Made by a program: the position numbers and the translations under genes. A stretch of DNA of 64,000 nucleotides from Xanthomonas sp. CFBP 8443 (lineage in GTDB: Bacteria > Pseudomonadota > Gammaproteobacteria > Xanthomonadales > Xanthomonadaceae), in assembly GCF_025666195.1 (NCBI RefSeq), contig NZ_CP102592.1:1736001-1800000 (forward strand), read 5' to 3'. Below, piece after piece: positions 1-64,000 of this stretch. The notes under the pieces are model-generated. The model had not been told where the DNA came from and searched no databases. It saw nothing but the letters and a program-made list of their open reading frames with translations. Position 1 is the first letter of the stretch. Every line of letters begins with the position of its first letter.

Positions 1-1460
1 TGTGCGCACCGACCACCAGCGTATCGATGACCATCAACGGCCCGGCGCCGATGATCCTGGCGATGTTCATGAATACCGCCATCGACCAGCAGGTGGAGAA
101 GTACCTCAAGGCCGACCCGCAGCGCTGGGCGCAGGCGCAGCAGACCCTGGACGCATTGTTCGAGGGCAGGGAACGCCCGCGCTACCACGGCGAGCTGCCG
201 CCGACCAACGACGGCCTGGGCCTGGCCTTGCTCGGCGTCAGCGGCGACCAGGTGGTCGATGCGCAGACCTATGCGCAGATCAAGGCGGCCACGCTGTCCA
301 GCGTGCGCGGCACGGTGCAGGCCGACATCCTCAAGGAGGACCAGGCGCAGAACACCTGCATCTTCAGCACCGAGTTCGCGCTGCGCATGATGGGCGACAT
401 CCAGCAGTACTTCGTCGAGCACAAGGTGCGCAACTTCTACTCGGTGTCGATCTCCGGCTACCACATCGCCGAGGCCGGGGCGAACCCGATCAGCCAGCTC
501 GCCTTCACCCTGAGCAACGGCTTCACCATCGTCGAGTACTACCTGGCGCGCGGCATGCGCATCGACGACTTCGCGCCGAACCTGAGCTTCTTCTTCAGCA
601 ACGGCATGGACCCGGAGTACACCGTAATCGGCCGGGTGGCGCGGCGCATCTGGGCGCGGGCGATGCGCGAGCGCTACGGCGGCAACGAGCGCAGCCAGAT
701 GATGAAGTACCACATCCAGACCTCGGGCCGCTCGCTGCACGCGCAGGAGATCCAGTTCAACGACATCCGCACCACGCTGCAGGCGCTGTACGCGCTGTTC
801 GACAACTGCAACAGCCTGCACACCAACGCCTACGACGAGGCGATCACCACGCCCACCGAGGAGAGCGTGCGCCGCGCGGTGGCGATCCAAATGATCATCA
901 ACAAGGAGCTGGGGCTGAACTTCTGCGAGAACCCGTGGCAGGGCAGCTTCATCGTCGAGCAGCTCACCGACCTGGTGGAGGAGGCGGTGTACAAGGAGTT
1001 CGAGGCGATCAGCGAGCGCGGCGGCGTGCTCGGCGCGATGGATACCATGTACCAGCGTGGCAAGATCCAGGAAGAGAGCCTGTACTACGAGCACAAGAAG
1101 CACGACGGCAGCCTGCCGCTGGTCGGGGTCAACACCTTCCTGCCCAAGCAGCACGCCGGCGAGACCGCGACCCAGATCGAGCTGATTCGCTCCACCGAGG
1201 AGGAGAAGGGCCAGCAGATCGCCAACGTGCGCGACTGGCAGCAGCGCCGCAACGGCATCGTCCCGCCGACGGCGCAGCAGGCCGACGCGGCGGGCGTGCC
1301 GGCGCCGGGCGATGCCGCCGGCCTCGGCTACCTGCAACGCACCGCCCGCGCGCGCAGCAACGTCTTCGCCGCGCTGATGGAGGCGGTGAAGACCCACAGC
1401 CTGGGGCAGATCAGCCACGCGCTGTACGAGGTGGGCGGGGAGTACCGGCGCAATATGTAG
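1..1460 (+). CDS. icmF: Fused isobutyryl-CoA mutase IcmF, C-terminal part (5' end outside the window)
   Basis: This is the adenosylcobalamin-dependent mutase that interconverts isobutyryl-CoA and n-butyryl-CoA in acyl-CoA metabolism. The frame is open from the left edge (first full codon at 3), so the ATG at 27 is internal. What remains is the large TIM-barrel substrate-binding half of a methylmalonyl-CoA-mutase family protein: the entry reads [11 protein letters not shown], followed by [40 protein letters not shown] and [11 protein letters not shown]. The C-terminus, [20 protein letters not shown], is the ending I associate with fused IcmF proteins rather than with stand-alone mutases. In IcmF the missing N-terminal portion carries the B12-binding domain and a MeaB-like G-protein chaperone domain; this cannot be checked here. 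A simple methylmalonyl-CoA mutase large subunit is the alternative. Confidence 0.85.
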
Positions 1461-1621
1461 CGCTGCGTGGATCGGTCGCGGCGGCGGTCGTGGCGCTACG
1501 GGCGATCGCGCCTGCAAGGTGCCCGTCGCTCGCTGCGCCCTGGAGGCGCGGTCCCTTGCTTGCGTCTTGCGGCGTTCGCCGTGGTCGGCACATAGTAGGC
1601 ATCGACGAACGGGGGCGGCGC

Positions 1622-2104
1622 ATGAAGGGATGGGGAGCGTTGTTGTTGCTGCTGGCCTGCGCGGCCGACGCCGGCGCGGCCGAGCCGGCCGCGGACGGCA
1701 GCGCCGGACCGCTGTTTGACACGATCGTGGCGCTGGACCAGCGCCTGTTCGGCGCCTACAACAGCTGCGATATGGCGGCGTTCGAGCAGCTGTTCGTGCC
1801 CGATGTGGAGTTCTATCACGACACCGGTGGCGCCAGCTGGGACCGCAAGACGGTGGTGGACAACACGCGCAAGTGGATCTGCGGCAAGGTGCGTCGCGAG
1901 TTGGTGGACGGCACGCTGCGGGTCTACCCGGTCAAGGACTTCGGTGCGATCGAGGAAGGCGAGCACCGCTTCTGCGAGCTGGCCAGCGGGCGCTGCGAAG
2001 GCATCGCCAAGTTCGTGATGGTGTGGCGCCAGGACCAGGACGGCTGGAAGCTCACGCGGGTGCTCAGCTACGGGCATCGCGCGGCCGCTTCGCCGGCGCC
2101 CTGA
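1622..2104 (+). CDS. Secreted SnoaL-like/DUF4440-type protein
   Basis: The product is 160 residues with a Sec signal peptide: MKGW, then a leucine-rich core ending in an Ala-X-Ala cleavage site near residue 21. The rest resembles the NTF2/SnoaL fold. It has a helix with the pattern AYNSCDMAAFEQLFVPDVEFY, a YHDTGG turn, and a C-terminal strand pair with KFVMVWRQDQDGWKLTRVLS, which is typical of DUF4440 and nuclear-transport-factor-2-like proteins. The fold is found in small-molecule binders and isomerases, so the substrate cannot be named. Three cysteines in the mature part (NSCD, WICGK and RFCELASGRCEG) could form periplasmic disulfides. It stands alone between icmF and an HDOD gene on the same strand. 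The ATG at 1622 was chosen because it opens the signal peptide. Confidence 0.75.
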   Translation: MKGWGALLLLLACAADAGAAEPAADGSAGPLFDTIVALDQRLFGAYNSCDMAAFEQLFVPDVEFYHDTGGASWDRKTVVDNTRKWICGKVRRELVDGTLRVYPVKDFGAIEEGEHRFCELASGRCEGIAKFVMVWRQDQDGWKLTRVLSYGHRAAASPAP

Positions 2105-2244
2105 GCATGCGCGGCTGCGCTGCGCATGCGCGTGCGGGCAGGCGCAGCAATCCAGGCGCTAACGCACGCGCCATGGTTGAATGACGTGGCGCGCCAGGCC
2201 GTGTCTGCGCTTCCAGCCGGGTGGGGGATCTGGCGACCTTGCGG

Positions 2245-3318
2245 ATGCCGATGATGGTGCCGTCGATCTGGATTGCAGGGGTTGCCGTCGTGCTGCTGCT
2301 GGGCATCGGCGGCTGGATGTGGCGCCGTGGACGCCCGCGCGGACCCGTGGTGCCGATCGCCGTTGCGCAAACAGCGGCAGCGTCTGCGCACCGTGCCACC
2401 GGCGAAGACGCCGTCACCGATGCGGCGATCGCGGCGGAGCCGGGACAGGGCGTGGCTGCCGCTGCCGCCGAACTGTCCTTGGAGCAGGAGTCCGCGCTGT
2501 TGCTGCGCCTGTACGCTCTACCGTTCGCCGGCGTGCCTGCGCCCGAACCGAGCGCGGCATCGCGTGCCACGCAGGCCGAGATCGCCGCGGCGGCCGTCGC
2601 GGTACTGGCGCGCATCGACGCGCATCCGCGCTATACGCCGCGCCGCCCGCAGCTGTTGCCGCAGCTGACCCGCGCGATCAACGATCCCGACGCCGGCGCC
2701 CAGGCCATCGCCGCGATTCTCGGCCAGGATCCGGCGCTGGCCGGCAACCTGCTGTGCATCGCCAACAGTGCCGCGTACCGCCGCCACGCCGGGCCGATCG
2801 AGAACCTGGAGCGCGCGGTGGCCATGCTCGGCACCGAGGGCCTGCGCCAGATCGTGCTGGCCGCGCTGCTGCAGCCGGTCATCGCCGACGACGGCAGCGC
2901 GTTCGGCCGCTGCGCGGCGCTGCTGTGGGAGCACGCCTTGCTGTCGGCCAAGGCCACGGTCGGCGATGCAAAGGCAATGCGGCGCGATGATCCGAATGGG
3001 GTGCAGTTGCTGGCGCTGCTGTATGGACTGGCAGCGGTGGCTGTGGTGCAGGTGGTGCGCGATGCGCATGGCAAGCATCCTGGAGTGCATCTGGATCCGC
3101 AACTGATCGCCGGCATTTTGGAAACCTGGTCTGCGCCCTGCGCGAAAGCCATCTCGGCCGATTGGGGGCTTCCTGCGCGGTTGCAACATGCGCTCGAGGA
3201 GCAGGACATTGCGGCCGCACTTCAGTCCGGAAATACCTTGGCGCGTTCGCTGCGCCGCAACCGCGCGTTGGCGGCCGCCGACATGCTGGCCGTGTACGAG
3301 GATCCCGCCGCGCGATGA
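2245..3318 (+). CDS. Membrane-anchored HDOD-domain protein
   Basis: The product is about 357 residues. A single hydrophobic helix (VPSIWIAGVAVVLLLGIGGW, residues 4-23) is followed by arginines, which suggests an N-in anchor. A long Ala-rich linker leads to an HDOD domain from about residue 130: LLPQLTRAINDPD, then ILGQDPALAGNLLCIANSAAY and AVAMLGTEGLRQIVLAALLQ. HDOD proteins are output or scaffold domains related to HD hydrolases and usually act in signalling; the catalytic HD metal ligands are not evident. The start is uncertain. A GGGGGA at 2223-2228 suits the TTG at 2239 or the ATG at 2245, and a GTG at 2221 is also in frame. The stop lies 16 bp before a possible upstream start of the M50 peptidase gene, so the two may form an operon. 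Confidence 0.8.
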   Translation: MPMMVPSIWIAGVAVVLLLGIGGWMWRRGRPRGPVVPIAVAQTAAASAHRATGEDAVTDAAIAAEPGQGVAAAAAELSLEQESALLLRLYALPFAGVPAPEPSAASRATQAEIAAAAVAVLARIDAHPRYTPRRPQLLPQLTRAINDPDAGAQAIAAILGQDPALAGNLLCIANSAAYRRHAGPIENLERAVAMLGTEGLRQIVLAALLQPVIADDGSAFGRCAALLWEHALLSAKATVGDAKAMRRDDPNGVQLLALLYGLAAVAVVQVVRDAHGKHPGVHLDPQLIAGILETWSAPCAKAISADWGLPARLQHALEEQDIAAALQSGNTLARSLRRNRALAAADMLAVYEDPAAR

Positions 3319-3466
3319 AACAACAGAACAGGCGATGGAGGCGAGGCGTGGCGACGATACGACGGCAACACTCCATGCACGAGACGCGCGCTCCGGCGCG
3401 GAACCACCGGTGCTCGCGCGAGCTGGCAAGATCGAGTATCTCCCGCTCCGCATATCGGCGCAGGCC

Positions 3467-4630
3467 ATGAGCGCGACCGAGCCTGCGCCCGAGGCGTGGT
3501 CGCCTTCGCCGAACGCCAATCGGGTGTTGCAGTTCTTCCAAGTGCTGCTGTTGACCTTGGGGGTGGGCGCCATGCTGGTCGGCTGCGCGGCGGTGGCCGC
3601 AGTGTGGATTCCGCGCTCGCTGGAGTTCCTGGCGGTTTGCCTGCTTCCGGTCATGCTGCTGGCCACGCTCGCCGTGCACGAGTACGGCCACCTGCTTGCC
3701 GCACGCGGCATGGGCATGACCGTGTACATGATGAAGATCGGCCCGCTGCAGATGCTTGCGCGCCGTCGCGGTTGGCGACTGCGTTGGCAACGCGGATGGT
3801 CCGGTTACGCCGGTTATGTGATGGCGCTGATTAATCCGTATGCCGCGTTGCGCCCGCAATACGCAGTGTTGAGCGCCGGGGGGCCTGCTGCGAATCTGCT
3901 GGTGGCGCTGCTGATGGGCGCGCTGGGGTTGCATCTGGGGATCCAGGCGCGCATGGGCGCGTTCTGCGTCGGTTTCGCCGTGCTCAACCTGGCAGTCGGA
4001 TTGGCCAACTTGATACCGTCGCGGACGGCGATCGGACCCAGCGATGGTCTGTATCTGCTCGGGTTGTCGCGCAGGCTAGATGCGGACCGGCCCGATCGGG
4101 TGTTGGCCCAACTCAATGGCCTGTCATGCAGAGGCATCACCGCGGACAACTTGCCCGCGGAACGGGTGGCCTTGCTCGCGCAAGACGACTGGTGGCTGTT
4201 CCACAGCTGGTTTGTGCTGAAAGCGGCGCAGAATCGTTGCCAATGGCGGCAGGCTGCGGCGTTGGAGGCGGCAGTTGCCGATCAGATCGCAGCTTTGCCC
4301 GAGCAATCCGGGGCGCATTTTTCCCAGTTGATCGCGATGCTGCAGTGCGAACTCTCTTTCTCGCGTGCGATGGCCGCAGAGGCGAGTGCTGCGCCATTGG
4401 ACGCAACCTTGACTCCGGAGCTCGACTGGTTGATGCCGTGCTTGCGCATGCGCTGCCGAGCGCTGATGGCCGTACAGCGCGGCGACGATGAATCCGCATT
4501 GCGTTTGCTGCGCCAGGCGCAGGAGTGCGCTCAGGGCGAACTCGATCCGTCGTTGCGGATCAGCGAGGGCATCTTGTTGGAAGCAGTCCGGCAGCGCATT
4601 CGCAATGATCCATCGCGCAGTGCGGCGTAG
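3467..4630 (+). CDS. Site-2-protease-like M50 family membrane metallopeptidase with helical C-terminal extension
   Basis: The product is 387 residues. A transmembrane helix at about 21-45 is followed by a second that carries the zinc motif HEYGH (residues 71-75). Further on are an SAGGPAANLLVALLMG segment and NLIPSRTAIGPSDG near 180-193, which occupies the place of the third zinc ligand motif of M50 peptidases (usually NxxPxxxLDG). From about 215 to the end the protein is soluble and helix-rich, and looks like a divergent TPR tail (for example ESALRLLRQAQECA). Family members cut within membranes or next to them, often in regulated proteolysis. An in-frame ATG at 3335, only 17 bp after the HDOD gene, would add 44 residues of doubtful quality, so the ATG at 3467 is preferred. 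The substrate is unknown. Confidence 0.8.
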   Translation: MSATEPAPEAWSPSPNANRVLQFFQVLLLTLGVGAMLVGCAAVAAVWIPRSLEFLAVCLLPVMLLATLAVHEYGHLLAARGMGMTVYMMKIGPLQMLARRRGWRLRWQRGWSGYAGYVMALINPYAALRPQYAVLSAGGPAANLLVALLMGALGLHLGIQARMGAFCVGFAVLNLAVGLANLIPSRTAIGPSDGLYLLGLSRRLDADRPDRVLAQLNGLSCRGITADNLPAERVALLAQDDWWLFHSWFVLKAAQNRCQWRQAAALEAAVADQIAALPEQSGAHFSQLIAMLQCELSFSRAMAAEASAAPLDATLTPELDWLMPCLRMRCRALMAVQRGDDESALRLLRQAQECAQGELDPSLRISEGILLEAVRQRIRNDPSRSAA

Positions 4631-4723
4631 CCGGTGTGGCGGCTGTGCAAGCCGCCGCATGCAGTTGAGGAAAGGTGCTCGCCATCCAGGCCTGTGCCAG
4701 AAGTGGCGCCGCACCGGCGCGGC

Positions 4724-5212
4724 TCAGCGCAGCGGCACGTCCGCGACCTTGTCCTGGTAGTCGCGCTTGGGGTCGATGCCGAACAGCACCTTGATCCCGG
4801 CGACCAGGCTGGAGCCGTTGAGCCAGATCTGCGCGTGGTCCGGATCCAGGCGCAACAGCGCCAGCTTGGGATCGTCCTTGCCTTCTTCGTACCAGGCATC
4901 GATGAAGCCGTTCCACAGGCGTTCGATCACCGCCTGGTCGTTGTCCACGCTGAGCGTGCCGCTGATGCTCGCGAACAGGTCGTGGTCCTTGGCGCTGAAC
5001 GCGGCGATCACCCGCTGGCTCTGGGTCAGCTTCTGCACCAGCGCGTTGTCCTTGGAGGTGAAGAACCAGATCGGGCCGCCGCGGTCGCCTTCGAACTGCG
5101 CGGTCATCGGCCGCGCGTGGCCGTCCTCGACGCCATCCAGGCCGAGCATGACCGTGCGGTCGGATTTCAATGCCTTCCAGAATTTCTCTTCCAGTTCCTG
5201 CGGGCTGGCCAT
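4724..5212 (-). CDS. General-stress-type pyridoxamine 5'-phosphate oxidase-like FMN-binding protein
   Basis: The product is 162 residues of the PNPOx-like split-barrel flavin-binding family annotated as 'general stress protein 26-like'. It starts MASPQELEEKFWKALKSDRTV. It then has a barrel strand that ends HARPMTAQFEGDRGGPIWFF (residues about 32-51), the strand VIAAFSAKDHDLFASISGTL, and the helix ERLWNGFIDAWYEEGKDDPK, a C-terminal layout typical of this subfamily. Xanthomonas members of this family bind flavins. The redox partner is unknown. The gene is convergent with the M50 gene, 94 bp apart, and transcribed alone. The ATG at 5212 matches the usual length of the family. Confidence 0.85.
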   Translation of the reverse strand: MASPQELEEKFWKALKSDRTVMLGLDGVEDGHARPMTAQFEGDRGGPIWFFTSKDNALVQKLTQSQRVIAAFSAKDHDLFASISGTLSVDNDQAVIERLWNGFIDAWYEEGKDDPKLALLRLDPDHAQIWLNGSSLVAGIKVLFGIDPKRDYQDKVADVPLR

Positions 5213-5538
5213 GCGGATCTCCGATAGGGCGTGAATGCCGGCGGTCACTGTGCCGCGCCGCGCGCGCGCGACCCGTGACGGAGGCGTGGACAGGGCGTGT
5301 AGGTGGAGTCCGCGGCGATGCGTGGAGGGAAGGCGAGCCGGCCTGGCGCCGTGGTGGTAGACAGTGGTCGCGCGCGGCTTCGACTGGGATCGGCGTCGAG
5401 GCTTGCTGGCCGCGCCAGTGATACCTAGTGGCTGGGGCACGACGGTTTCCGAGGCGCCGGCGCAGCACGCCGGGTGCGGTGTCGCGTTCCTGCGTGGCGG
5501 CCGTATCCGTCGCCTGCTTCGGCAAAGGACGCACGACG
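5213..5538. other. Intergenic region between divergent genes, no gene seen
   Basis: This 326-bp stretch separates the minus-strand stress-protein gene from the plus-strand lipase gene and must hold both promoters. I see no coding frame with a convincing product and no long dyad. Only a GC-alternating run near 5260-5270 and the lipase ribosome-binding site (AAGGA at 5524-5528) stand out. Confidence 0.5.
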
Positions 5539-6501
5539 ATGAGTGCCAGCTCCGCGACACAGCCCTTCCTGGATCCGCAATTGACGCTGGCGATGGCCCA
5601 GGCCAGCATCGCCGCTTATGCAGCCTACGAACGCCAGCCGGTGATGGCGCCTTCCGATTACCGGCTGGTCGCCAGGTGGTCGGGGTGGGACGGCGATCCG
5701 TTCGGCGGCAGCGAAGAGCTGTTCGGGCTGCTGTTCCAATCCATCCATGACGCGCGCATCTGCCTGTTTGCATTCCGCGGGACCGACTCGGATCTGGACA
5801 TCTACGAAGACCTGGACTTCGTCACCACCGATTTCGTTCCCAGCGGCGGGACGCTGTCGCCGCCGCCGCGCGTGTCGGCGGGGTTCTACGGCATCTACGA
5901 CGGCAGGGGCGGCGGCATGCGCGCCTCGATGCGCGAACAGTTGTTCGCGCTGTTGACGCATTTCGCGCCGATCGAGGTCTACGTCACCGGCCATAGCCTG
6001 GGCGGTGCGTTGAGCCAACTGTTCTCGCTGGATCTGGCGGTCAGCCAGCCGCGCCGGCGCATGCGCAACGTCAACTTCTGCAGCCCGATGGTCGGCGACG
6101 CCAGCTGGGGCCGGGCCTACGCGGCGGCGATCCCCGCCGCCGACAGCACGCGTTGCTACAACTATTGGGACTACGCGCCCACGGTGCCGCCGTCGGCGTT
6201 CGGCTACGTCGCGGTGGGGCAGGCGTTCCGCACCGCGTACTACGTCCGCGATGCCTGGTTCGCGCATCTGTTGTCGCGGCATTCCATCATCAACATGCAG
6301 CGAGTGCTGCAGCATGCGTTGTACCTGTCGCCGCAGGCTTGGTCCGGCACATTCCCGGATTACGTGGACAGCAAACGGTTGATGCTCAGCCAACTGCCAC
6401 CGGCGGCGCCGCAGCCAGCATGGACAGACGTCGCGCTGGCCGCACGCGCTACCGAACAGGCCCTGGGATTTCCGGACGAGGCGGCGACCGCGGCGCCATG
6501 A
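5539..6501 (+). CDS. Class 3 (fungal-type) lipase family alpha/beta hydrolase
   Basis: The product is 320 residues. The nucleophile elbow is GHSLGG, with Ser153 as nucleophile. The oxyanion-side strand ICLFAFRGTDSDLDIYEDLD precedes it, as in lipase_3 (PF01764) proteins, where the FRGT motif is characteristic. A likely catalytic Asp lies in the segment NYWDYAPTVPPSAFGY (about 212-227), and a His in AHLLSRHSIINMQRVL (about 244-259) completes the triad. No signal peptide is evident, so the enzyme is either cytoplasmic or exported by another route. AAGGA at 5524-5528, about 10 bp before the ATG, supports this start. A GH108 muramidase gene follows 122 bp downstream on the same strand. Confidence 0.85.
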   Translation: MSASSATQPFLDPQLTLAMAQASIAAYAAYERQPVMAPSDYRLVARWSGWDGDPFGGSEELFGLLFQSIHDARICLFAFRGTDSDLDIYEDLDFVTTDFVPSGGTLSPPPRVSAGFYGIYDGRGGGMRASMREQLFALLTHFAPIEVYVTGHSLGGALSQLFSLDLAVSQPRRRMRNVNFCSPMVGDASWGRAYAAAIPAADSTRCYNYWDYAPTVPPSAFGYVAVGQAFRTAYYVRDAWFAHLLSRHSIINMQRVLQHALYLSPQAWSGTFPDYVDSKRLMLSQLPPAAPQPAWTDVALAARATEQALGFPDEAATAAP

Positions 6502-6623
6502 ACCGTGCCGCGCCGGACAAAGGCTCTCCGCGCGGCGGTGTTCCCTGCGGCACGGCGCCGCAGTCGGTCCGGCGCCACACCGCGTGCCGCCGGTTCCGAT
6601 CCCACCTGAGGAGTGCAACCACC

Positions 6624-7199
6624 ATGGCATCGTTCGATCTGTACTTTCCGCAACTGCTGCGCTTTGAGGGCGGCTTCGTCGACGATCCGGCCGATCCCGG
6701 CGGCGCCACCAACCGTGGCATCACCGTGGCCACGTTCCAGCGCGATGCGCAGCCGGTCCTCGGCGAGGCGCCGACGCTGCAGGCGCTGCATGCGCTGACC
6801 CCGATGCAGGCAGCCGCCATCTACAAACAGGATTATTGGGACAAGCTCGACGCCGACCAGATCGCCTCGCAGCCGCTGGCGGAGATCCTGTTCGACTTCT
6901 ACGTCAACGCCGGTACCGAGGCGGTCCTGCTGTTGCAGCGGATCCTGCAGCAGCTCGGCGCATCGGGCTTGGCCGTCGACGGGCAGATGGGGGCGGCCAC
7001 GCTGGCCGCACTGCAGGCGGCCGATCCGGCGAAGGTGTATGCGCTGTACCGACAGGGCCGCATCGATTACTACCAGCGGCTGGCGGCGGAACGCCCGGCG
7101 GACGCTCGATTCCTGGCAGGCTGGATTGCGCGTGCGGAGTGGTTTCCGGCTACGTTGCCGTCCGCGTCCGCGGCAGCACCGTCCGGCGACGTCGCCTGA
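6624..7199 (+). CDS. Glycoside hydrolase family 108 N-acetylmuramidase-type lysozyme
   Basis: The product is 191 residues. It opens FDLYFPQLLRFEGGFVDDPA, where Glu15 in the EGG motif is the expected catalytic acid of GH108. It continues DPGGATNRGIT, another family signature, and the YWDKLDADQI helix. The second part, LAVDGQMGAATLAALQAADP, corresponds to the predicted peptidoglycan-binding region (PF09374) that follows the catalytic domain. Family members cleave the glycan backbone of peptidoglycan and are found in phages and in secretion-linked hosts. No holin or phage genes lie nearby, so this looks like a domesticated chromosomal copy. No signal peptide is seen. GAGGAG at 6608-6613 precedes the ATG. 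Confidence 0.88.
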   Translation: MASFDLYFPQLLRFEGGFVDDPADPGGATNRGITVATFQRDAQPVLGEAPTLQALHALTPMQAAAIYKQDYWDKLDADQIASQPLAEILFDFYVNAGTEAVLLLQRILQQLGASGLAVDGQMGAATLAALQAADPAKVYALYRQGRIDYYQRLAAERPADARFLAGWIARAEWFPATLPSASAAAPSGDVA

Positions 7200-7356
7200 G
7201 GCCGGGCAGGTGCGGCGCGATCCGCTGCGGCGCGCACGCTTCACGTGCGGGGCATGCGCCGCTGGCTAGCATCCTGGACCGATGCGGCCGCACGGTGCGG
7301 CTGCGGCGAGCGCGCCACCGGCGACGCGTCGCCATCGGATGCGGGAAGACAGCAGC

Positions 7357-7530
7357 ATGATCAAGTGGGCCATCATCATCGCCATCATCGGACTCATCGC
7401 CGGCGCGCTCGGTTTCACCGGCGCGGCGGGCGCGGCCATGGGTATCGCCAAGTTCCTGTTTTGGGCCGGCATCGCCATCGCCCTGGTGCTGTTCCTGCTC
7501 GGCACCGTGCTGGCCAAGAAGGTCGGCTAA
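7357..7530 (+). CDS. DUF1328-family small membrane protein
   Basis: The product is 57 residues with two membrane helices: MIKWAIIIAIIGLIAGALGF and, after the turn TGAAGAAMG, KFLFWAGIAIALVLFLLGTV. It ends in a short basic tail, AKKVG. This matches the DUF1328/YtjA family of stress-associated small inner-membrane proteins of unknown function. It follows the GH108 gene by 157 bp, and there is no sign of co-transcription. Confidence 0.85.
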   Translation: MIKWAIIIAIIGLIAGALGFTGAAGAAMGIAKFLFWAGIAIALVLFLLGTVLAKKVG

Positions 7531-7893
7531 ACGTTCGCATGCTTCGGGCGGCGCGCAGGCGCCATCCAGCTTGTCGCGGCTCGCTTGGCAAGGCCATGAG
7601 GCGCTTGGGCGGGGTTGCCAGATCGGGCCGCTGGCTGGATGTCCATCGGCAGCATCGTCGGTCGGCGCCAAGTGTGCAGCGTAGGCGTCAAGAAACGGAG
7701 TGTGGGAATCAGGCGCAGGCATAGCCAGCCGAGCAGGCGGCCAGGGATTTCGGGCATATCGGCACCGCATCGCGTGCTACGCCAGATCGCCGCATGCCTG
7801 TCTATGGAGAGGCCGCCATGTCTGGACGGCCGGTAAAGCGCAAACCGGTACGCGCTGGCGAACGCCGGCGCGGGGTCGCTGTCGCGGCGGCGC
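7531..7893. other. Intergenic region, no gene seen
   Basis: The 363 bp between two convergent small genes contain no frame with a recognisable product. Base composition is less GC-biased at third positions than in neighbouring genes. I see no repeat or strong hairpin. Confidence 0.45.
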
Positions 7894-8046
7894 TCAGCTG
7901 CCGCTGTCGGGCGTCTTCGCTTCGGCGTCGGCTGCGGCCTTGGCCGCCTCGCGCGCCTCGCGCTTGCGCGCGTCCTTCTCGTCCTGCTGTTTCTTCTTGG
8001 CGATTTCGCGCTGACGTTTTTCGAAGGAGTAGTTGGGCTTTGCCAA
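7894..8046 (-). CDS. Small, highly charged conserved hypothetical protein
   Basis: This predicted 50-residue protein starts at a TTG and reads AKPNYSFEKRQREIAKKKQQ, followed by a Lys/Glu/Arg/Ala-rich helix and an acidic-polar tail (KTPDSGS). Short proteins with an 'AKPNYSFEKRQRE' start and a basic coiled helix recur in proteobacteria as uncharacterised proteins. I recall the family but cannot name a domain. No ATG exists near the conserved start; a purine-rich GGCAGG lies 6 bp before the TTG, which supports it. Function is unknown. The composition suggests a nucleic-acid- or ribosome-binding role, but this is a guess. Confidence 0.6.
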   Translation of the reverse strand: MAKPNYSFEKRQREIAKKKQQDEKDARKREAREAAKAAADAEAKTPDSGS

Positions 8047-8179
8047 GTGGATGCCTGCCGTATGTGAGATGGGGCTCCCAGTGTAACCGTTGCGCGCCGG
8101 GGCGGTGGCCGGCGGCGGACAGGCCACGCGCGCGGCGTGGCCTGTCCCGGCACGGGAGTACGGCCCTCCCGGGCGCCGC

Positions 8180-9580
8180 TTACGGACTCAGGTAGGGCTG
8201 AATGGTCGAATACACGTCGGATAGGCGCGAGTAGTAGTCCGGATCGCTGGGCGCGCTGCAGTACGAGGTGCCGCCGTACAGGCCGCCGCGCAGCTGGTAG
8301 GCGCCGCTGCTGTTGACGGTGAACAGGCCCGAGCCGGAGGAGCCGCCCTCGGTGACGCCGGTGTTCCACACCACCCGGTACAGCGGCGACTTGCCGTCGA
8401 TCGAGGTCGACAGGCCGGTGACGCTGCCCAGCGAGTATTTCTTGACGTCGCCGGCGGGGTGGTGGATGCCCTCGATCGCGGTGCCGGTGGAACCGATCGC
8501 CGAGCTGCTCCAGCCGGCGTAGAACGCGCCGCTGGGCGGGGCGGTCTTCAGTTCCAGCAGCGAGGTGTCGCGGGTGGTGTTGGCATGGCGCAGGTAGGCG
8601 CCGCCGCTGAGCGTGGTGTAGGCCGAGCTGACCGTGGAGCCGTTGCAGGTGGTGGCGTCGTAGAACCAGTAGGTCTGCAGGGTGTTGGCCACGGTCTGGG
8701 TGCTGATGCAGTGCGCGGCGGTCCAGAACAGATATTTCTTCGGCGAGTTGCTGTTGTTGAGCAGGGTGCCGGTGCACAGGTAGGAGCCGCTGCTGGTGCT
8801 GAACACCATGCGCGCCACCGACTTGGCCGCCGAGGTGAAGCCGCTGCTGGGGCTGGCGCGGCAGACGATGTCGCGCTCGCACGAATCGCTCTCGCCGATC
8901 ATCGGCCGCATCATTTCCTCGCTGGCGACGGGATTGATGTCCATGTGCGAAATCTGCGGGATCTTCAGCGCGAAGCCCTGCGGATACTGGCCGGCCGGCA
9001 GCTCGATCTCCACCACCAGGCGCGAGCCGGACACCGCCGCCGACCAGCCCGGCGCGCTGCCAGCGAAGTCGGCGCCGCTCTGTTCGAACACGCGGCCGTC
9101 GTCGCCGGCGAAGCGCAGCGTGGCCTTGGCCGGGTCGCCCGGCTGCGCGCCGCTGCCACTGAGCTGCAACGCCGCGCGCAGCGCTGCCGCATCGGTCGAG
9201 ACGATCTCGAAACTGGTCACCTGCGCGCCGCTGGGGAGGCTCTGCCAACGCAGCCGGCGCAGGTTGATCGCCGGCGTGGCGACGTCGCGGGAGAAGCCGA
9301 TCTGCAGCGGCTGGCCATGCTTGACCTGCTGCCCGCGCAATTGCTTCATCTTCGCGGCCTGGGCGCTGTCGGGAGCGGCCAGTTCGATCAGGCGCGGCGC
9401 GTGCGCGCTGCCGGTGGCGAGGCTGCGCAGTTCGGCGCCGCCGAGCGCGGCCGCGTCGGGGCGGGCTTGGACCGGTTCGGAGTCCATCTCGGCCGCGGGG
9501 GGATTGGTGGCGATGGCGACGGGGGAGAGGCCGGAGATGCCGGCGAGCAGGGCCAGATACAGTGCGTTCTTGCGATTCAT
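8180..9580 (-). CDS. Secreted trypsin-like serine endopeptidase, lysyl-endopeptidase type (S1)
   Basis: The product is 466 residues. A Sec signal peptide (about 1-25, ending SPVAIA-TNPP) is followed by a propeptide of about 200 residues. The mature chymotrypsin-fold domain begins near the Cys-containing segment GESDSCERDIVCRASPSSG. The catalytic residues are visible: His290 in WTAAHC, Asp in RDTSLLELK (about 343) and Ser415 in GGSSGSG. The layout, with disulfide-forming cysteines and the TAAHC/SLLELK/GSSGS pattern, resembles Achromobacter and Lysobacter lysyl endopeptidases, but Lys specificity cannot be proved from sequence. It is probably exported by the Sec pathway and then type II secretion, and acts on extracellular protein. 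An AAGGA lies 6 bp before the ATG. Confidence 0.88.
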   Translation of the reverse strand: MNRKNALYLALLAGISGLSPVAIATNPPAAEMDSEPVQARPDAAALGGAELRSLATGSAHAPRLIELAAPDSAQAAKMKQLRGQQVKHGQPLQIGFSRDVATPAINLRRLRWQSLPSGAQVTSFEIVSTDAAALRAALQLSGSGAQPGDPAKATLRFAGDDGRVFEQSGADFAGSAPGWSAAVSGSRLVVEIELPAGQYPQGFALKIPQISHMDINPVASEEMMRPMIGESDSCERDIVCRASPSSGFTSAAKSVARMVFSTSSGSYLCTGTLLNNSNSPKKYLFWTAAHCISTQTVANTLQTYWFYDATTCNGSTVSSAYTTLSGGAYLRHANTTRDTSLLELKTAPPSGAFYAGWSSSAIGSTGTAIEGIHHPAGDVKKYSLGSVTGLSTSIDGKSPLYRVVWNTGVTEGGSSGSGLFTVNSSGAYQLRGGLYGGTSYCSAPSDPDYYSRLSDVYSTIQPYLSP

Positions 9581-9858
9581 GGATCTTCCTTCTGCTAGAA
9601 GACGATTGGACCATCCGGCAGGGGACCGGATGCCGTTGCACCTCGTCCAAGGTGCACGGCCGAGGCTACGGGCGCCGGCACGGCGATTGCGTGCGCGCCG
9701 TCACGTGCCAGGGGCCGATTTTGTAGACGCTTGTCTTCCTGCCGTGGCCTGCATGCGCCTGGTCCGGCGCCATGCGGCACGCGGCTGCGGCGCAGGCCAT
9801 GGCGCAACGCTGCCGATCGTCTCGGCGATCGCGCAGGCGCAACCGTGGCGCCCGCGCA

Positions 9859-9890
9859 CAAAAAGCCCCTCCCGCCTGCGCGGGAGAGGC
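9859..9890 (-). terminator. Rho-independent terminator of the beta-propeller gene
   Basis: Read on the minus strand, a 10-bp stem (CCTCTCCCGC / GCGGGAGGGG, with one G-T pair) closes a GCAG loop. It is followed directly by CTTTTTG. It lies about 30 bp after the stop of the gene ending at 9922. Confidence 0.8.
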
Positions 9891-9921
9891 CGTTACTTGC
9901 AACGTGGTGCGACGGGCGCGA

Positions 9922-11685
9922 TCAGGGCGCGCGGCGCGTCGCCGGCACGAACTTGTAGAGCTTGTGCACGCCGGTGCCGAAATTGAAGCGGCTGTAGCCG
10001 GCGCCCCAGTACACCGCACCGTCCACCACCGCCGGCGCGCTCGAGACCGAACCGCCGGCACCGAAGTTCCACACCGTGGCGCCGGTCTCGGCGTCGAGCA
10101 CCGTCATCTCACCGGACATCGAGCCTGCGTAGACCAGCCCGGGCGAGGAGGCGAGCGGGCCGCGCCCGCCAGCGCCGAAGCTGGTCAGGATCGGATCGAT
10201 GCCTGGCACCTTCACCTGCCACACGATCCTGCCGGTGGCCGCGTCCAGCGCCGCCCACGAACCGGCGTTCCAGGTTTCGGTGTTGCCGGGGGCGAGGGTG
10301 TAGCTGGTGTGGTTGTTGTTGTTGATGGCGACGTAGACGCGCGATTTGAGCGGATCGACCGACGACCCCCACTCGATGCCGCCGGCGGTGCCGCCCGGGC
10401 CGACCTGGGTCGACCACACGGTGCGCCCGTTGTCGGCATCCAGCGCCCAGTACACGCCGCTCTTCTGCCCGGCGCCGACCAGCGCCTGTGGCTTGCCGTT
10501 GCGGATCACCGTGAACAGGTTGGCGCCGCCGCCGCTGAAGTCGTAGTCCGGTCCCTGCGGCTCCTGGCAGATGCCGGCGGTCGGCGCGACCAGGCACGAC
10601 AGCGACCAGGCATCGGCGCCCTGCAGGCGGCGCGTCCACGCCGGCTTGCCGCTGCGCATGTCCAGTGCAAGCACCGAGTCCACGTAGTTGTCCGGCGCCA
10701 GGCAGGCCAGTTGCGCGCTCTTGTCGCCGTTGGCGTTCTTGACACAGCTGGCCACGGCCAGCGGCACCGAGTAGTTGTTGCCGGTGGTGGCGTAGACGCG
10801 CTGCCGGCGCGGGTCGATCGCCAGGGTGCCCCACACCGAGGCGCCGGTATAGCCTTCCGGCGCGGTCTGGAAGCGCCACAGCAGCTTGCCGGTCTTCAGG
10901 TCGAGCGCGGCCACGCTGCCGCGGAAGGAGAACGTGTAGCCCGGGCTCAGCCCGCCCCAGTCGCCCGAAGACACGCCGACGTAGACGCGATCGCCGTACA
11001 CCACCGGCGAGGCGGTGATGCGCGCCTGCGCATTGGCTTCGACCAGGGTCTTCCACAGCAGCTTGCCGGTGTTCTTGTCCACCGCCACCACCGTGCCGCT
11101 GGCCTGGTCGCCGACCAGGATGCTGTTGCGGGCGATCGCCGGGCTGTTGCGCGACAGCGAGTTGGGGTTGCCGGTGTAGTCGGACAGCTTCACCTGCCAC
11201 ACCGCCTTGCCCAGCGTGGTGTCGATGCGATACAGCTGGCCGCCCCAGTCGGGCACGTACAGCGCAGTGCCCTGCACGGTCGGCGTGGCGGAGACGTCGC
11301 CTTGCGTGGTGAAGGTCCAGGCGGTCTTCAGTCGTGCCGCATTGAACGGCGTGATCTGCCACTCGGCAGGCGCGAAGCGGGTGTTGAGATAGCCGCCGCC
11401 GGCGTTTTCCCAGCTGTTGCGCGTGGCGAACGGCGCGCCGCCGCCGCTGGCGCCGAACCATGCGGCGCCATTGCCGCCTTTGCTGTCGCTGCCATACGCG
11501 GAAGCGTCGCTGGCGCGGTCGCTTTCGCCATTGCCCGGGTAGTTGGCGGGTGCTGCGTTGCCGTTCGAGCCTGGCGCCGGGGGAGCGGTGGCGGACTGTG
11601 CCGACGCCGAGGCGCCGAGCATCAATCCGGGAACCAGCGCCAGCCACAGCAGGGAGAGTTTCCGGTGCGCGTAATGCCTGTTCAT
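9922..11685 (-). CDS. Secreted PQQ-dehydrogenase-like beta-propeller protein
   Basis: The product is 587 residues. A signal peptide (about 1-30, ending SASA) is followed by a low-complexity Pro/Gly/Ser/Asn linker. An eight-bladed PQQ-type propeller follows, with repeated blade motifs such as VDKNTGKLLWKT, LDLKTGKLLWRF, LDADNGRTVWST, LDAATGRIVWQV and LDAETGATVWNF. The overall pattern resembles the polyvinyl-alcohol-dehydrogenase group of quinoproteins. A cytochrome c CxxCH motif is absent, so electrons would have to go to a separate carrier. The substrate is unknown, and a binding role without catalysis is possible. The ATG at 11685 is chosen because AAGGA sits 7 bp upstream. A terminator follows the gene. 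Confidence 0.8.
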   Translation of the reverse strand: MNRHYAHRKLSLLWLALVPGLMLGASASAQSATAPPAPGSNGNAAPANYPGNGESDRASDASAYGSDSKGGNGAAWFGASGGGAPFATRNSWENAGGGYLNTRFAPAEWQITPFNAARLKTAWTFTTQGDVSATPTVQGTALYVPDWGGQLYRIDTTLGKAVWQVKLSDYTGNPNSLSRNSPAIARNSILVGDQASGTVVAVDKNTGKLLWKTLVEANAQARITASPVVYGDRVYVGVSSGDWGGLSPGYTFSFRGSVAALDLKTGKLLWRFQTAPEGYTGASVWGTLAIDPRRQRVYATTGNNYSVPLAVASCVKNANGDKSAQLACLAPDNYVDSVLALDMRSGKPAWTRRLQGADAWSLSCLVAPTAGICQEPQGPDYDFSGGGANLFTVIRNGKPQALVGAGQKSGVYWALDADNGRTVWSTQVGPGGTAGGIEWGSSVDPLKSRVYVAINNNNHTSYTLAPGNTETWNAGSWAALDAATGRIVWQVKVPGIDPILTSFGAGGRGPLASSPGLVYAGSMSGEMTVLDAETGATVWNFGAGGSVSSAPAVVDGAVYWGAGYSRFNFGTGVHKLYKFVPATRRAP

Positions 11686-12499
11686 GCGGTGTCCTTCGGG
11701 ACTTGGAGTGGGGACCCCCCTTTGCGTCCGGCGCAATGGTAGGAACGGAAAACCGCGTGTGTCATGTACGTACAAAAAAGTTAGGGCATGCGAAAAGCCT
11801 GCCTAGATAGCGAAAAACAATCGCGCGCATGGCGCTTCGAAGGAACCGTCTGCACCGCCCGGGCAGACGGACCTCGGCGCACGTCCCTGCAACATCCGAC
11901 GTAGCCGCTTGCCTGGCAACGCTTTGCGTGTTGGAACGCGGGGAAGCGGGCGTTTGCGCCAGCGTCCTCGGTACGCCGGTCGGCAGCGCATGAGCAGCGG
12001 CTGAATGCCGACGGTGCGGGTACACCGGCGTCTCTGCGACAGCGTGACGCGATGCGGCTGCATGTCACCTTGGTGACAGGCTGCGCGCGAGACGCTCGCC
12101 GTGCCGCGTGCGCGCGGCAGCGCGAGCGCGCCGCGAAGACGCCGGTGCCGACGCCGACGCCGGGGCGTGATCTCTTCTGCCTGGGAGCGGTGGGCATCGG
12201 CGCCGCTCGTCTGCCTCGGCAGGCCGCCCCAGCCGCACCGGTGCTGCCGGACAGGAGCGGCCCGCGCCGCACGGGGGCGCCACCGCCCCGCCAGACGGCG
12301 GCGGGGCGCGGCATATGTACGCATCGAGGCGGAGAATGATTAAGCTGGCGCATTGACGCGGGGACTAGGCAATGGGAACGCTTTGCTGGCGGGGCTGCGA
12401 GGCGTCGACGACACGCCACGGCGGCGCAGGGCACGTGCGTGCGGCGGGTGGCCGCGCGCGGCGGGCAGGGCACGGTTGCCGCGGGACGGGGGCGCCATC
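11686..12499. other. Long intergenic region between divergent genes, with two short perfect dyads
   Basis: The 814 bp between the propeller gene and the histidine kinase gene hold no convincing gene. Two perfect palindromes stand out: TGTACGTACA at 11765-11774, about 80 bp upstream of the propeller start, and TGTCACC-TT-GGTGACA at 12063-12078. Both could be operators. The remainder is GC-rich and featureless to the eye. Confidence 0.4.
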
Positions 12500-13636
12500 A
12501 TGAAACTGGCCGATTTCATCGAGGCGAACATCGAGCCGCTGTGTCGCGACTGGATGGCGTTCGCGCGGACCCGCGGCGAGCAGGGCGAGGCGATGACCCC
12601 CTACCAGTTGCGCGATCACGCCGCGCAACTGCTGGCCGAAATCGTCGCCGACATGCGCGCGCCGATGAGCGCCGCGCAGCGGCGGCTGCGCTCGCAGGAT
12701 GCCGGGCCGGAGGTGTTCGAGGCCGAAGGTGCGGCGAGCCTGCATGCCCGGCAGCGGGTCAAGCACGGCTTCGGCATGGTCCAGCTGGTGTCCGAATTCC
12801 GCGCGCTGCGCGCCAGCGTGATGCGCCTGTGGGGCAACTCCGAGCACACCCCGGGGGTGCAGGATCTGCCGGACATGAGCCGTTTCAACGAGGCGCTGGA
12901 TCAGATCCTGGCCGATTCGTTGCGCGCCTTCATGGAAAGTATGGAGCAGACCCGGCACTTGTTCATGGGCATCCTCGGCCACGACCTGCGCGGGCCGCTG
13001 TCGACGGTGATGAGCTGCGCCGAGTTGATGCTGGGCCAGGGCCCCGAACGGGCGCCGCAGGCGCATGTGTTGATGCGCAGCGCTGCGCAGATGAAGGCGA
13101 TCCTCGACGACCTGATGGAATTCACCGGGGACAATCTGGGTGTGGCGGTGCCGGTGCGTCCGGAAGCGGCCAGCCTGGAACGGCTGACCCGTGAGGTTGT
13201 CGACGAGATGGCCGCCATCTATCCCAAGTCGCCGGTGCAGGTGAGCGCGGCCGGCGACCTGCACGGCAGCTGGGACACGATGCGGCTGCGCCGGGTGGTG
13301 GCGAACCTGCTGACCAATGCGTTGAAGTACGGCAGCCGCGACCAGCCGATCAGCATCGTGGTGAATGGCGAGCGGGCGGACGAGGTCAGCTTGAGCGTAC
13401 ACAACGAGGGACCGCCGATTCCCGCCGAGATGCTGGACTCGTTGTTCGAGCCGTTGACCACGACCGCGGAGGCGGACGGCGCGCCGCAGGTGGCCGGCGC
13501 GAACCTGGGCCTGGGCCTGTACATCGTCGACAGGATCGTGCGCGCACACGGCGGGCGCATCGACGTCAGCTCGTCGCAGCAGGACGGCACCCGGTTCCTG
13601 GTGACGTTCCCGCGGCAGGCGCTCGCCAGCGGCTGA
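12500..13636 (+). CDS. Orphan sensor histidine kinase with RsbRD-like N-terminal domain
   Basis: The product is 378 residues and has no membrane segment. The N-terminal 140 residues (ADFIEANIEPLCRDWMAFAR, then QLRDHAAQLLAEIVADM) form a helical domain resembling the RsbRD N-terminal sensor family. The kinase core follows: H-box GHDLRGPLS with His161, N-box NLLTNALKYG, a G2-type box NLGLGLYIVDRIVRAHGG and a C-terminal F/strand TRFLVTFP. No response regulator gene is adjacent, so it must signal to a partner elsewhere. The ATG at 12500 was preferred to upstream starts because the conserved helix begins there. Confidence 0.85.
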   Translation: MKLADFIEANIEPLCRDWMAFARTRGEQGEAMTPYQLRDHAAQLLAEIVADMRAPMSAAQRRLRSQDAGPEVFEAEGAASLHARQRVKHGFGMVQLVSEFRALRASVMRLWGNSEHTPGVQDLPDMSRFNEALDQILADSLRAFMESMEQTRHLFMGILGHDLRGPLSTVMSCAELMLGQGPERAPQAHVLMRSAAQMKAILDDLMEFTGDNLGVAVPVRPEAASLERLTREVVDEMAAIYPKSPVQVSAAGDLHGSWDTMRLRRVVANLLTNALKYGSRDQPISIVVNGERADEVSLSVHNEGPPIPAEMLDSLFEPLTTTAEADGAPQVAGANLGLGLYIVDRIVRAHGGRIDVSSSQQDGTRFLVTFPRQALASG

Positions 13637-13806
13637 GCGGATGCGGATGCGGGGCCGGCGGGCGTCGCGCGCAGCGCCGGCCGCGCGCACGCTGGCGAGG
13701 GGCGGCGTTGCCGTGACCCGTGCCAGGGCGCGCCGAGCCCGCCAACCGCGCGCGGGCGCGAAATTTGGATTAGGGTGGCGCGTTTCCCCGAACCTGGAGG
13801 TGGACC

Positions 13807-14610
13807 GTGAAACCGTCATCGATCGCCACGATGCTGTCGCTGTGCCTGGGCGCCGCGCATCCCGCGCTCGCGCAGAGCGCCACGCCTGCCGCCGACGCGC
13901 TGCAGGGCAAGGTGGATGCGCTGTACACGCGCGCGCCGGACACGCTGCAGGCCAAGGACGTGGCCGAACTGCAACGACGCCTGCTGGACTGGGCGCAGCT
14001 GGACCGCTACCGCGCCGACAACGCCGCGTTGGCGCCGCCGGCGGCCGGCGAGCGGCGCGTGGTGTTCTACGGCGATTCGATCACCGACATGTGGGGGCGT
14101 AGCGAGGGCGCCAGGTTCTTCCCCGGCAAGCCCTACGTCAATCGCGGCATTTCCGGGCAGACCACCGCGCAGATGCTGGTGCGCTTTCGCCAGGACGTCA
14201 TCGACCTCAAGCCGGCGGCCGTGGTGATCCTGGCCGGCACCAACGACCTGGCCGGCAACACCGGCCTGTCCACGCAACGCATGATCGAGGACAACCTGCG
14301 CTCGATGGCCGAGCTGGCGCAGGCCAACCACATCAAGCTGGTGCTGGCGTCGGTGCTGCCGGTCAGCGATTACCCCTGGCGGCCGGGGCTGCAGCCGGCG
14401 GAGAAGATCGGCGCACTCAATACGTGGATCAAGCAGTACGCGCAAAGCCACGGCGCGGTATACCTGGATTACCACAGCAAGATGCGCAATCGCCAGGGCG
14501 GCCTGGACAAGGCGCTGGCCACCGACGGCGTGCATCCCACCGCGGCCGGTTACGCGCTGATGGCGCCATTGGCGCAGCAGGCGGTGGAGCGCGCGTTGGC
14601 GCAGCCGTAG
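13807..14610 (+). CDS. Secreted SGNH/GDSL-family hydrolase
   Basis: The product is 267 residues with a signal peptide (cleavage near AHPALAQ-SAT, residue 23). The SGNH blocks are all present: block I is VVFYGDSITDMW with Ser91, block II is NRGISGQTT (Gly), block III is LAGTNDLAGN (Asn), and block V is DGVHPTAAGY with the catalytic Asp and His near 239-242. It resembles bacterial platelet-activating-factor acetylhydrolase-like esterases and the arylesterase or carbohydrate-esterase groups, so the natural ester is unknown. A GGAGG lies upstream at 13796-13800. The gene is convergent with the S41 peptidase gene. Confidence 0.88.
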   Translation: MKPSSIATMLSLCLGAAHPALAQSATPAADALQGKVDALYTRAPDTLQAKDVAELQRRLLDWAQLDRYRADNAALAPPAAGERRVVFYGDSITDMWGRSEGARFFPGKPYVNRGISGQTTAQMLVRFRQDVIDLKPAAVVILAGTNDLAGNTGLSTQRMIEDNLRSMAELAQANHIKLVLASVLPVSDYPWRPGLQPAEKIGALNTWIKQYAQSHGAVYLDYHSKMRNRQGGLDKALATDGVHPTAAGYALMAPLAQQAVERALAQP

Positions 14611-14678
14611 CGCGGTGCGGCACAGGCGCGCTCTACACGCTCGGATGGATCGATCCCGATCCTGATCGCGCCGCGCCG

Positions 14679-15797
14679 CTACGGCGCGGTGCCGGCCGGC
14701 GGCGAGACCGCGGCCACTTCGCGGCGCAGCCAGGCGCTCACCGCCGCGTCGTCGTCCAGGCGCACGCGCGGCGCATAGGCCTGCATCGCACCGCGCTGGC
14801 GCCCTTCCAGGCGCTGCATCGGCAGCAGCAACGTCGCGCGCCCGCTCGGTAGCGGCACGCTTTCCACTTCGGTGTAGAGCGTGTCGGCACCGGTCGGCTG
14901 GCCGACCTGCTCCACGCCGGGACCTTCCAGCAGGCGGTCCATGAAATCCAGGCAGGCGCTGATGCAGGCGCCGTCGGTGATCGCGACGATGCGCGCCGGG
15001 CCGCCGCGCGGCGGGGTGCCGGCGGCCGCGCTCGGCAGCGGGTCGCGATACAGCATCTCTCCCTTGTGCTGCGCCGCGCGCAGGCCGTCCAGCAAGCGGT
15101 CGAAGCCGGGCAGTTCCTGCGGGTAGCGCGCGGCGATGCGCGTGCGGCGCGTCTGCAGGTTCTCGATCACCCCGTCGGAGACCCGCCACAGCGAGGCGCT
15201 GGCGCGGCGGCGGTCCAGCGTGGGCAGCGCCTGCTCGCCCCAGATCGCGGCCAGCACCGCATCGCCGGGCGCCGCGGCGCCGCCGCCGTTGCCGCGCAGG
15301 TCCAGGACCAGCAGGGCGGGCGTGTGTTGCCGCAGCGCGTCCGCCGCCGCGGCGATCGCGGCCATGGTCGACTCGAAGCCGGGATCGCCGGCATAGAAGG
15401 TCGGTAGGGTCAGTTTCCAGGCCGCCGGCGTGAGGCGTTCGAATGCACCTTGCGCGGCGCTGGCGGGCGCGGGCGGGGTCGAGCTCGCGCTCGCGGCGCC
15501 GGTGTAGGTGTCGGTGTCGGGCGAGGCCAGTTCGATCGCGACATGCGGATCGCCGAACGAGGCGACATAGGCCTGCATGACCTGGGCATAGCCGGCACGA
15601 TCGACGATGCGCCGCGCCTGGGCCTGCGCCGCGCTCGCCGCCTGCCGCGCCTGCGCGGCCAGCGCCGGATCCGCGCCGGGGGCCAGGCCTGGATGATCGG
15701 CGGCGATGCGCGCGGCGGCGAACTGCAGGTCGGCTTGCGCCAGCGCGGCATCGGTCGGCGCCAAGGCCAGTGCCGCTGCCAGCATCGTTGCGATCAT
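14679..15797 (-). CDS. Secreted S41-family (C-terminal-processing-like) peptidase
   Basis: The product is 372 residues with a signal peptide (MIATMLAAALALAP, then DAALAQA). The core contains LLVLDLRGNGGG (about 189-200), the strand-turn characteristic of S41 peptidases. The segment VAITDGACISACLDFMDRLL (about 271-290) carries the nucleophilic serine, apparently SACLDF, at the place where tail-specific proteases have the Ser of the SAS-like motif. A lysine of the Ser-Lys dyad is not obvious, so activity is likely but not certain. There is no PDZ domain. AAGGGG lies 8 bp before the ATG. The substrate is unknown. Confidence 0.75.
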   Translation of the reverse strand: MIATMLAAALALAPTDAALAQADLQFAAARIAADHPGLAPGADPALAAQARQAASAAQAQARRIVDRAGYAQVMQAYVASFGDPHVAIELASPDTDTYTGAASASSTPPAPASAAQGAFERLTPAAWKLTLPTFYAGDPGFESTMAAIAAAADALRQHTPALLVLDLRGNGGGAAAPGDAVLAAIWGEQALPTLDRRRASASLWRVSDGVIENLQTRRTRIAARYPQELPGFDRLLDGLRAAQHKGEMLYRDPLPSAAAGTPPRGGPARIVAITDGACISACLDFMDRLLEGPGVEQVGQPTGADTLYTEVESVPLPSGRATLLLPMQRLEGRQRGAMQAYAPRVRLDDDAAVSAWLRREVAAVSPPAGTAP

Positions 15798-15956
15798 GTC
15801 CGTCCCCTTGTGCCCGCGGCGAGTGTCGGCCGCCAGCCGCGACGCGCGCAATAGGCCGCAAGACAGGGGGACTTCGCGCCGCCAGGCTCAATCGTGCGCG
15901 ACGGCACGGCTGCGCGCGCCGTGCGTCGGCGCGTCACCGGTCGCGAACGCCGCCGC

Positions 15957-16667
15957 TCAGAAACGCTCGCCGCCGGGCAGATAACGCCATTCGCCTGCTG
16001 CCAGTTTGCCCAACGGGATGCGGCCCACGCGCAGGCGCCGCAGGCTGATCGCTTCCAGTCCGACCTCGGCGCACATGTGCTGCAGCTGCCCGGGCTGCAC
16101 GTGCTTGATCGCGAAGCGCAGGCGGTCCTCGTTCTGCCAGCTGACCTTGCACGGCGGCAGGCTGCGCTGCCGGTAGACCAGGCCGTGCGCCAGCCGCAGC
16201 ATGCCGTAAGGCTTCAGTTCGCCGCGCACTTCGACCACGAACTCCTGTTCGATCGAGGTCGCGTCCTCGGTCAGTCGGCGCAGCACGCGGCCGTCCTGGC
16301 TCAGCACCAGCAGGCCGCTGGCGACATCTTCCAGCGGCAGCGGCGCGTTCAGGCGCAGGAAGTGGCGTTTGAGCACGCGCACGTTGGCCATGTCCAACGC
16401 GCTGCGGGTGTCCGGCGTGACCAGCGCCAGGGCGGCTTCCAGGCTCAGCCCGGCCGGCTTGTGCAGCAGCAGGGTGGCCGGTTCGACCGCGCCCAGTTGC
16501 GCGTCGGCGGCCAGGGTCACTTGCTGCGTGGTTACCGCCGCCTGCGGCTCCTCGACCACCACGCCGTCCACGCTGACCCAGCCGCCTTCGATGTACTGCT
16601 GCGCTTCGCTGCGCGAGCACGGCAGCATGGCGGCCACGTATTTGTCGAGGCGGGTGGGAGCGGACAT
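15957..16667 (-). CDS. RsuA/RluF-family pseudouridine synthase homologue with altered catalytic motif
   Basis: The product is 236 residues. An S4 RNA-binding domain comes first (TRLDKYVAAMLPCSRSEAQQ, then GGWVSVDG). A catalytic domain of the RsuA/RluB/RluF type follows, with LLLHKPAGLSLEA, VASGLLVLSQDGRVLRRL and EQEFVVEVRGEL. Active members carry GRLDxxTxGL, where the Asp attacks the uridine; here the equivalent stretch reads LPLEDVASGL, so the Asp position is Glu and the Gly-Arg before it are missing. The protein may be a catalytically altered or purely RNA-binding paralogue. The start at 16667 opens directly on the S4 domain. It is transcribed on the minus strand after the YgjP-type gene, with 70 bp between them. 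Confidence 0.8.
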   Translation of the reverse strand: MSAPTRLDKYVAAMLPCSRSEAQQYIEGGWVSVDGVVVEEPQAAVTTQQVTLAADAQLGAVEPATLLLHKPAGLSLEAALALVTPDTRSALDMANVRVLKRHFLRLNAPLPLEDVASGLLVLSQDGRVLRRLTEDATSIEQEFVVEVRGELKPYGMLRLAHGLVYRQRSLPPCKVSWQNEDRLRFAIKHVQPGQLQHMCAEVGLEAISLRRLRVGRIPLGKLAAGEWRYLPGGERF

Positions 16668-16737
16668 CGAAAACTCGGCGATCAGGGCAGGGCAGTGTAC
16701 GTGCAGCCATCGCCGCACGGCCATCGGCGCGATGCCC

Positions 16738-17244
16738 TCAGGCGTCGGCCGCGCCGGCCAGATCCAGCTGGGTGAGGTACAGGCGCAGGTCGAATTCCAG
16801 CTGGTGGTAGTCCGGCGCGATGTGCGTGCACAGCTGGTAGAACGGCTTGTTGTGCGCGCTTTCCTTCAGGTGCGCCAACTCGTGCGCCACGATCATCTGC
16901 AGGAACGCCGCCGGCGCGTCGCGGAACACGCCGGCGATGCGGATCTCGCGGCTGGCCTTGAGCCGGCTGCCCTGCACGCGCGAGATGCTGGTGTGGGTGC
17001 CGAGCGCGTGCTTCACCGCCTGCAGCCGGTTGTCGTAGATCACCTTGTGCAGTGGCTCCGAGTTGCGCATGTGGCGCTCCTTCAGGGCCAGCGTGTAGTC
17101 GTACAGCTGGCGGTCGTTGCGCACCGGATTGGGCGCGTCGTAGCGCTTGCGCAGCCACTCGCGCAGGCGATCGCGCGCGATCAGCTCGCGGACCTGGTCC
17201 TGCACATGGGGCGGATAGCCGAGGAGGTATTTCAGCGCTTGCAT
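16738..17244 (-). CDS. YgjP-like metallopeptidase (DUF45 family)
   Basis: The product is 168 residues. The zinc motif HELAHLKESAHNKPFY (about 120-135) has the HExxH pair plus the downstream His typical of YgjP/DUF45 proteins, which are distant M48 relatives. The N-terminal half (LREWLRKRYDAPNPVRNDRQ) is helical and basic. It contains no signal peptide or membrane helix, so it is cytoplasmic. E. coli YgjP is poorly understood and has been annotated as a UTP pyrophosphatase, so the substrate is open. The gene is divergent from the DUF2058 gene. Confidence 0.85.
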   Translation of the reverse strand: MQALKYLLGYPPHVQDQVRELIARDRLREWLRKRYDAPNPVRNDRQLYDYTLALKERHMRNSEPLHKVIYDNRLQAVKHALGTHTSISRVQGSRLKASREIRIAGVFRDAPAAFLQMIVAHELAHLKESAHNKPFYQLCTHIAPDYHQLEFDLRLYLTQLDLAGAADA

Positions 17245-17368
17245 GCCGCCACGATAGCGTGCCACGGCGGCCGGCACGAGCCGTGGCGGCCGCCGCAGGC
17301 CCGCGGCCAGGGCTTGGCCGCAGCGGGTAAGATAGCGGCCAACGTCTTGGATCGACTGGATTTTCCCG

Positions 17369-17905
17369 ATGCGCAATCCCCTGCAGGAACAACTGCTCAA
17401 GGCCGGCCTGGTGAAGAAGAACCAGGTGGCGCAGGTCGCGCGCGAGCAGGCCAAGGCGCGCCACGGCAAGGCGCCGCCGCCGCCCAGCGCCGAGCAGCTG
17501 GAAAGCGAGCGACTGCGGCTGGAGCGGGTGGAACGCGATCGCGCACTGGCCGCCGAGCGCAACGCGCAGGCGCGTGCGCAGGAGCAACGCGCGCAGGCGC
17601 GGCAGATCGTCGACAGCAACAAGCTCAAGGCCGATGGCGAGATCGACTACCACTTCACCGATGCCGGCAAGATCCAGCGACTGCGGGTGGATGCGGCGCT
17701 GCGCGCGCAGCTGATCAGCGGCGCCGTGGTGATCGCGCGGCTGGACGCCGGCTATGTGCCGATCCCGCGCGCGGTGGTGGAAAAGGTGGCCAGCCGCGAT
17801 CCTGCGGCGATCGTGCTGGACACCACGCAGTCCGCGCCGGCCGCCGGCGACGAGGACGACGCCTACTACAGCCGCTTCCAGGTGCCGGACGACCTGATCT
17901 GGTAG
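17369..17905 (+). CDS. DUF2058-family nucleoprotein/polynucleotide-associated protein (YaiL-like)
   Basis: The product is 178 residues. It starts MRNPLQEQLLKAGLVKKNQV, the family signature, and continues as a long charged coiled helix rich in Glu, Arg and Gln (residues about 40-85). The C-terminal domain contains YHFTDAGKIQRLRVDAALRA and ends FQVPDDLIW, both typical of DUF2058. Family members are described as nucleoprotein-associated. No enzymatic motif is visible. It stands alone and is divergent from the YgjP-type gene. Confidence 0.9.
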   Translation: MRNPLQEQLLKAGLVKKNQVAQVAREQAKARHGKAPPPPSAEQLESERLRLERVERDRALAAERNAQARAQEQRAQARQIVDSNKLKADGEIDYHFTDAGKIQRLRVDAALRAQLISGAVVIARLDAGYVPIPRAVVEKVASRDPAAIVLDTTQSAPAAGDEDDAYYSRFQVPDDLIW

Positions 17906-18130
17906 CCGCGGCAGCGCCGCGCCCGCCATCGCGCGGCGTGCAGCGTGTGCGGAGACGTGCGACGTGCGGCGTGGGCGATGTCGAAGCGCGCATGCAGGCC
18001 TCCGCACAGCGCCGCGCGCAACGCGTCGGGATCGTCGGCGATCACCGGAATCCGGAACGCTGCATCGAGCAGCGCCTGCGCGCATTGCATCGATGCATTG
18101 TCAGAGCCTGCGCGCGCGCCGCGTCGCGCG

Positions 18131-18910
<780 letters not shown>

Positions 18911-19099
18911 GGGGACATCCTTCTTTAAGGGTGAGAGAAAGCGGCGCGGGCTGTGGTGGGCGCAAAGGCTGAAACGCATGCGGCCGGAAGCCCGTCATGC
19001 ATGGCCGCCGCGAACATCGCCGGCGGTTGCCGGCCTGAAAAGGCGGCTCACTGCAGAGGGCATGCACGCCGCTGGGTAGGGGCGACGATAGGCCGCAAT

Positions 19100-19119
19100 G
19101 GCGGATTTGATAATCCGCC
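19100..19119. promoter_or_regulatory. Inverted repeat, probable LysR operator
   Basis: A perfect dyad GGCGGATT-TGAT-AATCCGCC lies 43 bp before the LysR start and 190 bp from the divergent SDR start. LysR proteins usually bind such dyads in the divergent promoter they share with their target, so this is the best candidate operator. Confidence 0.55.
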
Positions 19120-19162
19120 GCGCCCGCCTATGATCCGTGAAACGAATTCACAGGTCGGCGCA

Positions 19163-20068
19163 ATGGACAATCGGGTTGGCGAGATGCAGGTGTTCCTGCG
19201 GGTCGTGGATGCCGGCAGTTTCTCGGCCGCCGCGCGCCTTTTGCGCATGACTCCGTCCACGGTCAGCAAGCTGATCGGCCGGGTCGAGACCCGCCTGGGC
19301 GTGCGCCTGCTCGAGCGCTCGACCCGGCGTCTGTCGCTGACCGCCGAAGGCCAGGTCTACTACGAACGCAGCCTGTCGCTGCTCGCCGAACTCGACGACG
19401 TGGAGCGCGAGCTCGGGCGTGGCGCGGCCAGCGCCGGCGGCAGCGTGCGGGTCAACGCGTCGGTGGCGTTCGGCATTCTCGGCCTGGAGCCGGTGCTGCC
19501 CGCGTTCTGGCAGGCGCATCCGCAGATCGTGGTGGATCTTTCGCTGTCCGACGAGATGGTCGATCTATATCTGGACCGCACCGACGTCGCGTTCCGCGTC
19601 GGCGCCTTGCAGGATTCGAGCATGATGGCGCGGCCGGTCGGCGTGGCGCGCCGCAAGATCGTCGCCGCGCCGGCGTATCTGGCGCGCCACGGCACGCCGT
19701 GCAGCATCGACGAGCTGTCCCGGCACAGCTGCCTGGGCTTCAACTTCCGCCGCGCCGCGCCGGTGTGGCCGCTCGCGCACAGCGGCCGCATCGTCGACCG
19801 CACGGTGCAGGGCGCGCTGCTGGCCAACAACGGCGAAACGGTGCGGCGCATGGCCGTCGCCGGCATCGGCCTGGCGCGGCTGGGCGACTACCACGTGCGC
19901 GACGACCTGGCGGCGGGCCGCCTGGTGGAAGTGCTGCGCGAGGCGGTGCAAGGCGATACCGAGGAGATCCACGCGCTGTACCGCGGCGGCCCGCGACTGC
20001 CGCAGCGCGTGCGCGTGTTCCTGGATTTCGTGGTGCCGCGGTTGCAGGGGTTTCTGGCGGGGCGCTGA
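19163..20068 (+). CDS. LysR-family transcriptional regulator, divergent from the SDR
   Basis: The product is 301 residues. The N-terminal winged helix-turn-helix has FLRVVDAGSFSAAARLLRM, then PSTVSKLIGRVETRLGVRLL and the wing RSTRRLSLTAEG. The effector domain starts near residue 92 and includes YLARHGTPCSIDELSRHSCL, a common LysR segment. It is transcribed away from the SDR gene, with a perfect dyad in between. The ATG at 19163 is preferred to an earlier in-frame ATG at 19130, because it starts 9 residues before the first conserved helix. Confidence 0.9.
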   Translation: MDNRVGEMQVFLRVVDAGSFSAAARLLRMTPSTVSKLIGRVETRLGVRLLERSTRRLSLTAEGQVYYERSLSLLAELDDVERELGRGAASAGGSVRVNASVAFGILGLEPVLPAFWQAHPQIVVDLSLSDEMVDLYLDRTDVAFRVGALQDSSMMARPVGVARRKIVAAPAYLARHGTPCSIDELSRHSCLGFNFRRAAPVWPLAHSGRIVDRTVQGALLANNGETVRRMAVAGIGLARLGDYHVRDDLAAGRLVEVLREAVQGDTEEIHALYRGGPRLPQRVRVFLDFVVPRLQGFLAGR

Positions 20069-20069
20069 T

Positions 20070-20215
20070 TGGGTGCCGGGACTGGGGATTCGGGACTCGG
20101 GACTCGCGGTCATGACGACTGACGAGTGGCCAGGTGAGGCGAGCGTTTCTCAGCAGCCGCGAGTTCCGAGGTTTTGCCGAGTCCCGAGTCCCTCGTCCCG
20201 AGTCCCGAATAACCC
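20070..20215. repeat. Dispersed GGGACTCGGGA repeat, inverted pair (locus a)
   Basis: The left arm, 20075-20110, is made of GGGACTGGGGATTCGGGACT-type units and begins a few bases after the LysR stop. The right arm, 20176-20210, reads as its reverse complement (GAGTCCCGAGTCCC type). A spacer of about 65 bp separates them. The same motif family occurs at five other loci in the window. Confidence 0.85.
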
Positions 20216-20309
20216 AACCGCTGAACGCATCGGCAATGTGAAGCCGCCCTTCATTGCATCGGCGGGCAACGGCCGCATCATCCAGGCAGGCAACACAGCG
20301 GAGACGCCG

Positions 20310-20576
20310 ATGGCGACCGGATGGGCAAACGACGGGGCGGTGCAGGACCAGATCGACGCCACCGTGGAAGATGCGATCAAGCGCGCGCGCAGCCAATTGC
20401 CGCAGGGGCCGAGCCTGGCCCGGTGCGAGGACTGCGATGCGCCGATTCCCGAGGCGCGGCGCAAGGCGGTGCCGGGCGTGCGCCTGTGCGTGGCGTGCCA
20501 GGAAGCGCACGACCGCGAGCAGCACGAACACAGCGGCTACAACCGCCGCGGCAGCAAGGACAGCCAGCTGCGCTAG
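20310..20576 (+). CDS. DksA/TraR-type C4 zinc-finger protein
   Basis: The product is 88 residues, similar to YbiI-type short members of the DksA/TraR family. A helical start (WANDGAVQDQIDATVEDAIK) leads to the zinc finger CEDCDAPI (residues about 37-44), with the second Cys pair in RLCVACQEAHD (about 56-66). The C-terminal tail is charged. Short DksA-like proteins bind the RNA polymerase secondary channel, but without the full coiled-coil this one may not. Repeat arms precede it, so its promoter lies within or next to repeat locus a. Confidence 0.85.
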   Translation: MATGWANDGAVQDQIDATVEDAIKRARSQLPQGPSLARCEDCDAPIPEARRKAVPGVRLCVACQEAHDREQHEHSGYNRRGSKDSQLR

Positions 20577-20724
20577 GGCATTTACGGACGGATCGCGTTC
20601 GGTTGCCAGCCCTCAAACGCAGAGCTGATTTTGCGCACCGCGGCCGGGTGCCGTTCTTTGCGCTTCCGCTGCGTCCGTGCGTCAGCGTGGCGCGATCGCT
20701 CGGGCTGGCTGACGCCTCAGAGGC

Positions 20725-20997
20725 TCAGTCGTCGTTGGCGGCGCTGCTGACCGGCGGCACCGGCCGCGAGTGCAGGGCGATGTTGAGCTGATCGACCACC
20801 ATCGCCCAGTCGGCATCGTCCAGGCGCTCCTCGCGCAGCAGCTGCGCCTGCGCCGGGGTCCAGAACGGCGCCTCTTCCAAGCGCATCGTGTCCGGCAGCG
20901 GCGAGTGGCGGGCGATGAACTGGCGGATCTCGGTTTCGCTGTTGGGCAGGCCCAACTGGGCGAACAGTTCGGCAAACGGGTGGACGGGATGTTCCAT
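20725..20997 (-). CDS. DUF2789-family protein
   Basis: The product is 90 residues. It opens MEHPVHPFAELFAQLGLPNS and includes EIRQFIARHSPLPDTMRLEE, PFWTPAQAQLLREERLDDAD and WAMVVDQLNIAL, matching DUF2789, a small helical family with no known function. It is transcribed after the MscS gene with 98 bp between. No metal or active-site motif is visible. Confidence 0.85.
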   Translation of the reverse strand: MEHPVHPFAELFAQLGLPNSETEIRQFIARHSPLPDTMRLEEAPFWTPAQAQLLREERLDDADWAMVVDQLNIALHSRPVPPVSSAANDD

Positions 20998-21095
20998 GGG
21001 AGACCTTGTCGGCAGGGAGGGCGCGTCGCACGGCGGCGGGCTGACCGGCAACGATACCGATGCGCCGATCAGTGTCTTGTTAGGACGTGCGCTTG

Positions 21096-21674
21096 CTAGC
21101 CCAGCCCCGGCGGCACCGGGTGGCCGCGCCAGCGCCGCACGCTGCGCTGGAAGAACAGGCTGTTGGGGATCTGCAGCACGCTGTCGCGCTCGTCGCCGCG
21201 GTCCTCGTGCAGCGTGGTGTAGATCAGGTTGATGTCGATCACCTGGCCCTTGAGTCCGGGCTTTTCGCCGTTCTCGAGCAGCTCGATGTGGTCGAGCAGG
21301 CGGAACGGCCGCGTGGTGAAGATCAGCAGCGTGCAGAAGATGTTCGACAGCACGCTCCAGGCCGCGAAGAACGCCACCGCCGCCACCGCGGCGAAGCCGG
21401 TGAACGCGGTCCACAGCACGGTGCCGGACACGCCGAGCCGGTCCAGGATCATCAGCAACGCCGCGGTGTAGATCACGAAGCCGCTGCCGCGGCGCGCCAT
21501 CATCACCAACTCCGGCGGCAATGCGTAGTGCGTGCCCAGGCGCCGGATCAGCCGCCGCAGCAGCGTGCGCAGCAGCCATGCGGCGATCACGATCAGCGCG
21601 ACCTGCGCGCTCGGCACGATCAGGTCGAGCCAGCGATGGACCCAGGGCGGCAGCATGGCGTGGAACGAGGACAT
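21096..21674 (-). CDS. Short MscS-family mechanosensitive channel protein
   Basis: The product is 192 residues. It has a hydrophobic N-terminal helix (LIVPSAQVALIVIAAWLLRT), a second helix (GFVIYTAALLMILDRLG) and a pore-lining third helix rich in Ala and Gly (AFTGFAAVAAVAFFAAWSVL). The beta domain that follows (RPFRLLDHIELLENG, then GQVIDINLIYTTL) is the MscS middle domain. It is shorter than E. coli MscS (286 residues) and lacks most of the C-terminal cage. It probably opens under membrane tension during osmotic downshock. Confidence 0.85.
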   Translation of the reverse strand: MSSFHAMLPPWVHRWLDLIVPSAQVALIVIAAWLLRTLLRRLIRRLGTHYALPPELVMMARRGSGFVIYTAALLMILDRLGVSGTVLWTAFTGFAAVAAVAFFAAWSVLSNIFCTLLIFTTRPFRLLDHIELLENGEKPGLKGQVIDINLIYTTLHEDRGDERDSVLQIPNSLFFQRSVRRWRGHPVPPGLG

Positions 21675-21810
21675 CGGCGGTTTCGGCGTGGCGGGGGAGG
21701 CGCGATGGTCGCAATCGTCGCCGTGTCGGGCAAGTGCGCTGGTGCGGCGAAGCCGATGCCTCGCTACCGCAGCGGCGCCAGCGCGTCGGCGGCGCCGTGC
21801 AGCGCCTGAC

Positions 21811-22608
21811 TCAGCAGGCCTCCTGTTCCAGCGTGTCCCAACGTTCGGCGGAGATCTGCGGCAGCGCTTCCAGCGCCGGCATCGCGAACAGGAAGCCTTG
21901 GTACAGGTCGATGCCCAGGGCACGCAGCGCGCGGTATTCGGCAGGCGTCTCAACGCCTTCGGCGAGCACCCTGCAGCCCAGTGCCGCGGCCAGGCCGACG
22001 ATGCTGGCGACGATGTGCCGGCGCGGCGCGCTGGCGTCGATGCCGCGGATCAGCGCCATGTCCAGCTTGAGCAGGTGCGGCTGGAACTCGGCGAGCAGGG
22101 TGAGTCCGGAGTGGCCGGCGCCGAAGTCGTCGATCGCGGTCAGGAATCCGCGCTGCGCGTAGTCGCGCAGGATCCGCACCACCTTGGGCAGGTCGCGGAT
22201 GCGCTCGGACTCGCTCATCTCGAAGATCAGGTCGCCGGTCGGCACGCCGTAGTGCTCGGCCGCGGCCAGGGTCAGGCGGATGCAGGTCGCCGGTTCGTAG
22301 ACCGCATTGGGAATGAAGTTGATCGACAGGCGGGTGCGCAGGCCCAGCCGCGCGGCGGTGGCGATGGCCTGCACCCGGCAGGTCTGGTCGAAGCGGTACA
22401 GCTGCTGCGGCCGCACCCGTGCCAGCACCGTGGCCGCGCTGCTGCCGTCCTCGCCGCGCACCAGCGCCTCGTAGGCGTAGATCGTACGGGTGTGCGCATC
22501 GACGATCGGCTGGAACGCCATGCGGATGCCGAAGTCGAGCGGTTCGCCATCGCGGCAGTTGCCGCAGGCCAGCTGGCCCAGTTCAGCGGAGAGGGATCGC
22601 AGGAGCAT
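21811..22608 (-). CDS. EAL-domain cyclic-di-GMP phosphodiesterase with N-terminal CGNC segment
   Basis: The product is 265 residues, essentially a lone EAL domain. All residues expected for activity are present: Glu in YEALVRG (about 46), Asn in SINFIP, Glu in FEMSESE, the Asp pair in DDFGAGHSG, Lys in LLKLDMAL, Glu in LAEGVET and Gln in YQGFLFAMP. It would hydrolyse c-di-GMP to pGpG and so lower this second messenger. A CGNC stretch (about residues 15-18) just before the domain could serve redox or metal sensing, but this is a guess. The gene lies 136 bp upstream of MscS on the same strand. Confidence 0.88.
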   Translation of the reverse strand: MLLRSLSAELGQLACGNCRDGEPLDFGIRMAFQPIVDAHTRTIYAYEALVRGEDGSSAATVLARVRPQQLYRFDQTCRVQAIATAARLGLRTRLSINFIPNAVYEPATCIRLTLAAAEHYGVPTGDLIFEMSESERIRDLPKVVRILRDYAQRGFLTAIDDFGAGHSGLTLLAEFQPHLLKLDMALIRGIDASAPRRHIVASIVGLAAALGCRVLAEGVETPAEYRALRALGIDLYQGFLFAMPALEALPQISAERWDTLEQEAC

Positions 22609-22707
22609 GCCGTGCGTCTACCGCTAGGGTGGGGTGAGGCCCGATTATCGGCCGGCGCCGTGAAGACGGCGCCGACATCGGCTGCGGCGTTGCCGCAGCG
22701 CGCCTGC

Positions 22708-22905
22708 TCAGCCGGCTTCGGCTTCGTCGACTTTCTTCAGCACGCGGGTGGTGCCGAGCACTTCGACGCGGCCGCCGGCCTTGCGGAACGCGGCCATGTC
22801 GGCCTCGATACGCTCGCGGCTGAGGCCTTTCTGCGCCTTGTCGCCGGCGCCGCTGCGTGCGGTCTTGGCGGTCGGGGGTGGGGTCTTGCTGGTGGGACGT
22901 GCCAT
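22708..22905 (-). CDS. Small hypothetical protein, basic N-terminus
   Basis: The product is 65 residues. A Thr/Pro/Lys-rich flexible start (ARPTSKTPPPTAKTARSG) leads to a predicted helix (SRERIEADMAAFRKAGGRVE) and strand (VLGTTRVLKKVDEAE). It follows the YkgJ-type gene by 16 bp on the same strand, and a GGAGATCC lies upstream of its ATG. I do not recognise a named family. Synteny suggests co-transcription with the YkgJ-type and methyltransferase genes. Confidence 0.65.
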   Translation of the reverse strand: MARPTSKTPPPTAKTARSGAGDKAQKGLSRERIEADMAAFRKAGGRVEVLGTTRVLKKVDEAEAG

Positions 22906-22921
22906 GGTGGATCTCCTGGAA

Positions 22922-23257
22922 TCAGTACATCGTCAGGGGAATGCCGCGCGCCAACTGGTCGTTGTGGATGCGGCGGATGTCGCGGCAATACGGGCCGGCC
23001 ATCGTGAACTTGCGGCAGATTGCCGGGCGCTGTTCGTAGATCGAACAGCACATGCGCTTGTTGTCCACCGCCACGCACCAGCCGTCTTCGTCGCGCGCCA
23101 TCACGTGCAGGCCTTCGGCGGTGTGCTCGGTGTAGTGCTCGGGGACGTTGTCGCCGGGCATCAGCAGCACGGTCAGGCGGCAGCAGATCGCGTCGCAGCG
23201 ATCGCAGGCGACGGATTTTTCGGCTGCGGCGCGGGGCGTCGGCTGGTGCGCGCTCAA
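22922..23257 (-). CDS. YkgJ-family cysteine-cluster protein
   Basis: The product is 111 residues with the cysteine layout CDRCDAICCRL at about 18-28, then WCVAVDNKRMCCSIYEQRPA and ICRKF, which defines the YkgJ/CxxCxxCC family of zinc- or iron-binding proteins. Its start is a TTG at 23257 that overlaps the methyltransferase stop by 4 bp, which suggests translational coupling. No downstream ATG keeps the first Cys cluster. Function is unknown. Confidence 0.85.
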   Translation of the reverse strand: MSAHQPTPRAAAEKSVACDRCDAICCRLTVLLMPGDNVPEHYTEHTAEGLHVMARDEDGWCVAVDNKRMCCSIYEQRPAICRKFTMAGPYCRDIRRIHNDQLARGIPLTMY

Positions 23258-23934
23258 GTGGCGTCACCGGTGGGCGCGACGTCGCGCCGAAAACGCAGCA
23301 CGCGGCCGCGGTAGGGCGGCAGATCGTCCGGACCCAGCGGCATTTCGCGCTGTTCGCTGAGCGCGTAGCCCTGCGTGGCCAGCGCGCGGGTCAGCGCCGC
23401 GCTGTTGCCGCGGCCCGGATCGGCGATCAGCACTTCCGCGCTGGCCGTGGCGTGCCGCGCCAGCAGGTCGGCGAGCAACGTCGGATGCTGGTGTTCGTAC
23501 AGCACGTCGCTGCCGATGATCACGTCGAAACGGCCGAGGTCGGGATTGGGCTGGTCCCAGTCGAGACGGCGGTACGGCACGGCGGGCATGTCGTTGAGTG
23601 CGGCGTTGTAGGCAAGGAATACCTCGGTCAGCGGGTGGCGGTCGCTGGCGACGATGTCGGCGCCGCGGCGGCGCAGCACCAGGCTGGCCAGGCCGAGGCC
23701 GCAACCGATCTCCAGCACGCGCTTGCCGGCGACGTCGTACAGCGCCATCGCTTCGGCGAGCAGGCGGCCGGCCGGCCAAACGTTGCCGAACAGGCTCCAT
23801 TGCGCCGAAGAGATGCCGGCGTCTTCGGCCAGCGCGTCGGGATCGGAGAACTGTTGGATATCGAGCAGCGAACGGATGCGATAGTCCTGGCCGCCCAGGT
23901 TGAGCGTTTGAATCTGGGTGGCGTAGCCGGACAC
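23254..23934 (-). CDS. Class I SAM-dependent methyltransferase (METTL21/methyltransf_16-like)
   Basis: The product is 226 residues. It has NVWPAGRLLAEAMALYDVAG, motif I VLEIGCGLGLASLVL (about 73-87), an acidic turn IVASDRHPL and VIIGSDVLYE, where the Asp-Val-Leu-Tyr segment resembles lysine methyltransferases of the methyltransf_16 family. The bacterial members of this group have mostly unknown protein substrates. The gene overlaps the YkgJ-type gene by 4 bp, so they are coupled. The ATG at 23934 has the expected length. Confidence 0.85.
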   Translation of the reverse strand: MSGYATQIQTLNLGGQDYRIRSLLDIQQFSDPDALAEDAGISSAQWSLFGNVWPAGRLLAEAMALYDVAGKRVLEIGCGLGLASLVLRRRGADIVASDRHPLTEVFLAYNAALNDMPAVPYRRLDWDQPNPDLGRFDVIIGSDVLYEHQHPTLLADLLARHATASAEVLIADPGRGNSAALTRALATQGYALSEQREMPLGPDDLPPYRGRVLRFRRDVAPTGDAT

Positions 23935-24250
23935 AGGCGCTCCCGATGGGTCCGGCCCGAAAGCGGGACGGAGGCTGGCGCGAGAAGAGGGGCGAGTCGG
24001 GCGACAGAAACGGCCGGACGAGACGCGTGTAGGAACGTGACGCTGAAGCGTGACCGCGCATATTACGCCAGTCGCGCCCCTTGCGTATGAACGGAACCTG
24101 CGCTAGCGATTGCGTGCACGCTGGCCGCGGCGCGCCGCGATCGCCGCCGCGGCGGTGCTGCGGCATCCGCTGCGGCGCCGGCGCAATGCGAGAGTCCCGC
24201 CGCGCGTGCGAAGCGCCAGGCCGCGCAGCGCTGCGTGCGGTCCGCTGCGC
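23935..24250. other. Intergenic region, no gene seen
   Basis: This 316-bp stretch lies between the methyltransferase start and the YegD stop and must hold the promoter of the methyltransferase run. No plausible gene, strong dyad or repeat was seen. Confidence 0.4.
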
Positions 24251-25609
24251 TCAGGGCTGCGCGGCAGCCAGGGCCAGGCCCTGGACCACGCCGAACGAGG
24301 GGTCGCCATGCACCAGGCGCGCCTGCGGGAACGCGGCGGCGACCACCTGCTGGATGTAGCCGGCGCGCGACATGCCGCCGGTCAGGAACACCGCCGCCGG
24401 ATCGCGGCCGATGTCGCTGCGGACCTGCGCGAGCAGTTCGCCCAGCGCGTCCAGATAGCTGCGCGCGGCATGGGCCAGTTCGTCTGCGCGGATCCGCACC
24501 TGCAGCCCGGTTTCGATGTAGTCCAGCGCCTCGTCGTGCTGCGCGCTGTCGCTGAGGCGGATCTTGCTGCGTTCCACCGCGCGGTACAGGCGCGCGGTGT
24601 TGCCGGTGTCCTGCAGCGCTTGCAGCCGGGTGTCGTAGGGACGCGGCACCTCGTCGTAGCGGTGCTGGCGGAAATCGCGCTGGCGGGTGGTGTCCTGCAC
24701 CATCGCCGCTTCCACGTAGTGGTGCGTCGGCACGCGGGTGATGCCGCGGCCGAACAGCGGCATGTAGCTGGCCAGGCTCAGCGCCAGGTCGATGTCGGTG
24801 CCGCCGCGGGCGATGCCCCAGGCGCGGTGCACGTCCGGCGCGCCGTCGCCGCCGACGCTGGCATGGGCGATGTCGGTGGTGCCACCACCGATGTCCACCA
24901 CCACCGCGTCGTGGCGCTCGCCGCTGCCGGCGTGGTAGTGCATCGCCGCGGCGGCGGGTTCTTCCAGGAACGCGATGTCGTCGAAGCCGGCGGCGAGCGC
25001 GGCGCTGTGCAGGATTTCCAGCGCCTGCGCGTTGCCGGCTTCGCCGATCGAGCTGCGGAACTGCACCGGACGCCCGAGCAGCGCGCTGCGCACCTGCAGT
25101 CCGAGTTGCTGCGAGGCGGTCAGGCGGATGTGTTCGAGGATGTGCGTGGCGATGCCGGTGATGGTCTGCCTGGCGCGCGGATGCAGGTTGTAGCCGAGCA
25201 TCGATTTCGGGCTCTGCACCAGGCTGCCTTCGCCTTCGACGAAATACGCGTCCAGCGCCGCGTCGCCGTACACCGCGTTCTGCAGCAGCGCCGCGGAACT
25301 GCGCGGCTCGCGCATCTGCGCTTCCATCCATTGCCGGCGCACCACGCGGATCGCGTCGCGGCGCAGTTCGTCGCGGCTGCGTTCGCGCCCGGCGGCGGTC
25401 GCATCGCGGCGGCCGGCTTCGATCAGTTCGTCCACCTGCCGTTCCAGCGCCGGGGTCAGCTCGAAATCGGACGGATCGCGCATCACCTCAGGGAAGTACA
25501 CCGTGGTGCGGAACTGGTGCTGGTCGCCGAAGCCGATCGGCACCACGCGGCCGTCCACGACCGCGGCGGCGGCGGAGTTGCTGGTGCCGAAATCGATGCC
25601 GAGTCTCAT
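24251..25609 (-). CDS. yegD: Hsp70-family YegD-like protein
   Basis: The product is 452 residues. The actin-like ATPase motifs are phosphate-1 LGIDFGTSNSAAA (3-15), phosphate-2 VVVDIGGGTTDIA (about 226-238) and an adenosine motif VFLTGGMSRAGYI near 406-418. It lacks the substrate-binding beta-sandwich and lid of DnaK, as expected for YegD. It presumably binds ATP and interacts with folding partners, although the biological role of YegD is unclear. It follows slyD on the same strand, separated by a hairpin, so co-regulation is uncertain. Confidence 0.88.
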   Translation of the reverse strand: MRLGIDFGTSNSAAAAVVDGRVVPIGFGDQHQFRTTVYFPEVMRDPSDFELTPALERQVDELIEAGRRDATAAGRERSRDELRRDAIRVVRRQWMEAQMREPRSSAALLQNAVYGDAALDAYFVEGEGSLVQSPKSMLGYNLHPRARQTITGIATHILEHIRLTASQQLGLQVRSALLGRPVQFRSSIGEAGNAQALEILHSAALAAGFDDIAFLEEPAAAAMHYHAGSGERHDAVVVDIGGGTTDIAHASVGGDGAPDVHRAWGIARGGTDIDLALSLASYMPLFGRGITRVPTHHYVEAAMVQDTTRQRDFRQHRYDEVPRPYDTRLQALQDTGNTARLYRAVERSKIRLSDSAQHDEALDYIETGLQVRIRADELAHAARSYLDALGELLAQVRSDIGRDPAAVFLTGGMSRAGYIQQVVAAAFPQARLVHGDPSFGVVQGLALAAAQP

Positions 25610-25708
25610 CGCGCTGCGGGCCGGGCAGGGGGCCGCGCACTGTGCGGCAAGCCGCAGCGCGGCGCAAGCCGGTCACCGTGCCGGCGGCGGCACGGTGCCG
25701 CAAATGCA

Positions 25709-25732
25709 CGAGGCCCGCGATGGCGGGCCTCG
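25709..25732. terminator. GC-rich hairpin between slyD and yegD
   Basis: The arms CGAGGCCCGC and GCGGGCCTCG close a GATG loop. The hairpin lies 28 bp beyond the slyD stop. The T-tract after it on the minus strand is short (TGCATTTGCGG), so termination may be weak. Confidence 0.55.
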
Positions 25733-25759
25733 TACGGATCCAGCGCTCGCTGCGGGCGG

Positions 25760-26230
25760 TTACAGCGCCGCGCCGGCGTGGCCCTGGTTCTTTTCCTGCT
25801 CGGTGGCCTCGCGCACGCCGGCCACTTCCACCGCGAAATGCAGCACCTGCCCGGCCAGCGGATGGTTGCCGTCGATGGTCACCAGTTCCGGGCCGACCTC
25901 GGCGACCGTGACCAGCAGCGGACCCTGGTCGGTCTGCGCCTGGAACTGCATGCCGGGCTCCAGGCCCTCGGCATCCGGGAACGAGCTGCGCGGCACCTGC
26001 TGCTTCAACTGCTCGTGGCGCGGGCCGTAGCCTTCGGCCGGGATCACGTCGACCTGCACGCGCTCGCCGGGACGCTTGCCGGTCAGCGCCTTTTCCAGCC
26101 CGGGCACGATGTTGCCGGCGCCGTGCAGATAGCTCAGCGGATTGTCCGGCGCGGACTGGTCGATCACCTCGCCCGCATCGTCGGTCAGGGTGTAGTGGAT
26201 GGTGGCGACAAGACCATTGGCGATCTCCAT
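25760..26230 (-). CDS. slyD: SlyD-type FKBP peptidyl-prolyl cis-trans isomerase
   Basis: The product is 156 residues. It begins MEIANGLVATIHYTLTDDAG, with the FKBP core VIDQSAPDNPLSYLHGAGNI followed by VPGLEKALTGKRPGERVQV. The insert-in-flap chaperone domain follows near residues 70-120 (EGYGPRHEQLKQQV). It lacks the long His-rich nickel-binding tail of E. coli SlyD. It helps folding by isomerising X-Pro bonds in the cytoplasm. AGG 6 bp upstream supports the ATG at 26230; another ATG 12 bp upstream is less well placed. Confidence 0.9.
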   Translation of the reverse strand: MEIANGLVATIHYTLTDDAGEVIDQSAPDNPLSYLHGAGNIVPGLEKALTGKRPGERVQVDVIPAEGYGPRHEQLKQQVPRSSFPDAEGLEPGMQFQAQTDQGPLLVTVAEVGPELVTIDGNHPLAGQVLHFAVEVAGVREATEQEKNQGHAGAAL

Positions 26231-26355
26231 GGGAAACCTCATTCATTGGGAAGAAGTGGGATACGCCGGCACAGTCACAGCGCGATGAGAGGTGCTACCC
26301 GGATACCCTAACGAAAAGCGGCGGCGGATCGCAAGTCGGCGCGCCGGTCGCGCGT

Positions 26356-27309
26356 TCAGGCGGGCGGCGCGCGCAGGGCGCTGCGCCGCGCCTGCCAGGC
26401 CGCAGGCGTCTGCGGTTTGACGAACAGCGCCTGCAGTTCCGGATGCTCGGCGCGCGCGGCGCGTTCGATGCGCTCGATGCAGGCTTCGATCTGCGCGGTG
26501 CTGCGCTGGTCCTCGAACTCGGCGCTGAGCGCGGCGACCACCTGCTCCGGCCCCATCTGCACGCTCAGCACGCCGTTGACCGCACGCACGTCCGGATCGG
26601 CGCCGGCGATGCGGCGCAATGCGTCGCTCAACGGGCGCGCCGCCGGCTCGCCGATCAGCAGGCCCTTGCTCTCGCGCGCCAGCAGGAAGGCCGAGCATGC
26701 GAGCACCGCGGCGATGCCGATGGAGGCCACGCCGTCCAGCTCCGGCATCTGCAGCCATTGCGCGGCCAGCAGGCCGAGCATCGCGATCAGCAGGCCGATC
26801 AGCGCGGCGCTGTCCTCCAGCAGCACGGTGAACAGGCTCGGGTCCTTGCTCTCGCGGAACGCCCGCACGTAGCCCATGGCGCCCTTGCGTGCGCGGAACT
26901 CGCGCAGCGACACCCACCACGAGCCGCCTTCGAACAGCATCGACAGGCCCAGCACCACGTAGTTGAGCGTGTGGCTGCCGGCCGGTTCCGGATTGCGCAG
27001 ATGGGCGATGCCTTCGTACAGCGAGACCCCGGCGCCGAGCGCGAACACCAGCAGGGCGACGATGAAACTCCAGAAATACAGTTCGCGCCCATAGCCGAAC
27101 GGATGCGTGGCATCGGCCGGCCGCGCGGCGCGGCGCAGGCCGTACAGCAGCAACAGTTCGTTGACCGTGTCCACCAGCGAGTGCACGCCCTCGCTGAGCA
27201 TCGCCGAGCTGCCGGACAGCGCGGCGGCGACGAACTTGGCGATGGCGATGGCGAGATTGCCGGCGAGCGCGGCGTAGATCGCAAGGCGGGATCCGGAAGC
27301 GGCGGACAT
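26356..27309 (-). CDS. Cation diffusion facilitator (CDF) transporter, ZnT9-like
   Basis: The product is 317 residues with six membrane helices. The TM2 site reads SEGVHSLVDTVNELLLL (HxxxD), while TM5 reads LEDSAALIGLLIAMLG, where the usual HxxxD has Glu before the Asp. That places it in the ZnT9/SLC30A9-like branch of the family rather than with the classical FieF/YiiP zinc and iron exporters. The C-terminal cytoplasmic domain (VRAVNGVLSVQMGPEQVVAA) is the CDF dimerisation fold. It probably exports a divalent metal by proton exchange; the metal is not known. AGGA lies 6 bp before the ATG. Confidence 0.85.
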   Translation of the reverse strand: MSAASGSRLAIYAALAGNLAIAIAKFVAAALSGSSAMLSEGVHSLVDTVNELLLLYGLRRAARPADATHPFGYGRELYFWSFIVALLVFALGAGVSLYEGIAHLRNPEPAGSHTLNYVVLGLSMLFEGGSWWVSLREFRARKGAMGYVRAFRESKDPSLFTVLLEDSAALIGLLIAMLGLLAAQWLQMPELDGVASIGIAAVLACSAFLLARESKGLLIGEPAARPLSDALRRIAGADPDVRAVNGVLSVQMGPEQVVAALSAEFEDQRSTAQIEACIERIERAARAEHPELQALFVKPQTPAAWQARRSALRAPPA

Positions 27310-27413
27310 GGGCATTCCTGCGCAGAGGCGGCCTGGGCCGCGGCAGCGCGAGGCGGCGCGGAGCGGGCGGCTACAATAGCCGTCCTGCCGTCGTCGCCGT
27401 ATCAAGGAATGCC

Positions 27414-27755
27414 ATGCCTGCCGCACCCGCCTGTCCGCAATGCACCCTGCAGAACACCTATGTCGACGGAGCGATGTGGATCTGCGCCGACTGCGGTCAC
27501 GAGTGGCCGACTGCAGCCGACAGCGCTGCCGCCACGGCGACGGTGGTACGCGACAGCAACGGCAACGTGCTGCAGGCCGGCGACACGGTGGTGGTGATCA
27601 AGGACCTGAAGGTCAAGGGCTCGTCGATCCCGCTCAAGCAGGGCACGGTGATCCGCGGCATCCGTCTGGTCGAGGACGATGCCGAACACATCGAAGGCCA
27701 TTCGGACAAGATCAAGGGCCTGGTGCTGAAGACCTGCTTCCTGCGCAAGGCTTGA
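27414..27755 (+). CDS. Zinc-ribbon YjdM (PhnA-like) protein
   Basis: The product is 113 residues. The ribbon is CPQCTLQNTYVDG followed by ICADCGHEW (Cys8, 11, 25 and 28). The second half has NGNVLQAGDTVVVIKDLKVK and LKQGTVIRGIRLV and an SH3-like barrel, matching YjdM. The older name 'alkylphosphonate utilisation protein PhnA' comes from linkage in E. coli and does not show a phosphonate role. The gene is divergent from the CDF gene. Function is unknown; a nucleic-acid role is possible. Confidence 0.88.
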   Translation: MPAAPACPQCTLQNTYVDGAMWICADCGHEWPTAADSAAATATVVRDSNGNVLQAGDTVVVIKDLKVKGSSIPLKQGTVIRGIRLVEDDAEHIEGHSDKIKGLVLKTCFLRKA

Positions 27756-27927
27756 GTCGCGGTACAAAGGCGCGCGCCGAGATCGTCGCGCGCTGCGTGC
27801 AGCGGCGCGCCGCACGACGGTCGTCGCGCATGGCCGCGGGCGTCGCGGCCGTGGACCGGCGACGGCCCGTGGCGCCAGCGATCGCCGACGCCACGGACAG
27901 CACGCGCGTCGGCCGTGCCGGCCCTGC

Positions 27928-29139
27928 TCAAGCGCCGGCGTTCGCCCAGCCGTGCCGGCGCTGCGCGAACGCCCATGCCAGCACCAGCAGCGCCAGCGCC
28001 GCCCACGGCAGCGCGGCGGCGCCGGAACCTTGCAGCACCATGCCGCCGAGCACGCCGGCGCCGGCGATCGCCAGGTTCCAGCCGGTGACCACCATCGACT
28101 GCGCCAGATCGGCGGCGTCGCCGGCACGGCGCGCGATCGCGGTCTGGAACAGCGTGGCGCAGCCGCCGAACGTCACGCCCCAGACCGCCAGCGCCGCGGC
28201 CAGCAGCGCCGGCGAACGCGGCCACAGCGCCATCGCCAGCACGGCGAGCGCGAACAGGCCGATGCTGGCCAGCAGCAGCGGCCGCATCCAGCGATCGATC
28301 CACACGCCCACCGCGACGATGCCCAGCAGCGAGGCGACGCCGAACAGCAGCAGGTAGCGGTCCAGCGCGGCCGCCGCGGTCGACAGCGCCAGCAGCGGCG
28401 CCACATAGGTGTAGAGCAGGTTGTGCGCGAGCACGAACAGCAGCATCACCGCCAGCACCTGGGCGATGCCGCGCAGGCCCAGCACGCGGCGCAGCGGCAG
28501 CGCGGCGGTCGCTGCCTGGCCGGCGAAGTCGGGCAGCGCGGCGCGGGCCCAGCCGAGCAGGCCGAAACCCAGCAGCGACATCGCGCCGAACGTCCAGCGC
28601 CAGCCCCACTGCTGCCCGAGCAAGGTGCCGGCCGGCACGCCCAGCGCCAGCGCCAGCGGCGTGCCGACCATCGCCACCGCGATCGCGCGGCCCTGCTGCG
28701 CCGGCGCTACCATGCGGCTCGCGTAGCCGGCCAGCAGCGCCCACAGCAGCCCGGCGCTGACTCCGGCGAGCAGGCGCGCGGCCAGGATCAACGGATAGCT
28801 GGCGGACACCGCGGTGACCGTGTTGGCCATCACGAAGCCGGCGATGGCGAGCAGCAGCAACGGGCGCCGGCGGTAGCGCCGGGTGGCGGCGGTGAGCGGG
28901 ATCGCCGCCAGCAGCGAGCCCAGCGCGTAGACGGTGACCAGTTGGCCGACCCAGGCCTCGCCGACGCCCAGCCCCGCCGCCATCTGCGGCAGCAGGCCGG
29001 CCGGCAGCGCTTCGGTGAGGATGGTGACGAAGCCGGCGCAGGCCAGTGCGAGCAGGCCGCTCCACGGCAGGCGCCGCGTTGCCGGCGGCGCGGTCGCAGC
29101 GGGCGCGGCCGGGCACGGCGCGAGGCAGTCGCCGCTCAT
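27928..29139 (-). CDS. MFS transporter, DHA1/AraJ-type exporter
   Basis: The product is 403 residues with twelve predicted helices. The N-half has LACAGFVTILTEALPAGLLP, matching the 'TEALPAGLLP' motif of sugar- or drug-efflux DHA1 members, and the loop TRRYRRRPLLLLAI (motif A-like). It probably exports a small hydrophobic or amphipathic molecule by proton antiport. The ATG overlaps the stop of the serine-hydrolase gene by 4 bp (ATGA), so the two are translationally coupled and likely serve one function, with the LysR gene on the other strand as regulator. Confidence 0.85.
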   Translation of the reverse strand: MSGDCLAPCPAAPAATAPPATRRLPWSGLLALACAGFVTILTEALPAGLLPQMAAGLGVGEAWVGQLVTVYALGSLLAAIPLTAATRRYRRRPLLLLAIAGFVMANTVTAVSASYPLILAARLLAGVSAGLLWALLAGYASRMVAPAQQGRAIAVAMVGTPLALALGVPAGTLLGQQWGWRWTFGAMSLLGFGLLGWARAALPDFAGQAATAALPLRRVLGLRGIAQVLAVMLLFVLAHNLLYTYVAPLLALSTAAAALDRYLLLFGVASLLGIVAVGVWIDRWMRPLLLASIGLFALAVLAMALWPRSPALLAAALAVWGVTFGGCATLFQTAIARRAGDAADLAQSMVVTGWNLAIAGAGVLGGMVLQGSGAAALPWAALALLVLAWAFAQRRHGWANAGA

Positions 29140-30344
29140 GCCGACACCCCGCGCAGGCTGGCGTAGACCGCGTCGCGCAGCTCGACCACGAACGCACCGG
29201 ACATGCCTTCGTACAGGGTGTTGGTCAGCGCCACCACGCTCAGCTGCCGCGCCGGATCGACGAACCAGGCGTGTCCGTAGGCGCCGCCCCAGCGCCAGCT
29301 GCCGGGCGCTTCCGGGGTCGCGGTCGGCGCGGGATCGCGCAGCACCGCGAAGCCCAGGCCGTAGCCCCAGCCGGGCCCATCCGCTGGGCCGAAGTCGCCG
29401 GCCTGGGCGCGACCCATCTCGGCCACCAGCGCGGCCGGCAGCAGCGGCGCGCCGCCGCCGCGCAGCGTCTCCAGCAGGCGCAGCACGTCGTCGGCGGTGC
29501 CGACCATGCCGGCGCCGGCGGAGGCGAACGCGTCGCGGTCCAGCGCGCGCGAGGCATGGAACACGATGCCGGCGCCGTCCGCGAACGGCGCGACGATTTC
29601 GCCTTCGCCCAGCCGATGCGGCGCCGGATCGCCGTTGACGTAGGGCACGGCCAGGCTGGCCGCGTCCTCGGCATGGAAGGCGGTGGCGTGCATGTCCAGC
29701 GGCGCGGTGACCAGCTCGCGCACCAGCGCCGGCAAGGACTGGCCGCTGGCCGCCTGCAGCACCGCGCCGGCGACGTCGATCGACAGCGAATAGCCCCAGC
29801 CGGTGCCGGGCGGGTACTGCAGCGGCACCTCGGCGAGGCGGCGCAGGTTGTCTTCCAGGCTCAGGCCGCTGTTGTCCATGCCATCGGAGACGCCGGCACG
29901 CGCATGCGCGCCGTGCGCCGGTTCGAGGAAGCGGTAGCCGAGCCCGGCGCTGTGGCTGAGCAACTGGCGCAGGCTGATGTCCGGCACCCGGCCATCGGCC
30001 AATGCGGGACGGAACCACGGCAGCCAGCGCGCGATCGGCGCATCCAGCGTCAGCCGGCCCTGCGCGACCAGGACCAGCGCGGCCGTCGCCACGACCAGCT
30101 TGCTGACCGAGGCCAGCCGGAACGTGGTGTCCTCGCGCATCGGCCGCTGCGCCTCGCGGTCGGCCCAGCCGGCGGCGCGGCGGTAGACGCAGCTGCCGCG
30201 GTGGGCGACCAGCACCACGGCACCGACCAGCCGCTGCTGGCGCAGCGCGGCATCGATCGCGGCATCCAGCGGCGCGGCGTGTTGCGGCGAAAGCGCTGGC
30301 GCTTGGGCCGGGGCAGGGGTGGCGACGGCGGAGGACATGGACAT
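29136..30344 (-). CDS. Beta-lactamase-fold serine hydrolase (class C-like esterase)
   Basis: The product is 402 residues. The nucleophile motif is FRLASVSKLVV (SxxK, about residues 77-87), and the conserved tyrosine lies in YSLSIDVAG near 176-184. The third block is GGAYGHAWFVDP (about 360-371). This is the beta-lactamase/DD-peptidase fold used by esterases of family VIII and penicillin-recognising proteins; the substrate is unknown. No signal peptide is seen, so it is probably cytoplasmic. It is coupled to the MFS gene by a 4-bp overlap, suggesting that it modifies a compound that is then exported. No strong ribosome-binding site was found before the ATG. Confidence 0.85.
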   Translation of the reverse strand: MSMSSAVATPAPAQAPALSPQHAAPLDAAIDAALRQQRLVGAVVLVAHRGSCVYRRAAGWADREAQRPMREDTTFRLASVSKLVVATAALVLVAQGRLTLDAPIARWLPWFRPALADGRVPDISLRQLLSHSAGLGYRFLEPAHGAHARAGVSDGMDNSGLSLEDNLRRLAEVPLQYPPGTGWGYSLSIDVAGAVLQAASGQSLPALVRELVTAPLDMHATAFHAEDAASLAVPYVNGDPAPHRLGEGEIVAPFADGAGIVFHASRALDRDAFASAGAGMVGTADDVLRLLETLRGGGAPLLPAALVAEMGRAQAGDFGPADGPGWGYGLGFAVLRDPAPTATPEAPGSWRWGGAYGHAWFVDPARQLSVVALTNTLYEGMSGAFVVELRDAVYASLRGVSA

Positions 30345-30389
30345 CGGCGCAACTCGTGGAGGAGGGAGGTGCAGCATGGGCGCATGCCG

Positions 30390-30444
30390 ATTGCGGAAAA
30401 AGACGGGTAGAGTTCCTGGCTGTGAGGACATGAATGTCCGCAAT
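30390..30444. promoter_or_regulatory. Dyads upstream of the second LysR gene, possible operator
   Basis: ATTGCGGA at 30390-30397 has its perfect reverse complement TCCGCAAT at 30437-30444. A tighter dyad, GGACAT-GA-ATGTCC, lies at 30426-30439. They sit between the divergent serine-hydrolase and LysR genes, where a LysR operator would be expected. Confidence 0.45.
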
Positions 30445-30456
30445 GGTGGCGGTGCG

Positions 30457-31335
30457 ATGGACAGTCTGGGCAGCCTGCGAGGCTTCGTACAGGTGGTGGA
30501 GAGCGGCGGTTTCGCCGAAGCCGGGCGGGCGCTGGGCGTGTCCGCGTCGGCGATGGCCAAGAGCGTCGCGCGGCTGGAGCAGTCGCTGGGCGCGCGCCTG
30601 TTCCATCGCAGCACCCGCAGCCTGACTCTGACCGCCGAGGGCCAGCTGTTCCTGGTGCGCTGCCGGCGCATCCTGGCCGAGGCCGAGGCGGCGCGCGGCG
30701 AACTGAGCAGCCTGGCCGGGACGCCGAAAGGGCGGCTGCGGATCAGCCTGCCGATGAACAACAACGTGCTGCTGCCGACGCTGGCCGGGTTCATGTGCGC
30801 CTATCCGCAGATCCAGCTCGACCTGGATTTCGACGATCGCCTGGTGGACGTGATCGAGGAAGGCTTCGATGCGGTGCTGCGTGTCGCCGAGCCGGACGAT
30901 TCGCGGCTGGCTTCGCGGCGGCTGGGCAGCTTCCGGCGTTGCCTGGTCGCCTCGCCGGACTACCTGCAGCGCCACGGAACGCCGCAGCTTCCGGCTGACC
31001 TGGCCGCGCACCAGTGCCTGCACTACCGGTTCCGCAGCAGCGGGCGCCTGGAAGCGTGGCCGCTGGGTGCGGCGGCGGCCGGCCTGCAACTGCCGGTATC
31101 GATGGTCTGCAACAACATCGAAACGCGGCTGAGCCTGGCGCTGCGCGGCTGCGGCGTCGCCTTCCTGCCCGAGCACTCGGTGCGCGCGGAACTGGAGGCC
31201 GGCAGCTTGCGCACGGTGCTCGACGAACACGTCAATTCCATCGGCACCTTCCACCTGCTGTGGCCATCGGGCAGGCACATGCTGCCGAAACTGCGTGTGT
31301 TCATCGATTTTCTCGGCGAGCGGCTGACCCTTTAG
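30457..31335 (+). CDS. LysR-family transcriptional regulator, divergent from the MFS/hydrolase operon
   Basis: The product is 292 residues. The HTH is FVQVVESGGFAEAGRALGVS, then SAMAKSVARLEQSLGARLF, with the wing RSTRSLTLTAEGQ. The effector domain starts near 90 and includes RLRISLPMNNNVLLPTLAGF, YLQRHGTPQLPADLAAHQCL and GVAFLPEHSVRAEL. The likely target is the divergent serine-hydrolase/MFS operon. The start at 30457 is chosen because the protein then begins MDSLGSL, 12 residues before the HTH. A second in-frame ATG at 30430 would add 9 residues and overlap the dyad. Confidence 0.9.
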   Translation: MDSLGSLRGFVQVVESGGFAEAGRALGVSASAMAKSVARLEQSLGARLFHRSTRSLTLTAEGQLFLVRCRRILAEAEAARGELSSLAGTPKGRLRISLPMNNNVLLPTLAGFMCAYPQIQLDLDFDDRLVDVIEEGFDAVLRVAEPDDSRLASRRLGSFRRCLVASPDYLQRHGTPQLPADLAAHQCLHYRFRSSGRLEAWPLGAAAAGLQLPVSMVCNNIETRLSLALRGCGVAFLPEHSVRAELEAGSLRTVLDEHVNSIGTFHLLWPSGRHMLPKLRVFIDFLGERLTL

Positions 31336-31431
31336 GTCCTGGCGCGGGCCGGCCTGCGGACCGCCCTGGCCGCGGCTATGATGCGGACGGGCGCCGGGGG
31401 GCGCCGCCCAACCAGGGAGCAGGGGGGACGC

Positions 31432-33930
31432 ATGGACAAGCAGGTTGTCGCGGCCGGCGGTCGCGTGGGGCGCCGCTTGGCAGGGCTGTTGCTGCTGTGC
31501 CTGCTGGCGCTGCCGGCGTGGGCGCGAATGCAGGAAGTCAAACCCGGGCAGACCCCGCAGCTGGCGGCGGACGAGGGCCTGGTGCTGGTCGCGGTGGACA
31601 CCGCTATCGACCTCCAAGGCGTGGAGTTGAACAAGGACGGCAAGCTGTTCGGCGCCGGCACCATGTCCAGGCTCAAACCGGGCATCAGCTACCGGCTGTA
31701 CATCGCCCCGGTCGGCGACTACGCCTGGCGCAAGGTGGTGCTGGTACCGCAGTTCGCCTACAACCTGCGCGACAGCGACGAGTTCCGTTTCCGCATCCAG
31801 GCCGGGCGCATCACCTATCCGGGCGACCTGCTGTTCCGTCCCACGTCCTTGTTCCGTGCCGACATGGGCATGGTCAACCGGTCGCTGGCGGCGATGGACT
31901 GGCTGCAGCAGACCCACCCGGCGCTGTGGTCCGGCTACGAACTGGCCTATTCGGGGCACTATCCCGATCCGTTCCCGCAGTTCTACCGCAAGGCGCTGGC
32001 GCAGCATCCGGGCGCCACGCCGGCCGCCAAGGTGGCATTGCGCGCACCGCCGGCGGCGAGCGCGTTGCCGATCGCGCCGGCCACGCTGTTCCGCGACAGT
32101 CTGGTCAATGCGCTGCGCCTGAATCCGCGCGGCGACCTGCTGGCGCTGCAGCTGCACGAGCGCAAGGACGAATGGCGGATCGAACTGCTGGATCTGCCCA
32201 GCAACGAGCAGCGCCTGCTGGCCACCAGCGTCGAGCCGATCAAGCAGCTGCTGTGGGCCGGCAACGACACGCTGCTGTTCAGCGTGCGCGTGCCGAACGG
32301 CCCGGACGTGGTGCGCGGCATGCGCGTGGACACCGCCGCCGACGGCACGCGCAAGTGGATGCCGCTGAACCTGCCCAACGGCGGCTACATCGTGGCCGCC
32401 TTGCCGCAGACGCCGGACACGGTGCTGTATGCCACCACGCTGCGCAACGGCGACACCGCGGTGCAGCTGATGGACGTGTCCAGCCAGGCGGCGATCGACC
32501 GCTGGCGGCCGCGCTACCAGGAGCGGTTGAACATCGGCCTGGAGCGCGACGTGGGCTGGCTGACCGACGGCAACGGGCGGCTGCGCCTGGCGGTGGTGCG
32601 GCGCGACGACGACTACGTGCTGATGTACCGCGACGGCATGGGCGCGACCTACCGCGACGTGATGACGCTCAGCGATCTGCGCGATTTCGAGCCGGTGGGT
32701 CTGTCCTTCGATGCGGGCGAGATCTACGCGGTGACCGACGAGGGGCGCGGCCAGCGCGATCTGGTGGCCTACGACGTCGCCGCGCGCAAGATCGTGCGCA
32801 CGCTGTTCAGCCAGCCCGGGGTCGACGTCGTCGACCTGATCCAGGGCCCGCGGCGCGCGCCGATCGGGGTGACCTACTACGAGAGCGGGCGCCTGGTCAG
32901 CCACTATTTCGAGAGCGCCGACGAACGCCTCAACCGCGCGTTGAGCGCCGCGCTGCCCGGGCGCAACGTGCAGATCGCCGCGCGCAATGTGGACGGACGG
33001 CAGATGATCCTGTGGGCCGATGCCGCCGACCGCCCGCCGCAGCTGTTTCACCTGGATCTGGACAAGCGCGCCGCGGTGTCGATCGGCGAGGACATGCCGT
33101 GGTTGCAGCGCACGGCGTTCGCGCCCAGCGAGGTGATCAAGTTCAAGGGTCGCGATGGGCTGGCGCTGGACGCGTTCCTGACCCTGCCGCCCGGCGGCGG
33201 GCGCAAGCCGCTGGTGGTGTTCCCGCATGGCGGCCCGATCGGCGTGGCCGACGCGCTGGGCTTCGATCCGGACACGCAGTTCCTGGCCTCGCTCGGCTAC
33301 GCGGTGCTGCGGGTCAATTTCCGCGGCTCCGACGGTTACGGCCGCGCGTTCCGCGAAGCCGGGCGCGACGGGTTCGGCACGCTGATCGAGGACGACATCG
33401 ACGCGGCGATCGAACAGGCGCTGGCGCGCTATCCGCTGGATGCGCAGCGCATGTGCGTGCTCGGCGCCAGCTACGGCGGCTATTCGGCGCTGGTGATGGC
33501 GATGCGCTGGCCCGATCGCTTCCGCTGCGCGGTGTCGATCGCCGGGGTCGCCGACCGGATCCTGATCTATACCGCCAGCGATGCGGGCAGCCATGCGAAA
33601 GGCCGCGCCGAACTGGAACGCTGGCTCGGCGACCCGAACACGCAACAGGAACGGATGGTCAGCACCTCGCCGCTGTACCGCTACGACGCGATCAAGGTGC
33701 CGGTGATGCTGGCGCACGGACTGGAAGACCGGCGCGTGGACTACGAGCACACCCGGCGCATGCTGCGGATGCTGGACATGGCCGGCAATCCGCCGGTGGG
33801 GCTGAGCTTCGCCGGCGAGGGCCACGGCTTTGCCGATGTCGATCACCGTGCCGCGCTGTGGAGCGGTGTGGCCGGTTTCCTGCAGGCGCATCTGGCCGCG
33901 GGCGCACCGCCGCAGGCGGCGACGCCCTGA
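31432..33930 (+). CDS. Secreted S9-family (prolyl-oligopeptidase-like) peptidase
   Basis: The product is 832 residues with a signal peptide (about 1-31, ending PAWARM). It has a long beta-propeller-type middle and a C-terminal alpha/beta-hydrolase domain from about 560. The triad is visible: Ser680 in GASYGGYS, Asp766 in HGLEDRRV and His798 in GEGHGFAD. Substrate entry in this family is limited to short peptides by the propeller, so it probably acts as a dipeptidyl or oligopeptidase in the periplasm. A GGGGGGAC lies just before the ATG at 31432. The gene stands alone. Confidence 0.85.
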   Translation: MDKQVVAAGGRVGRRLAGLLLLCLLALPAWARMQEVKPGQTPQLAADEGLVLVAVDTAIDLQGVELNKDGKLFGAGTMSRLKPGISYRLYIAPVGDYAWRKVVLVPQFAYNLRDSDEFRFRIQAGRITYPGDLLFRPTSLFRADMGMVNRSLAAMDWLQQTHPALWSGYELAYSGHYPDPFPQFYRKALAQHPGATPAAKVALRAPPAASALPIAPATLFRDSLVNALRLNPRGDLLALQLHERKDEWRIELLDLPSNEQRLLATSVEPIKQLLWAGNDTLLFSVRVPNGPDVVRGMRVDTAADGTRKWMPLNLPNGGYIVAALPQTPDTVLYATTLRNGDTAVQLMDVSSQAAIDRWRPRYQERLNIGLERDVGWLTDGNGRLRLAVVRRDDDYVLMYRDGMGATYRDVMTLSDLRDFEPVGLSFDAGEIYAVTDEGRGQRDLVAYDVAARKIVRTLFSQPGVDVVDLIQGPRRAPIGVTYYESGRLVSHYFESADERLNRALSAALPGRNVQIAARNVDGRQMILWADAADRPPQLFHLDLDKRAAVSIGEDMPWLQRTAFAPSEVIKFKGRDGLALDAFLTLPPGGGRKPLVVFPHGGPIGVADALGFDPDTQFLASLGYAVLRVNFRGSDGYGRAFREAGRDGFGTLIEDDIDAAIEQALARYPLDAQRMCVLGASYGGYSALVMAMRWPDRFRCAVSIAGVADRILIYTASDAGSHAKGRAELERWLGDPNTQQERMVSTSPLYRYDAIKVPVMLAHGLEDRRVDYEHTRRMLRMLDMAGNPPVGLSFAGEGHGFADVDHRAALWSGVAGFLQAHLAAGAPPQAATP

Positions 33931-33982
33931 CCGGCGACGGCGGCGGCACGCGATTCGCGCCGCCGCCGCACGCCCGCCCGGC

Positions 33983-35071
33983 TCAGTCCAGCGTCGGGTA
34001 GTCGATGTAGCCCTTGGCGCCGCCGCCGTAGAGCGTGTCCGCATCCACCGCGTTGAGCGGCGCGTCGCGGCGCAGCCGTTCCACCAGGTCCGGGTTGGCG
34101 ATGAACGGGCGTCCGAACGCCACCGCGTCGGCGCGGCCGGAGGCGACGGTCTGCTCGGCCAGGGTCTTGTCGTAGCCGTTGTTGACCAGCCACGGACCGC
34201 GGAACTTGCCGCGCAGCGCGGCGTAGTCGAAGGCGATGCCGTCGCGCGGGCCGCCGGTGGTGCCCTCGATCACGTGCACGAAGGCCAGGCCCAGCGCATC
34301 CAGGCGCTCGACCGCGCGTTCGAACAGCGGCTGCGGGTCGCTGTCGCGCGCATCGTTGACCGGGGTCACCGGCGACAGGCGCACGCCGGTGCGCTCGGCG
34401 CCGATCTCCTGCGCCACCGCCTGCACCACCTCGAACAGCAAGCGGGTGCGGTTCTCGATGCTGCCGCCGTAGGCGTCGTCGCGATGGTTGCTGCCGTCGC
34501 GCAGGAACTGGTCGATCAGGTAGCCGTTCGCGGCGTGCACCTCGACGCCGTCGAAGCCGGCGGCGATGGCGTTGCGTGCGGCGTGGCGGTAGTCCGCGAT
34601 CAGGCCGGGAATCTCGTCCAGGCGCAATGCGCGCGGTGCGGAGACGTCGCTGAAGCCCTCGGCGGTGTAGGTCTTGGCCTCGGCGCGCAGCGCGCTCGGC
34701 GCCACCGGCGCAGCGCCGTCCGGCAGCAGGCTGACGTGGGAGATACGGCCGACATGCCATAGCTGCAGCACGATCCTGCCGCCGCGGCGGTGCACCTCGG
34801 CGGTGATCGGCTGCCACGCGGCGACCTGTGCGTCGCTGTAGATGCCGGGCGTGTCCAGGTAGCCCTGGCCCATCGGGCTGATCTGGGTGGCCTCGGCAAC
34901 GATCAGCCCGGCCTCGGCGCGTTGCCCGTAGTACGCGATGGCCAGCGGCGAGGGGATGCGGCCGTCGCCTTCGGCGCGGTTGCGGGTCAGCGGCGCCATC
35001 ACGATACGGTTGGCCAGTTCGATCGCGCCCAGGCGCAGCGGCGTGAACAGCGGGGAAGCGGTAGCGGTCAT
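33983..35071 (-). CDS. Old yellow enzyme-type alkene reductase (NemA-like)
   Basis: The product is 362 residues of the FMN-dependent TIM-barrel old yellow enzyme family. It opens with LFTPLRLGAIELANRIVMAP, followed by LTRNRAEGDGRIPSPLAIAY. The active-site HxxN pair lies in EVHAANGYLIDQFL (about 178-191), and the loop GYDKTLAEQ follows later. The family reduces activated C=C bonds and nitro groups using NAD(P)H. In E. coli NemA is induced by electrophiles such as N-ethylmaleimide; no regulator gene lies beside this copy. It is convergent with the S9 gene. Confidence 0.9.
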   Translation of the reverse strand: MTATASPLFTPLRLGAIELANRIVMAPLTRNRAEGDGRIPSPLAIAYYGQRAEAGLIVAEATQISPMGQGYLDTPGIYSDAQVAAWQPITAEVHRRGGRIVLQLWHVGRISHVSLLPDGAAPVAPSALRAEAKTYTAEGFSDVSAPRALRLDEIPGLIADYRHAARNAIAAGFDGVEVHAANGYLIDQFLRDGSNHRDDAYGGSIENRTRLLFEVVQAVAQEIGAERTGVRLSPVTPVNDARDSDPQPLFERAVERLDALGLAFVHVIEGTTGGPRDGIAFDYAALRGKFRGPWLVNNGYDKTLAEQTVASGRADAVAFGRPFIANPDLVERLRRDAPLNAVDADTLYGGGAKGYIDYPTLD

Positions 35072-35338
35072 CGGCAGGTGTTCTCGTAGAAATTGGGGGA
35101 GGCAAGGGCGACGCAGCGCCGGCGGCGCAGGCGTGCCCTCGATCAGATGGGGACGGCTGCGGCCGATTGCGCACGGGCGCGGTAGGACAGTGCGTTACCG
35201 GCAGAGGTCTGGCCGGCGAGGCCGTCGCCGTGTTGAGGCCGCCTGGAAAGCGCTGCAACGCGGTGTTGCGCGGGCGTGGGTTCAATCGCGTGCTGCGATG
35301 CACAATAATGGGCGGCCCTCTTCGATCAGGCTTCGGGC

Positions 35339-36544
35339 ATGTCCACTCCCGCCACTTCCCCGGCGCCGCTGTCGCGCCGCGGCTACGTGCTGATCCTGTT
35401 CGCGCTGGCGATGGGCGGCTTCGCGATCGGCACCAGCGAGTTCTCCACGATGGGCCTGATGCCGTACATCGCGCGCGGGCTGGCGATCGACGAGCCGCAG
35501 GTCGGGCACCTGATCAGCGCCTATGCGCTGGGCGTGGTGGTCGGCGCGCCGCTGCTGGCGATCGTCGGCGCGCGCTGGCCGCGACGCACGCTGCTGCTGG
35601 CGCTGATGGGCTTCTACGCGGTCGGCAACCTGGCCAGCGCGCTGGCCCCGGATTACCACAGCATGCTGCTGGTGCGCTTCATCGCCGGCCTGCCGCACGG
35701 CGCCTATTTCGGCGTGGCCACGCTGGTCGCCGCGTCGATCAGCCCTGCCGACCAACGCGGCGCGGCGGTGAGCCGGGTGCTGCTCGGGCTGAACCTGGCG
35801 GTGCTGATCGGCAATCCGCTGGCGACCTGGCTCGGGCAGGTGGCGCAATGGCGCTATGCCTATGCGCTGGTCGCGGCGATCGCAGTGCTGACCGTGGTGC
35901 TGGTCATGCGCCTGCTGCCGGCCGATCCGGACGAGCCGCGGCAGCGGCCGTTGCGCGAACTGCGCGCGTTCAACCGTCCACAGGTGTGGTTGGCGCTGGG
36001 CATCGGCTCGGTCGGCTTCGCCGGCATGTTCTGCGTGTTCAGCTATCTGGCGCCGACCCTGACCCAGGTCACCGGCGTCTCCGAACGCTGGATTCCGTTC
36101 GCGATGGGCGCGTTCGGCTTCGGCGGCCTGCTCGGCAACCTCGCCGGCGGTTGGCTGTTCGACCGCCTGCAGTTCCGTGCGGTGCCGCTGGTGTTGCTGT
36201 GGTCGATGGCGGTGCTGCTGGCCTGGCCGCTGGCCGCGCAGTCGCCGTGGGCGGTGCTGCCGGCGGTGGTCGCGGTCGGCACCATGGGCGCGCTGGCGCC
36301 GGTGCTGCAGACCCGGCTGATGGACGTGGCCAGCGAGGCGCAGACCCTGGCCGCGGCCTCCAACCATGCCGCGTTCAACCTGGCCAACGCGCTGGGCCCG
36401 TGGATGGGCGGGATCGCGATCAGCGCCGGGCTGGGCTGGACCTCGACCGGCTACGTCGGCGCGGCGGCGGCGCTGGGCGGGCTGCTGGTGTACCTGTGGG
36501 CGCGCCACGACGCGCGCCGCGCGCGTTTGGCGACCGCCAGCTAG
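35339..36544 (+). CDS. MFS transporter, DHA1-type sugar/arabinose-efflux-like
   Basis: The product is 401 residues with twelve membrane helices. The N-terminal motif AIGTSEFSTMGLMPYIARGL is typical of AraJ-like DHA1 exporters, and the loop GARWPRRTLLLALMGF contains motif A-like positive charges. The middle loop, DPDEPRQRPLRELRAFNRPQ, separates two 6-helix halves. It probably exports a small molecule by proton antiport, substrate unknown. It is divergent from the old yellow enzyme gene, 267 bp away, so shared control is possible. Confidence 0.88.
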   Translation: MSTPATSPAPLSRRGYVLILFALAMGGFAIGTSEFSTMGLMPYIARGLAIDEPQVGHLISAYALGVVVGAPLLAIVGARWPRRTLLLALMGFYAVGNLASALAPDYHSMLLVRFIAGLPHGAYFGVATLVAASISPADQRGAAVSRVLLGLNLAVLIGNPLATWLGQVAQWRYAYALVAAIAVLTVVLVMRLLPADPDEPRQRPLRELRAFNRPQVWLALGIGSVGFAGMFCVFSYLAPTLTQVTGVSERWIPFAMGAFGFGGLLGNLAGGWLFDRLQFRAVPLVLLWSMAVLLAWPLAAQSPWAVLPAVVAVGTMGALAPVLQTRLMDVASEAQTLAAASNHAAFNLANALGPWMGGIAISAGLGWTSTGYVGAAAALGGLLVYLWARHDARRARLATAS

Positions 36545-36643
36545 CGCGCATCGACGGCCATGGGCAGCGCGCGCTGCGGTGCGCGTGGCGCCTGCATGCG
36601 AACTGGCGGCACATGTTCTGCGCCGAGCGACGCGCCGGTTTGC

Positions 36644-37723
36644 TCAGCGCCGCGCCTGCGCGTTGTGCGACAGCCGCCGCAACGCATCCAGCTTGGACTG
36701 GTAGCGCGGCTGCGCGGTCTTGTCCGCGTGCTCCAGGGCCTGTTGCATCGCCCAGTTGGCGCGGCGCGGATCGCCGTTGAGCAGGTAGGCGCGGGCCAGC
36801 GCGAAGTACAGCAGGTGCGCGCTGTCGTACAGGCGCAGCGCATGCCGGTAGTAGCCGATGGCGGCGGGATAATCCTGGCGCCGTTCGGCCTCGTTGCCGA
36901 GCAGGTACTGGTGAAACGGATCGGTCAGCTGCACGCGCTGCAGCCGCTCCAGCATCGCCGCCTCGCGGCGGCTGTCGCCCAGGCGCCGGTACAGGCTGGC
37001 GGCGTTGGAGAGGGTAGAGACATGCCCGGGATCGATCGACAGCGCGGTGGCGTAGTCGGCCGCGGCGCCCTGCGTGTCGCCCTGGCGCAGCGCCAGCACG
37101 CCGAGGTTGTTCCAGGCCGCGGCGAAGTCGCGGTCCATCTGCAGCGCCATCGCCAGATGCTGCTGCGCGGCAGGCAGCGCGCCGTCGGCCATCAGCTCGG
37201 CGCCGCGGTTGTTGTAGTAGTGGGCCAGTGCGCGGCGGTCTGAAATCGGCTGCGGCCCGCGCCGTTCCATCAGCACGCTGCGGTCCAGGTCGATGCTGAC
37301 CCGGCGTCCGTCGATGCGCACGCCCACGTTGACGTGGCCGGCGTTGTACAGCGCGTCGCCGTCCTCGTACCAGCTCAGCACGCGGCCCACTTCCTGCACC
37401 TGCGCCTCGACCCCGGCGTCGCGCGCCAGCGCCACGAACAGCAGGGTGAAGGCCAGGCAGTTGACGCGGCGGGTGGCGTAGCTCTCGGCGACGCTGTGGG
37501 TGGCCTTGGCGTCGTATTGCAGGTTCAGCCCATCGGCGTCGAACGCCAGTTGCACCAGCTGCTCGAGGCGGTGTTCGCGCGAGGCGCGGGGATCCACGCG
37601 CTGTTGCACCAAGGCGTGCAGGGCAGGCGGGATCTGCAGCAGTTGCTCGGGCGAGGGCGGTGACGGCGGCGGTGGTGCGATCGCCGTTGCGGCGACCAGG
37701 GCGAATGCGGTCCAACCGAACAT
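36644..37723 (-). CDS. Exported transglutaminase-like/TPR repeat protein
   Basis: The product is 359 residues. A signal-like N-terminus (MFGWTAFALVAATAIAPPPP) leads to a transglutaminase-core-like domain. Its cysteine is in RRVNCLAFTLLFVALARDAG (about 88-107), its histidine in NAGHVNVGVRI and its aspartate in VSIDLDRS. The C-terminal half has TPR repeats: YYNNRGAELMADGALPAAQQ, WNNLGVLALRQGDTQGAAAD, LSNAASLYRRLGDSRREAAM, and a fourth around YLLGNEAERRQDYPAAIGYY. Family members of this type may cut or cross-link peptides; here function is unknown. Confidence 0.8.
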   Translation of the reverse strand: MFGWTAFALVAATAIAPPPPSPPSPEQLLQIPPALHALVQQRVDPRASREHRLEQLVQLAFDADGLNLQYDAKATHSVAESYATRRVNCLAFTLLFVALARDAGVEAQVQEVGRVLSWYEDGDALYNAGHVNVGVRIDGRRVSIDLDRSVLMERRGPQPISDRRALAHYYNNRGAELMADGALPAAQQHLAMALQMDRDFAAAWNNLGVLALRQGDTQGAAADYATALSIDPGHVSTLSNAASLYRRLGDSRREAAMLERLQRVQLTDPFHQYLLGNEAERRQDYPAAIGYYRHALRLYDSAHLLYFALARAYLLNGDPRRANWAMQQALEHADKTAQPRYQSKLDALRRLSHNAQARR

Positions 37724-38182
37724 GGCGCACCTCTGCAGCGACCCGGCAGTGGGCCTCCCCGCCAATATAGACCTTCGCCGCCGCCCTGGATGTGCCTGAA
37801 GGCATTGCCTCGAAGCCGGGTAGGCGCGCGGCGTGACCGCGGCCCGGTCGCGCGTATTCATCCACAGCGGCTGTGGACGAAACCCGCGCAGCCGTGTGCA
37901 TAACCGGCTTCGCGTCCACTCACGCCCAAGTGGCGCCCTGCCTTGGCGAAAACATCACCAAGCTGTCTGCGTGCAGCGATGAACACCTGTTCATCGCCGG
38001 CAACGGTGCGTGACGACGATGCGGCTGCGGCTCACGTGCGCTTTATGCCGCCGCGCCCAGCATCGCCCTCAAGACGCAACGCGGCAAACTCTTCATTCGC
38101 GGCCGAACGACATCCAGGGGAACACGACCCGACGTGCCCGTTGCGCGATGTCGCCGGCCCACCGCAGCAAGGAGTTCCATCC
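37724..38182. other. Long intergenic region with a 22-bp perfect dyad
   Basis: The 459 bp between the divergent TPR and PA2169-family genes contain no gene. Two dyads stand out: TCCACAGC-G-GCTGTGGA at 37861-37877, and a longer perfect one, GCGATGAACA-CC-TGTTCATCGC, at 37976-37997. Both could be regulator binding sites for either gene. Confidence 0.5.
37976..37997. promoter_or_regulatory. Perfect 10-2-10 inverted repeat, candidate operator
   Basis: GCGATGAACA and TGTTCATCGC are exact reverse complements separated by CC. The dyad lies 185 bp before the PA2169-family start. The symmetry and length resemble binding sites of dimeric repressors. No T-tract follows it, so a terminator is unlikely. 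Confidence 0.5.
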
Positions 38183-38638
38183 ATGAGCATTCAGAGCAAG
38201 ACCACCCACAGCCTCAACGACCTCATCGCCATTTCCCGTGACGGCAAGCAGTTCTACGAAGAAGCCGCACAGAAGGTCGGCGACGCGGAGCTGTCGGCGC
38301 TGTTCCTGCGCATCGCCGGGGTCAAGTCCGACATCGTCAGCAGCCTCAGCGCGGTGGTGCAGGCGGTCGGCGGCAAGCCCGAGGAACACGGCACCATGGT
38401 CGGCAGCATGCAGCAGATGTACGGCAAGCTGCGCGCCGCGCTGGGCGACACCAAGTACGGCTACGTGGCCGAACTGGAAGAGTCCGAGGATCGCCTGGTG
38501 AAGGCGTTCAACGAGACCATCGCGGACAGCGACACCCCGGTCGCCGCGCGCGATGCGGCCACCCGCCTGCTGCCGGAAGTGCGCGCCTGCCACGACGTGA
38601 TGCGCAATCGCAAGCTGGCGATGAAGAACGCGGCGTAA
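38183..38638 (+). CDS. PA2169/DUF2383-family four-helix-bundle protein
   Basis: The product is 151 residues with four predicted amphipathic helices (LNDLIAISRDGKQFYEEAAQ, ELSALFLRIAGVKSDIVSSL and others). It is a ferritin-like-fold family found beside stress genes, sometimes called PA2169 or DUF2383. The ends of the helices have Glu, His and Asp residues, but I cannot assign metal ligands. AAGGAG at 38169-38174 lies 8 bp before the ATG and is one of the best ribosome-binding sites in the window. A terminator follows. Confidence 0.85.
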   Translation: MSIQSKTTHSLNDLIAISRDGKQFYEEAAQKVGDAELSALFLRIAGVKSDIVSSLSAVVQAVGGKPEEHGTMVGSMQQMYGKLRAALGDTKYGYVAELEESEDRLVKAFNETIADSDTPVAARDAATRLLPEVRACHDVMRNRKLAMKNAA

Positions 38639-38728
38639 GCCGCCGGCCGGACCGCGCGTCCGGCCGACTTCAGCGGCTCGGCATGGTGCTGCCTTTACGG
38701 GCGGTATCGCGCCGGTGCAGTACAGGCG

Positions 38729-38763
38729 AAGGCCGACCGGATCCGTCCGGTCGGCCTTCTTGC
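38729..38763 (+). terminator. 13-bp perfect hairpin terminator after the PA2169-family gene
   Basis: AAGGCCGACCGGA and TCCGGTCGGCCTT close a TCCG loop. The right arm ends in TT and is followed by CTTGCG, so it is a strong stem with a weak T-tract. It lies 90 bp after the stop. Confidence 0.65.
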
Positions 38764-38875
38764 GTTGCGGGCAGGCCACCGCCGCATCGCGGGTTCGCGC
38801 TATGCGCCTGCGACTGCGCGCTTGCTACCATGGCCGCCCGATCCATTGCCGAGCGTTCGCGGTTTTCGCCGCACC

Positions 38876-39520
38876 ATGCCGATGGCCTACGATGCTTCCC
38901 CCGCAGGCGCACAGTTCTCGCTGGGCTTCGCCGCGCCGGCACCGCGCGAGAGCCTGTTCTTCGCGCTGCTGCCGGACCCGGCGACCGCGCAGCGCGCGTT
39001 CGCGCTGGGCGAGCGTCTGCGCGCGGCGCACGGCCTGCGCGGGCGAGCGCTGCCGCCCGAACGCCTGCATGTCACCGTGCACTATCTCGGCGAATACGCC
39101 GGCATCCCGCCGCGGCTGCTGCAGCAGGCGCACGGCGCCGGACAGGCGCTGGCGTCGGCGCCGTTCGAGCTGTGTTTCGACCGGGTCGCCAGTTTCGGCA
39201 ACCGGACCGGTGCGCGGCCGCTGGTGCTGCTCGGCGACGCCGAGCCGGCAGCGCTGTGCCAACTGCGCGAGGCGCTGCAGCGGCAGCTCGGCCGCCACGG
39301 CCTGGCCACGCGCGCCGATGCGGCCTATGTCCCGCACCTCACCCTGGCCTACGACGAGCGCGAGGTGCCGCCGCAGCCGCTGCCGGAACTGCGCTGGACG
39401 GTCGCCACGCTGAGCCTGATCCGCAGCGTGCAGGGGCAGGGGCGCTATCTGCACGAAGCGACCTGGCCGCTGCGCGCGGACCCAGCCTGCGAAGCGGGCG
39501 ACGGCGGAGCGAACCGATGA
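38876..39520 (+). CDS. thpR: RNA 2',3'-cyclic phosphodiesterase (ThpR)
   Basis: The product is 214 residues (212 if the ATG at 38882 is used). The two catalytic HxTx tetrapeptides of the 2H superfamily are LHVTVHYLG (about 63-71) and PHLTLAYD (about 154-161). It opens RNA 2',3'-cyclic phosphates to 2'-phosphates, and the ligase activity is reversible in vitro. It is followed by, and overlaps by 4 bp, the HD-domain gene, so the two are likely translationally coupled. The first start gives MPMAYD; which of the two is used is not clear. Confidence 0.87.
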   Translation: MPMAYDASPAGAQFSLGFAAPAPRESLFFALLPDPATAQRAFALGERLRAAHGLRGRALPPERLHVTVHYLGEYAGIPPRLLQQAHGAGQALASAPFELCFDRVASFGNRTGARPLVLLGDAEPAALCQLREALQRQLGRHGLATRADAAYVPHLTLAYDEREVPPQPLPELRWTVATLSLIRSVQGQGRYLHEATWPLRADPACEAGDGGANR

Positions 39521-40131
39521 GCGATCCGATGCGCGAACCGGCGCCGCTGGCGCTGCCCGACGCGCAATGGGCGGAGCTGCAAGCGGCCTATGCCACGCCG
39601 CCGCGCGCCTATCACCACTTCGGCCATGTGCAGGCGGTGCTGGGACACTACGCCGACATCGCGCGCGCGCTGGGCTGGCGGCAGCCGCGCGAGGTCTACC
39701 TGGCGGTGCTGTACCACGACGCGGTGTACCAGGCCGGGCGCGGCGACAACGAGGCGCAGTCGGCGCGCCTGGCACAGGCGGCGATCGCGCAATGGCTGCC
39801 CGATGCCGGGCTGGACGCGGCGCGCGTGACCGCGCTGATCGAGCTGACCGCGCGCCACGGGCAACTGGCCGCCGATGCGGTGGACGCCGAGGCGGCGCTG
39901 TTCCTGGATTGCGACATGGCCATCCTCGGCGCCGATCCCGCCGCGTTCGCCGCCTACGATGCCGCCATCGCCGAGGAGTACCGCGGGGTGGTGCCGGGCT
40001 GGCTGTACCGGCGCAAGCGCCGCGCGTTCCTGAAGACGGTGCTGGCGCAGCCGCGCATCTTCCTCAGCGACTGGTTCCATGCGCGCTACGACGCGGCCGC
40101 TCGCGCCAACCTGCGCCAGGCGATCGGCTGA
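39517..40131 (+). CDS. HD-domain predicted metal-dependent phosphohydrolase
   Basis: The product is 204 residues, similar to proteins annotated as 'predicted metal-dependent HD superfamily phosphohydrolase'. It has YHHFGHVQAVLGHYADIARA, then VYLAVLYHDAVYQAGRGDNE, with the HD pair in LYHDAVYQ, and ELTARHGQ and FLDCDMAILGADPAAFAAYD, which supply further metal ligands. The substrate is unknown. The start overlaps the ThpR stop by 4 bp (ATGA), so translation is coupled. Confidence 0.85.
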   Translation: MSDPMREPAPLALPDAQWAELQAAYATPPRAYHHFGHVQAVLGHYADIARALGWRQPREVYLAVLYHDAVYQAGRGDNEAQSARLAQAAIAQWLPDAGLDAARVTALIELTARHGQLAADAVDAEAALFLDCDMAILGADPAAFAAYDAAIAEEYRGVVPGWLYRRKRRAFLKTVLAQPRIFLSDWFHARYDAAARANLRQAIG

Positions 40132-40199
40132 GCCGTGGCCGTGCGCTCGACACTTGCCTCTGTGCGTACGCTCCGGCGTGCCCTCCGCCGCGCACCGTG

Positions 40200-40394
40200 A
40201 TGCCCGATCCCGCGTCCGACCCCGCCATGGCCGATCCGCGCCCGCAGCCGCCCGAGCCGCCGGCGCCCGGCGACTGCTGCAACAGCGGCTGCCCGCTGTG
40301 CGTGCACGACCTGTACAACGAGGAGCTGGAGCGCTATCGGCAGGCGCTGGCGGCATGGCGGCTACGCCATCCCGAGGCCGCGCCGGACGGGTGA
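40200..40394 (+). CDS. Small oxidoreductase-like-domain protein
   Basis: The product is 64 residues. The conserved core CCNSGCPLCVHDLYNEELER matches the oxidoreductase-like domain (PF09791), which is also found at the N-terminus of a eukaryotic mitochondrial protein. The Pro-rich start precedes four closely spaced cysteines, which could bind a metal. Function is unknown. The ATG at 40200 and another at 40227 are both possible starts. Confidence 0.75.
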   Translation: MPDPASDPAMADPRPQPPEPPAPGDCCNSGCPLCVHDLYNEELERYRQALAAWRLRHPEAAPDG

Positions 40395-40560
40395 GCGCCC
40401 GCTGCGCGCCGCCGCCATCCGCGTCGGCACCGCGGTGCGGCGGCCGCAGCGGCCAAGCCGTGGCGGTGCGCTCACGTACCTCGCATGAACCGGCGCCGGC
40501 GCCGCGCTTCGCGCTGCCGCCGTTCGGGCTTATCTTTACACGCCTTTTCAGGATTGCCGG

Positions 40561-42021
40561 ATGATGCGAATGCGTGGCGGATGGATGTGGGGAAGTGCGT
40601 TGGCCTGGCTGCTCGCGTCGGCGGCCGCCTCGGCGGCGCCTGGCGCAGCGACGCCTGCAGCGCCGGCCGCCGCCCCGGAAAAGCTCAGCCACGGCCGCTT
40701 CGAACAGGTGCCGGTGCTGTTGCCGCAGGGCGACGCGCAGCGCGTGGTGCTGTGGTTCGCCGGCGGCAAGCGCGATGCCGCCGCGCGCGCGCGCCAGATC
40801 GAGGCGCTGCGCCACGACGGCGCGATGGTCGCGGTGATCGACAGCGCGCACCTGCAGGCGGTGCTGGCCAAGATCGACGGCACCTGCGGTTTTTCCGCGG
40901 GCGACGTGGAGAACTTCTCGCGCTACGTGCAGGCCTATTACCACATGCCCACCTACCACCTGCCGCTGCTGGTCGGCGATGGCGACGGCGCCGCGCTGGC
41001 CTATGCGATCGCGGCGCAGGCGCCCAAGCAGTTGCTGGCCGGCATGGTCACCGAGGACTTCTGCCCGGTGCAGGTGCTGGACGACCAGATCTGCGGCGCC
41101 GGCATCACCGCGCCGGCGCGCGCGCTGCAGCCGGCGACGTTGCCGTTGCCGTGGCTGGCGGCGGCCGCGGCCAAGCCGGCGACGCGCTGCAGCCAGCAGA
41201 GCGATGCGTTCGTGCAGAAGGTGGCGCAGGCGCGGCAGTTCCGTCGCAGTGCCAGCGGCGATGCGCTGCCCGGGCTGCGCGCGGCGGTGCGTTCGCTGGG
41301 CGCGCAACCCGGGGTCAGCCTGCCGCCGACGCCGGCCGACCTGGCCGGGCTGCCGGTGGTGGAAGTCCCGGTCGCGGCCGACACCGCCGCGGCCGGCAAT
41401 GGCGAGGTGTTCGCGATCTTCGTGTCCGGCGACGGCGGTTGGGCCGGACTCGACCAGCAGGTCGCCGGCGCGCTGGCGCAGGCCGGCATTCCGGTGGTCG
41501 GCGTGGATTCGCTGCGCTACTTCTGGAGCGAGCGCACGCCGCAGGGCTTCGCCACCGACCTGGACCGGATCTACCGCCACTACAGCCGCCTGTGGCGGCG
41601 CGGGCGGGTGGTGCTGATCGGCTTCTCGCAGGGCGCCGACGTGCTGCCGGCCGCCTACAACCAGCTGCCGGCGCCGATGCGCGCGCAGGTGCAGGCCACC
41701 GCGCTGCTGTCGCTGGGCAAGACCGCCGACTATGAATTCCACGTCTCCAACTGGATCAGCTCCGGCGACGACGGCCTGCCGATCGCGCCGGAAGTGGCGA
41801 AGATGCCGGGCGCGCAGACCCTGTGCATCTACGGCGAGGACGACGACGACGCGCTGTGCCCGGACCTGCCGCGCGGCGGCGCGCAGCTGGTGAAGCTGCC
41901 CGGCGACCATCACTTCGAGGGCGACTACGCAGAGTTGGCCAAGCAGATATTGCAGCGGATCGGGGTGGAAAGCCGGGACCGGGGACCGGGGACTGGGGAC
42001 CCGAAGAACGTCTCCCGGTAA
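40561..42021 (+). CDS. AcvB/VirJ-family secreted alpha/beta hydrolase
   Basis: The product is 486 residues with a signal peptide (about 1-25, ending AASA). The N-terminal half (VVLWFAGGKRDAAARARQIE, CGFSAGDVENFSRYVQAYYH) and the C-terminal VirJ domain (FVSGDGGWAGLDQQVAGALA, GVDSLRYFWSERTPQGFATD) match AcvB. The nucleophile elbow is GFSQGADVLP. Agrobacterium AcvB hydrolyses lysyl-phosphatidylglycerol in the periplasm, and mprF lies directly opposite here, so the same job is likely. The last residues (GVESRDRGPGTGDPKN) are encoded by a repeat copy, so the native C-terminus was probably shorter. Confidence 0.88.
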   Translation: MMRMRGGWMWGSALAWLLASAAASAAPGAATPAAPAAAPEKLSHGRFEQVPVLLPQGDAQRVVLWFAGGKRDAAARARQIEALRHDGAMVAVIDSAHLQAVLAKIDGTCGFSAGDVENFSRYVQAYYHMPTYHLPLLVGDGDGAALAYAIAAQAPKQLLAGMVTEDFCPVQVLDDQICGAGITAPARALQPATLPLPWLAAAAAKPATRCSQQSDAFVQKVAQARQFRRSASGDALPGLRAAVRSLGAQPGVSLPPTPADLAGLPVVEVPVAADTAAAGNGEVFAIFVSGDGGWAGLDQQVAGALAQAGIPVVGVDSLRYFWSERTPQGFATDLDRIYRHYSRLWRRGRVVLIGFSQGADVLPAAYNQLPAPMRAQVQATALLSLGKTADYEFHVSNWISSGDDGLPIAPEVAKMPGAQTLCIYGEDDDDALCPDLPRGGAQLVKLPGDHHFEGDYAELAKQILQRIGVESRDRGPGTGDPKNVSR

Positions 42022-42076
42022 GGCCCCAAAGCTTTTTCGTTTGATTTTCCGGGTTCCTGGTCCCCGGTCCCGGCTT
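41970..42076. repeat. Dispersed repeat, inverted pair between acvB and mprF (locus b)
   Basis: The left arm, 41970-42003, begins AAGCCGGGACCGGGGACC and lies inside the 3' end of the acvB-like gene. The right arm, 42049-42076, is its near-exact reverse complement, and its last base is the first base of the mprF stop codon (42076-42078, read on the minus strand). The two arms can form a stem of about 19 bp and may stop transcription of both convergent genes. Confidence 0.85.
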
Positions 42077-44643
42077 CACTCCGGTTTCCTGGGATCCAGC
42101 GAAATCAGCCGCGTCACGTCCAGCAGCGCCGCCGGCAGGTGCATGCCGCCGGGCGCGGCCAGGTAGCGGGTGCGCCAGACCGGGGCGAACTTGGACTTGA
42201 AGCGGCGCAGCCCGGTGAAGCCGTAGAAGCGTTCGCCGTGGCGCACGATCAGGTTGCCGAAGCGGTTCCAGCGCCCGGCCAGGCGATGCTGGGCCAGGCC
42301 CGACAGCGGCGCCATGCCCAGCGAGAAGCGCTGGTAGCCCTGGTCGCGGCCCCACAGGAACAGCTCGATGAACAGGAAATCCATCGTGCCCTTCGGCGCG
42401 TCGGCGATGTGCCGCATCAGGTCCACCGACAGCTCGTGCCCGGCCGGCGCCTGCCACAGGTTGGCGAAGGCGACGATCTTGCCTTCGGCCTCGACCACCG
42501 CGATCGGGAAACGGCGCAGATAGGCCGGGTCGAAGCTGCCGAGCGAGAAGCCCTTCTCCTCGCCGGCCTTTTCCTCCAGCCATTGCTGCGAGACCTCGGC
42601 CAGCGCCGGCATCAGCGCATCGATCTCCTCCAGCGGCACTATGCGGAAGCTCAGTCCGCTGCGCTTGCCGCGGTTCCAGGCCTGGCGCAGGTCGGCGCGG
42701 TCGCGGCCCTCCAGGTGGAAGCCCTCCAGCGACACCATCGCTTCCTCGCCGAGCTTGACCAGGGTCAGGCCCAGGTCGAGGTAGGTCTGCCAGTGCTGCT
42801 CGCCGACCTGGTAGAACACCGGGCGCAGGCCGAGCCGGTCGGCTTCCTCGCGGAAGCGCCAGATCAGCGCCCGTGCGACGTCCTGCGGCCCCACCGGATC
42901 GCCCATCGCCACCAGCGAGCCGCCGTAGCGCTGCATCATCACGAAGCCGCGGCCGTCCTCGGCCGGCAGCAGCGCCTTGTCGCCGGTCAGCACCAGGCAA
43001 GCCTGGGTGTCGGTGGCCACGGCCAGCACCGGCGCCAGCGCGTCCAGCTGCGTCGCGTCGGCGGCCGGCAGCGGCGAGCGCGTGCTGTGCAGCAAGCGCG
43101 CCAACCCGAACACCACCACCGCCACGCTGACCAGCAGCACCGCGCGCAGCGCCCGCGGCGCGTTTGCCGAGGTGGCGAACTGCCACCACAGCTCGTTCTG
43201 GTATTCGACATGGCTGTAGACGAAGAACAGCAGCCACACCGTCGCGATCAGCACCAGGCCCAGGTTGCGGATCCATGGCCATGACCAGGCCTCGTCGAGC
43301 AGCGCGCCCTGGCGGTAGAACTCGCGGCGCGCGCCCCACAGCCCGGCCGCCACCACCAGCGAGGACAGCGCCACCGAGGCGTGGCCGCCGCGCAGCCAGG
43401 CCGGCAACGGCAGCAGCACGCAGATGCCGATCGCCAGCATCCACGCCACATGGCTGCGCCGCTGCAGGCCCTGGCCGATCAGCAGCAGCACCACGCCGCC
43501 GAGGCTGGCCAGCAGGTGCGAGGTCTCCACGATCGACAGCGGCGCCATGCCCAGGCGCCGCTTCGGGGTCGGCAGGGTGCCGTCGATGACCAGTGCCGCG
43601 CCGACCGCGAACACCGCCATTGCGATGATCTGCGGCAGCCACGGGCGCAGCGTGCCCCAGGCCACGCGCACCCCGCCGGCGCTCGCCGCCAGCGGCCGGC
43701 GCAGGCCGGAGGCCGCGGCCATCAGCACCGACAGCAGCAGCGGCACCACGTAGTAGGTGATGCGATAGATCAGCGCCGCCGCCAGCAGCGCCGCCGGGGC
43801 CACGCCGGGCAGCAGCTTGAGCAGGCTCCATTCGAACACGCCCAGCCCGGCCGGCACGGTCGACATCAGCCCGGCCACCACCGCGACCAGGTACAGGCCG
43901 ACGAAGCCGACGAACTCGATGCCCGATTCGTTCGGCAGCAGCACGTAGAACGCGGCGCTGGCCAGGCCCAGTTCGACCACGCTCAGTGCGGTCACGCCGA
44001 GGGTGGTGCGCCGGTCCGGCAGCCACAGTTCGTGGGTGCGCCAGCGCAGCGTGCGGCCCTCGCGTCCGGCCAATAGCAGCATCAGGCCGAAGCCGGCCAA
44101 CAGCGCGATGCCGATCGCGCGCACCGCCGGCGCGGCCAGCGGCAGCGCCAGCGCGGCCGACGCCGGCTCCAGGGTCAGGGCAAGCGCCAGCAGCAGCCAC
44201 GCGCCGAACACGAAGCCGAGCGTGCTCATCAGCACCACCTGGCCGATCTCGGCCAGGCTCAGCCCGACCCGGCCGTAGCCGCGCAGGCGCACCGCGCCGC
44301 CGGTGAGCGCAGCGAAGCCCAGGGTCTGGCCGACCGCATGCGCCAGGAACGCGGTGACGCCGATCCGCATCGGATGCAGCTTGCGTCCGCTGCGGTGCAG
44401 GCCGACCGCGTCGAAGCCGATCAGGCAGGCGTAGCTGCTCAGGCCCAGCAGCAGGGTTAGCGCGATCTGGCCGGCGCCGAGCTGGTTGAAGGCGTGGCGG
44501 ATCGCGCCGTAGCCGTGGGTGCTGAACTCGGTGGCCAGCGCGCGCAGCGCCAGCGCCAGGATCACCAGGCTGATCACCACCGGCAGCGCACGGCGCCAGC
44601 CAGCGGCCGGGGAGGAGGAAACGGGAGGTGCGGCGTCGGTCAT
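42076..44643 (-). CDS. mprF: Bifunctional lysylphosphatidylglycerol flippase/synthetase MprF
   Basis: The product is 855 residues. The N-terminal membrane part (about 20-520, some fourteen helices, including GFAALTGGAVRLRGYGRVGL) is the flippase. The C-terminal soluble domain (from about 540) is the LPG synthetase, with PAEDGRGFVMMQRYGGSLVA, DPVGPQDVARALIWRFREEA and, near the end, NLIVRHGERFYGFTGLRRFK. It transfers lysine from Lys-tRNA to phosphatidylglycerol and flips the product, which reduces surface negative charge and gives resistance to cationic peptides. It is convergent with the AcvB-like gene, whose product likely removes the lysine again. Confidence 0.9.
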   Translation of the reverse strand: MTDAAPPVSSSPAAGWRRALPVVISLVILALALRALATEFSTHGYGAIRHAFNQLGAGQIALTLLLGLSSYACLIGFDAVGLHRSGRKLHPMRIGVTAFLAHAVGQTLGFAALTGGAVRLRGYGRVGLSLAEIGQVVLMSTLGFVFGAWLLLALALTLEPASAALALPLAAPAVRAIGIALLAGFGLMLLLAGREGRTLRWRTHELWLPDRRTTLGVTALSVVELGLASAAFYVLLPNESGIEFVGFVGLYLVAVVAGLMSTVPAGLGVFEWSLLKLLPGVAPAALLAAALIYRITYYVVPLLLSVLMAAASGLRRPLAASAGGVRVAWGTLRPWLPQIIAMAVFAVGAALVIDGTLPTPKRRLGMAPLSIVETSHLLASLGGVVLLLIGQGLQRRSHVAWMLAIGICVLLPLPAWLRGGHASVALSSLVVAAGLWGARREFYRQGALLDEAWSWPWIRNLGLVLIATVWLLFFVYSHVEYQNELWWQFATSANAPRALRAVLLVSVAVVVFGLARLLHSTRSPLPAADATQLDALAPVLAVATDTQACLVLTGDKALLPAEDGRGFVMMQRYGGSLVAMGDPVGPQDVARALIWRFREEADRLGLRPVFYQVGEQHWQTYLDLGLTLVKLGEEAMVSLEGFHLEGRDRADLRQAWNRGKRSGLSFRIVPLEEIDALMPALAEVSQQWLEEKAGEEKGFSLGSFDPAYLRRFPIAVVEAEGKIVAFANLWQAPAGHELSVDLMRHIADAPKGTMDFLFIELFLWGRDQGYQRFSLGMAPLSGLAQHRLAGRWNRFGNLIVRHGERFYGFTGLRRFKSKFAPVWRTRYLAAPGGMHLPAALLDVTRLISLDPRKPE

Positions 44644-45167
44644 TGCAGGGCAGCGTAAGCGAAGAAGAGGGGCGGCAGCGCACGGGCGCCGGTGGCGTTG
44701 TGCAGTGGGGCGCTGGCGGTGCGGGCCGCCACTGGGGCGAGCCTGCAAGCAGGGAGGGGCTGGTCCATCGCGATGTCGGGTCGCCTAAGGCTGGTCGGCG
44801 CGGCCGCGGCGGACCATGTTGCCGTGCGCGGCGCCGCGGCAACATGCCCGCCGGCTCGCGCCGCGCACGCTCGCCCGGGCACCGGCTGCGGCACTCCGAC
44901 CGGCCGTGCCTGGGCGCGCATCGGGCCGCGTCATCCTGTGCTGGCTTGTCGGCATACGATCAACTCGTTCTTCCTTACCCATACGTGCCCAGACATGGCG
45001 CGGCCTGTTGCAACGGCGTCGACCGGCCCTGTGGGGCTGTGCCGGCGGCGCCGGCGTCGCGCATCATAGTGGAATCGCACGTCGGTACCGCGTCGGTGCG
45101 CGCCGACGGTGCCGGCGCGGACCTGCCGCACGCGTCGCATCCCCGATCCGATCCCGGAGCCCTGCCC
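44644..45167. other. Intergenic region upstream of mprF, no gene seen
   Basis: These 524 bp separate mprF from the divergent DUF998 gene. No convincing gene is present. One hairpin has 10-bp arms (CATGTTGCCG / CGGCAACATG) around a 12-nt GC-rich loop, at 44815-44846, about 170 bp upstream of the mprF start. Confidence 0.45.
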
Positions 45168-45854
45168 ATGCCGTCGCCCATGGACCTCGCCCCCGCACCG
45201 CCGCACTGGCCGCGCGCCGCTGGCGCGCTCGCCACGGTGCTGTGCCTGTCGTTCCTCGGTACCGCGCTGGCGCTGCAACTGCTGCGCACCGACCTGCACT
45301 GGCAGCAGGCGACGCTGAGCCTGTACCTGCACGGTCCCGGCGGGCTGCTGCTGCGCGTGGTCTACGTGCTGCTGGCGGCGGGCATCGTCGCCTTGGCGGC
45401 CGGCCTGTACGCGCAGGCTCCGCCGCCGGCACGCAGCGCCGCGCCGCCGCTGCTGTTCGCGGTGGCCGCGCTGGGCCTGTGCGGCGTGGCGATCGGCGAC
45501 AGCTACCTGCCGCAGCGCGCACCGTTGCTGGCGCCGTTGCTGCACGCGGTATCGGCACAGACCGCGTTCCTGTGCGTGACCACGGCCATGCTGTTGCAGA
45601 GCGCGTGGCTGCGTCGGCAACCGCGCTGGCGCGGCGCCGCCGTCGCCTTGCCAGCGCTGGCAGTCGCGGCGTTCGTGGCGCTGTGGGTGCACGTGCTGTG
45701 GCGCGCGCCGCCGCGCGGACTGACCCAGAAACTGGCGATCGTGCTGATCCTGGCTTGGCTGCTGCTGGCCGCGTATCGGTTGTGGCGTCCTGCAGCGGCG
45801 GCGCAATCGCGCGACAATGGCCGCGTTTCCCCTCTTCAGGACAGCCCATCATGA
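45168..45854 (+). CDS. DUF998-family integral membrane protein
   Basis: The product is 228 residues with six predicted membrane helices, such as ALATVLCLSFLGTALALQLL, VVYVLLAAGIVALAAGLYAQ and AIVLILAWLLLAAYRLWRPA. The pattern and the loop GDSYLPQRAPLLAPLLHAVS are consistent with DUF998, a family of unknown function. It ends with a 4-bp overlap to the RidA gene (ATGA), so they are translationally coupled. GGAG at 45156-45159 lies 8 bp before the ATG. Confidence 0.8.
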   Translation: MPSPMDLAPAPPHWPRAAGALATVLCLSFLGTALALQLLRTDLHWQQATLSLYLHGPGGLLLRVVYVLLAAGIVALAAGLYAQAPPPARSAAPPLLFAVAALGLCGVAIGDSYLPQRAPLLAPLLHAVSAQTAFLCVTTAMLLQSAWLRRQPRWRGAAVALPALAVAAFVALWVHVLWRAPPRGLTQKLAIVLILAWLLLAAYRLWRPAAAAQSRDNGRVSPLQDSPS

Positions 45855-46195
45855 TCCAGCGTTTCGATACCGGCCCGCGCATGTCGGAAATGACCGTGCA
45901 CAACGGCGTGGCCTACCTGGCCGGGCAGATCGCCGACGACACCAGCGCCGACATCGCCGGGCAGACCCGCCAGGTGCTGGCGGCGATCGACGAACTGCTG
46001 GCGCGTGCGGCCAGCGACAAGAGCAAGGTCCTGCGCGCGGAAATCTTCATGACCGACCTGGCCGAGTTCGCCGAAATGAACAAGGTCTGGGAAGCCTGGG
46101 TCTGCCCGGGCAGCACCCCGGCCCGCGCCACCGTGCAGGCCAAGCTGGCCAATCCGGAGTGGAAGGTCGAGATCGTGATTACTGCGGCGGTGTGA
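45851..46195 (+). CDS. RidA-family reactive-enamine deaminase-like protein
   Basis: The product is 114 residues. It begins RFDTGPRMSEMTVHNGVAYL and has AGQIADDTSADIAGQTRQVL, where family members carry a Gly-Gln turn. The C-terminus, STPARATVQAKLANPEWKVE, includes the Arg that binds the 2-aminoacrylate-like carboxylate in RidA. It therefore probably hydrolyses reactive enamines/imines. Divergent paralogues of this group (Rid2-7) exist, and I cannot place it with certainty. It overlaps the DUF998 stop by 4 bp. A repeat copy begins 8 bp after its stop. Confidence 0.85.
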   Translation: MIQRFDTGPRMSEMTVHNGVAYLAGQIADDTSADIAGQTRQVLAAIDELLARAASDKSKVLRAEIFMTDLAEFAEMNKVWEAWVCPGSTPARATVQAKLANPEWKVEIVITAAV

Positions 46196-46203
46196 GTTGA
46201 AGG

Positions 46204-46355
46204 TCGGGATTGGGGAGTGGGGATTCGGGATTCGATCCCTACTTCCAGCTGCTTGACCATGCGATCGGTCCAAGGGCCAATCCGCATCACGTCGCGCTTC
46301 AGTGCACGCGCCCTGCTTTTGCCAATCCCGAATCCCCAATCCCGAATCCCGGCCC
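46204..46355. repeat. Dispersed repeat, inverted pair between convergent genes (locus c)
   Basis: The left arm, 46204-46235, has GGGATTGGGGAGTGGGGATT and abuts the ridA stop. The right arm, 46321-46352, has AATCCCGAATCCCCAATCCC and abuts the stop of the CNMT-like gene (46357). The roughly 85-bp spacer shows no gene. Confidence 0.85.
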
Positions 46356-46356
46356 C

Positions 46357-47433
46357 TCAGCGCCTGACGAACCGGTAATGCGCCACGCCCCATTGCTGGC
46401 CCTGGTCGTAGCCGAACAGTTCCGCGCAGGCCATCCAGAACATGCGCCAGCGCTGCCACCAGATCCTGGCGTCGGCGCCGTAGGTGGCTTCCAGCAGCGG
46501 CATCAGTTCGTTGCGGTGCCGGTCCTGGTTGCGCAGCCAGGCGTTGGCGGTCTTCTCGTAGTGTTCGCCGGACAGCAGCCAGCGCCGTTCGATCGACAGG
46601 TCGTCCTGGAACTGCAGCAGGGTGTCGGCCGCCGGCATCAGCCCGCCGGTGAAGAAATGCCGGCCCATCCAGTTGTCCTCGCCCTGCACCTCGAACGGGT
46701 AGGCCAGGTCGCGGTGGCAGAAGATGTGCACGAACAGCTTGCCGCCGGGCACCAGCCAGTGGCCGATCCGCGCCAGCAGCTCGCGGTAGTTGCGCATGTG
46801 CTCGAACATCTCGATCGAGACCACGCGATCGTAGCTGGCGGTCGGCAAGGCGAGCGTGTTGGCGTCGTGGGTGACGACCTTGACGTTGTCCAGGCCGCGC
46901 GCGCGGCACTGCGCCTCGATGTGCTCGCGCTGCGGCCGCGAGTTGGACACCGCGGTGATGCGCGCGCCGGGGAAGCGTTCGGCCATCCACAGGGTCAGCG
47001 AGCCCCAGCCGCAGCCCAGTTCCAGGATGCGCTGGCGGTCGCGCAGCTGCGCGCGCTCGGCGTACAGCTGCAGCATGCGTTCTTCCGCCGCGTCCAGGTC
47101 GGCGGTGTCGGCGTCCCAGTAGCAACTGCTGTACTTCAGGCGCTTGCCCAGGCACAGCTCGAAGAAGCGCGGCGGCAGCTCGTAGTGCTGGCGGTTGGCG
47201 GCGTCGGTCTCGATCGCGATGGCGCTGGTGCGCAGCGCTTCGACGAAACCGCGCTGGCGCTCCCACGCCGCATCCGCGCCGCCGCTGCGCTCCTCGCGCA
47301 GGCGCTGCGTGCACAGCCTGCGCATCGCGCTGCGCAGCAGCGCATCGGGCAGCAGGCCGGACTCGGCGATACGCGTGACCAGCGGTTCGGCCGGCAGCGA
47401 CGGCGGGGGCGAGGTGGCGAAGGTGCTGGACAT
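46357..47433 (-). CDS. SAM-dependent methyltransferase of the Cfa/coclaurine-N-methyltransferase group
   Basis: The product is 358 residues. Motif I is RILELGCGWGSLTLWMAERF (about 143-162), followed by SIEMFEHM (about 213-220) and FVHIFCHRDLAYPFEVQGED. The later part, FFTGGLMPAADTLLQFQDDL and YDQGQQWGVAHYRFV, is typical of the bacterial branch related to plant CNMT rather than of E. coli Cfa. The Cfa signature YSCAYW reads YSSCYW here. It may methylate an unsaturated lipid chain or an amine. AGGAG lies 9 bp before the ATG. It is the last gene of the seven-gene run, 23 bp after the DUF1295 gene. Confidence 0.83.
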   Translation of the reverse strand: MSSTFATSPPPSLPAEPLVTRIAESGLLPDALLRSAMRRLCTQRLREERSGGADAAWERQRGFVEALRTSAIAIETDAANRQHYELPPRFFELCLGKRLKYSSCYWDADTADLDAAEERMLQLYAERAQLRDRQRILELGCGWGSLTLWMAERFPGARITAVSNSRPQREHIEAQCRARGLDNVKVVTHDANTLALPTASYDRVVSIEMFEHMRNYRELLARIGHWLVPGGKLFVHIFCHRDLAYPFEVQGEDNWMGRHFFTGGLMPAADTLLQFQDDLSIERRWLLSGEHYEKTANAWLRNQDRHRNELMPLLEATYGADARIWWQRWRMFWMACAELFGYDQGQQWGVAHYRFVRR

Positions 47434-47456
47434 CGGCGGTTCTCCTGGAAGCGGGA

Positions 47457-48239
47457 TCATTGCCGCGGCGGCAACGGAAAGAAGGCGCTGGTGCGGCGCT
47501 GGTAATCGGCGTAGTCCTGGCCGCGCGAACGCAGCGCCTGTTGTTCGGTGTAGGGAATGCCGGTGACGCGGTACAGGAATGCGAACATCAGCAGCGGCCC
47601 CAGCGCGGCGACGCCGACCCACAGCGCGCCGCCGCCCACCGTCAGGAACACGTAGGCGAACCAGTGCACGAACTCGAAGAAATAGTTCGGGTGCCGCGAG
47701 TAGCGCCACAGGCCGCGGCGGCAGGTCTTGCCCTTGTTGCCCGGATCGGCGCGGAACGCGGCCAGTTGGCGGTCGGCCAGGCTTTCCCCGCCCACCGCCA
47801 GCAGCCAGGTGAGCAGCGCCAGCGTCGTCCACACCGTCCACTGCGGGAGCGGATTGTGCGCGGCGACCGACAGCGGCACCGCGAACGCCACCACCACCAG
47901 CGCCTGGCCGAGGAAGAACGCCAGGAAGCGGCGCTGGTCGCCGTGCCAGTGTTCGCGCAGCGCGCGATAGCGGCCGTCCTCGTGCGCGTCGCCGAACACG
48001 CGCACGCCCAGGTGCCAGGCCAGGCGTGCGCCCCACAGTGCGCCCATGGCACCGGTCAGCACCCGCGGCAGCAGCGCGCCGTCGGCGCGCCAGGCGCAGT
48101 ACGCCGCGGCCAGCGCCATGCACGCGGCCCACAGCACGTCGACCACGCCGGCGTTGCGCGTACGCCGCTGCCAGGCCCAGCCGGCGAGCATCGCCACCAC
48201 GGTGAACAGGCCGACGTGCAACAGCGGCCAGGCATTCAT
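47457..48239 (-). CDS. DUF1295-family membrane reductase (steroid 5-alpha-reductase-like)
   Basis: The product is 260 residues with about six or seven membrane helices. The conserved C-terminal box RRGLWRYSRHPNYFFEFVHW (about 177-196) is the signature of DUF1295, which is related to steroid 5-alpha-reductase and to isoprenylcysteine methyltransferases, and binds NADPH in the former. It could reduce a carbon-carbon double bond of a lipid. It overlaps the DUF2878 gene by 4 bp and is part of the lipid cluster. Confidence 0.85.
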   Translation of the reverse strand: MNAWPLLHVGLFTVVAMLAGWAWQRRTRNAGVVDVLWAACMALAAAYCAWRADGALLPRVLTGAMGALWGARLAWHLGVRVFGDAHEDGRYRALREHWHGDQRRFLAFFLGQALVVVAFAVPLSVAAHNPLPQWTVWTTLALLTWLLAVGGESLADRQLAAFRADPGNKGKTCRRGLWRYSRHPNYFFEFVHWFAYVFLTVGGGALWVGVAALGPLLMFAFLYRVTGIPYTEQQALRSRGQDYADYQRRTSAFFPLPPRQ

Positions 48240-48787
48240 GGCGCGGCTCCGGCGATGCGTGGCGCAGGCTGCGCCCTCGCCGACAGACGCCGCGTCGCCA
48301 GGCTCAGGACGGCCAGCGCTGCGGCCCAGGCCAGCGCCAACGCGAGTACGGCGTGCAGCAGCGGCACGCCCAGCGTCACCGCCTGCCAGCCGCGCGCGGC
48401 CAGTACGTAGCCGAGCGGGCCGAATACCGCGCCGAACAGCGCCGCGCGCCACGGGCGGTGCATGACCCAGGCCAGCGAATGGTTGAAGGTCAGCGCGAAG
48501 CCAGCCCACAGTGCCAGGATCCACAGCGGCGCCCATGGCGCCGGCGGCAGCGCCGCCGCATAGCGCACCCAGCCGCCGGCGGCCAGCGCGGTGTCGACGC
48601 CGGCGCCGAGCAGCAGCGCCAGCGCCATCAGCGTGGCATCGCCATGCGCGCGCCGGCGCGGCTGCAATTGGTACAGCGCGAACAACAGCAGCGCCGCCGG
48701 TCCGCACCAGGCCAGCCCATGTCCGGCGCCGATCACCGCCGCCAGCCACAGCAGCTGCAACGCGACGTAGTTGGCGAGGTTGCTCAT
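48236..48787 (-). CDS. DUF2878-family membrane protein
   Basis: The product is 183 residues with six predicted membrane helices, matching DUF2878. The opening SNLANYVALQLLWLAAVIGA and WVMHRPWRAALFGAVFGPLG (about 114-133) are recognisable. The family is uncharacterised and is often encoded with Cfa-type genes. Both neighbours overlap it by 4 bp, so it belongs to the same operon. Confidence 0.83.
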   Translation of the reverse strand: MSNLANYVALQLLWLAAVIGAGHGLAWCGPAALLLFALYQLQPRRRAHGDATLMALALLLGAGVDTALAAGGWVRYAAALPPAPWAPLWILALWAGFALTFNHSLAWVMHRPWRAALFGAVFGPLGYVLAARGWQAVTLGVPLLHAVLALALAWAAALAVLSLATRRLSARAQPAPRIAGAAP

Positions 48788-50100
48788 GCGTCGCCCGCCA
48801 GCGCCGGCGCGAACTGCGCCGGGCGCGCGCCCGGCTTGCTCAGCCACAGGTGCACGTCGCCGATCGAGCGCTCCAGGAAGCCGCCTTCGCAATAGGCCAG
48901 GTAGAACTCCCACATGCGGATGAAGCGCTCGTCGTAGCCCAGCGCGCGCACCTGCGGCAATTTGGCCATGAAGCGCTGGCGCCAGGCGCGCAGGGTCAGC
49001 GCGTAGCTGGGTCCGATGTCTTCCAGGTTGAACAGGCGCAGGTCGCTGGCGCGCGCGATCGCGCCGGTCATCGCCGCCACCGACGGAATGAAGCTGCCGG
49101 GGAAGATGTGGCGCTTGATGAAATCCACCGAGCGCAGCGCCTGCGCGTAGCGGTGGTCCTCGATGGTGATCGCCTGGATCAATGCCTGGCCATCGTCCTT
49201 CAGCAGCGCGCCGACCTTGCCGAAGTAGGTGTCCAGATACTGGTGGCCGATCGCTTCGATCATCTCGATCGACACCAGCCGGTCGTAGCGGCCATCCAGG
49301 TCGCGGTAGTCGCGCAGCAGCACCTCGACGCGCTCACCCAGGCCGGCCGCGGCCACGCGCTGGCGTGCCAGCTCGTACTGCTCGCGCGAGATGGTGGTGG
49401 TGGTGACGCGGCAGCCGTGGTGGGTGGCCGCGTACAGCGCGAAGCCGCCCCAGCCGGTGCCGATCTCCACCAGGTGATGGTGCGGTTGCAGGTCGAGCTT
49501 GGCGCAGATGCGCTGCAGCTTGCGTTCGGCCGCGCGTTCCAGCGCGGCGTCGCCGAGCGCGGCGTCGTCGTCGCGGAAGATCGCCGAGGAGTACATCAGG
49601 TTGCGGTCCAGGAACAGCTCGAACAGCGGGTTGCCCAGGTCGTAGTGCGCGGCGATGTTGCGGCGGCTGCCGGCGCGGGTGTTGCGGGTGAGCGCGTGCA
49701 GGCCGCGCATCGTCATCCCGCCGAGCCGCGCCAGGCCGGACTCCATCGCATCCAGGCGGTCGCGGTTGCGCACCAGCAGGCGCACCAGCGCGACCAGGTC
49801 GTCGCAGTCCCACAGCCCGTCCATGTACGCCTCGCCGACGCCGACGCTGCCGTTGAGCGCGGCCTGGCGGTAGAAGCGCGGGTCGTGGATGCGCAGGTGC
49901 GCCTGCAGTGCCTCGCCCTCGGCCGCGGCGCTGCCCAGCGTGGTGATCGCGCCGGGCTCCTCGATGCGCAACTGGCCATCGCGCAGGCCGTCCAGCGTGG
50001 CGAACAGGCGGCGTCGCAGCAGGCGGTCCAGGCCGCGCAGCGGTGGTGCCGCCGGGGCCAGCGCGACGGCGTCGGAAGAGGGCGCGTGCGGAGCGTTCAT
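48784..50100 (-). CDS. cfa: Cyclopropane-fatty-acyl-phospholipid synthase family protein
   Basis: The product is 438 residues. The N-terminal region (RLRRRLF-type helices and GSVGVGEAYMDGLWDCDDLV) is the lipid-binding domain seen in full-length Cfa. The SAM domain has HHHLVEIGTGWGGFALYAAT (about 211-230) and IEMIEAIGHQYLDTYF (about 273-288), then FIKRHIFPGSFIPSVAAM, all Cfa landmarks. The YSCAYW signature of E. coli Cfa reads YSSAIF here, so it may add a methyl without ring closure, as in other 'Cfa-like' methyltransferases. It overlaps both neighbours by 4 bp. Confidence 0.87.
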   Translation of the reverse strand: MNAPHAPSSDAVALAPAAPPLRGLDRLLRRRLFATLDGLRDGQLRIEEPGAITTLGSAAAEGEALQAHLRIHDPRFYRQAALNGSVGVGEAYMDGLWDCDDLVALVRLLVRNRDRLDAMESGLARLGGMTMRGLHALTRNTRAGSRRNIAAHYDLGNPLFELFLDRNLMYSSAIFRDDDAALGDAALERAAERKLQRICAKLDLQPHHHLVEIGTGWGGFALYAATHHGCRVTTTTISREQYELARQRVAAAGLGERVEVLLRDYRDLDGRYDRLVSIEMIEAIGHQYLDTYFGKVGALLKDDGQALIQAITIEDHRYAQALRSVDFIKRHIFPGSFIPSVAAMTGAIARASDLRLFNLEDIGPSYALTLRAWRQRFMAKLPQVRALGYDERFIRMWEFYLAYCEGGFLERSIGDVHLWLSKPGARPAQFAPALAGDA

Positions 50101-50960
50101 CGGCGTTCTCGCGGAAGGGGAAGGTCGGGGTGGTCGTGCACCGGATTGCCGCGCAGCCACAGGCGCAGCGCTTGCCAGTGGATCTTGGCCACGACCTGCA
50201 GGGTCATCGCCGGGTAGCGCAGCAGCGCGCGCGCCAGGCTGGCGCCGCCGATCTCGCGCCGCTGCAGCACCAGCGTGGCGTCGAAGCGCCTGGCCGCCGG
50301 CGCGGCGTCCAGCACCTCCATGTGCACGCGCAGCTGCGCGCCGGGCGCGCTGCAGCGCCACGCGTAGTCGTGCGCCATCGCCATGAACGGCGAGACGTGG
50401 AAGCGCTTGTCGAAGCGCCACGCATGCACGCTGCCGTGACTGCGCGCCGCCGCCACCGGCAGCACGTAGGCGTGGCGCTGCCGCCACGGCGTGTTGGTGA
50501 TCTCGGCGACGATGCTGTGTAGGCGCTGCTGCATGTCGTGGCAGTAGTAGAACGTGACCGGGTTGAAGCAATGGCCGAAGTAGCGCAGGTGGGTCAGCAT
50601 GCGCACCGCGCCGAGCGGGCGCTCGCCGGTGTGCTGCTGCACGCGGTCGCGCACCGCCTCGTCCAGCGGCTGCGCCGGATCGCCCAGGTAGTCGCTGCGG
50701 CGGAATTCGACCAGGTTGCGGCGGCCCACCGACCACAGCCAGCGCCGCGCGAACACTTGGTCGAGTTCGGCCAGATCCAGGTACATCAGGAACAGCGGAT
50801 AGCGGAACGCCAGCGCTTTCGGCGCGTAGCGGCGATGCCGGACCCAGCCGCTGTACAGCGCGCTGTGCAGGCCGTGCGTGGTCGTGCCCGCCGCCGCCGG
50901 CGTTGTCGGGACGGCGCCAGCCGGCGGGGCGGACACGGTAGCGCTGCGCAGCAGATTCAT
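50097..50960 (-). CDS. DUF1365-family protein
   Basis: The product is 287 residues. It has HSALYSGWVRHRRYAPKALA, FRYPLFLMYLDLAELD, then LRYFGHCFNPVTFYYCHDMQ, which is the DUF1365 (COG3496) signature, and HVSPFMAMAHDYAWR. The biochemical role is unknown. It is a regular partner of COG2907 FAD oxidoreductases and Cfa genes in proteobacterial lipid clusters. It overlaps both neighbours by 4 bp, so the stoichiometry of these products is probably tightly set. Confidence 0.87.
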   Translation of the reverse strand: MNLLRSATVSAPPAGAVPTTPAAAGTTTHGLHSALYSGWVRHRRYAPKALAFRYPLFLMYLDLAELDQVFARRWLWSVGRRNLVEFRRSDYLGDPAQPLDEAVRDRVQQHTGERPLGAVRMLTHLRYFGHCFNPVTFYYCHDMQQRLHSIVAEITNTPWRQRHAYVLPVAAARSHGSVHAWRFDKRFHVSPFMAMAHDYAWRCSAPGAQLRVHMEVLDAAPAARRFDATLVLQRREIGGASLARALLRYPAMTLQVVAKIHWQALRLWLRGNPVHDHPDLPLPRERR

Positions 50961-52207
50961 GGCCAGGGTATCCCCAGCCCGGCGGCGACGTCGACCGCGC
51001 TGCGCAGGCCGTCCTCGTGGAAACCGAAGCCCCAGCCGGCGCCGGCGAACCAGGTGCCGCGCCGGCCCTGGATCTCGTGCTTGCGCGCCTGCGCGGCCAC
51101 CGCGGCCTGGGTCTGCAGCGGATGCCGGTAGCGCATGCGCCGCAGCACCTTGGCCGGGTCGATGTCGCCGCTGCGGTTGAGGCTGACGATCAACGGCTGC
51201 GGCGCGTCGAGCGATTGCAGCGCGTTCATCCAGTAGCTGACCGTGCACGGCGCCTCCGCATCGGCCGGCACGTGCGCGTTCCACGCCGCCCAGGCGCGGC
51301 GGTTGCGCGGCAGCACGCGCGCATCGGTGTGCAGCACGGTGTCGTTGTCCTGATAGGTGATCGCGCCGAGGATCTCGCGTTCGGCGGCGCTGGCGTCGTT
51401 GAGCAGACGCAGCGCGTCGTCGGCGTGGCACGCCAGCACGACATGGTCGTAGTGCTCGGTGTCGGCATCGGTCAGCACCGAGACGCCTTGCGACAGTCGC
51501 TGCACCGAGCGCACCGGCGTGCTCACGCGCTCCTCAACCCGCCAGCGGCTGCGCAGCGCATGTACGTAGCTGCTGGAGCCGCCGCGCACCACCTGCCATT
51601 GCGGCCGCCCGCTGAGCTGCAGCATGTGATGGTTGGCCATGAAGCCGACCAGCTGGCGCATCGGGAACTGCAGGATCCGCTGCGAGGGCGAGGACCACAG
51701 CGCCGACGCCATCGGTACCAGGTGCGCGTCGCGGAACACGTCCGAGTAGCGGTGGCGCCGCAGGAACTCGCCCAGGGTCAGCTGCGCCTGCGCAGCGTCG
51801 CTCAGCACCTGCGGCGCCTGCCGGTAGAAGCGGCGCAGGTCGCGCAGCATGCGCCAGAAGCGCGGGTTGGCCAGATTGCCGCGCTGGCAGAACAGCCCGC
51901 CCAGGCTGCCGGCGTTGTATTCCAGCCCGGTGCGCGCCTCGTGCACCGAAAAACTCATCGTGGTCGGCTGCGCCGCCACCTCCAGTTGCGCGAACAGCCG
52001 GCTCAGCAGCGGATAGTGCTGCGGGTTGAACACGATGAAGCCGCTGTCCACCGCGTACTGCGCGCCGTCCAGCTCGATCGTATGGGTGTGGGTATGCCCG
52101 CCCAGGTAGTTGGCGGCCTCGTACAGGGTCACATGGTGCTGTTGCGACAGCAGCCATGCCGAACCCAGCCCGGCGATCCCCGAGCCGATCACGGCGATGC
52201 GGCTCAT
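50957..52207 (-). CDS. COG2907-type FAD-dependent oxidoreductase
   Basis: The product is 416 residues. The N-terminal dinucleotide motif is IAVIGSGIAGLGSAWLLSQ (4-22), with the acid at the end of the second strand in VTLYEAANYLGGHTHT. Further blocks are DSGFIVFNPQHYPLLSRLF and AGAGWGFGFHEDGLRSAVDV, the FAD C-terminal box. The family includes predicted amine-oxidase-type flavoproteins that oxidise lipid or carotenoid substrates. In Rhodobacter, a gene of this class is required for furan fatty acids. It lies between the desaturase and DUF1365 genes, overlapping each by 4 bp. Confidence 0.87.
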   Translation of the reverse strand: MSRIAVIGSGIAGLGSAWLLSQQHHVTLYEAANYLGGHTHTHTIELDGAQYAVDSGFIVFNPQHYPLLSRLFAQLEVAAQPTTMSFSVHEARTGLEYNAGSLGGLFCQRGNLANPRFWRMLRDLRRFYRQAPQVLSDAAQAQLTLGEFLRRHRYSDVFRDAHLVPMASALWSSPSQRILQFPMRQLVGFMANHHMLQLSGRPQWQVVRGGSSSYVHALRSRWRVEERVSTPVRSVQRLSQGVSVLTDADTEHYDHVVLACHADDALRLLNDASAAEREILGAITYQDNDTVLHTDARVLPRNRRAWAAWNAHVPADAEAPCTVSYWMNALQSLDAPQPLIVSLNRSGDIDPAKVLRRMRYRHPLQTQAAVAAQARKHEIQGRRGTWFAGAGWGFGFHEDGLRSAVDVAAGLGIPWP

Positions 52208-53199
52208 CGTGCGCGCGCCTGTGCACGCAGCAGCCCGGCCGGCACTGGCTTCAGCTCGCGCACCAATCCGGTCCACGACAGCACCTTCAGGCCGTACCAG
52301 GTCAGGTCGCACTCCCACCAGCGGAAGCCCTGGCGCGCCGCGCCGGGGAAGAAGTGGTGGTTGTTGTGCCAGCCCTCGCCGAAGGTCAGCAGCGCCAGCC
52401 AGGCATTGTTGCGGCTGTCGTCGCGGGTGTCGAAACGGCGGCTGCCGAAGCGGTGCGCCAGCGAGTTGATGGTGAACGTGGCATGGAACAGGGCCACGGT
52501 GGAGACGAAGAAACCCCACACCAGCAACTGCGGCCCATCGGTGCCCAGCTGCGGATGGTGGCGCTGCAGCCAGCCGCCGAGCAGGAACAGCGCCAGCGCC
52601 AGCAGCACCGGCAGCAGCAGGTCGAAGCGGTCGAGGAAGCGCAGCTCCGGGAAGCGGCGCAGGTCCGGGATCGCCTCCCAGTCGGTGCGGAAGCCGCGCG
52701 GAGTCAGGAACCAGCCGCTATGGCTCCACCAGAAGCCGTGCTGGCGCGGGGAGTGCGGGTCGGTCGGCGTGTCGGTGTGGCGGTGGTGGTTGCGGTGGTG
52801 TGCGGCCCACCACAGCGGGCCGCGCTGCACGCTGGTGGCGCCGAGCGCGGCGAACAGGAACTGCACCGGTCGCGAGGTCTTGAACGCGCGGTGGGCGAAA
52901 TAGCGGTGGTAGAAGCCGGTGAGCGCGAACATGCGCAGCGCGTACATCGCCAGTGCCATGCCCACCGCGAACCAGGACACGCCGACCCAGAACACGCCCA
53001 GGCAGGCCAGGTGCAGGCCGAGGTAGGGTGCGGCGCGCAACCAGTCGATGCGATCGGCGCGGGCCTCGTCCAATTCGATCTCCGCACCGGTATCGAACCA
53101 GCGGCGCAGCGTGCGCGCCACGTTGCCGCGGTGCGGTAATGGCACCGCGGCAGACGTAGCGACGGGTGCACGGGGAGGGTCCGGAACGGCGTTCGTCAC
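52204..53199 (-). CDS. Fatty-acid desaturase, stearoyl-CoA-type delta-9
   Basis: The product is 331 residues. The three histidine boxes of membrane di-iron desaturases are visible: HRYFAHR (about 109-115), HHRNHHRHTD (about 144-153) and HNNHHFF (about 288-294), with four or so hydrophobic helices. It introduces a cis double bond into acyl chains. It is the first gene of the operon that ends in the CNMT-like gene, and it overlaps the FAD oxidoreductase gene by 4 bp. The start is a GTG at 53199; a TTG at 53238 would add 13 residues but has no ribosome-binding site. Confidence 0.85.
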   Translation of the reverse strand: MTNAVPDPPRAPVATSAAVPLPHRGNVARTLRRWFDTGAEIELDEARADRIDWLRAAPYLGLHLACLGVFWVGVSWFAVGMALAMYALRMFALTGFYHRYFAHRAFKTSRPVQFLFAALGATSVQRGPLWWAAHHRNHHRHTDTPTDPHSPRQHGFWWSHSGWFLTPRGFRTDWEAIPDLRRFPELRFLDRFDLLLPVLLALALFLLGGWLQRHHPQLGTDGPQLLVWGFFVSTVALFHATFTINSLAHRFGSRRFDTRDDSRNNAWLALLTFGEGWHNNHHFFPGAARQGFRWWECDLTWYGLKVLSWTGLVRELKPVPAGLLRAQARAR

Positions 53200-53229
53200 A
53201 GGTGCATCTCGTGGGGATTCGGATACCGA

Positions 53230-53256
53230 TACGGGCAAAGCCGCAGATCGGATGCA
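53230..53256 (-). promoter_or_regulatory. Candidate ECF-type promoter upstream of the desaturase operon
   Basis: Read on the minus strand, TGCATCC is followed after 16 bp by CGTA, which would place a start site near 53222, about 23 bp before the desaturase GTG. The spacing suits an ECF sigma factor. The motif is weak evidence: no copy was found upstream of the sigma gene itself. Confidence 0.3.
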
Positions 53257-53286
53257 CGTGTGACGTGTCTTTCATGCATGGCGTTG

Positions 53287-54060
53287 CTGGGCGGCCTGGC
53301 GCACGCGCATTTCCGAGCTTCGCCCGTCCCCTCATTCGCCCCTGGGGGCACCTTCCCCCATGGGTGTCGGGCTGTCAGCGCGCGCGGTTAGCCCCTCTCC
53401 CCTCGGGAGAGGGGTTGGGGTGAGGGTGCGTCGGCACGGACAGCCTGGCGCACCGAAATTTCCGAGGCTTCGCCCGTACCCTCATCCGCCCCTGCGGGGC
53501 ACCTTCTCCCGTGGGGAGAAGGGGAACTGCGAGGCAGTGCAGCGAGTGCTGCGGTTAGCCCCTCTCCCCCCGGGAGAGGGGTTGGGGTGAGGGTGCGTCG
53601 GCACGGACAGCCTGGCGCACCGAAATTTCCGAGGCTTTCGCCCGTACCCTCATCCGCCCCTGCGGGGCACCTTCTCCCGTGGGGAGAAGGGGAACTGCGA
53701 GGCAGTGCAGCGAGCGCCGCGGTTAGCCCCTCTCCCCCCGGGAGAGGGGTTGGGGTGAGGGTGCGTCGGCACGGACAGCCTGGCGCACCGAAATTTCCGA
53801 GGCTTTCGCCCGTACCCTCATCCGCCCCTGCGGGGCACCTTCCCACGAAAAGGGGGCCATGGTCCCGTGGGGAGAAGGGAGCTGTTGTCAGGCTGTGCAG
53901 AGAGCGCCCGCGGTTAGCCCCTCTCCCTCCGGGAGAGGGGTTGGGGTGAGGGTGCGTCGGCACGCACAGCCTGGCGCACCTGGATCTGTGAGGCTTCGCC
54001 CATACCCTCATCCGCCCCTTCGGGGCACCTTCTCCCGATGGGAGAAGGAACAGCTGGCAC
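53287..54060. repeat. Tandem array of about four 167-bp hairpin-rich units
   Basis: Units begin at GTTAGCCCCTCTCC: 53387-53553 (167 bp), 53554-53721 (168 bp), 53722-53912 (191 bp, with an insert of about 23 bp near 53843-53865) and a shorter one at 53913-54060. A degenerate partial copy precedes them (53287-53386). Each unit contains a CCCCTCTCC/GGGAGAGGGG hairpin, a TTGGGGTGAGGG tail, and a second hairpin CCTTCTCCCGTGGGGAGAAGG. Units 1-3 are nearly identical outside the insert. No reading frame in it looks genuine. The array lies between the anti-sigma gene and the desaturase gene. Confidence 0.9.
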
Positions 54061-54073
54061 CGCGGTGGCCTGC

Positions 54074-54856
54074 CTACGGCGCCAGGCGCAGCGTACTGAT
54101 GCCGCCCTTGGCGACGACCGGGCCGGTGGCCACGCCACCGGGTGCGCCGCCAGGCGGTTCCATCGTCACCGCCAGCACCGCGCCATCGCTGAGCAACGGC
54201 ATCAATGCATCGGGAATGCGCGCCGCGCGCGCCTGCGCGTCGTCGAACACGCCCATCGAGCGTGCCTTGCCGTCGGCCGGGATCAGCCATAGCTCGGGCA
54301 CGCGCTCGGCATCGCGGCGGCCGGCCAGCGGGGTCAGGGTAATGCGCTTCTTGTCGGCGTCCATCAGCACCACGTAGCCAGGCTTGCCGTCGTCCTGCAT
54401 CAGCGTCGAGGTCATCGCGATGCCGGTATCGGTTGGCACTGTCGCGGCCGGCGGCGTGGGCGTTTGCGGCGGTAGCGGCTGACGCGCGACCATCAGCGTG
54501 AGCATGCACGCCGCTGCGGTGGCGAAGCCGCCAGCGCTCAGCCAACGCCAGGCGCGCACGTTTTCCCAGAAGCCAGGCGCTGCCGTCGGCGCACGTGGCG
54601 CTGGCGCATCCAGTCCCAACGAGGCACGAATGCGCACCCACACGCGGTCGGGCACCGGCACCGGCGCGATCTCGTCGGCCAGCGGCATCAGGTGCTGCTG
54701 CCATTGCGTCACCGATGCGGCGAAGTCGCCATCGCTGTCGATGCGCTGCTCGGCGGCACGGCGCTCGTGCGCGTCGAGCACGCCGAGCACGTATTCGCCG
54801 GCCAGTACGTCGCGCGACGGCGGGGTTTCCTGCGGATCGGGCACGGAGGCGTTCAT
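54074..54856 (-). CDS. RskA-like anti-sigma factor
   Basis: The product is 260 residues. The N-terminal cytoplasmic domain (DVLAGEYVLGVLDAHERRAA, then QWQQHLMPLADEIAPVPVPD) resembles RskA-type anti-sigma domains, which lack the zinc-binding HxxxCxxC motif of ZAS proteins. One membrane helix follows near residues 102-122 (FATAAACMLTLMV). The periplasmic C-terminal domain (VPELWLIPADGKARSMGVFD) matches the anti-sigma-K C-terminal family, which senses signals and is cut by regulated proteolysis. It overlaps the sigma gene by 4 bp, so it surely binds that factor. Confidence 0.88.
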   Translation of the reverse strand: MNASVPDPQETPPSRDVLAGEYVLGVLDAHERRAAEQRIDSDGDFAASVTQWQQHLMPLADEIAPVPVPDRVWVRIRASLGLDAPAPRAPTAAPGFWENVRAWRWLSAGGFATAAACMLTLMVARQPLPPQTPTPPAATVPTDTGIAMTSTLMQDDGKPGYVVLMDADKKRITLTPLAGRRDAERVPELWLIPADGKARSMGVFDDAQARAARIPDALMPLLSDGAVLAVTMEPPGGAPGGVATGPVVAKGGISTLRLAP

Positions 54857-55410
54857 CGTTCCAGGCACGCCTTCAGCTTGGCCAGGCCGCGGCGGATCCA
54901 GCTCTTGACCGTGCCCAGCGGGGTGCCGCTGCGCGCGGCCAGTTCCTCATAGGTGATGCCTTCGAAGAACGCGGTGCGGATGAGGTCCCCGCGCGGCGGT
55001 TCCAGTTCGCCCATGCACACGTCCAGGCGCCGTCCGGCGACGCGCCATTCGGTCTCGGCCAACGGATCGCGGCCCTCGTCGTGCAGTTCGCCGGCATCGT
55101 CCAGCGCCACCGACTGCCGTGCCGGCGCGCGTGCGCGCAGATGGTCGATGGCCTTGTTGCGGGCGATCATGGTCAGCCAGGTCAGGCCGCGCGCGCGCAG
55201 CGGATCGAACTGCGCGGCCTTGCGCCAGACCGAGGCGAACACGTCCTGCAGCACGTCTTCGGCGTCGCCGCGTTGCGGCACGATGCGCAGGCACACGCCG
55301 AACAGGCGCGGCGAGGTGGTCCGGTACAGGCGCTCGAACGCAACGCTGTCGCCGGCCGCGGTGGCGACCAGCAGTTGTCCCGCTTCGTCGTGGTCTGGCG
55401 TCTCGGTCAT
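54853..55410 (-). CDS. ECF sigma factor, SigK-like
   Basis: The product is 185 residues. Region 2 has AFERLYRTTSPRLFGVCLRI and AEDVLQDVFASVWRKAAQF, then LTWLTMIARNKAIDHLRAR. Region 4 has TAFFEGITYEELAARSGTPL and GTVKSWIRRGLAKLKACLE, the HTH that binds the -35 element. It recruits RNA polymerase to its target promoters; the partner is the RskA-like protein in the overlapping gene. The desaturase-Cfa operon lies downstream and is a likely target. The SigK family in mycobacteria responds to redox change. Confidence 0.9.
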   Translation of the reverse strand: MTETPDHDEAGQLLVATAAGDSVAFERLYRTTSPRLFGVCLRIVPQRGDAEDVLQDVFASVWRKAAQFDPLRARGLTWLTMIARNKAIDHLRARAPARQSVALDDAGELHDEGRDPLAETEWRVAGRRLDVCMGELEPPRGDLIRTAFFEGITYEELAARSGTPLGTVKSWIRRGLAKLKACLER

Positions 55411-55468
55411 GCCGGGCAGCGGTGGCGTAGGTCGCGGCGATGCTACAGGCTTTCGGCGTGGACGTCGC

Positions 55469-55840
55469 TCAACGGCGCTGTCCGCGCCACAGCGCCAGTG
55501 CGGCGAGCAGCAGCAAGATCTCGAAGACGGCCAGTCCGGTCGTGGTCGGGCCCACCGGCCACAGCCGCAGCAGGCCGACGCTGCGGTAGAGCACGATCGG
55601 CACGTAGAACGCCAGCGCCAGCAGCAGCCCGGTGCGCAGCTGTCCGGTGCGGGCGAAGTAGCCGAACAGGAACGCCATGCCCAATTGCAGGCCGCCGTAG
55701 ATGACCAGGTACTCGGACTGGCCGGAGCGGTCCAGGCCGACGTAGCCGACCGCGGCGGCGGTCTGCGCCGGCAGCAGCGTGCACCACAGCGCCAGGACCG
55801 CATAGAGCGCGGCGTTGAACCACAGGTAGGCCTTGGCCAT
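55469..55840 (-). CDS. Small integral membrane protein (DUF4345-like)
   Basis: The product is 123 residues with four predicted membrane helices, starting AKAYLWFNAALYAVLALWCT. The SGQSEYLVIYGGLQLGMAFL segment and the RTGQLRTGLLLALAFYVPIV segment resemble DUF4345, but the match is by eye only. GAGGAAT lies 6 bp before the ATG. It is transcribed in the same direction as, and 58 bp upstream of, the sigma factor gene, and could be co-transcribed. Confidence 0.7.
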   Translation of the reverse strand: MAKAYLWFNAALYAVLALWCTLLPAQTAAAVGYVGLDRSGQSEYLVIYGGLQLGMAFLFGYFARTGQLRTGLLLALAFYVPIVLYRSVGLLRLWPVGPTTTGLAVFEILLLLAALALWRGQRR

Positions 55841-55912
55841 GGATATTCCTCGTCGTGGGATGGACATGCGTGCATGGATAGGCCGGTCGCCGTGGGCGTG
55901 CTGCCGTCGCGC

Positions 55913-56698
55913 TCAGCGCGCGCCGCATTGCGCGACCAGGGGGCGCTGCAGGGCCTGGTCCCAGGCGTCGTCGCCGGCCTGCGCACGCAGGCGCTCGGGA
56001 AATTCGATGCGCACCCGCGGATAGCGGCCTTGCGCATCGCGGAGGTTGCCGACGCCGCGGAACTCAAGCAGGTGCCGGTCGCTGCGCGCGTAGGCGACCG
56101 CAATGTCGGGCAGCAGGCCGCCGTACCAGGCGGACAGCGCCAGGGTATAGCGCTGCACGCCCGCATCGGCGGCGCCGGGCTTGATCTGGAAGTCGAGCGT
56201 GCGCAAGGCGCTGGGCAGCACGAAGGCGATGCGTTGCGGCGCGCCGCTGCCCAGGGCGTCCCAGTGCATGCGCAGATAGGCGTCGAACCCGGCATCGATC
56301 ACCTGCGGGGTGTCCGCCGCCGGCAACGGCGCGCGCCGTTCCGCCTGGCCCTTGGCCTGGGTGAACATCTCGCGGCCGGCGCCGGCCCGGCGCACGCCTT
56401 CGCGATAGCCGCTGCGCGCATCGACCAGTTCGAAGTCCGGAGCGATGCCGCCGTCGGCGACGCGCTTGCGCGCGAAGGCCGTGCCGTCGGCGCAGCGGTA
56501 CAGCACCAGCCGCGCCCCGTCGTCGCGCACCCAATGGCGTTCGCGGTACAGCAGCTGGCCGCCGTCGGCGGCGTAGGCCAGCCCGTCGTACTGCAGCATC
56601 GCCTGCGCCGGGACAGCGGCGCCGAGCGCGACGAGGCCCAGCAGCGCCAGCGCGCGCGGCGGCGGGACGAACGGGGAACGGGCGGTCGGCATGGGCAT
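55913..56698 (-). CDS. Secreted protein of unknown function
   Basis: The product is 261 residues with a signal peptide (ALALLGLVALGAAVPAQAML, about residues 16-35). The mature part begins LQYDGLAYAADGGQLLYRER and ends near PLVAQCGAR; a single other cysteine lies at about 69 (YRCADGTAF). I do not recognise a family. It has a beta-rich pattern with regular aromatic residues, and reads like a lipocalin-like or DUF protein. It lies 72 bp upstream of the DUF4345-like gene and may be part of the sigma-factor module. Confidence 0.7.
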   Translation of the reverse strand: MPMPTARSPFVPPPRALALLGLVALGAAVPAQAMLQYDGLAYAADGGQLLYRERHWVRDDGARLVLYRCADGTAFARKRVADGGIAPDFELVDARSGYREGVRRAGAGREMFTQAKGQAERRAPLPAADTPQVIDAGFDAYLRMHWDALGSGAPQRIAFVLPSALRTLDFQIKPGAADAGVQRYTLALSAWYGGLLPDIAVAYARSDRHLLEFRGVGNLRDAQGRYPRVRIEFPERLRAQAGDDAWDQALQRPLVAQCGAR

Positions 56699-56790
56699 GC
56701 GCGGCGCTTCCGAGGTGGATGACAGCTAGCAATACGCGGCGGGCGCCGATCCGGATGCGCCGGCGGTCGCGTCGGCGACGCATGCCGCGC

Positions 56791-57201
56791 TCAGCGCAGC
56801 TCGATGCAGTCCACCGGGCAGGCCGGCACGCACAGTTCGCAGCCGGTGCACAGCGGCGCCAGCACCGTGTGCATGTGCTTGGCGCCGCCGACGATGGCAT
56901 CGACCGGGCAGGCCTGGATGCACTTGGTGCAGCCGATGCAGTCGGCCTCGATCACGAACGCCACCTGCGCCGGCTTGTGCGTGCCGCGGCTGCGGTCGTA
57001 GGGCAGCGCCGCGGTGCCGAGCACGCGCGCCAGCGCGCGGGCGCCGGCATCGCCGCCGGGCGGGCAGCGGTCCACCTGCGCCTGCCCGTGCGCCATCGCC
57101 TCGGCGTACGGACGGCAGCCGTCGAAGCCGCACTGGCCGCACTGGGTCTGCGGCAGCAGGCGATCGAGGCGTTCGAGCAGGATGTCTTGGATGGGCTTCA
57201 T
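56791..57201 (-). CDS. Orphan soluble RnfB-like ferredoxin-type protein
   Basis: The product is 136 residues. An RnfB-type [4Fe-4S] domain has [20 protein letters not shown] (about 20-39), and RCPPGG supplies the last cysteine. Two ferredoxin clusters follow: [16 protein letters not shown] (about 88-103) and [16 protein letters not shown] (about 118-133). It lacks the N-terminal membrane anchor of RnfB and no other rnf genes are near, so it acts as a soluble electron carrier. The gene is 49 bp downstream of the HAD phosphatase gene. Confidence 0.88.
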
Positions 57202-57250
57202 GACGGATTCGGCGCGTCGGATGCGACGCGCTGCAGGACGAGGGTCAGGG

Positions 57251-57853
57251 TCAGGCGACGCGGTGGCCGCCGTACCAGCGCTCGTGGGCCAGCGCCAGCA
57301 TCGGCCGGTCCTCGCGGCTGTCGCCGTAGGCGTAGACGCGCGGATAGGCGCCCACATCGTAGCGCGCGCGGATCAGCCGCGCCTTGTGCGGCCCGCAATC
57401 GCCATCGGCGTAGCGGCCGGTCAGGCGGCCGTCGCGCGCCTCCAGGCGGTTGCAGATCAGGTCCAGCCCGTGTTCGGCGCACCACGGCTGCAGGTACAGG
57501 TCCAGCGACGCGGACACCAGCGCGATCCGGTGGCCCTGCGTGCGATGCCAGGCGATGCGCTGCATCATCTCCGGCCGCAGCAGCGTCGGCAGCACCTGGC
57601 GCGCATACGCGTCGGCCTGCGCGGCGATCTCGTCGGCCGCACGGCCGGCGAACACGACCCGGGTGACCCGCCTGCGGATCGCCTGCGCCGACACCAGGCC
57701 CAGCCGATAGCTGGCCAGCCACGGTCCCACCGACCACTTCGCCCGCGCCAACTGCTGCGGCGTGGCGACGCGGCGCAGGAACCGCGCATAGCTGTCGGCG
57801 ATGGTGACCGTGTGGTCGAAGTCGAACAGGGCCAGGGAGCCGGGATTGGGCAC
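57251..57853 (-). CDS. HAD-IB family phosphatase
   Basis: The product is about 200 residues. HAD motif I is [11 protein letters not shown] (DxDxT), motif II is [11 protein letters not shown], motif III has Lys in GPHKARLIR and motif IV is [12 protein letters not shown]. This matches the HAD-IB subfamily, close to phosphoserine-phosphatase-like SerB2/CicA proteins. The start is unclear. The GTG at 57853 gives [12 protein letters not shown]; the only frame upstream consists of repeat sequence (locus d), so the N-terminus was rewritten by the repeat. Confidence 0.8.
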
Positions 57854-57949
57854 TTGGGGATTCGGGATTCGCAAAGGCAGCTCATGCAGCGGATCGAGCA
57901 AGGGACCCGCTTCAACGAATCCCCAATCCCGACTCCCCAATCCCGGCCT
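57837..57949. repeat. Dispersed repeat, inverted pair between the HAD gene and metG (locus d)
   Basis: The left arm, 57837-57871, reads GCCGGGATTGGGCACTTGGG and contains the probable HAD start codon. The right arm, 57916-57949, reads AATCCCCAATCCCGACTCCC and ends next to the metG stop (57950). Confidence 0.85.
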
Positions 57950-60019
57950 TCAACGCACCGGCATGCCCGGCTGCGCGCCGCTGTCGGCGTCGAGCAGCGC
58001 CAGCGCGCCGCCGTCGAAGCCGGCCGACAGGATCATGCCTTCGCTCAGGCCGAAGCGCATCTTGCGCGGCGCCAGGTTGGCGATGAACACCACGTTGCGG
58101 CCGACCAGCGTTTCCGGCTCGGCGTAGCTGCCGCGGATGCCGGAGAAGATCTGGCGTTTGCCCAGCTCGCCGGCATCCAGTTCGAAGCGCAACAGCTTGT
58201 CCGAACCTTCGACGAATTCGCAGGCCAGCACCTTGCCGATGCGCAGGTCGAGCTTGGCGAAGTCGTCGATGCCGATGAGGCCGGGATTCGGGAGTGGGGA
58301 TTCGGGATTCGCGGCGGCCTTCGTTTCGGGCTTGGCCGGTGCCGGCTTGGCGGCGGCGGGCGCGGGGGCGAGGGTGTCCTTGGAGGCGTCGGTCATGGCA
58401 TCGATCAGTTTGGGGTCGATTCGGATGAACAGGGGGGCGTAGGGCTGGATGACGTGCGCCAGCAGCGGCGCGTCGAGGTCTTCCCAGGCGGTGAGCGGCG
58501 CGGACAGGAACGCCTCGGCCTCGGCGCTGGTGCGCGGCAGCACCGGCTTCAGCGCGCCGGCCAGCACCCGGAACAGGTTCAGGCCCTGGGTGCAGACCGC
58601 CTGCAGCTGCGCCTCGGCGCCCTCCTGCTTGGCGATCACCCACGGCTTGTGCTCGTCGATGTACTTGTTGGCCTCGTCGGCCAGGGCCATGGTCTGGCGG
58701 ATCGCGCTGGCCGGGTCGTTGCGCTCGTAGGCCTCGCGGATCGGCGCCAGCGCGGCGGCGAAGCGCGCGTACTGCGCCGGGTCCGGCAGCGCGTCGGCCA
58801 GTTTGCCGCCGAAGCGCTTGTCGATGAAGCCGGCGCAGCGGCTGGCCAGGTTGACGAACTTGCCGACCAGGTCGGCGTTGACCCGCGCCACGAAGTCGCC
58901 CAGGTTCAGGTCCAGATCGTCGACGCCGCCGGAGGACTTGGCGGCGAAGTAGTAGCGCAGCGCTTCCGGCTCCAGGCCCACGTCCAGGTAGGTGCGTGCC
59001 ATCACGAAGGTGCCGCGCGACTTGGACATCTTGGCGCCGTCGACCATCAGGTAGCCATTGACGTGCAGCCGGGTCGGCGCGCGGTGGCCGGTGCCGTGCA
59101 GCACCGCCGGCCAGAACAGGCCGTGGAAGTTGACGATGTCCTTGCCGATGAAGTGGTGCAGTTCGGTGGCGGTGCCGGCAGCCAGGTGCGGCTCGAACGG
59201 CTCGCCCAGGCTCGCGCACAGGGTCTGGAAGCTGCTCAGGTAGCCGATCGGCGCGTCCAGCCACACGTAGAAGTACTTGCCCGGCTGGCCCGGGATCTCG
59301 AAGCCGAAGTACGGCGCGTCGCGCGAGATGTCCCAGGCGCGCAGCCCGCCCTCGCTGTCCAGCCACTCCATCAGCTTGGCCTTGACCCCGGGCAGGGCCA
59401 CGTCGCCGGCCAGCCATTCGCGCAGGAAACCGTCGAAGCGGCCGACCTCGAAGAAGAAGTGCTCGGAGTCGCGCAATTCCGGCGTGGCGCCGGAGATCAC
59501 CGACTTCGGCTCCTTCAGCTCGGTCGGCGCATAGGTGGCGCCGCAGACCTCGCAGTTGTCGCCGTACTGGTCGGCGCTGCCGCAATTGGGGCAGATGCCC
59601 TTGATGTAGCGGTCGGGCAGGAACATGCCCTTGGCCGGATCGTAGAACTGCGCCACCGAGCGCCGCGCGATGTGGCCGCCGGCGTCGAGCCCGGCGTAGA
59701 ACGCCTCGGTCAGCGCGCGGTTGGCGGCCGAGTTGGTCGAGTCGTAGTGGTCGAAGGCCACCCCGAACGCGGCGAAGTCGCGCTCGTGGCTGGCCTGGAT
59801 GTTGGCGATGAAGTTTTCCGGGGTGACCCCGGCCTTCTCCGCGGCGAGCATGATCGGCGTGCCGTGGGTGTCGTCGGCGCAGACGAACCAGGTGCGGTCG
59901 CCACGCAGCCGCCGCGCGCGCACCCAGATGTCGGCCTGGATGTAGCCGACCAGGTGGCCCAGGTGCAGCGGGCCGTTGGCGTAGGGCAGGGCGGTGGTGA
60001 CGAGAGCGGTGCGGGTCAT
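57950..60019 (-). CDS. metG: Methionine--tRNA ligase (MetRS)
   Basis: The product is 689 residues. The class I signatures are HLGH at residues 19-22 and KMSKS near 330. A zinc knuckle reads CPNCGSADQYGDNCEVCG (about 145-162). The C-terminal tRNA-binding EMAPII-like domain starts around 580 (DDFAKLDLRIGKVLACEFVE). The linker before it contains NPESPLPNPG (about 570-580), which is encoded by a repeat copy (58281-58312). The enzyme charges tRNA-Met for both initiation and elongation. It is expected to be essential. Confidence 0.97.
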   Translation of the reverse strand: MTRTALVTTALPYANGPLHLGHLVGYIQADIWVRARRLRGDRTWFVCADDTHGTPIMLAAEKAGVTPENFIANIQASHERDFAAFGVAFDHYDSTNSAANRALTEAFYAGLDAGGHIARRSVAQFYDPAKGMFLPDRYIKGICPNCGSADQYGDNCEVCGATYAPTELKEPKSVISGATPELRDSEHFFFEVGRFDGFLREWLAGDVALPGVKAKLMEWLDSEGGLRAWDISRDAPYFGFEIPGQPGKYFYVWLDAPIGYLSSFQTLCASLGEPFEPHLAAGTATELHHFIGKDIVNFHGLFWPAVLHGTGHRAPTRLHVNGYLMVDGAKMSKSRGTFVMARTYLDVGLEPEALRYYFAAKSSGGVDDLDLNLGDFVARVNADLVGKFVNLASRCAGFIDKRFGGKLADALPDPAQYARFAAALAPIREAYERNDPASAIRQTMALADEANKYIDEHKPWVIAKQEGAEAQLQAVCTQGLNLFRVLAGALKPVLPRTSAEAEAFLSAPLTAWEDLDAPLLAHVIQPYAPLFIRIDPKLIDAMTDASKDTLAPAPAAAKPAPAKPETKAAANPESPLPNPGLIGIDDFAKLDLRIGKVLACEFVEGSDKLLRFELDAGELGKRQIFSGIRGSYAEPETLVGRNVVFIANLAPRKMRFGLSEGMILSAGFDGGALALLDADSGAQPGMPVR
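58281..58312. repeat. Dispersed repeat copy inside metG (locus e)
   Basis: CCGGGATTCGGGAGTGGGGA and the following bases (to 58312) match the repeat family. It lies in frame within the linker before the tRNA-binding domain and encodes ANPESPLPNPG on the minus strand. Confidence 0.85.
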
Positions 60020-60066
60020 GGCGAACGGCGATCCAGGGGGATCGCGATTATCGCATTAGTCGTGGA

Positions 60067-60228
60067 GCCGGGACTCGGGACTGGGGACTCGGGACTCGGA
60101 AGTCAAAAAAGGCGCCTTGCGGCGCCTTTTTGACTTTGGAGCTGGGTGGGAACCAGGTGATGTCGTTGACGCCTGCTTTAGCCCGCCTTTCCGAGTCCCG
60201 AGTCCCGAGTCCCGAGTCCCGGCTTCAC
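60067..60228. repeat. Dispersed repeat, inverted pair flanking a terminator (locus f)
   Basis: The left arm, 60067-60100, is GCCGGGACTCGGGACTGGGG and the bases after it; the right arm, 60191-60224, is CCGAGTCCCGAGTCCCGAGT and so on. The right arm ends at the stop codon of the DUF2147 gene (60225). A terminator lies between the arms. Confidence 0.88.
60101..60135. terminator. Rho-independent terminator between DUF2147 and metG
   Basis: AGTCAAAAAAGGCGCC, TTGC loop, GGCGCCTTTTTGACT: a GC stem with A and T tracts on both sides works in both directions. On the minus strand it ends DUF2147 transcription before metG, so metG needs its own promoter. Confidence 0.85.
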
Positions 60229-60677
60229 TCCCTGACCCACGTCTGCGTCCGCCCCAGCGCCTCGATGCCGATGTAGCCGCGCATCTGCAGCTTCTTGCCG
60301 CCGTCGCTGAGGGTGACCTTGGCCTTGTAGGTCTTGCCCTTGGCCGGGTCCAGCACCGAGCCGCCGCTCCAGGTCGCGGTGCCGTCCGGCTTGAGCCCCC
60401 ACAGGATGGTCATGCCCTTGATCGGCTTGCCCTTCTGCGCGCCGTCGCACTTGTCGCACAGCGGGTTGGGGCCCTTGTCGGACTGCAGGATCTCGATCAC
60501 CTTGCCGCTGAGCGTGCCGTTGCCGGCCTGCTCGATCTGCACGATGGACTTGGGCTTGCCGGTTTCGTCGTCGATGGTCTGCCAGCGGCCGACCGGCGAG
60601 GTGTCGGCGGCCTGCGCGACGAACGCGGCCAGGCTCAACGGCAGGGCCAGCATCAGGGTCTTGAAGGTGGTGCGCAT
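60225..60677 (-). CDS. Secreted DUF2147-family protein
   Basis: The product is 150 residues with a signal peptide (about 1-23, ending AQA-ADTS). The mature part follows the DUF2147 pattern: VGRWQTIDDETGKPKSIVQI, KIEIL-type strand GKVIEILQSDKGPNPLCDKC, MTILWGLKPDGTATWSGGSV, LDPAKGKTYKAKVTLSDGGK and LQMRGYIGIEALGRTQTWVR. The CDKC pair may bind a metal or form a disulfide. The family is periplasmic with unknown function. It is transcribed towards metG. Confidence 0.9.
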   Translation of the reverse strand: MRTTFKTLMLALPLSLAAFVAQAADTSPVGRWQTIDDETGKPKSIVQIEQAGNGTLSGKVIEILQSDKGPNPLCDKCDGAQKGKPIKGMTILWGLKPDGTATWSGGSVLDPAKGKTYKAKVTLSDGGKKLQMRGYIGIEALGRTQTWVRE

Positions 60678-60875
60678 GTGTCCCCTCCCAGGGTGTGTGC
60701 GAAGCGGTCGGCGCGATGCCGACCTGGAGCCGACTGTATACCCAAGCGTATGGTGCTGGGAATCGCCGGCCGCAGGCGGTTCAGCGAGTCGCCTGCGCTG
60801 CCGGGCTGGCGGCCGGGGCGGCCGCGCGGCCAGACTGCGGCGCGCGGCACCCCGCCGCCGAAGCGGCGGCGCCGG

Positions 60876-63800
60876 TTACTGCAGCGTCACCTGCTTGCGG
60901 TTGTCGTTCGAGACCCGGTCGATCAGCTTGTTGTACGGATCGAAGCCGGCTTCGCTGGGCAGGCGCTCCACGGTCACGGTGATCGTCGGCGCGGCGGTGG
61001 TCACGTGCAGGCGCTGCAGGTACAGCACCTGCTCGTCGCGTTCCTTGCCCGACGGTCCCTTGGCGAAGACGCCGACTTCGATCCAGTCGTCCAGCGCGCC
61101 GCCGCGCTCCTTGCCCTTGCCGTCCACATAGTGCTTGGCGGCGTGCAACTGCAGGGTCACGTCGTAGCGGCCATCGGCACGCTTGCGCGCGGTCGCCGCT
61201 TCGACCCGGTTGTCGTAGAAGGTGATCTTCTCGAACAGGTCGGTGATCAGCGCTTGCTGCTCGGGGCGTGCCTCGGCGCGGATGAACTGCAGCAACTCGG
61301 CCGATGTGGTGTATGGCGGCTGCTGGAAGGCCTTGGCCAGCAGGAACTTGTGCAGCGCGCGGTTCAGCGCCTGCTCGCCGATCTCCTCGCGCAACCGGTA
61401 GAACACCAGCGAGCCCTTGCGGTAGTGGATGTACTGCTGGTTCTCCACGCGGTACAGCGGCAGCTCCTCCAGGCTTTCGCCGCCGCGTCCGCTCAGATAG
61501 CGGTCCAGTTCGTACTTCAGGAAGCGGCGCATGTGCGCGCGTCCGTACTCCTGCTCCATCACCATCAGCGCCGAGTACTGCGCCAGCGATTCGGACAGCA
61601 TCGTCGCGCCCTGCACGTTGGCGCCGATCACCTGGTGCGCCCACCACTGATGCGCCACTTCGTGCGCGGTGACGTAGAACACGTAGTCGATATCGTCCGG
61701 GTCGCGCAGGTCGGCGATGAAGCCGATCGACTCCGAGTACGGGATGGTGTTGGCGAAGGACTGGGCGAAGCTCTGGTAGCCGGGGAACTCGATGATGCGT
61801 ACCTGATGATGCTGGTACGGGGTGAAGTGCTGCTCGTAGTAGGCCAGCGACTTCTGCACGCCCTCGATCATCCGCTGCACGTTGTACGGATGCTTGGCGT
61901 CGTAGTAGACCTCGATCGGGATGTCCTTGTAGCGCGCCTTCTTCACCTGCCAGCGTGCCGACAGGTAGGCGTAGAAGTTCAGCATCGGCCGGTCCATCGC
62001 GTAACTGAAGCAACGCCGGCCCTGGCGCACGAATTCCTTCTGCAGATAGCCGGGCGCCAGCGCGATCTGGTCCGGCGCGGTGCAGATGGTGGTGGCGAAA
62101 TCGATCCAGTCGGCATCGTCGCTGATATAGGTGTTGGCGCGCGCGGCCTGGTCTTCTAGCTTGGGCATGCGCGTGGGTTCGCCGAGCCCGCGCTTGCGGC
62201 GCTCGTTGCGGTCCTCGATCTGCTGCTGCTCGTTGTAGCCGAACCACGGCAGCATGCTGCTGTTGAAGAAGCTGCCGTTGCCCACGATCTCGGTCTGCGC
62301 CTGGCGCACGGTGAGCCCGTGCGGATGGCGATCGACACGGAAGCGGAACGTGCGCTGCTCGCCGGGCTGCAGCGGGGTGCTCAGCCGGTAGATGCGGTAG
62401 CCCAGCGCCTTGTCGTGCTTGACCAGGGTCTGCCCGCCCAGGTCCACCGCGACCAAGGTGTCGTCGCCATCCTCGCCGCTCATGCCCAGGTGCACGTCGC
62501 CGATCGGCGTGGCGTGGGTATTGCGCACGGTCCAGGTGGCGTCCACGACGACCGACTGCGTTTCAGGGTGCAGATCGACCTGGTTGGTCACCGCGACGAT
62601 GCGCGGTTGCGGCAGGTCCTTGTACTTGCGGTACTCGCGCTCGTAGCGGGCCTGCAGGTCCAGTTCCTGGTCGGGCGAGCGGAACGTGTTGTAGATATTG
62701 GTGTTCCAGTAGATCCAGCCGCCGACCGCGGCGAACGCCAGCAGCGACAGCGCGGTCGCGACCCCGGCGCCGCCGCGCAGGCGCTGCCGTGCCAGCCGCA
62801 GCCGCTGGCGCGGTCCGTTGCCGACGCCGCGCGGCCAGAACGCGGCCGCCAGCAACAGCAAGGTCAGCAGGAACAGGCCCCAATAGCCTTGCAGCCACAG
62901 CTGCCCCGGCAGGAAGTGGCCGAAGCCGTTCATGTCCGAATACGGCGCATTCGGCCAACTGCCGAAGTTGTACAGGCTCTGCGTGTAGTCGAGCATCGAC
63001 AGCGCCACCTGCCCGATCAGCAGCAGGATCAGCAGCGCATAGCCGAAGAACTTGTTGTTGCTCAGCACCTGCAGCACCAGCGCCATGCCGCCCATCAACA
63101 CGTAGAACACCGAACCCAGCGCCAGCGTCTTCAGATACAGCAGCGGCTCGATCTGGGTATAGCCCTTGCCCAGCTGCACCGCGACCGAAGCCAGCGCGCC
63201 GACCGCCTGGAACGCCGCGATCACCGCGATCAGCGTCAACAGCTTGCCCAGCAGCGGCACCCAGTTCGGGACCGGCATCGCATCGGTGATGCCGTCGATG
63301 CGCACGCCGCGTTCCTTCCACACCAGTTCGCCGGCATAGAACAGCACGATGATCACCAGCAGGAAGCTGTAGCTGTTCTGCAGCCCCTGCAGCATGATCG
63401 AGGTCACCGGCCAGATGTCGGTGCCGTAGTAGTTGCCGCCGAACAAGGCCTGCGGCACGAAGTTGGCGATGCCGAGCAGCAGCAGGACCACGAACGGCGC
63501 GCTGCGGAACACGCCCAGGGTGTCGAAGCGCACCTGCCGCAGCAATTGCCGCCAGCCGGCGCCGTTCTGCGCGAACGGGACGGCTGCCGGCAGTCGCACG
63601 GCGCGCGCAGCGATCGCGGCTGCGGCCACGGGCGCCGCGACGGCCGGCGCCGGCTGCTTGCGGCCGAAACGGCGGCGGGTACCGCTGCGTTCGGTGCGGA
63701 ACAGGGCGAAGGTCGCCGCGAACAGCAGCACCGACACGCCCAGCCACAGCGCACGGTTGGCCAGCAGGTAGCCGCTGAGTTCGGGCAGGTTGTGGTTGCG

Positions 63801-64000
63801 CTCTTCCGCCGACCAGTAGCGCAGCGTCTGCGCCAGCGCGCGGATGCCGAGCGGGTCGGACAGGGTGGCCGCCCAGACGTTGTCCAGGTCGGCCAGCACC
63901 GCGCGGCTGACCCCGTACAGCACCAGGAACACGATGACGCCGACATACACCCACAGGATGTTGCGCGCGGTCACCGCCAGCAGCGACAGCAGCGCGGTGG
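60876..64000 (-). CDS. ABC-permease/M1-aminopeptidase fusion protein (5' end outside the window)
   Basis: The frame continues to the right edge (LSLLAVTARNILWVYVG is the first visible stretch), so at least the start is missing; 1041 residues are visible. The first part is a membrane domain of ABC-2-type permease style (about ten helices, for example PFVVLLLLGIANFVPQALFG). The C-terminal part is a gluzincin M1 aminopeptidase domain with HEVAHQWWAH and the third zinc ligand in ATMLSESLAQYSAL, and its active-site residues intact. Substrate and direction of transport are unknown. A partner ATPase gene is expected beyond the window edge. Confidence 0.88.
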   Translation of the reverse strand, partial: TALLSLLAVTARNILWVYVGVIVFLVLYGVSRAVLADLDNVWAATLSDPLGIRALAQTLRYWSAEERNHNLPELSGYLLANRALWLGVSVLLFAATFALFRTERSGTRRRFGRKQPAPAVAAPVAAAAIAARAVRLPAAVPFAQNGAGWRQLLRQVRFDTLGVFRSAPFVVLLLLGIANFVPQALFGGNYYGTDIWPVTSIMLQGLQNSYSFLLVIIVLFYAGELVWKERGVRIDGITDAMPVPNWVPLLGKLLTLIAVIAAFQAVGALASVAVQLGKGYTQIEPLLYLKTLALGSVFYVLMGGMALVLQVLSNNKFFGYALLILLLIGQVALSMLDYTQSLYNFGSWPNAPYSDMNGFGHFLPGQLWLQGYWGLFLLTLLLLAAAFWPRGVGNGPRQRLRLARQRLRGGAGVATALSLLAFAAVGGWIYWNTNIYNTFRSPDQELDLQARYEREYRKYKDLPQPRIVAVTNQVDLHPETQSVVVDATWTVRNTHATPIGDVHLGMSGEDGDDTLVAVDLGGQTLVKHDKALGYRIYRLSTPLQPGEQRTFRFRVDRHPHGLTVRQAQTEIVGNGSFFNSSMLPWFGYNEQQQIEDRNERRKRGLGEPTRMPKLEDQAARANTYISDDADWIDFATTICTAPDQIALAPGYLQKEFVRQGRRCFSYAMDRPMLNFYAYLSARWQVKKARYKDIPIEVYYDAKHPYNVQRMIEGVQKSLAYYEQHFTPYQHHQVRIIEFPGYQSFAQSFANTIPYSESIGFIADLRDPDDIDYVFYVTAHEVAHQWWAHQVIGANVQGATMLSESLAQYSALMVMEQEYGRAHMRRFLKYELDRYLSGRGGESLEELPLYRVENQQYIHYRKGSLVFYRLREEIGEQALNRALHKFLLAKAFQQPPYTTSAELLQFIRAEARPEQQALITDLFEKITFYDNRVEAATARKRADGRYDVTLQLHAAKHYVDGKGKERGGALDDWIEVGVFAKGPSGKERDEQVLYLQRLHVTTAAPTITVTVERLPSEAGFDPYNKLIDRVSNDNRKQVTLQ

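Follow-up and report, generated by a model that had tools for sequence, protein, structure and literature searches.

Seven genes on the minus strand of the 64-kb window (the whole stretch of DNA analysed here) follow one another in the order desaturase, FAD oxidoreductase, DUF1365, Cfa-like, DUF2878, DUF1295 and CNMT/CMAS-like (Table 1). Their Pfam and NCBIfam assignments match the families named in an earlier note on this DNA, and the open reading frame coordinates agree with its description of five 4-bp overlaps and then a single 23-bp gap, before the CNMT/CMAS-like gene. The overlapping genes support its view that the operon is made as a single unit. Upstream on the same strand, again with coordinates and families in agreement, lies a SigK-like/RskA-like pair with a 4-bp overlap (ATGA). 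It had been placed 'directly' upstream, which is an imprecise description: the anti-sigma stop and the desaturase start are 874 bp apart, with four repeat copies (60-100% identity to the reference copy) between them, so that the operon probably needs a promoter of its own.

Table 1. Genes, repeats and predicted promoters of the locus (positions in the window).
Feature	Position	Strand	Basis or remark
P1, predicted ECF promoter of the sigma unit, GCATCC-N16-CGTA	56758-56733	-	motif scan
261-aa exported protein with a LolA-like fold (predicted); probably opens the sigma unit	56698-55913	-	signal-peptide-like start (by eye)
Small membrane-type protein	55840-55469	-	DUF4345 match under Pfam cut-off; start at 55867 also possible
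SigK-like ECF sigma factor	55410-54853	-	passes NCBIfam PRK12534
RskA-like anti-sigma factor	54856-54074	-	RskA_C (PF10099)
Four direct-repeat copies, ~168 nt each, between anti-sigma and desaturase genes	53302-53995	n/a	
P2, predicted ECF promoter of the seven-gene operon, GCATCC-N16-CGTA	53255-53230	-	motif scan
Membrane fatty acid desaturase	53199-52204	-	GTG start; Pfam/NCBIfam
UfaD-like FAD oxidoreductase	52207-50957	-	Pfam/NCBIfam
UfaO-like DUF1365 protein	50960-50097	-	Pfam/NCBIfam
UfaM-like Cfa-family methyltransferase	50100-48784	-	Pfam/NCBIfam
DUF2878 protein	48787-48236	-	Pfam/NCBIfam
DUF1295 protein	48239-47457	-	Pfam/NCBIfam; weaker Steroid_dh and ICMT matches
Second methyltransferase, coclaurine N-methyltransferase-like (CNMT/CMAS)	47433-46357	-	Pfam/NCBIfam

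The sigma factor scores 349 bits against PRK12534 (cut-off 267). It stays under the cut-off of the curated SigK model PRK09646 (132 bits for 226), and both its cysteines align with those of Mycobacterium tuberculosis SigK (4nqw). The cysteine pattern is found in 41 of 52 RskA-type sigma factors versus 0 of 9 of the ChrR type; sigma factors from Bordetella, Achromobacter and Methylobacillus are without it, so that a thiol switch is not general. The anti-sigma factor matches RskA_C with 77 bits (cut-off 29.4), and no HxxxCxxC zinc motif of the ChrR type was found in the protein. Its most hydrophobic 19-residue stretch, residues 106-124, is likely a membrane helix. Profile searches of the genome returned this single RskA_C match, and no ChrR match at E 0.001. 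The sigma unit probably starts further upstream, at the gene for the exported protein, and would include the small DUF4345-like gene; neither gene appears in the earlier note's finding. The exported protein, without a Pfam match, is predicted to take a LolA-like fold.

GCATCC-N16-CGTA occurs twice in the window, once before the operon and once before the sigma unit, whereas 100 shuffles of the window gave a mean of 0.06 sites, and two in none. The N16 spacing is that of the Pseudomonas syringae RpoE/ChrR consensus, TGATCC-N16-CGTA (PMC5507510), from which P1 and P2 differ in the first two letters of the -35 element. Across the genome the motif has 11 matches versus 5 for a reversed control, and by itself is therefore not specific.

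Sixty genomes were sampled from the family. The operon, marked by DUF1365, is present in 29 of them, adjacent to an RskA-type pair in 11, to a ChrR-type pair in five and to neither in 13; in the last 13 genomes neither RskA_C nor ChrR rises above cut-off anywhere. The LolA-like protein was found only in operon-bearing genomes (20 of the 60, all 20 with DUF1365, hence 20 of the 29), and its gene adjoins the pair in just six of the 11 RskA-type loci. NNATC(C/T)-N16-CGTA precedes 16/16 operons adjacent to RskA or ChrR versus 0/12 readable ones without either, so that the two types of sigma factor seem to share one promoter. Between -200 and +40 of the projected desaturase start, GCATC(C/T)-N16-CGTA was found for 15/16 and 0/12 respectively (200 shuffles: mean 0.005, maximum 1), and CATC(C/T)-CGTA at spacing 17 for two of the 12 operons without either pair.

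A DUF1365 search gave 233 confirmed loci, and 80 named ones among them were kept. In these, a site lies within 4 kb upstream for 40/40 RskA-type, 3/3 ChrR-type and 4/30 other loci with a desaturase; seven loci without desaturase were excluded from the scan, and L074, whose contig begins inside the operon, was left out of promoter counts. The 5-kb adjacency rule puts two loci among the 'none': L208, whose ChrR pair lies downstream, and L238, whose RskA pair lies farther upstream. Three other 'none' loci, L206, L207 and L211, have the motif and no detected pair; in L220 a site lies elsewhere in the locus. One of the three queries of the ChrR profile, ChrR51, was on the wrong strand, and ChrR calls are based on the two remaining queries and sigma genes on the matching strand.

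Might the pair be a mere neighbour, the operon being driven by another sigma factor or regulator? The 874 bp and the repeats would fit, as would the 13 family operons devoid of either pair, eight of the 12 readable ones having TTCAC-N6-ATCAC instead of the motif. We hold this to be very improbable, because the pair adjoins the operon in all 11 family genomes that have both RskA and operon (G038 having a second pair elsewhere), because occurrence of the motif tracks that of the two pair types, and because five of eight RskA pairs distant from an operon have the motif before their own sigma gene (the exceptions being L090, on the opposite strand, L096, downstream only, and L091, none). Control by the adjacent ECF pair, as first proposed, is thus supported by a common promoter motif and conserved adjacency. 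The search for the same order beside an RskA-type pair elsewhere, which the earlier note had suggested, recovered the complete block in 31/31 named Xanthomonas loci (in L192, counted here, the last operon gene meets the contig end), each with a site lying 2.7-3.5 kb upstream of the desaturase reading frame. The gene order recurs far beyond chance.

The operon is not a new system; it is best read as the version that Xanthomonas has of an ECF-controlled operon already described. Stenotrophomonas maltophilia has a nine-gene cluster, smlt2375-smlt2367, of matching order and under ECF control, with rpoEc-chrR-chrA (PMC11832516, available in part, as for all statements here on this species). Its annotated order is periplasmic protein, desaturase, FAD oxidoreductase, hypothetical protein, Cfa, two inner-membrane proteins and second Cfa, and a putative box lies in front of both the operon and the sigma gene, much as predicted here. 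RNA-seq gave a 165- to 697-fold increase in a chrR mutant, and this induction is abolished without rpoEc. Mutants have a superoxide phenotype, that for singlet oxygen not being clear, and the available part of the study reports no lipid measurement. In S. maltophilia the anti-sigma factor is ChrR, the orientation is divergent and the ninth gene encodes a lipocalin; the present locus differs by RskA, a common strand and the exported-protein gene ahead of the sigma gene. Desaturase, DUF1295, DUF2878 and second methyltransferase are thus no additions of this locus, and the 'distinct system' of the earlier note finds no support; Stenotrophomonas sepilia locus L235 also has the same order by profile match.

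Other systems resemble the locus in part. RpoE-ChrR of Rhodobacter sphaeroides (RSP1091-1087 and ufaM) also places UfaD/UfaO/UfaM-type genes under an ECF sigma factor, controlled there by ChrR, and the accessible parts of its descriptions do not name desaturase, DUF1295, DUF2878 or CNMT-like proteins among the enzymes (PMC7380195, PMC6852236). Of RpoE-ChrR (ECF11) features, the locus has a TGATCC-N16-CGTA-like promoter at both sigma unit and lipid operon, with UfaD/UfaO/UfaM-type genes behind it as judged by family level and motif position only, and lacks the ChrR-type zinc anti-sigma factor; of SigK-RskA (ECF18/19) features, it has RskA_C beside the sigma gene and the two SigK cysteines, and falls outside the curated SigK model. 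We take Rv0446c-Rv0449c of M. tuberculosis to be DUF1295, Cfa-like, DUF1365 and COG2907. There, SigK self-regulation acts via the Rv0449c promoter; an RskA_C anti-sigma factor adjoining the sigma factor, two cysteines and self-regulation (here predicted) are common to SigK-RskA of M. tuberculosis and Yersinia enterocolitica and to this locus, which differs in that its sigma factor falls under the NCBIfam SigK cut-off and that a separate promoter is predicted for its proteobacterial operon of seven genes (PMC7509140). In Rhodobacter capsulatus, a SigK/RskA-like pair named 'RpoE-ChrR' fills the RpoE/ChrR role and is induced by photo-oxidative stress, no RSP1090/1091 homologue being given (PMC7074977).

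The RskA-type pair does differ from ChrR, as had been noted, without being peculiar to this locus: such pairs adjoin the operon in Xanthomonas, Pseudoxanthomonas, Luteimonas, a Lysobacter MAG, Bordetella and Achromobacter. In the operon tree (107 of 109 loci entered the alignment, 20 near-identical Xanthomonas rows were removed and 29 rows were picked for one later analysis), cassette type switches repeatedly, and a single clade of ChrR-adjacent operons is rejected (AU p 0.0009). We would give even chances to a scenario where two unrelated cassettes, zinc-type ChrR and membrane-spanning RskA, were repeatedly swapped on one lipid operon with a constant promoter, wiring the same lipid response to different signals in close relatives; the RskA cassette of Xanthomonas may add a LolA-like periplasmic protein that, in the manner of RseB/MucB, informs the anti-sigma factor of a lipid signal. 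The operon might instead have moved among genomes or loci already holding either cassette. Bordetella and Achromobacter operons nest within the Xanthomonadaceae group, so that transfer has occurred; yet G019 holds both pair types and retains RskA at the operon, and we find movement without replacement rather doubtful.

As to chemistry, UfaM-, UfaD- and UfaO-type families stand together in one operon, at the level of family matches, which supports the kinship with Rhodobacter furan-fatty-acid genes first suggested. To call every step unassigned was an overstatement: in the available part of the literature, UfaM, UfaD (FAD type) and UfaO (DUF1365) produce furan fatty acids in Rhodobacter, with steps assigned there and in Rhodopseudomonas (PMC7380195). 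The His-rich motifs of the desaturase are near-invariant across 101 homologues, and the nearest solved chain to the FAD oxidoreductase is the amine oxidase LkcE. For E. coli Cfa we assume the residue numbers and roles of Cys139, His240 and His266. At these positions the operon enzyme does not keep the canonical cyclopropane synthase residues: in its homologues His266 is replaced by Gln and His240 by Ala (108/108 each), and Cys139 mostly by Ser (Ser 98, Cys 6, Ala 4), the present locus having Gln, Ala and Ser. Glu, Ile and Tyr of the Cfa site are retained, and the best CMAS match of the genome (L001) keeps Cys and both His. A plain methyl-branched or cyclopropane-like chain, or another methylated lipid, under unchanged RskA/SigK control, has a possible precedent in actinobacteria, where a Cfa-like methyltransferase and an FAD-binding oxidoreductase give 10-methyl stearic acid (PMC5660069, seen in part); the desaturase, DUF1295 and CNMT-like proteins, not named for Rhodobacter, also leave room for it. 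It is the less likely outcome, given the grouping of the three Ufa-type genes, the oxygen inserted by DUF1365 in Rhodobacter (PMC7380195, in part) and the non-canonical Cfa residues just described.

We think it probable that the operon turns acyl chains of membrane phospholipids into methylated, furan-type ones and is driven from GCATCC-N16-CGTA by a SigK/RskA-type cassette replacing RpoE/ChrR. What we observe is which genes are present and in what order, where the motif lies, that the linkage is conserved and that the Cfa residues are non-canonical; for this locus we infer transcription from the motif, inducing signal, lipid product and every chemical step. Membrane-anchored RskA would keep the sigma factor bound until a stress frees it, most probably oxidative damage to the envelope. 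The freed sigma factor would then act at P1, raising expression of the unit that encodes it together with the LolA-like exported protein, the small membrane protein and the anti-sigma factor, and at P2, from which the lipid operon would be expressed. Homology suggests three steps: methylation of an unsaturated chain by the Cfa-like enzyme, as for UfaM; introduction of another double bond by the FAD enzyme, as for UfaD; and insertion of oxygen by the DUF1365 protein, as for UfaO. The unsaturated substrate may come from the desaturase, and the product may be methylated further by the second methyltransferase.

A limited literature search found no report of methylated or furan fatty acids in Xanthomonas; we predict them throughout the genus. 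Related bacteria here form a natural series, with output operon and promoter constant and sensor variable. It opens to test the exchange of sensor cassettes without promoter rewriting, and the signal that furan-type lipids answer outside phototrophs.

The seven genes of the operon and the adjoining sigma/anti-sigma pair lie on the minus strand where the earlier note had placed them, and the junctions within the operon are likewise as described, five 4-bp overlaps and a last gap of 23 bp. Pfam and NCBIfam agree on a desaturase, a flavin amine oxidase type protein, DUF1365, CMAS, DUF2878, DUF1295 and a second CMAS-related methyltransferase, while the sigma factor scores above the cut-off of PRK12534 and the anti-sigma factor above that of RskA_C. 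The anti-sigma stop (54074) is separated by 874 bp from the desaturase start (53199). The genome is a single contig of 5.24 Mb containing the window; judged by DUF1365 proteins, Xanthomonas bonasiae (94%) is its closest named relative. The locus is real and well conserved. Short imperfect GGGATTCGGGATTGGGGATT-type repeats were also seen by eye beyond the operon end.

Features of the locus and of related loci
Feature	Position or loci	Remark
Exported LolA-like gene	55913-56698	minus strand unit ending in the pair
SigK-like sigma gene	54853-55410
RskA-like anti-sigma gene	54074-54856
Repeat of ~168 nt, four copies		within the 874 bp between anti-sigma and desaturase genes
Seven-gene operon	53199-46357	minus strand
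Short imperfect repeats	46210-46340	between operon end and convergent gene
msrP-like gene	L130 1501-2543; own genome 2859391-2860430	GCATCC-N16-CGTA in front
TTCAC-N6-ATCAC carriers	L068, L070, L072, L075, L076, L078, L084, L085	upstream of desaturase
LolA-like gene after dehydrogenase-like gene	L243, L245-L248, L250, L252-L254

The operon had been proposed as a distinct system with every chemical step unassigned; it is in fact already known in a close genus. The S. maltophilia cluster smlt2375-2367 encodes a periplasmic protein, a desaturase, an FAD oxidoreductase, a hypothetical protein, Cfa, two inner-membrane proteins, a second Cfa and a lipocalin, and mutation of chrR raises its genes 165- to 697-fold, an increase that is reversed once rpoEc is also deleted (PMC11832516). 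The S. sepilia order is exported protein, desaturase, UfaD, DUF1365, Cfa, DUF2878, DUF1295 and CNMT, with a divergent ChrR pair adjoining; at the S. panacihumi locus no match to DUF2878 or to the exported protein was found. Three steps are assigned in Rhodobacter: methylation of vaccenate by UfaM, introduction of a double bond by UfaD (RSP1091) and insertion of oxygen by UfaO (RSP1090, DUF1365) (PMC7380195). The gene set is therefore known and its core chemistry assigned elsewhere. A search of literature listings found no report of furan or methylated fatty acids in Xanthomonas.

It is the regulators that vary. The only RskA_C protein of the genome is the anti-sigma factor of the window, and ChrR gave no match at E 0.001. 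Among 60 Xanthomonadaceae genomes sampled, 29 have DUF1365; by gene layout, an RskA pair lies just upstream on the same strand in 11, a ChrR pair stands beside the operon in five (three divergent, one upstream on the same strand, one downstream), and the other 13 lack both. Genome-wide, none of these has RskA_C or a ChrR above the family cut-off, though five have partial ChrR matches under it. RskA_C occurs in 17 genomes, 11 of them with the operon, and in all 11 the pair is adjacent to it. One genome (G038) has a second RskA pair away from the operon; another (G019) has both types, the RskA one at the operon.

Both types seem to share a promoter. Within the window there are two copies of GCATCC-N16-CGTA, one in front of the desaturase and one in front of the unit ending in the pair (mean 0.06 in 100 dinucleotide shuffles, none with two). 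In the stretch from -200 to +40 around the predicted start of the desaturase, GCATC(C/T)-N16-CGTA precedes 15 of 16 RskA- or ChrR-type operons of the family and NNATC(C/T)-N16-CGTA all 16, against none of 12 others, two of which carry CATC(C/T)-CGTA at spacing 17. Of the 80 named loci, 40/40 RskA-type and 3/3 ChrR-type ones have a site in the 4 kb upstream, against 4/30 of the remaining desaturase-bearing loci; L208, one of these four, has a ChrR pair downstream. The Bordetella and Achromobacter sites lie ahead of the sigma and exported-protein genes, not of the desaturase itself. The whole genome containing the window has 11 sites against 5 for the reversed pattern (9 vs 1 in G006, 10 vs 1 in G058, 14 vs 2 in G017), and lone sites elsewhere may therefore well be chance. 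The motif also stands before an msrP-like gene (Pfam Oxidored_molyb) in six genomes, all with an RskA pair.

The RpoE/ChrR consensus of P. syringae is TGATCC-N16-CGTA, and its authors suggest that in strains with the motif that lack such a sigma factor it may be read by a different one or may be kept for other reasons (PMC5507510). The sigma factor of the window matches R. sphaeroides RpoE (E 3e-23) and M. tuberculosis SigK (E 3.6e-23) equally. In the alignment the helix that contacts the -35 element (PLGTVKS) is nearly identical in both types.

On the UfaD, UfaO and Cfa tree the ChrR-adjacent operons fall into more than one group (forced grouping rejected, AU p 0.00085, on a quick tree of 29 rows). 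That tree needs five cassette changes, three forced by well-supported branches; a wider tree of 87 rows needs ten over three states. Such changes could reflect either replacement of the cassette at the operon or movement of operons between genomes. In Bordetella and Achromobacter the operon is accompanied by RskA pairs, and their sigma factors group separately from the Xanthomonadaceae ones; upstream of the operon in two Bordetella loci (L205, L242), the SigK-RskA pair is present twice in tandem. In M. tuberculosis, sigK has COG2907, DUF1365, Cfa-like and DUF1295 genes as neighbours; on this map SigK-RskA adjoining genes of this kind would not in itself be new. There, sigK is self-regulated via the Rv0449c promoter (PMC7509140). 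In R. capsulatus, as a precedent, SigK/RskA-like proteins fill the role of RpoE/ChrR (PMC7074977).

As for operons without either pair, TTCAC-N6-ATCAC lies near the desaturase start in 8 of 12 readable family operons, against 0 of 16 with a pair; a third regulator is possible there. Of 11 genomes lacking a pair, nine have the exported LolA-like gene behind one that resembles a short-chain dehydrogenase (by eye; in L252 also Pfam adh_short), and the latter may be a partner like RSP1087. What is new is the probable control of the RskA type together with a promoter that seems common with the ChrR type.
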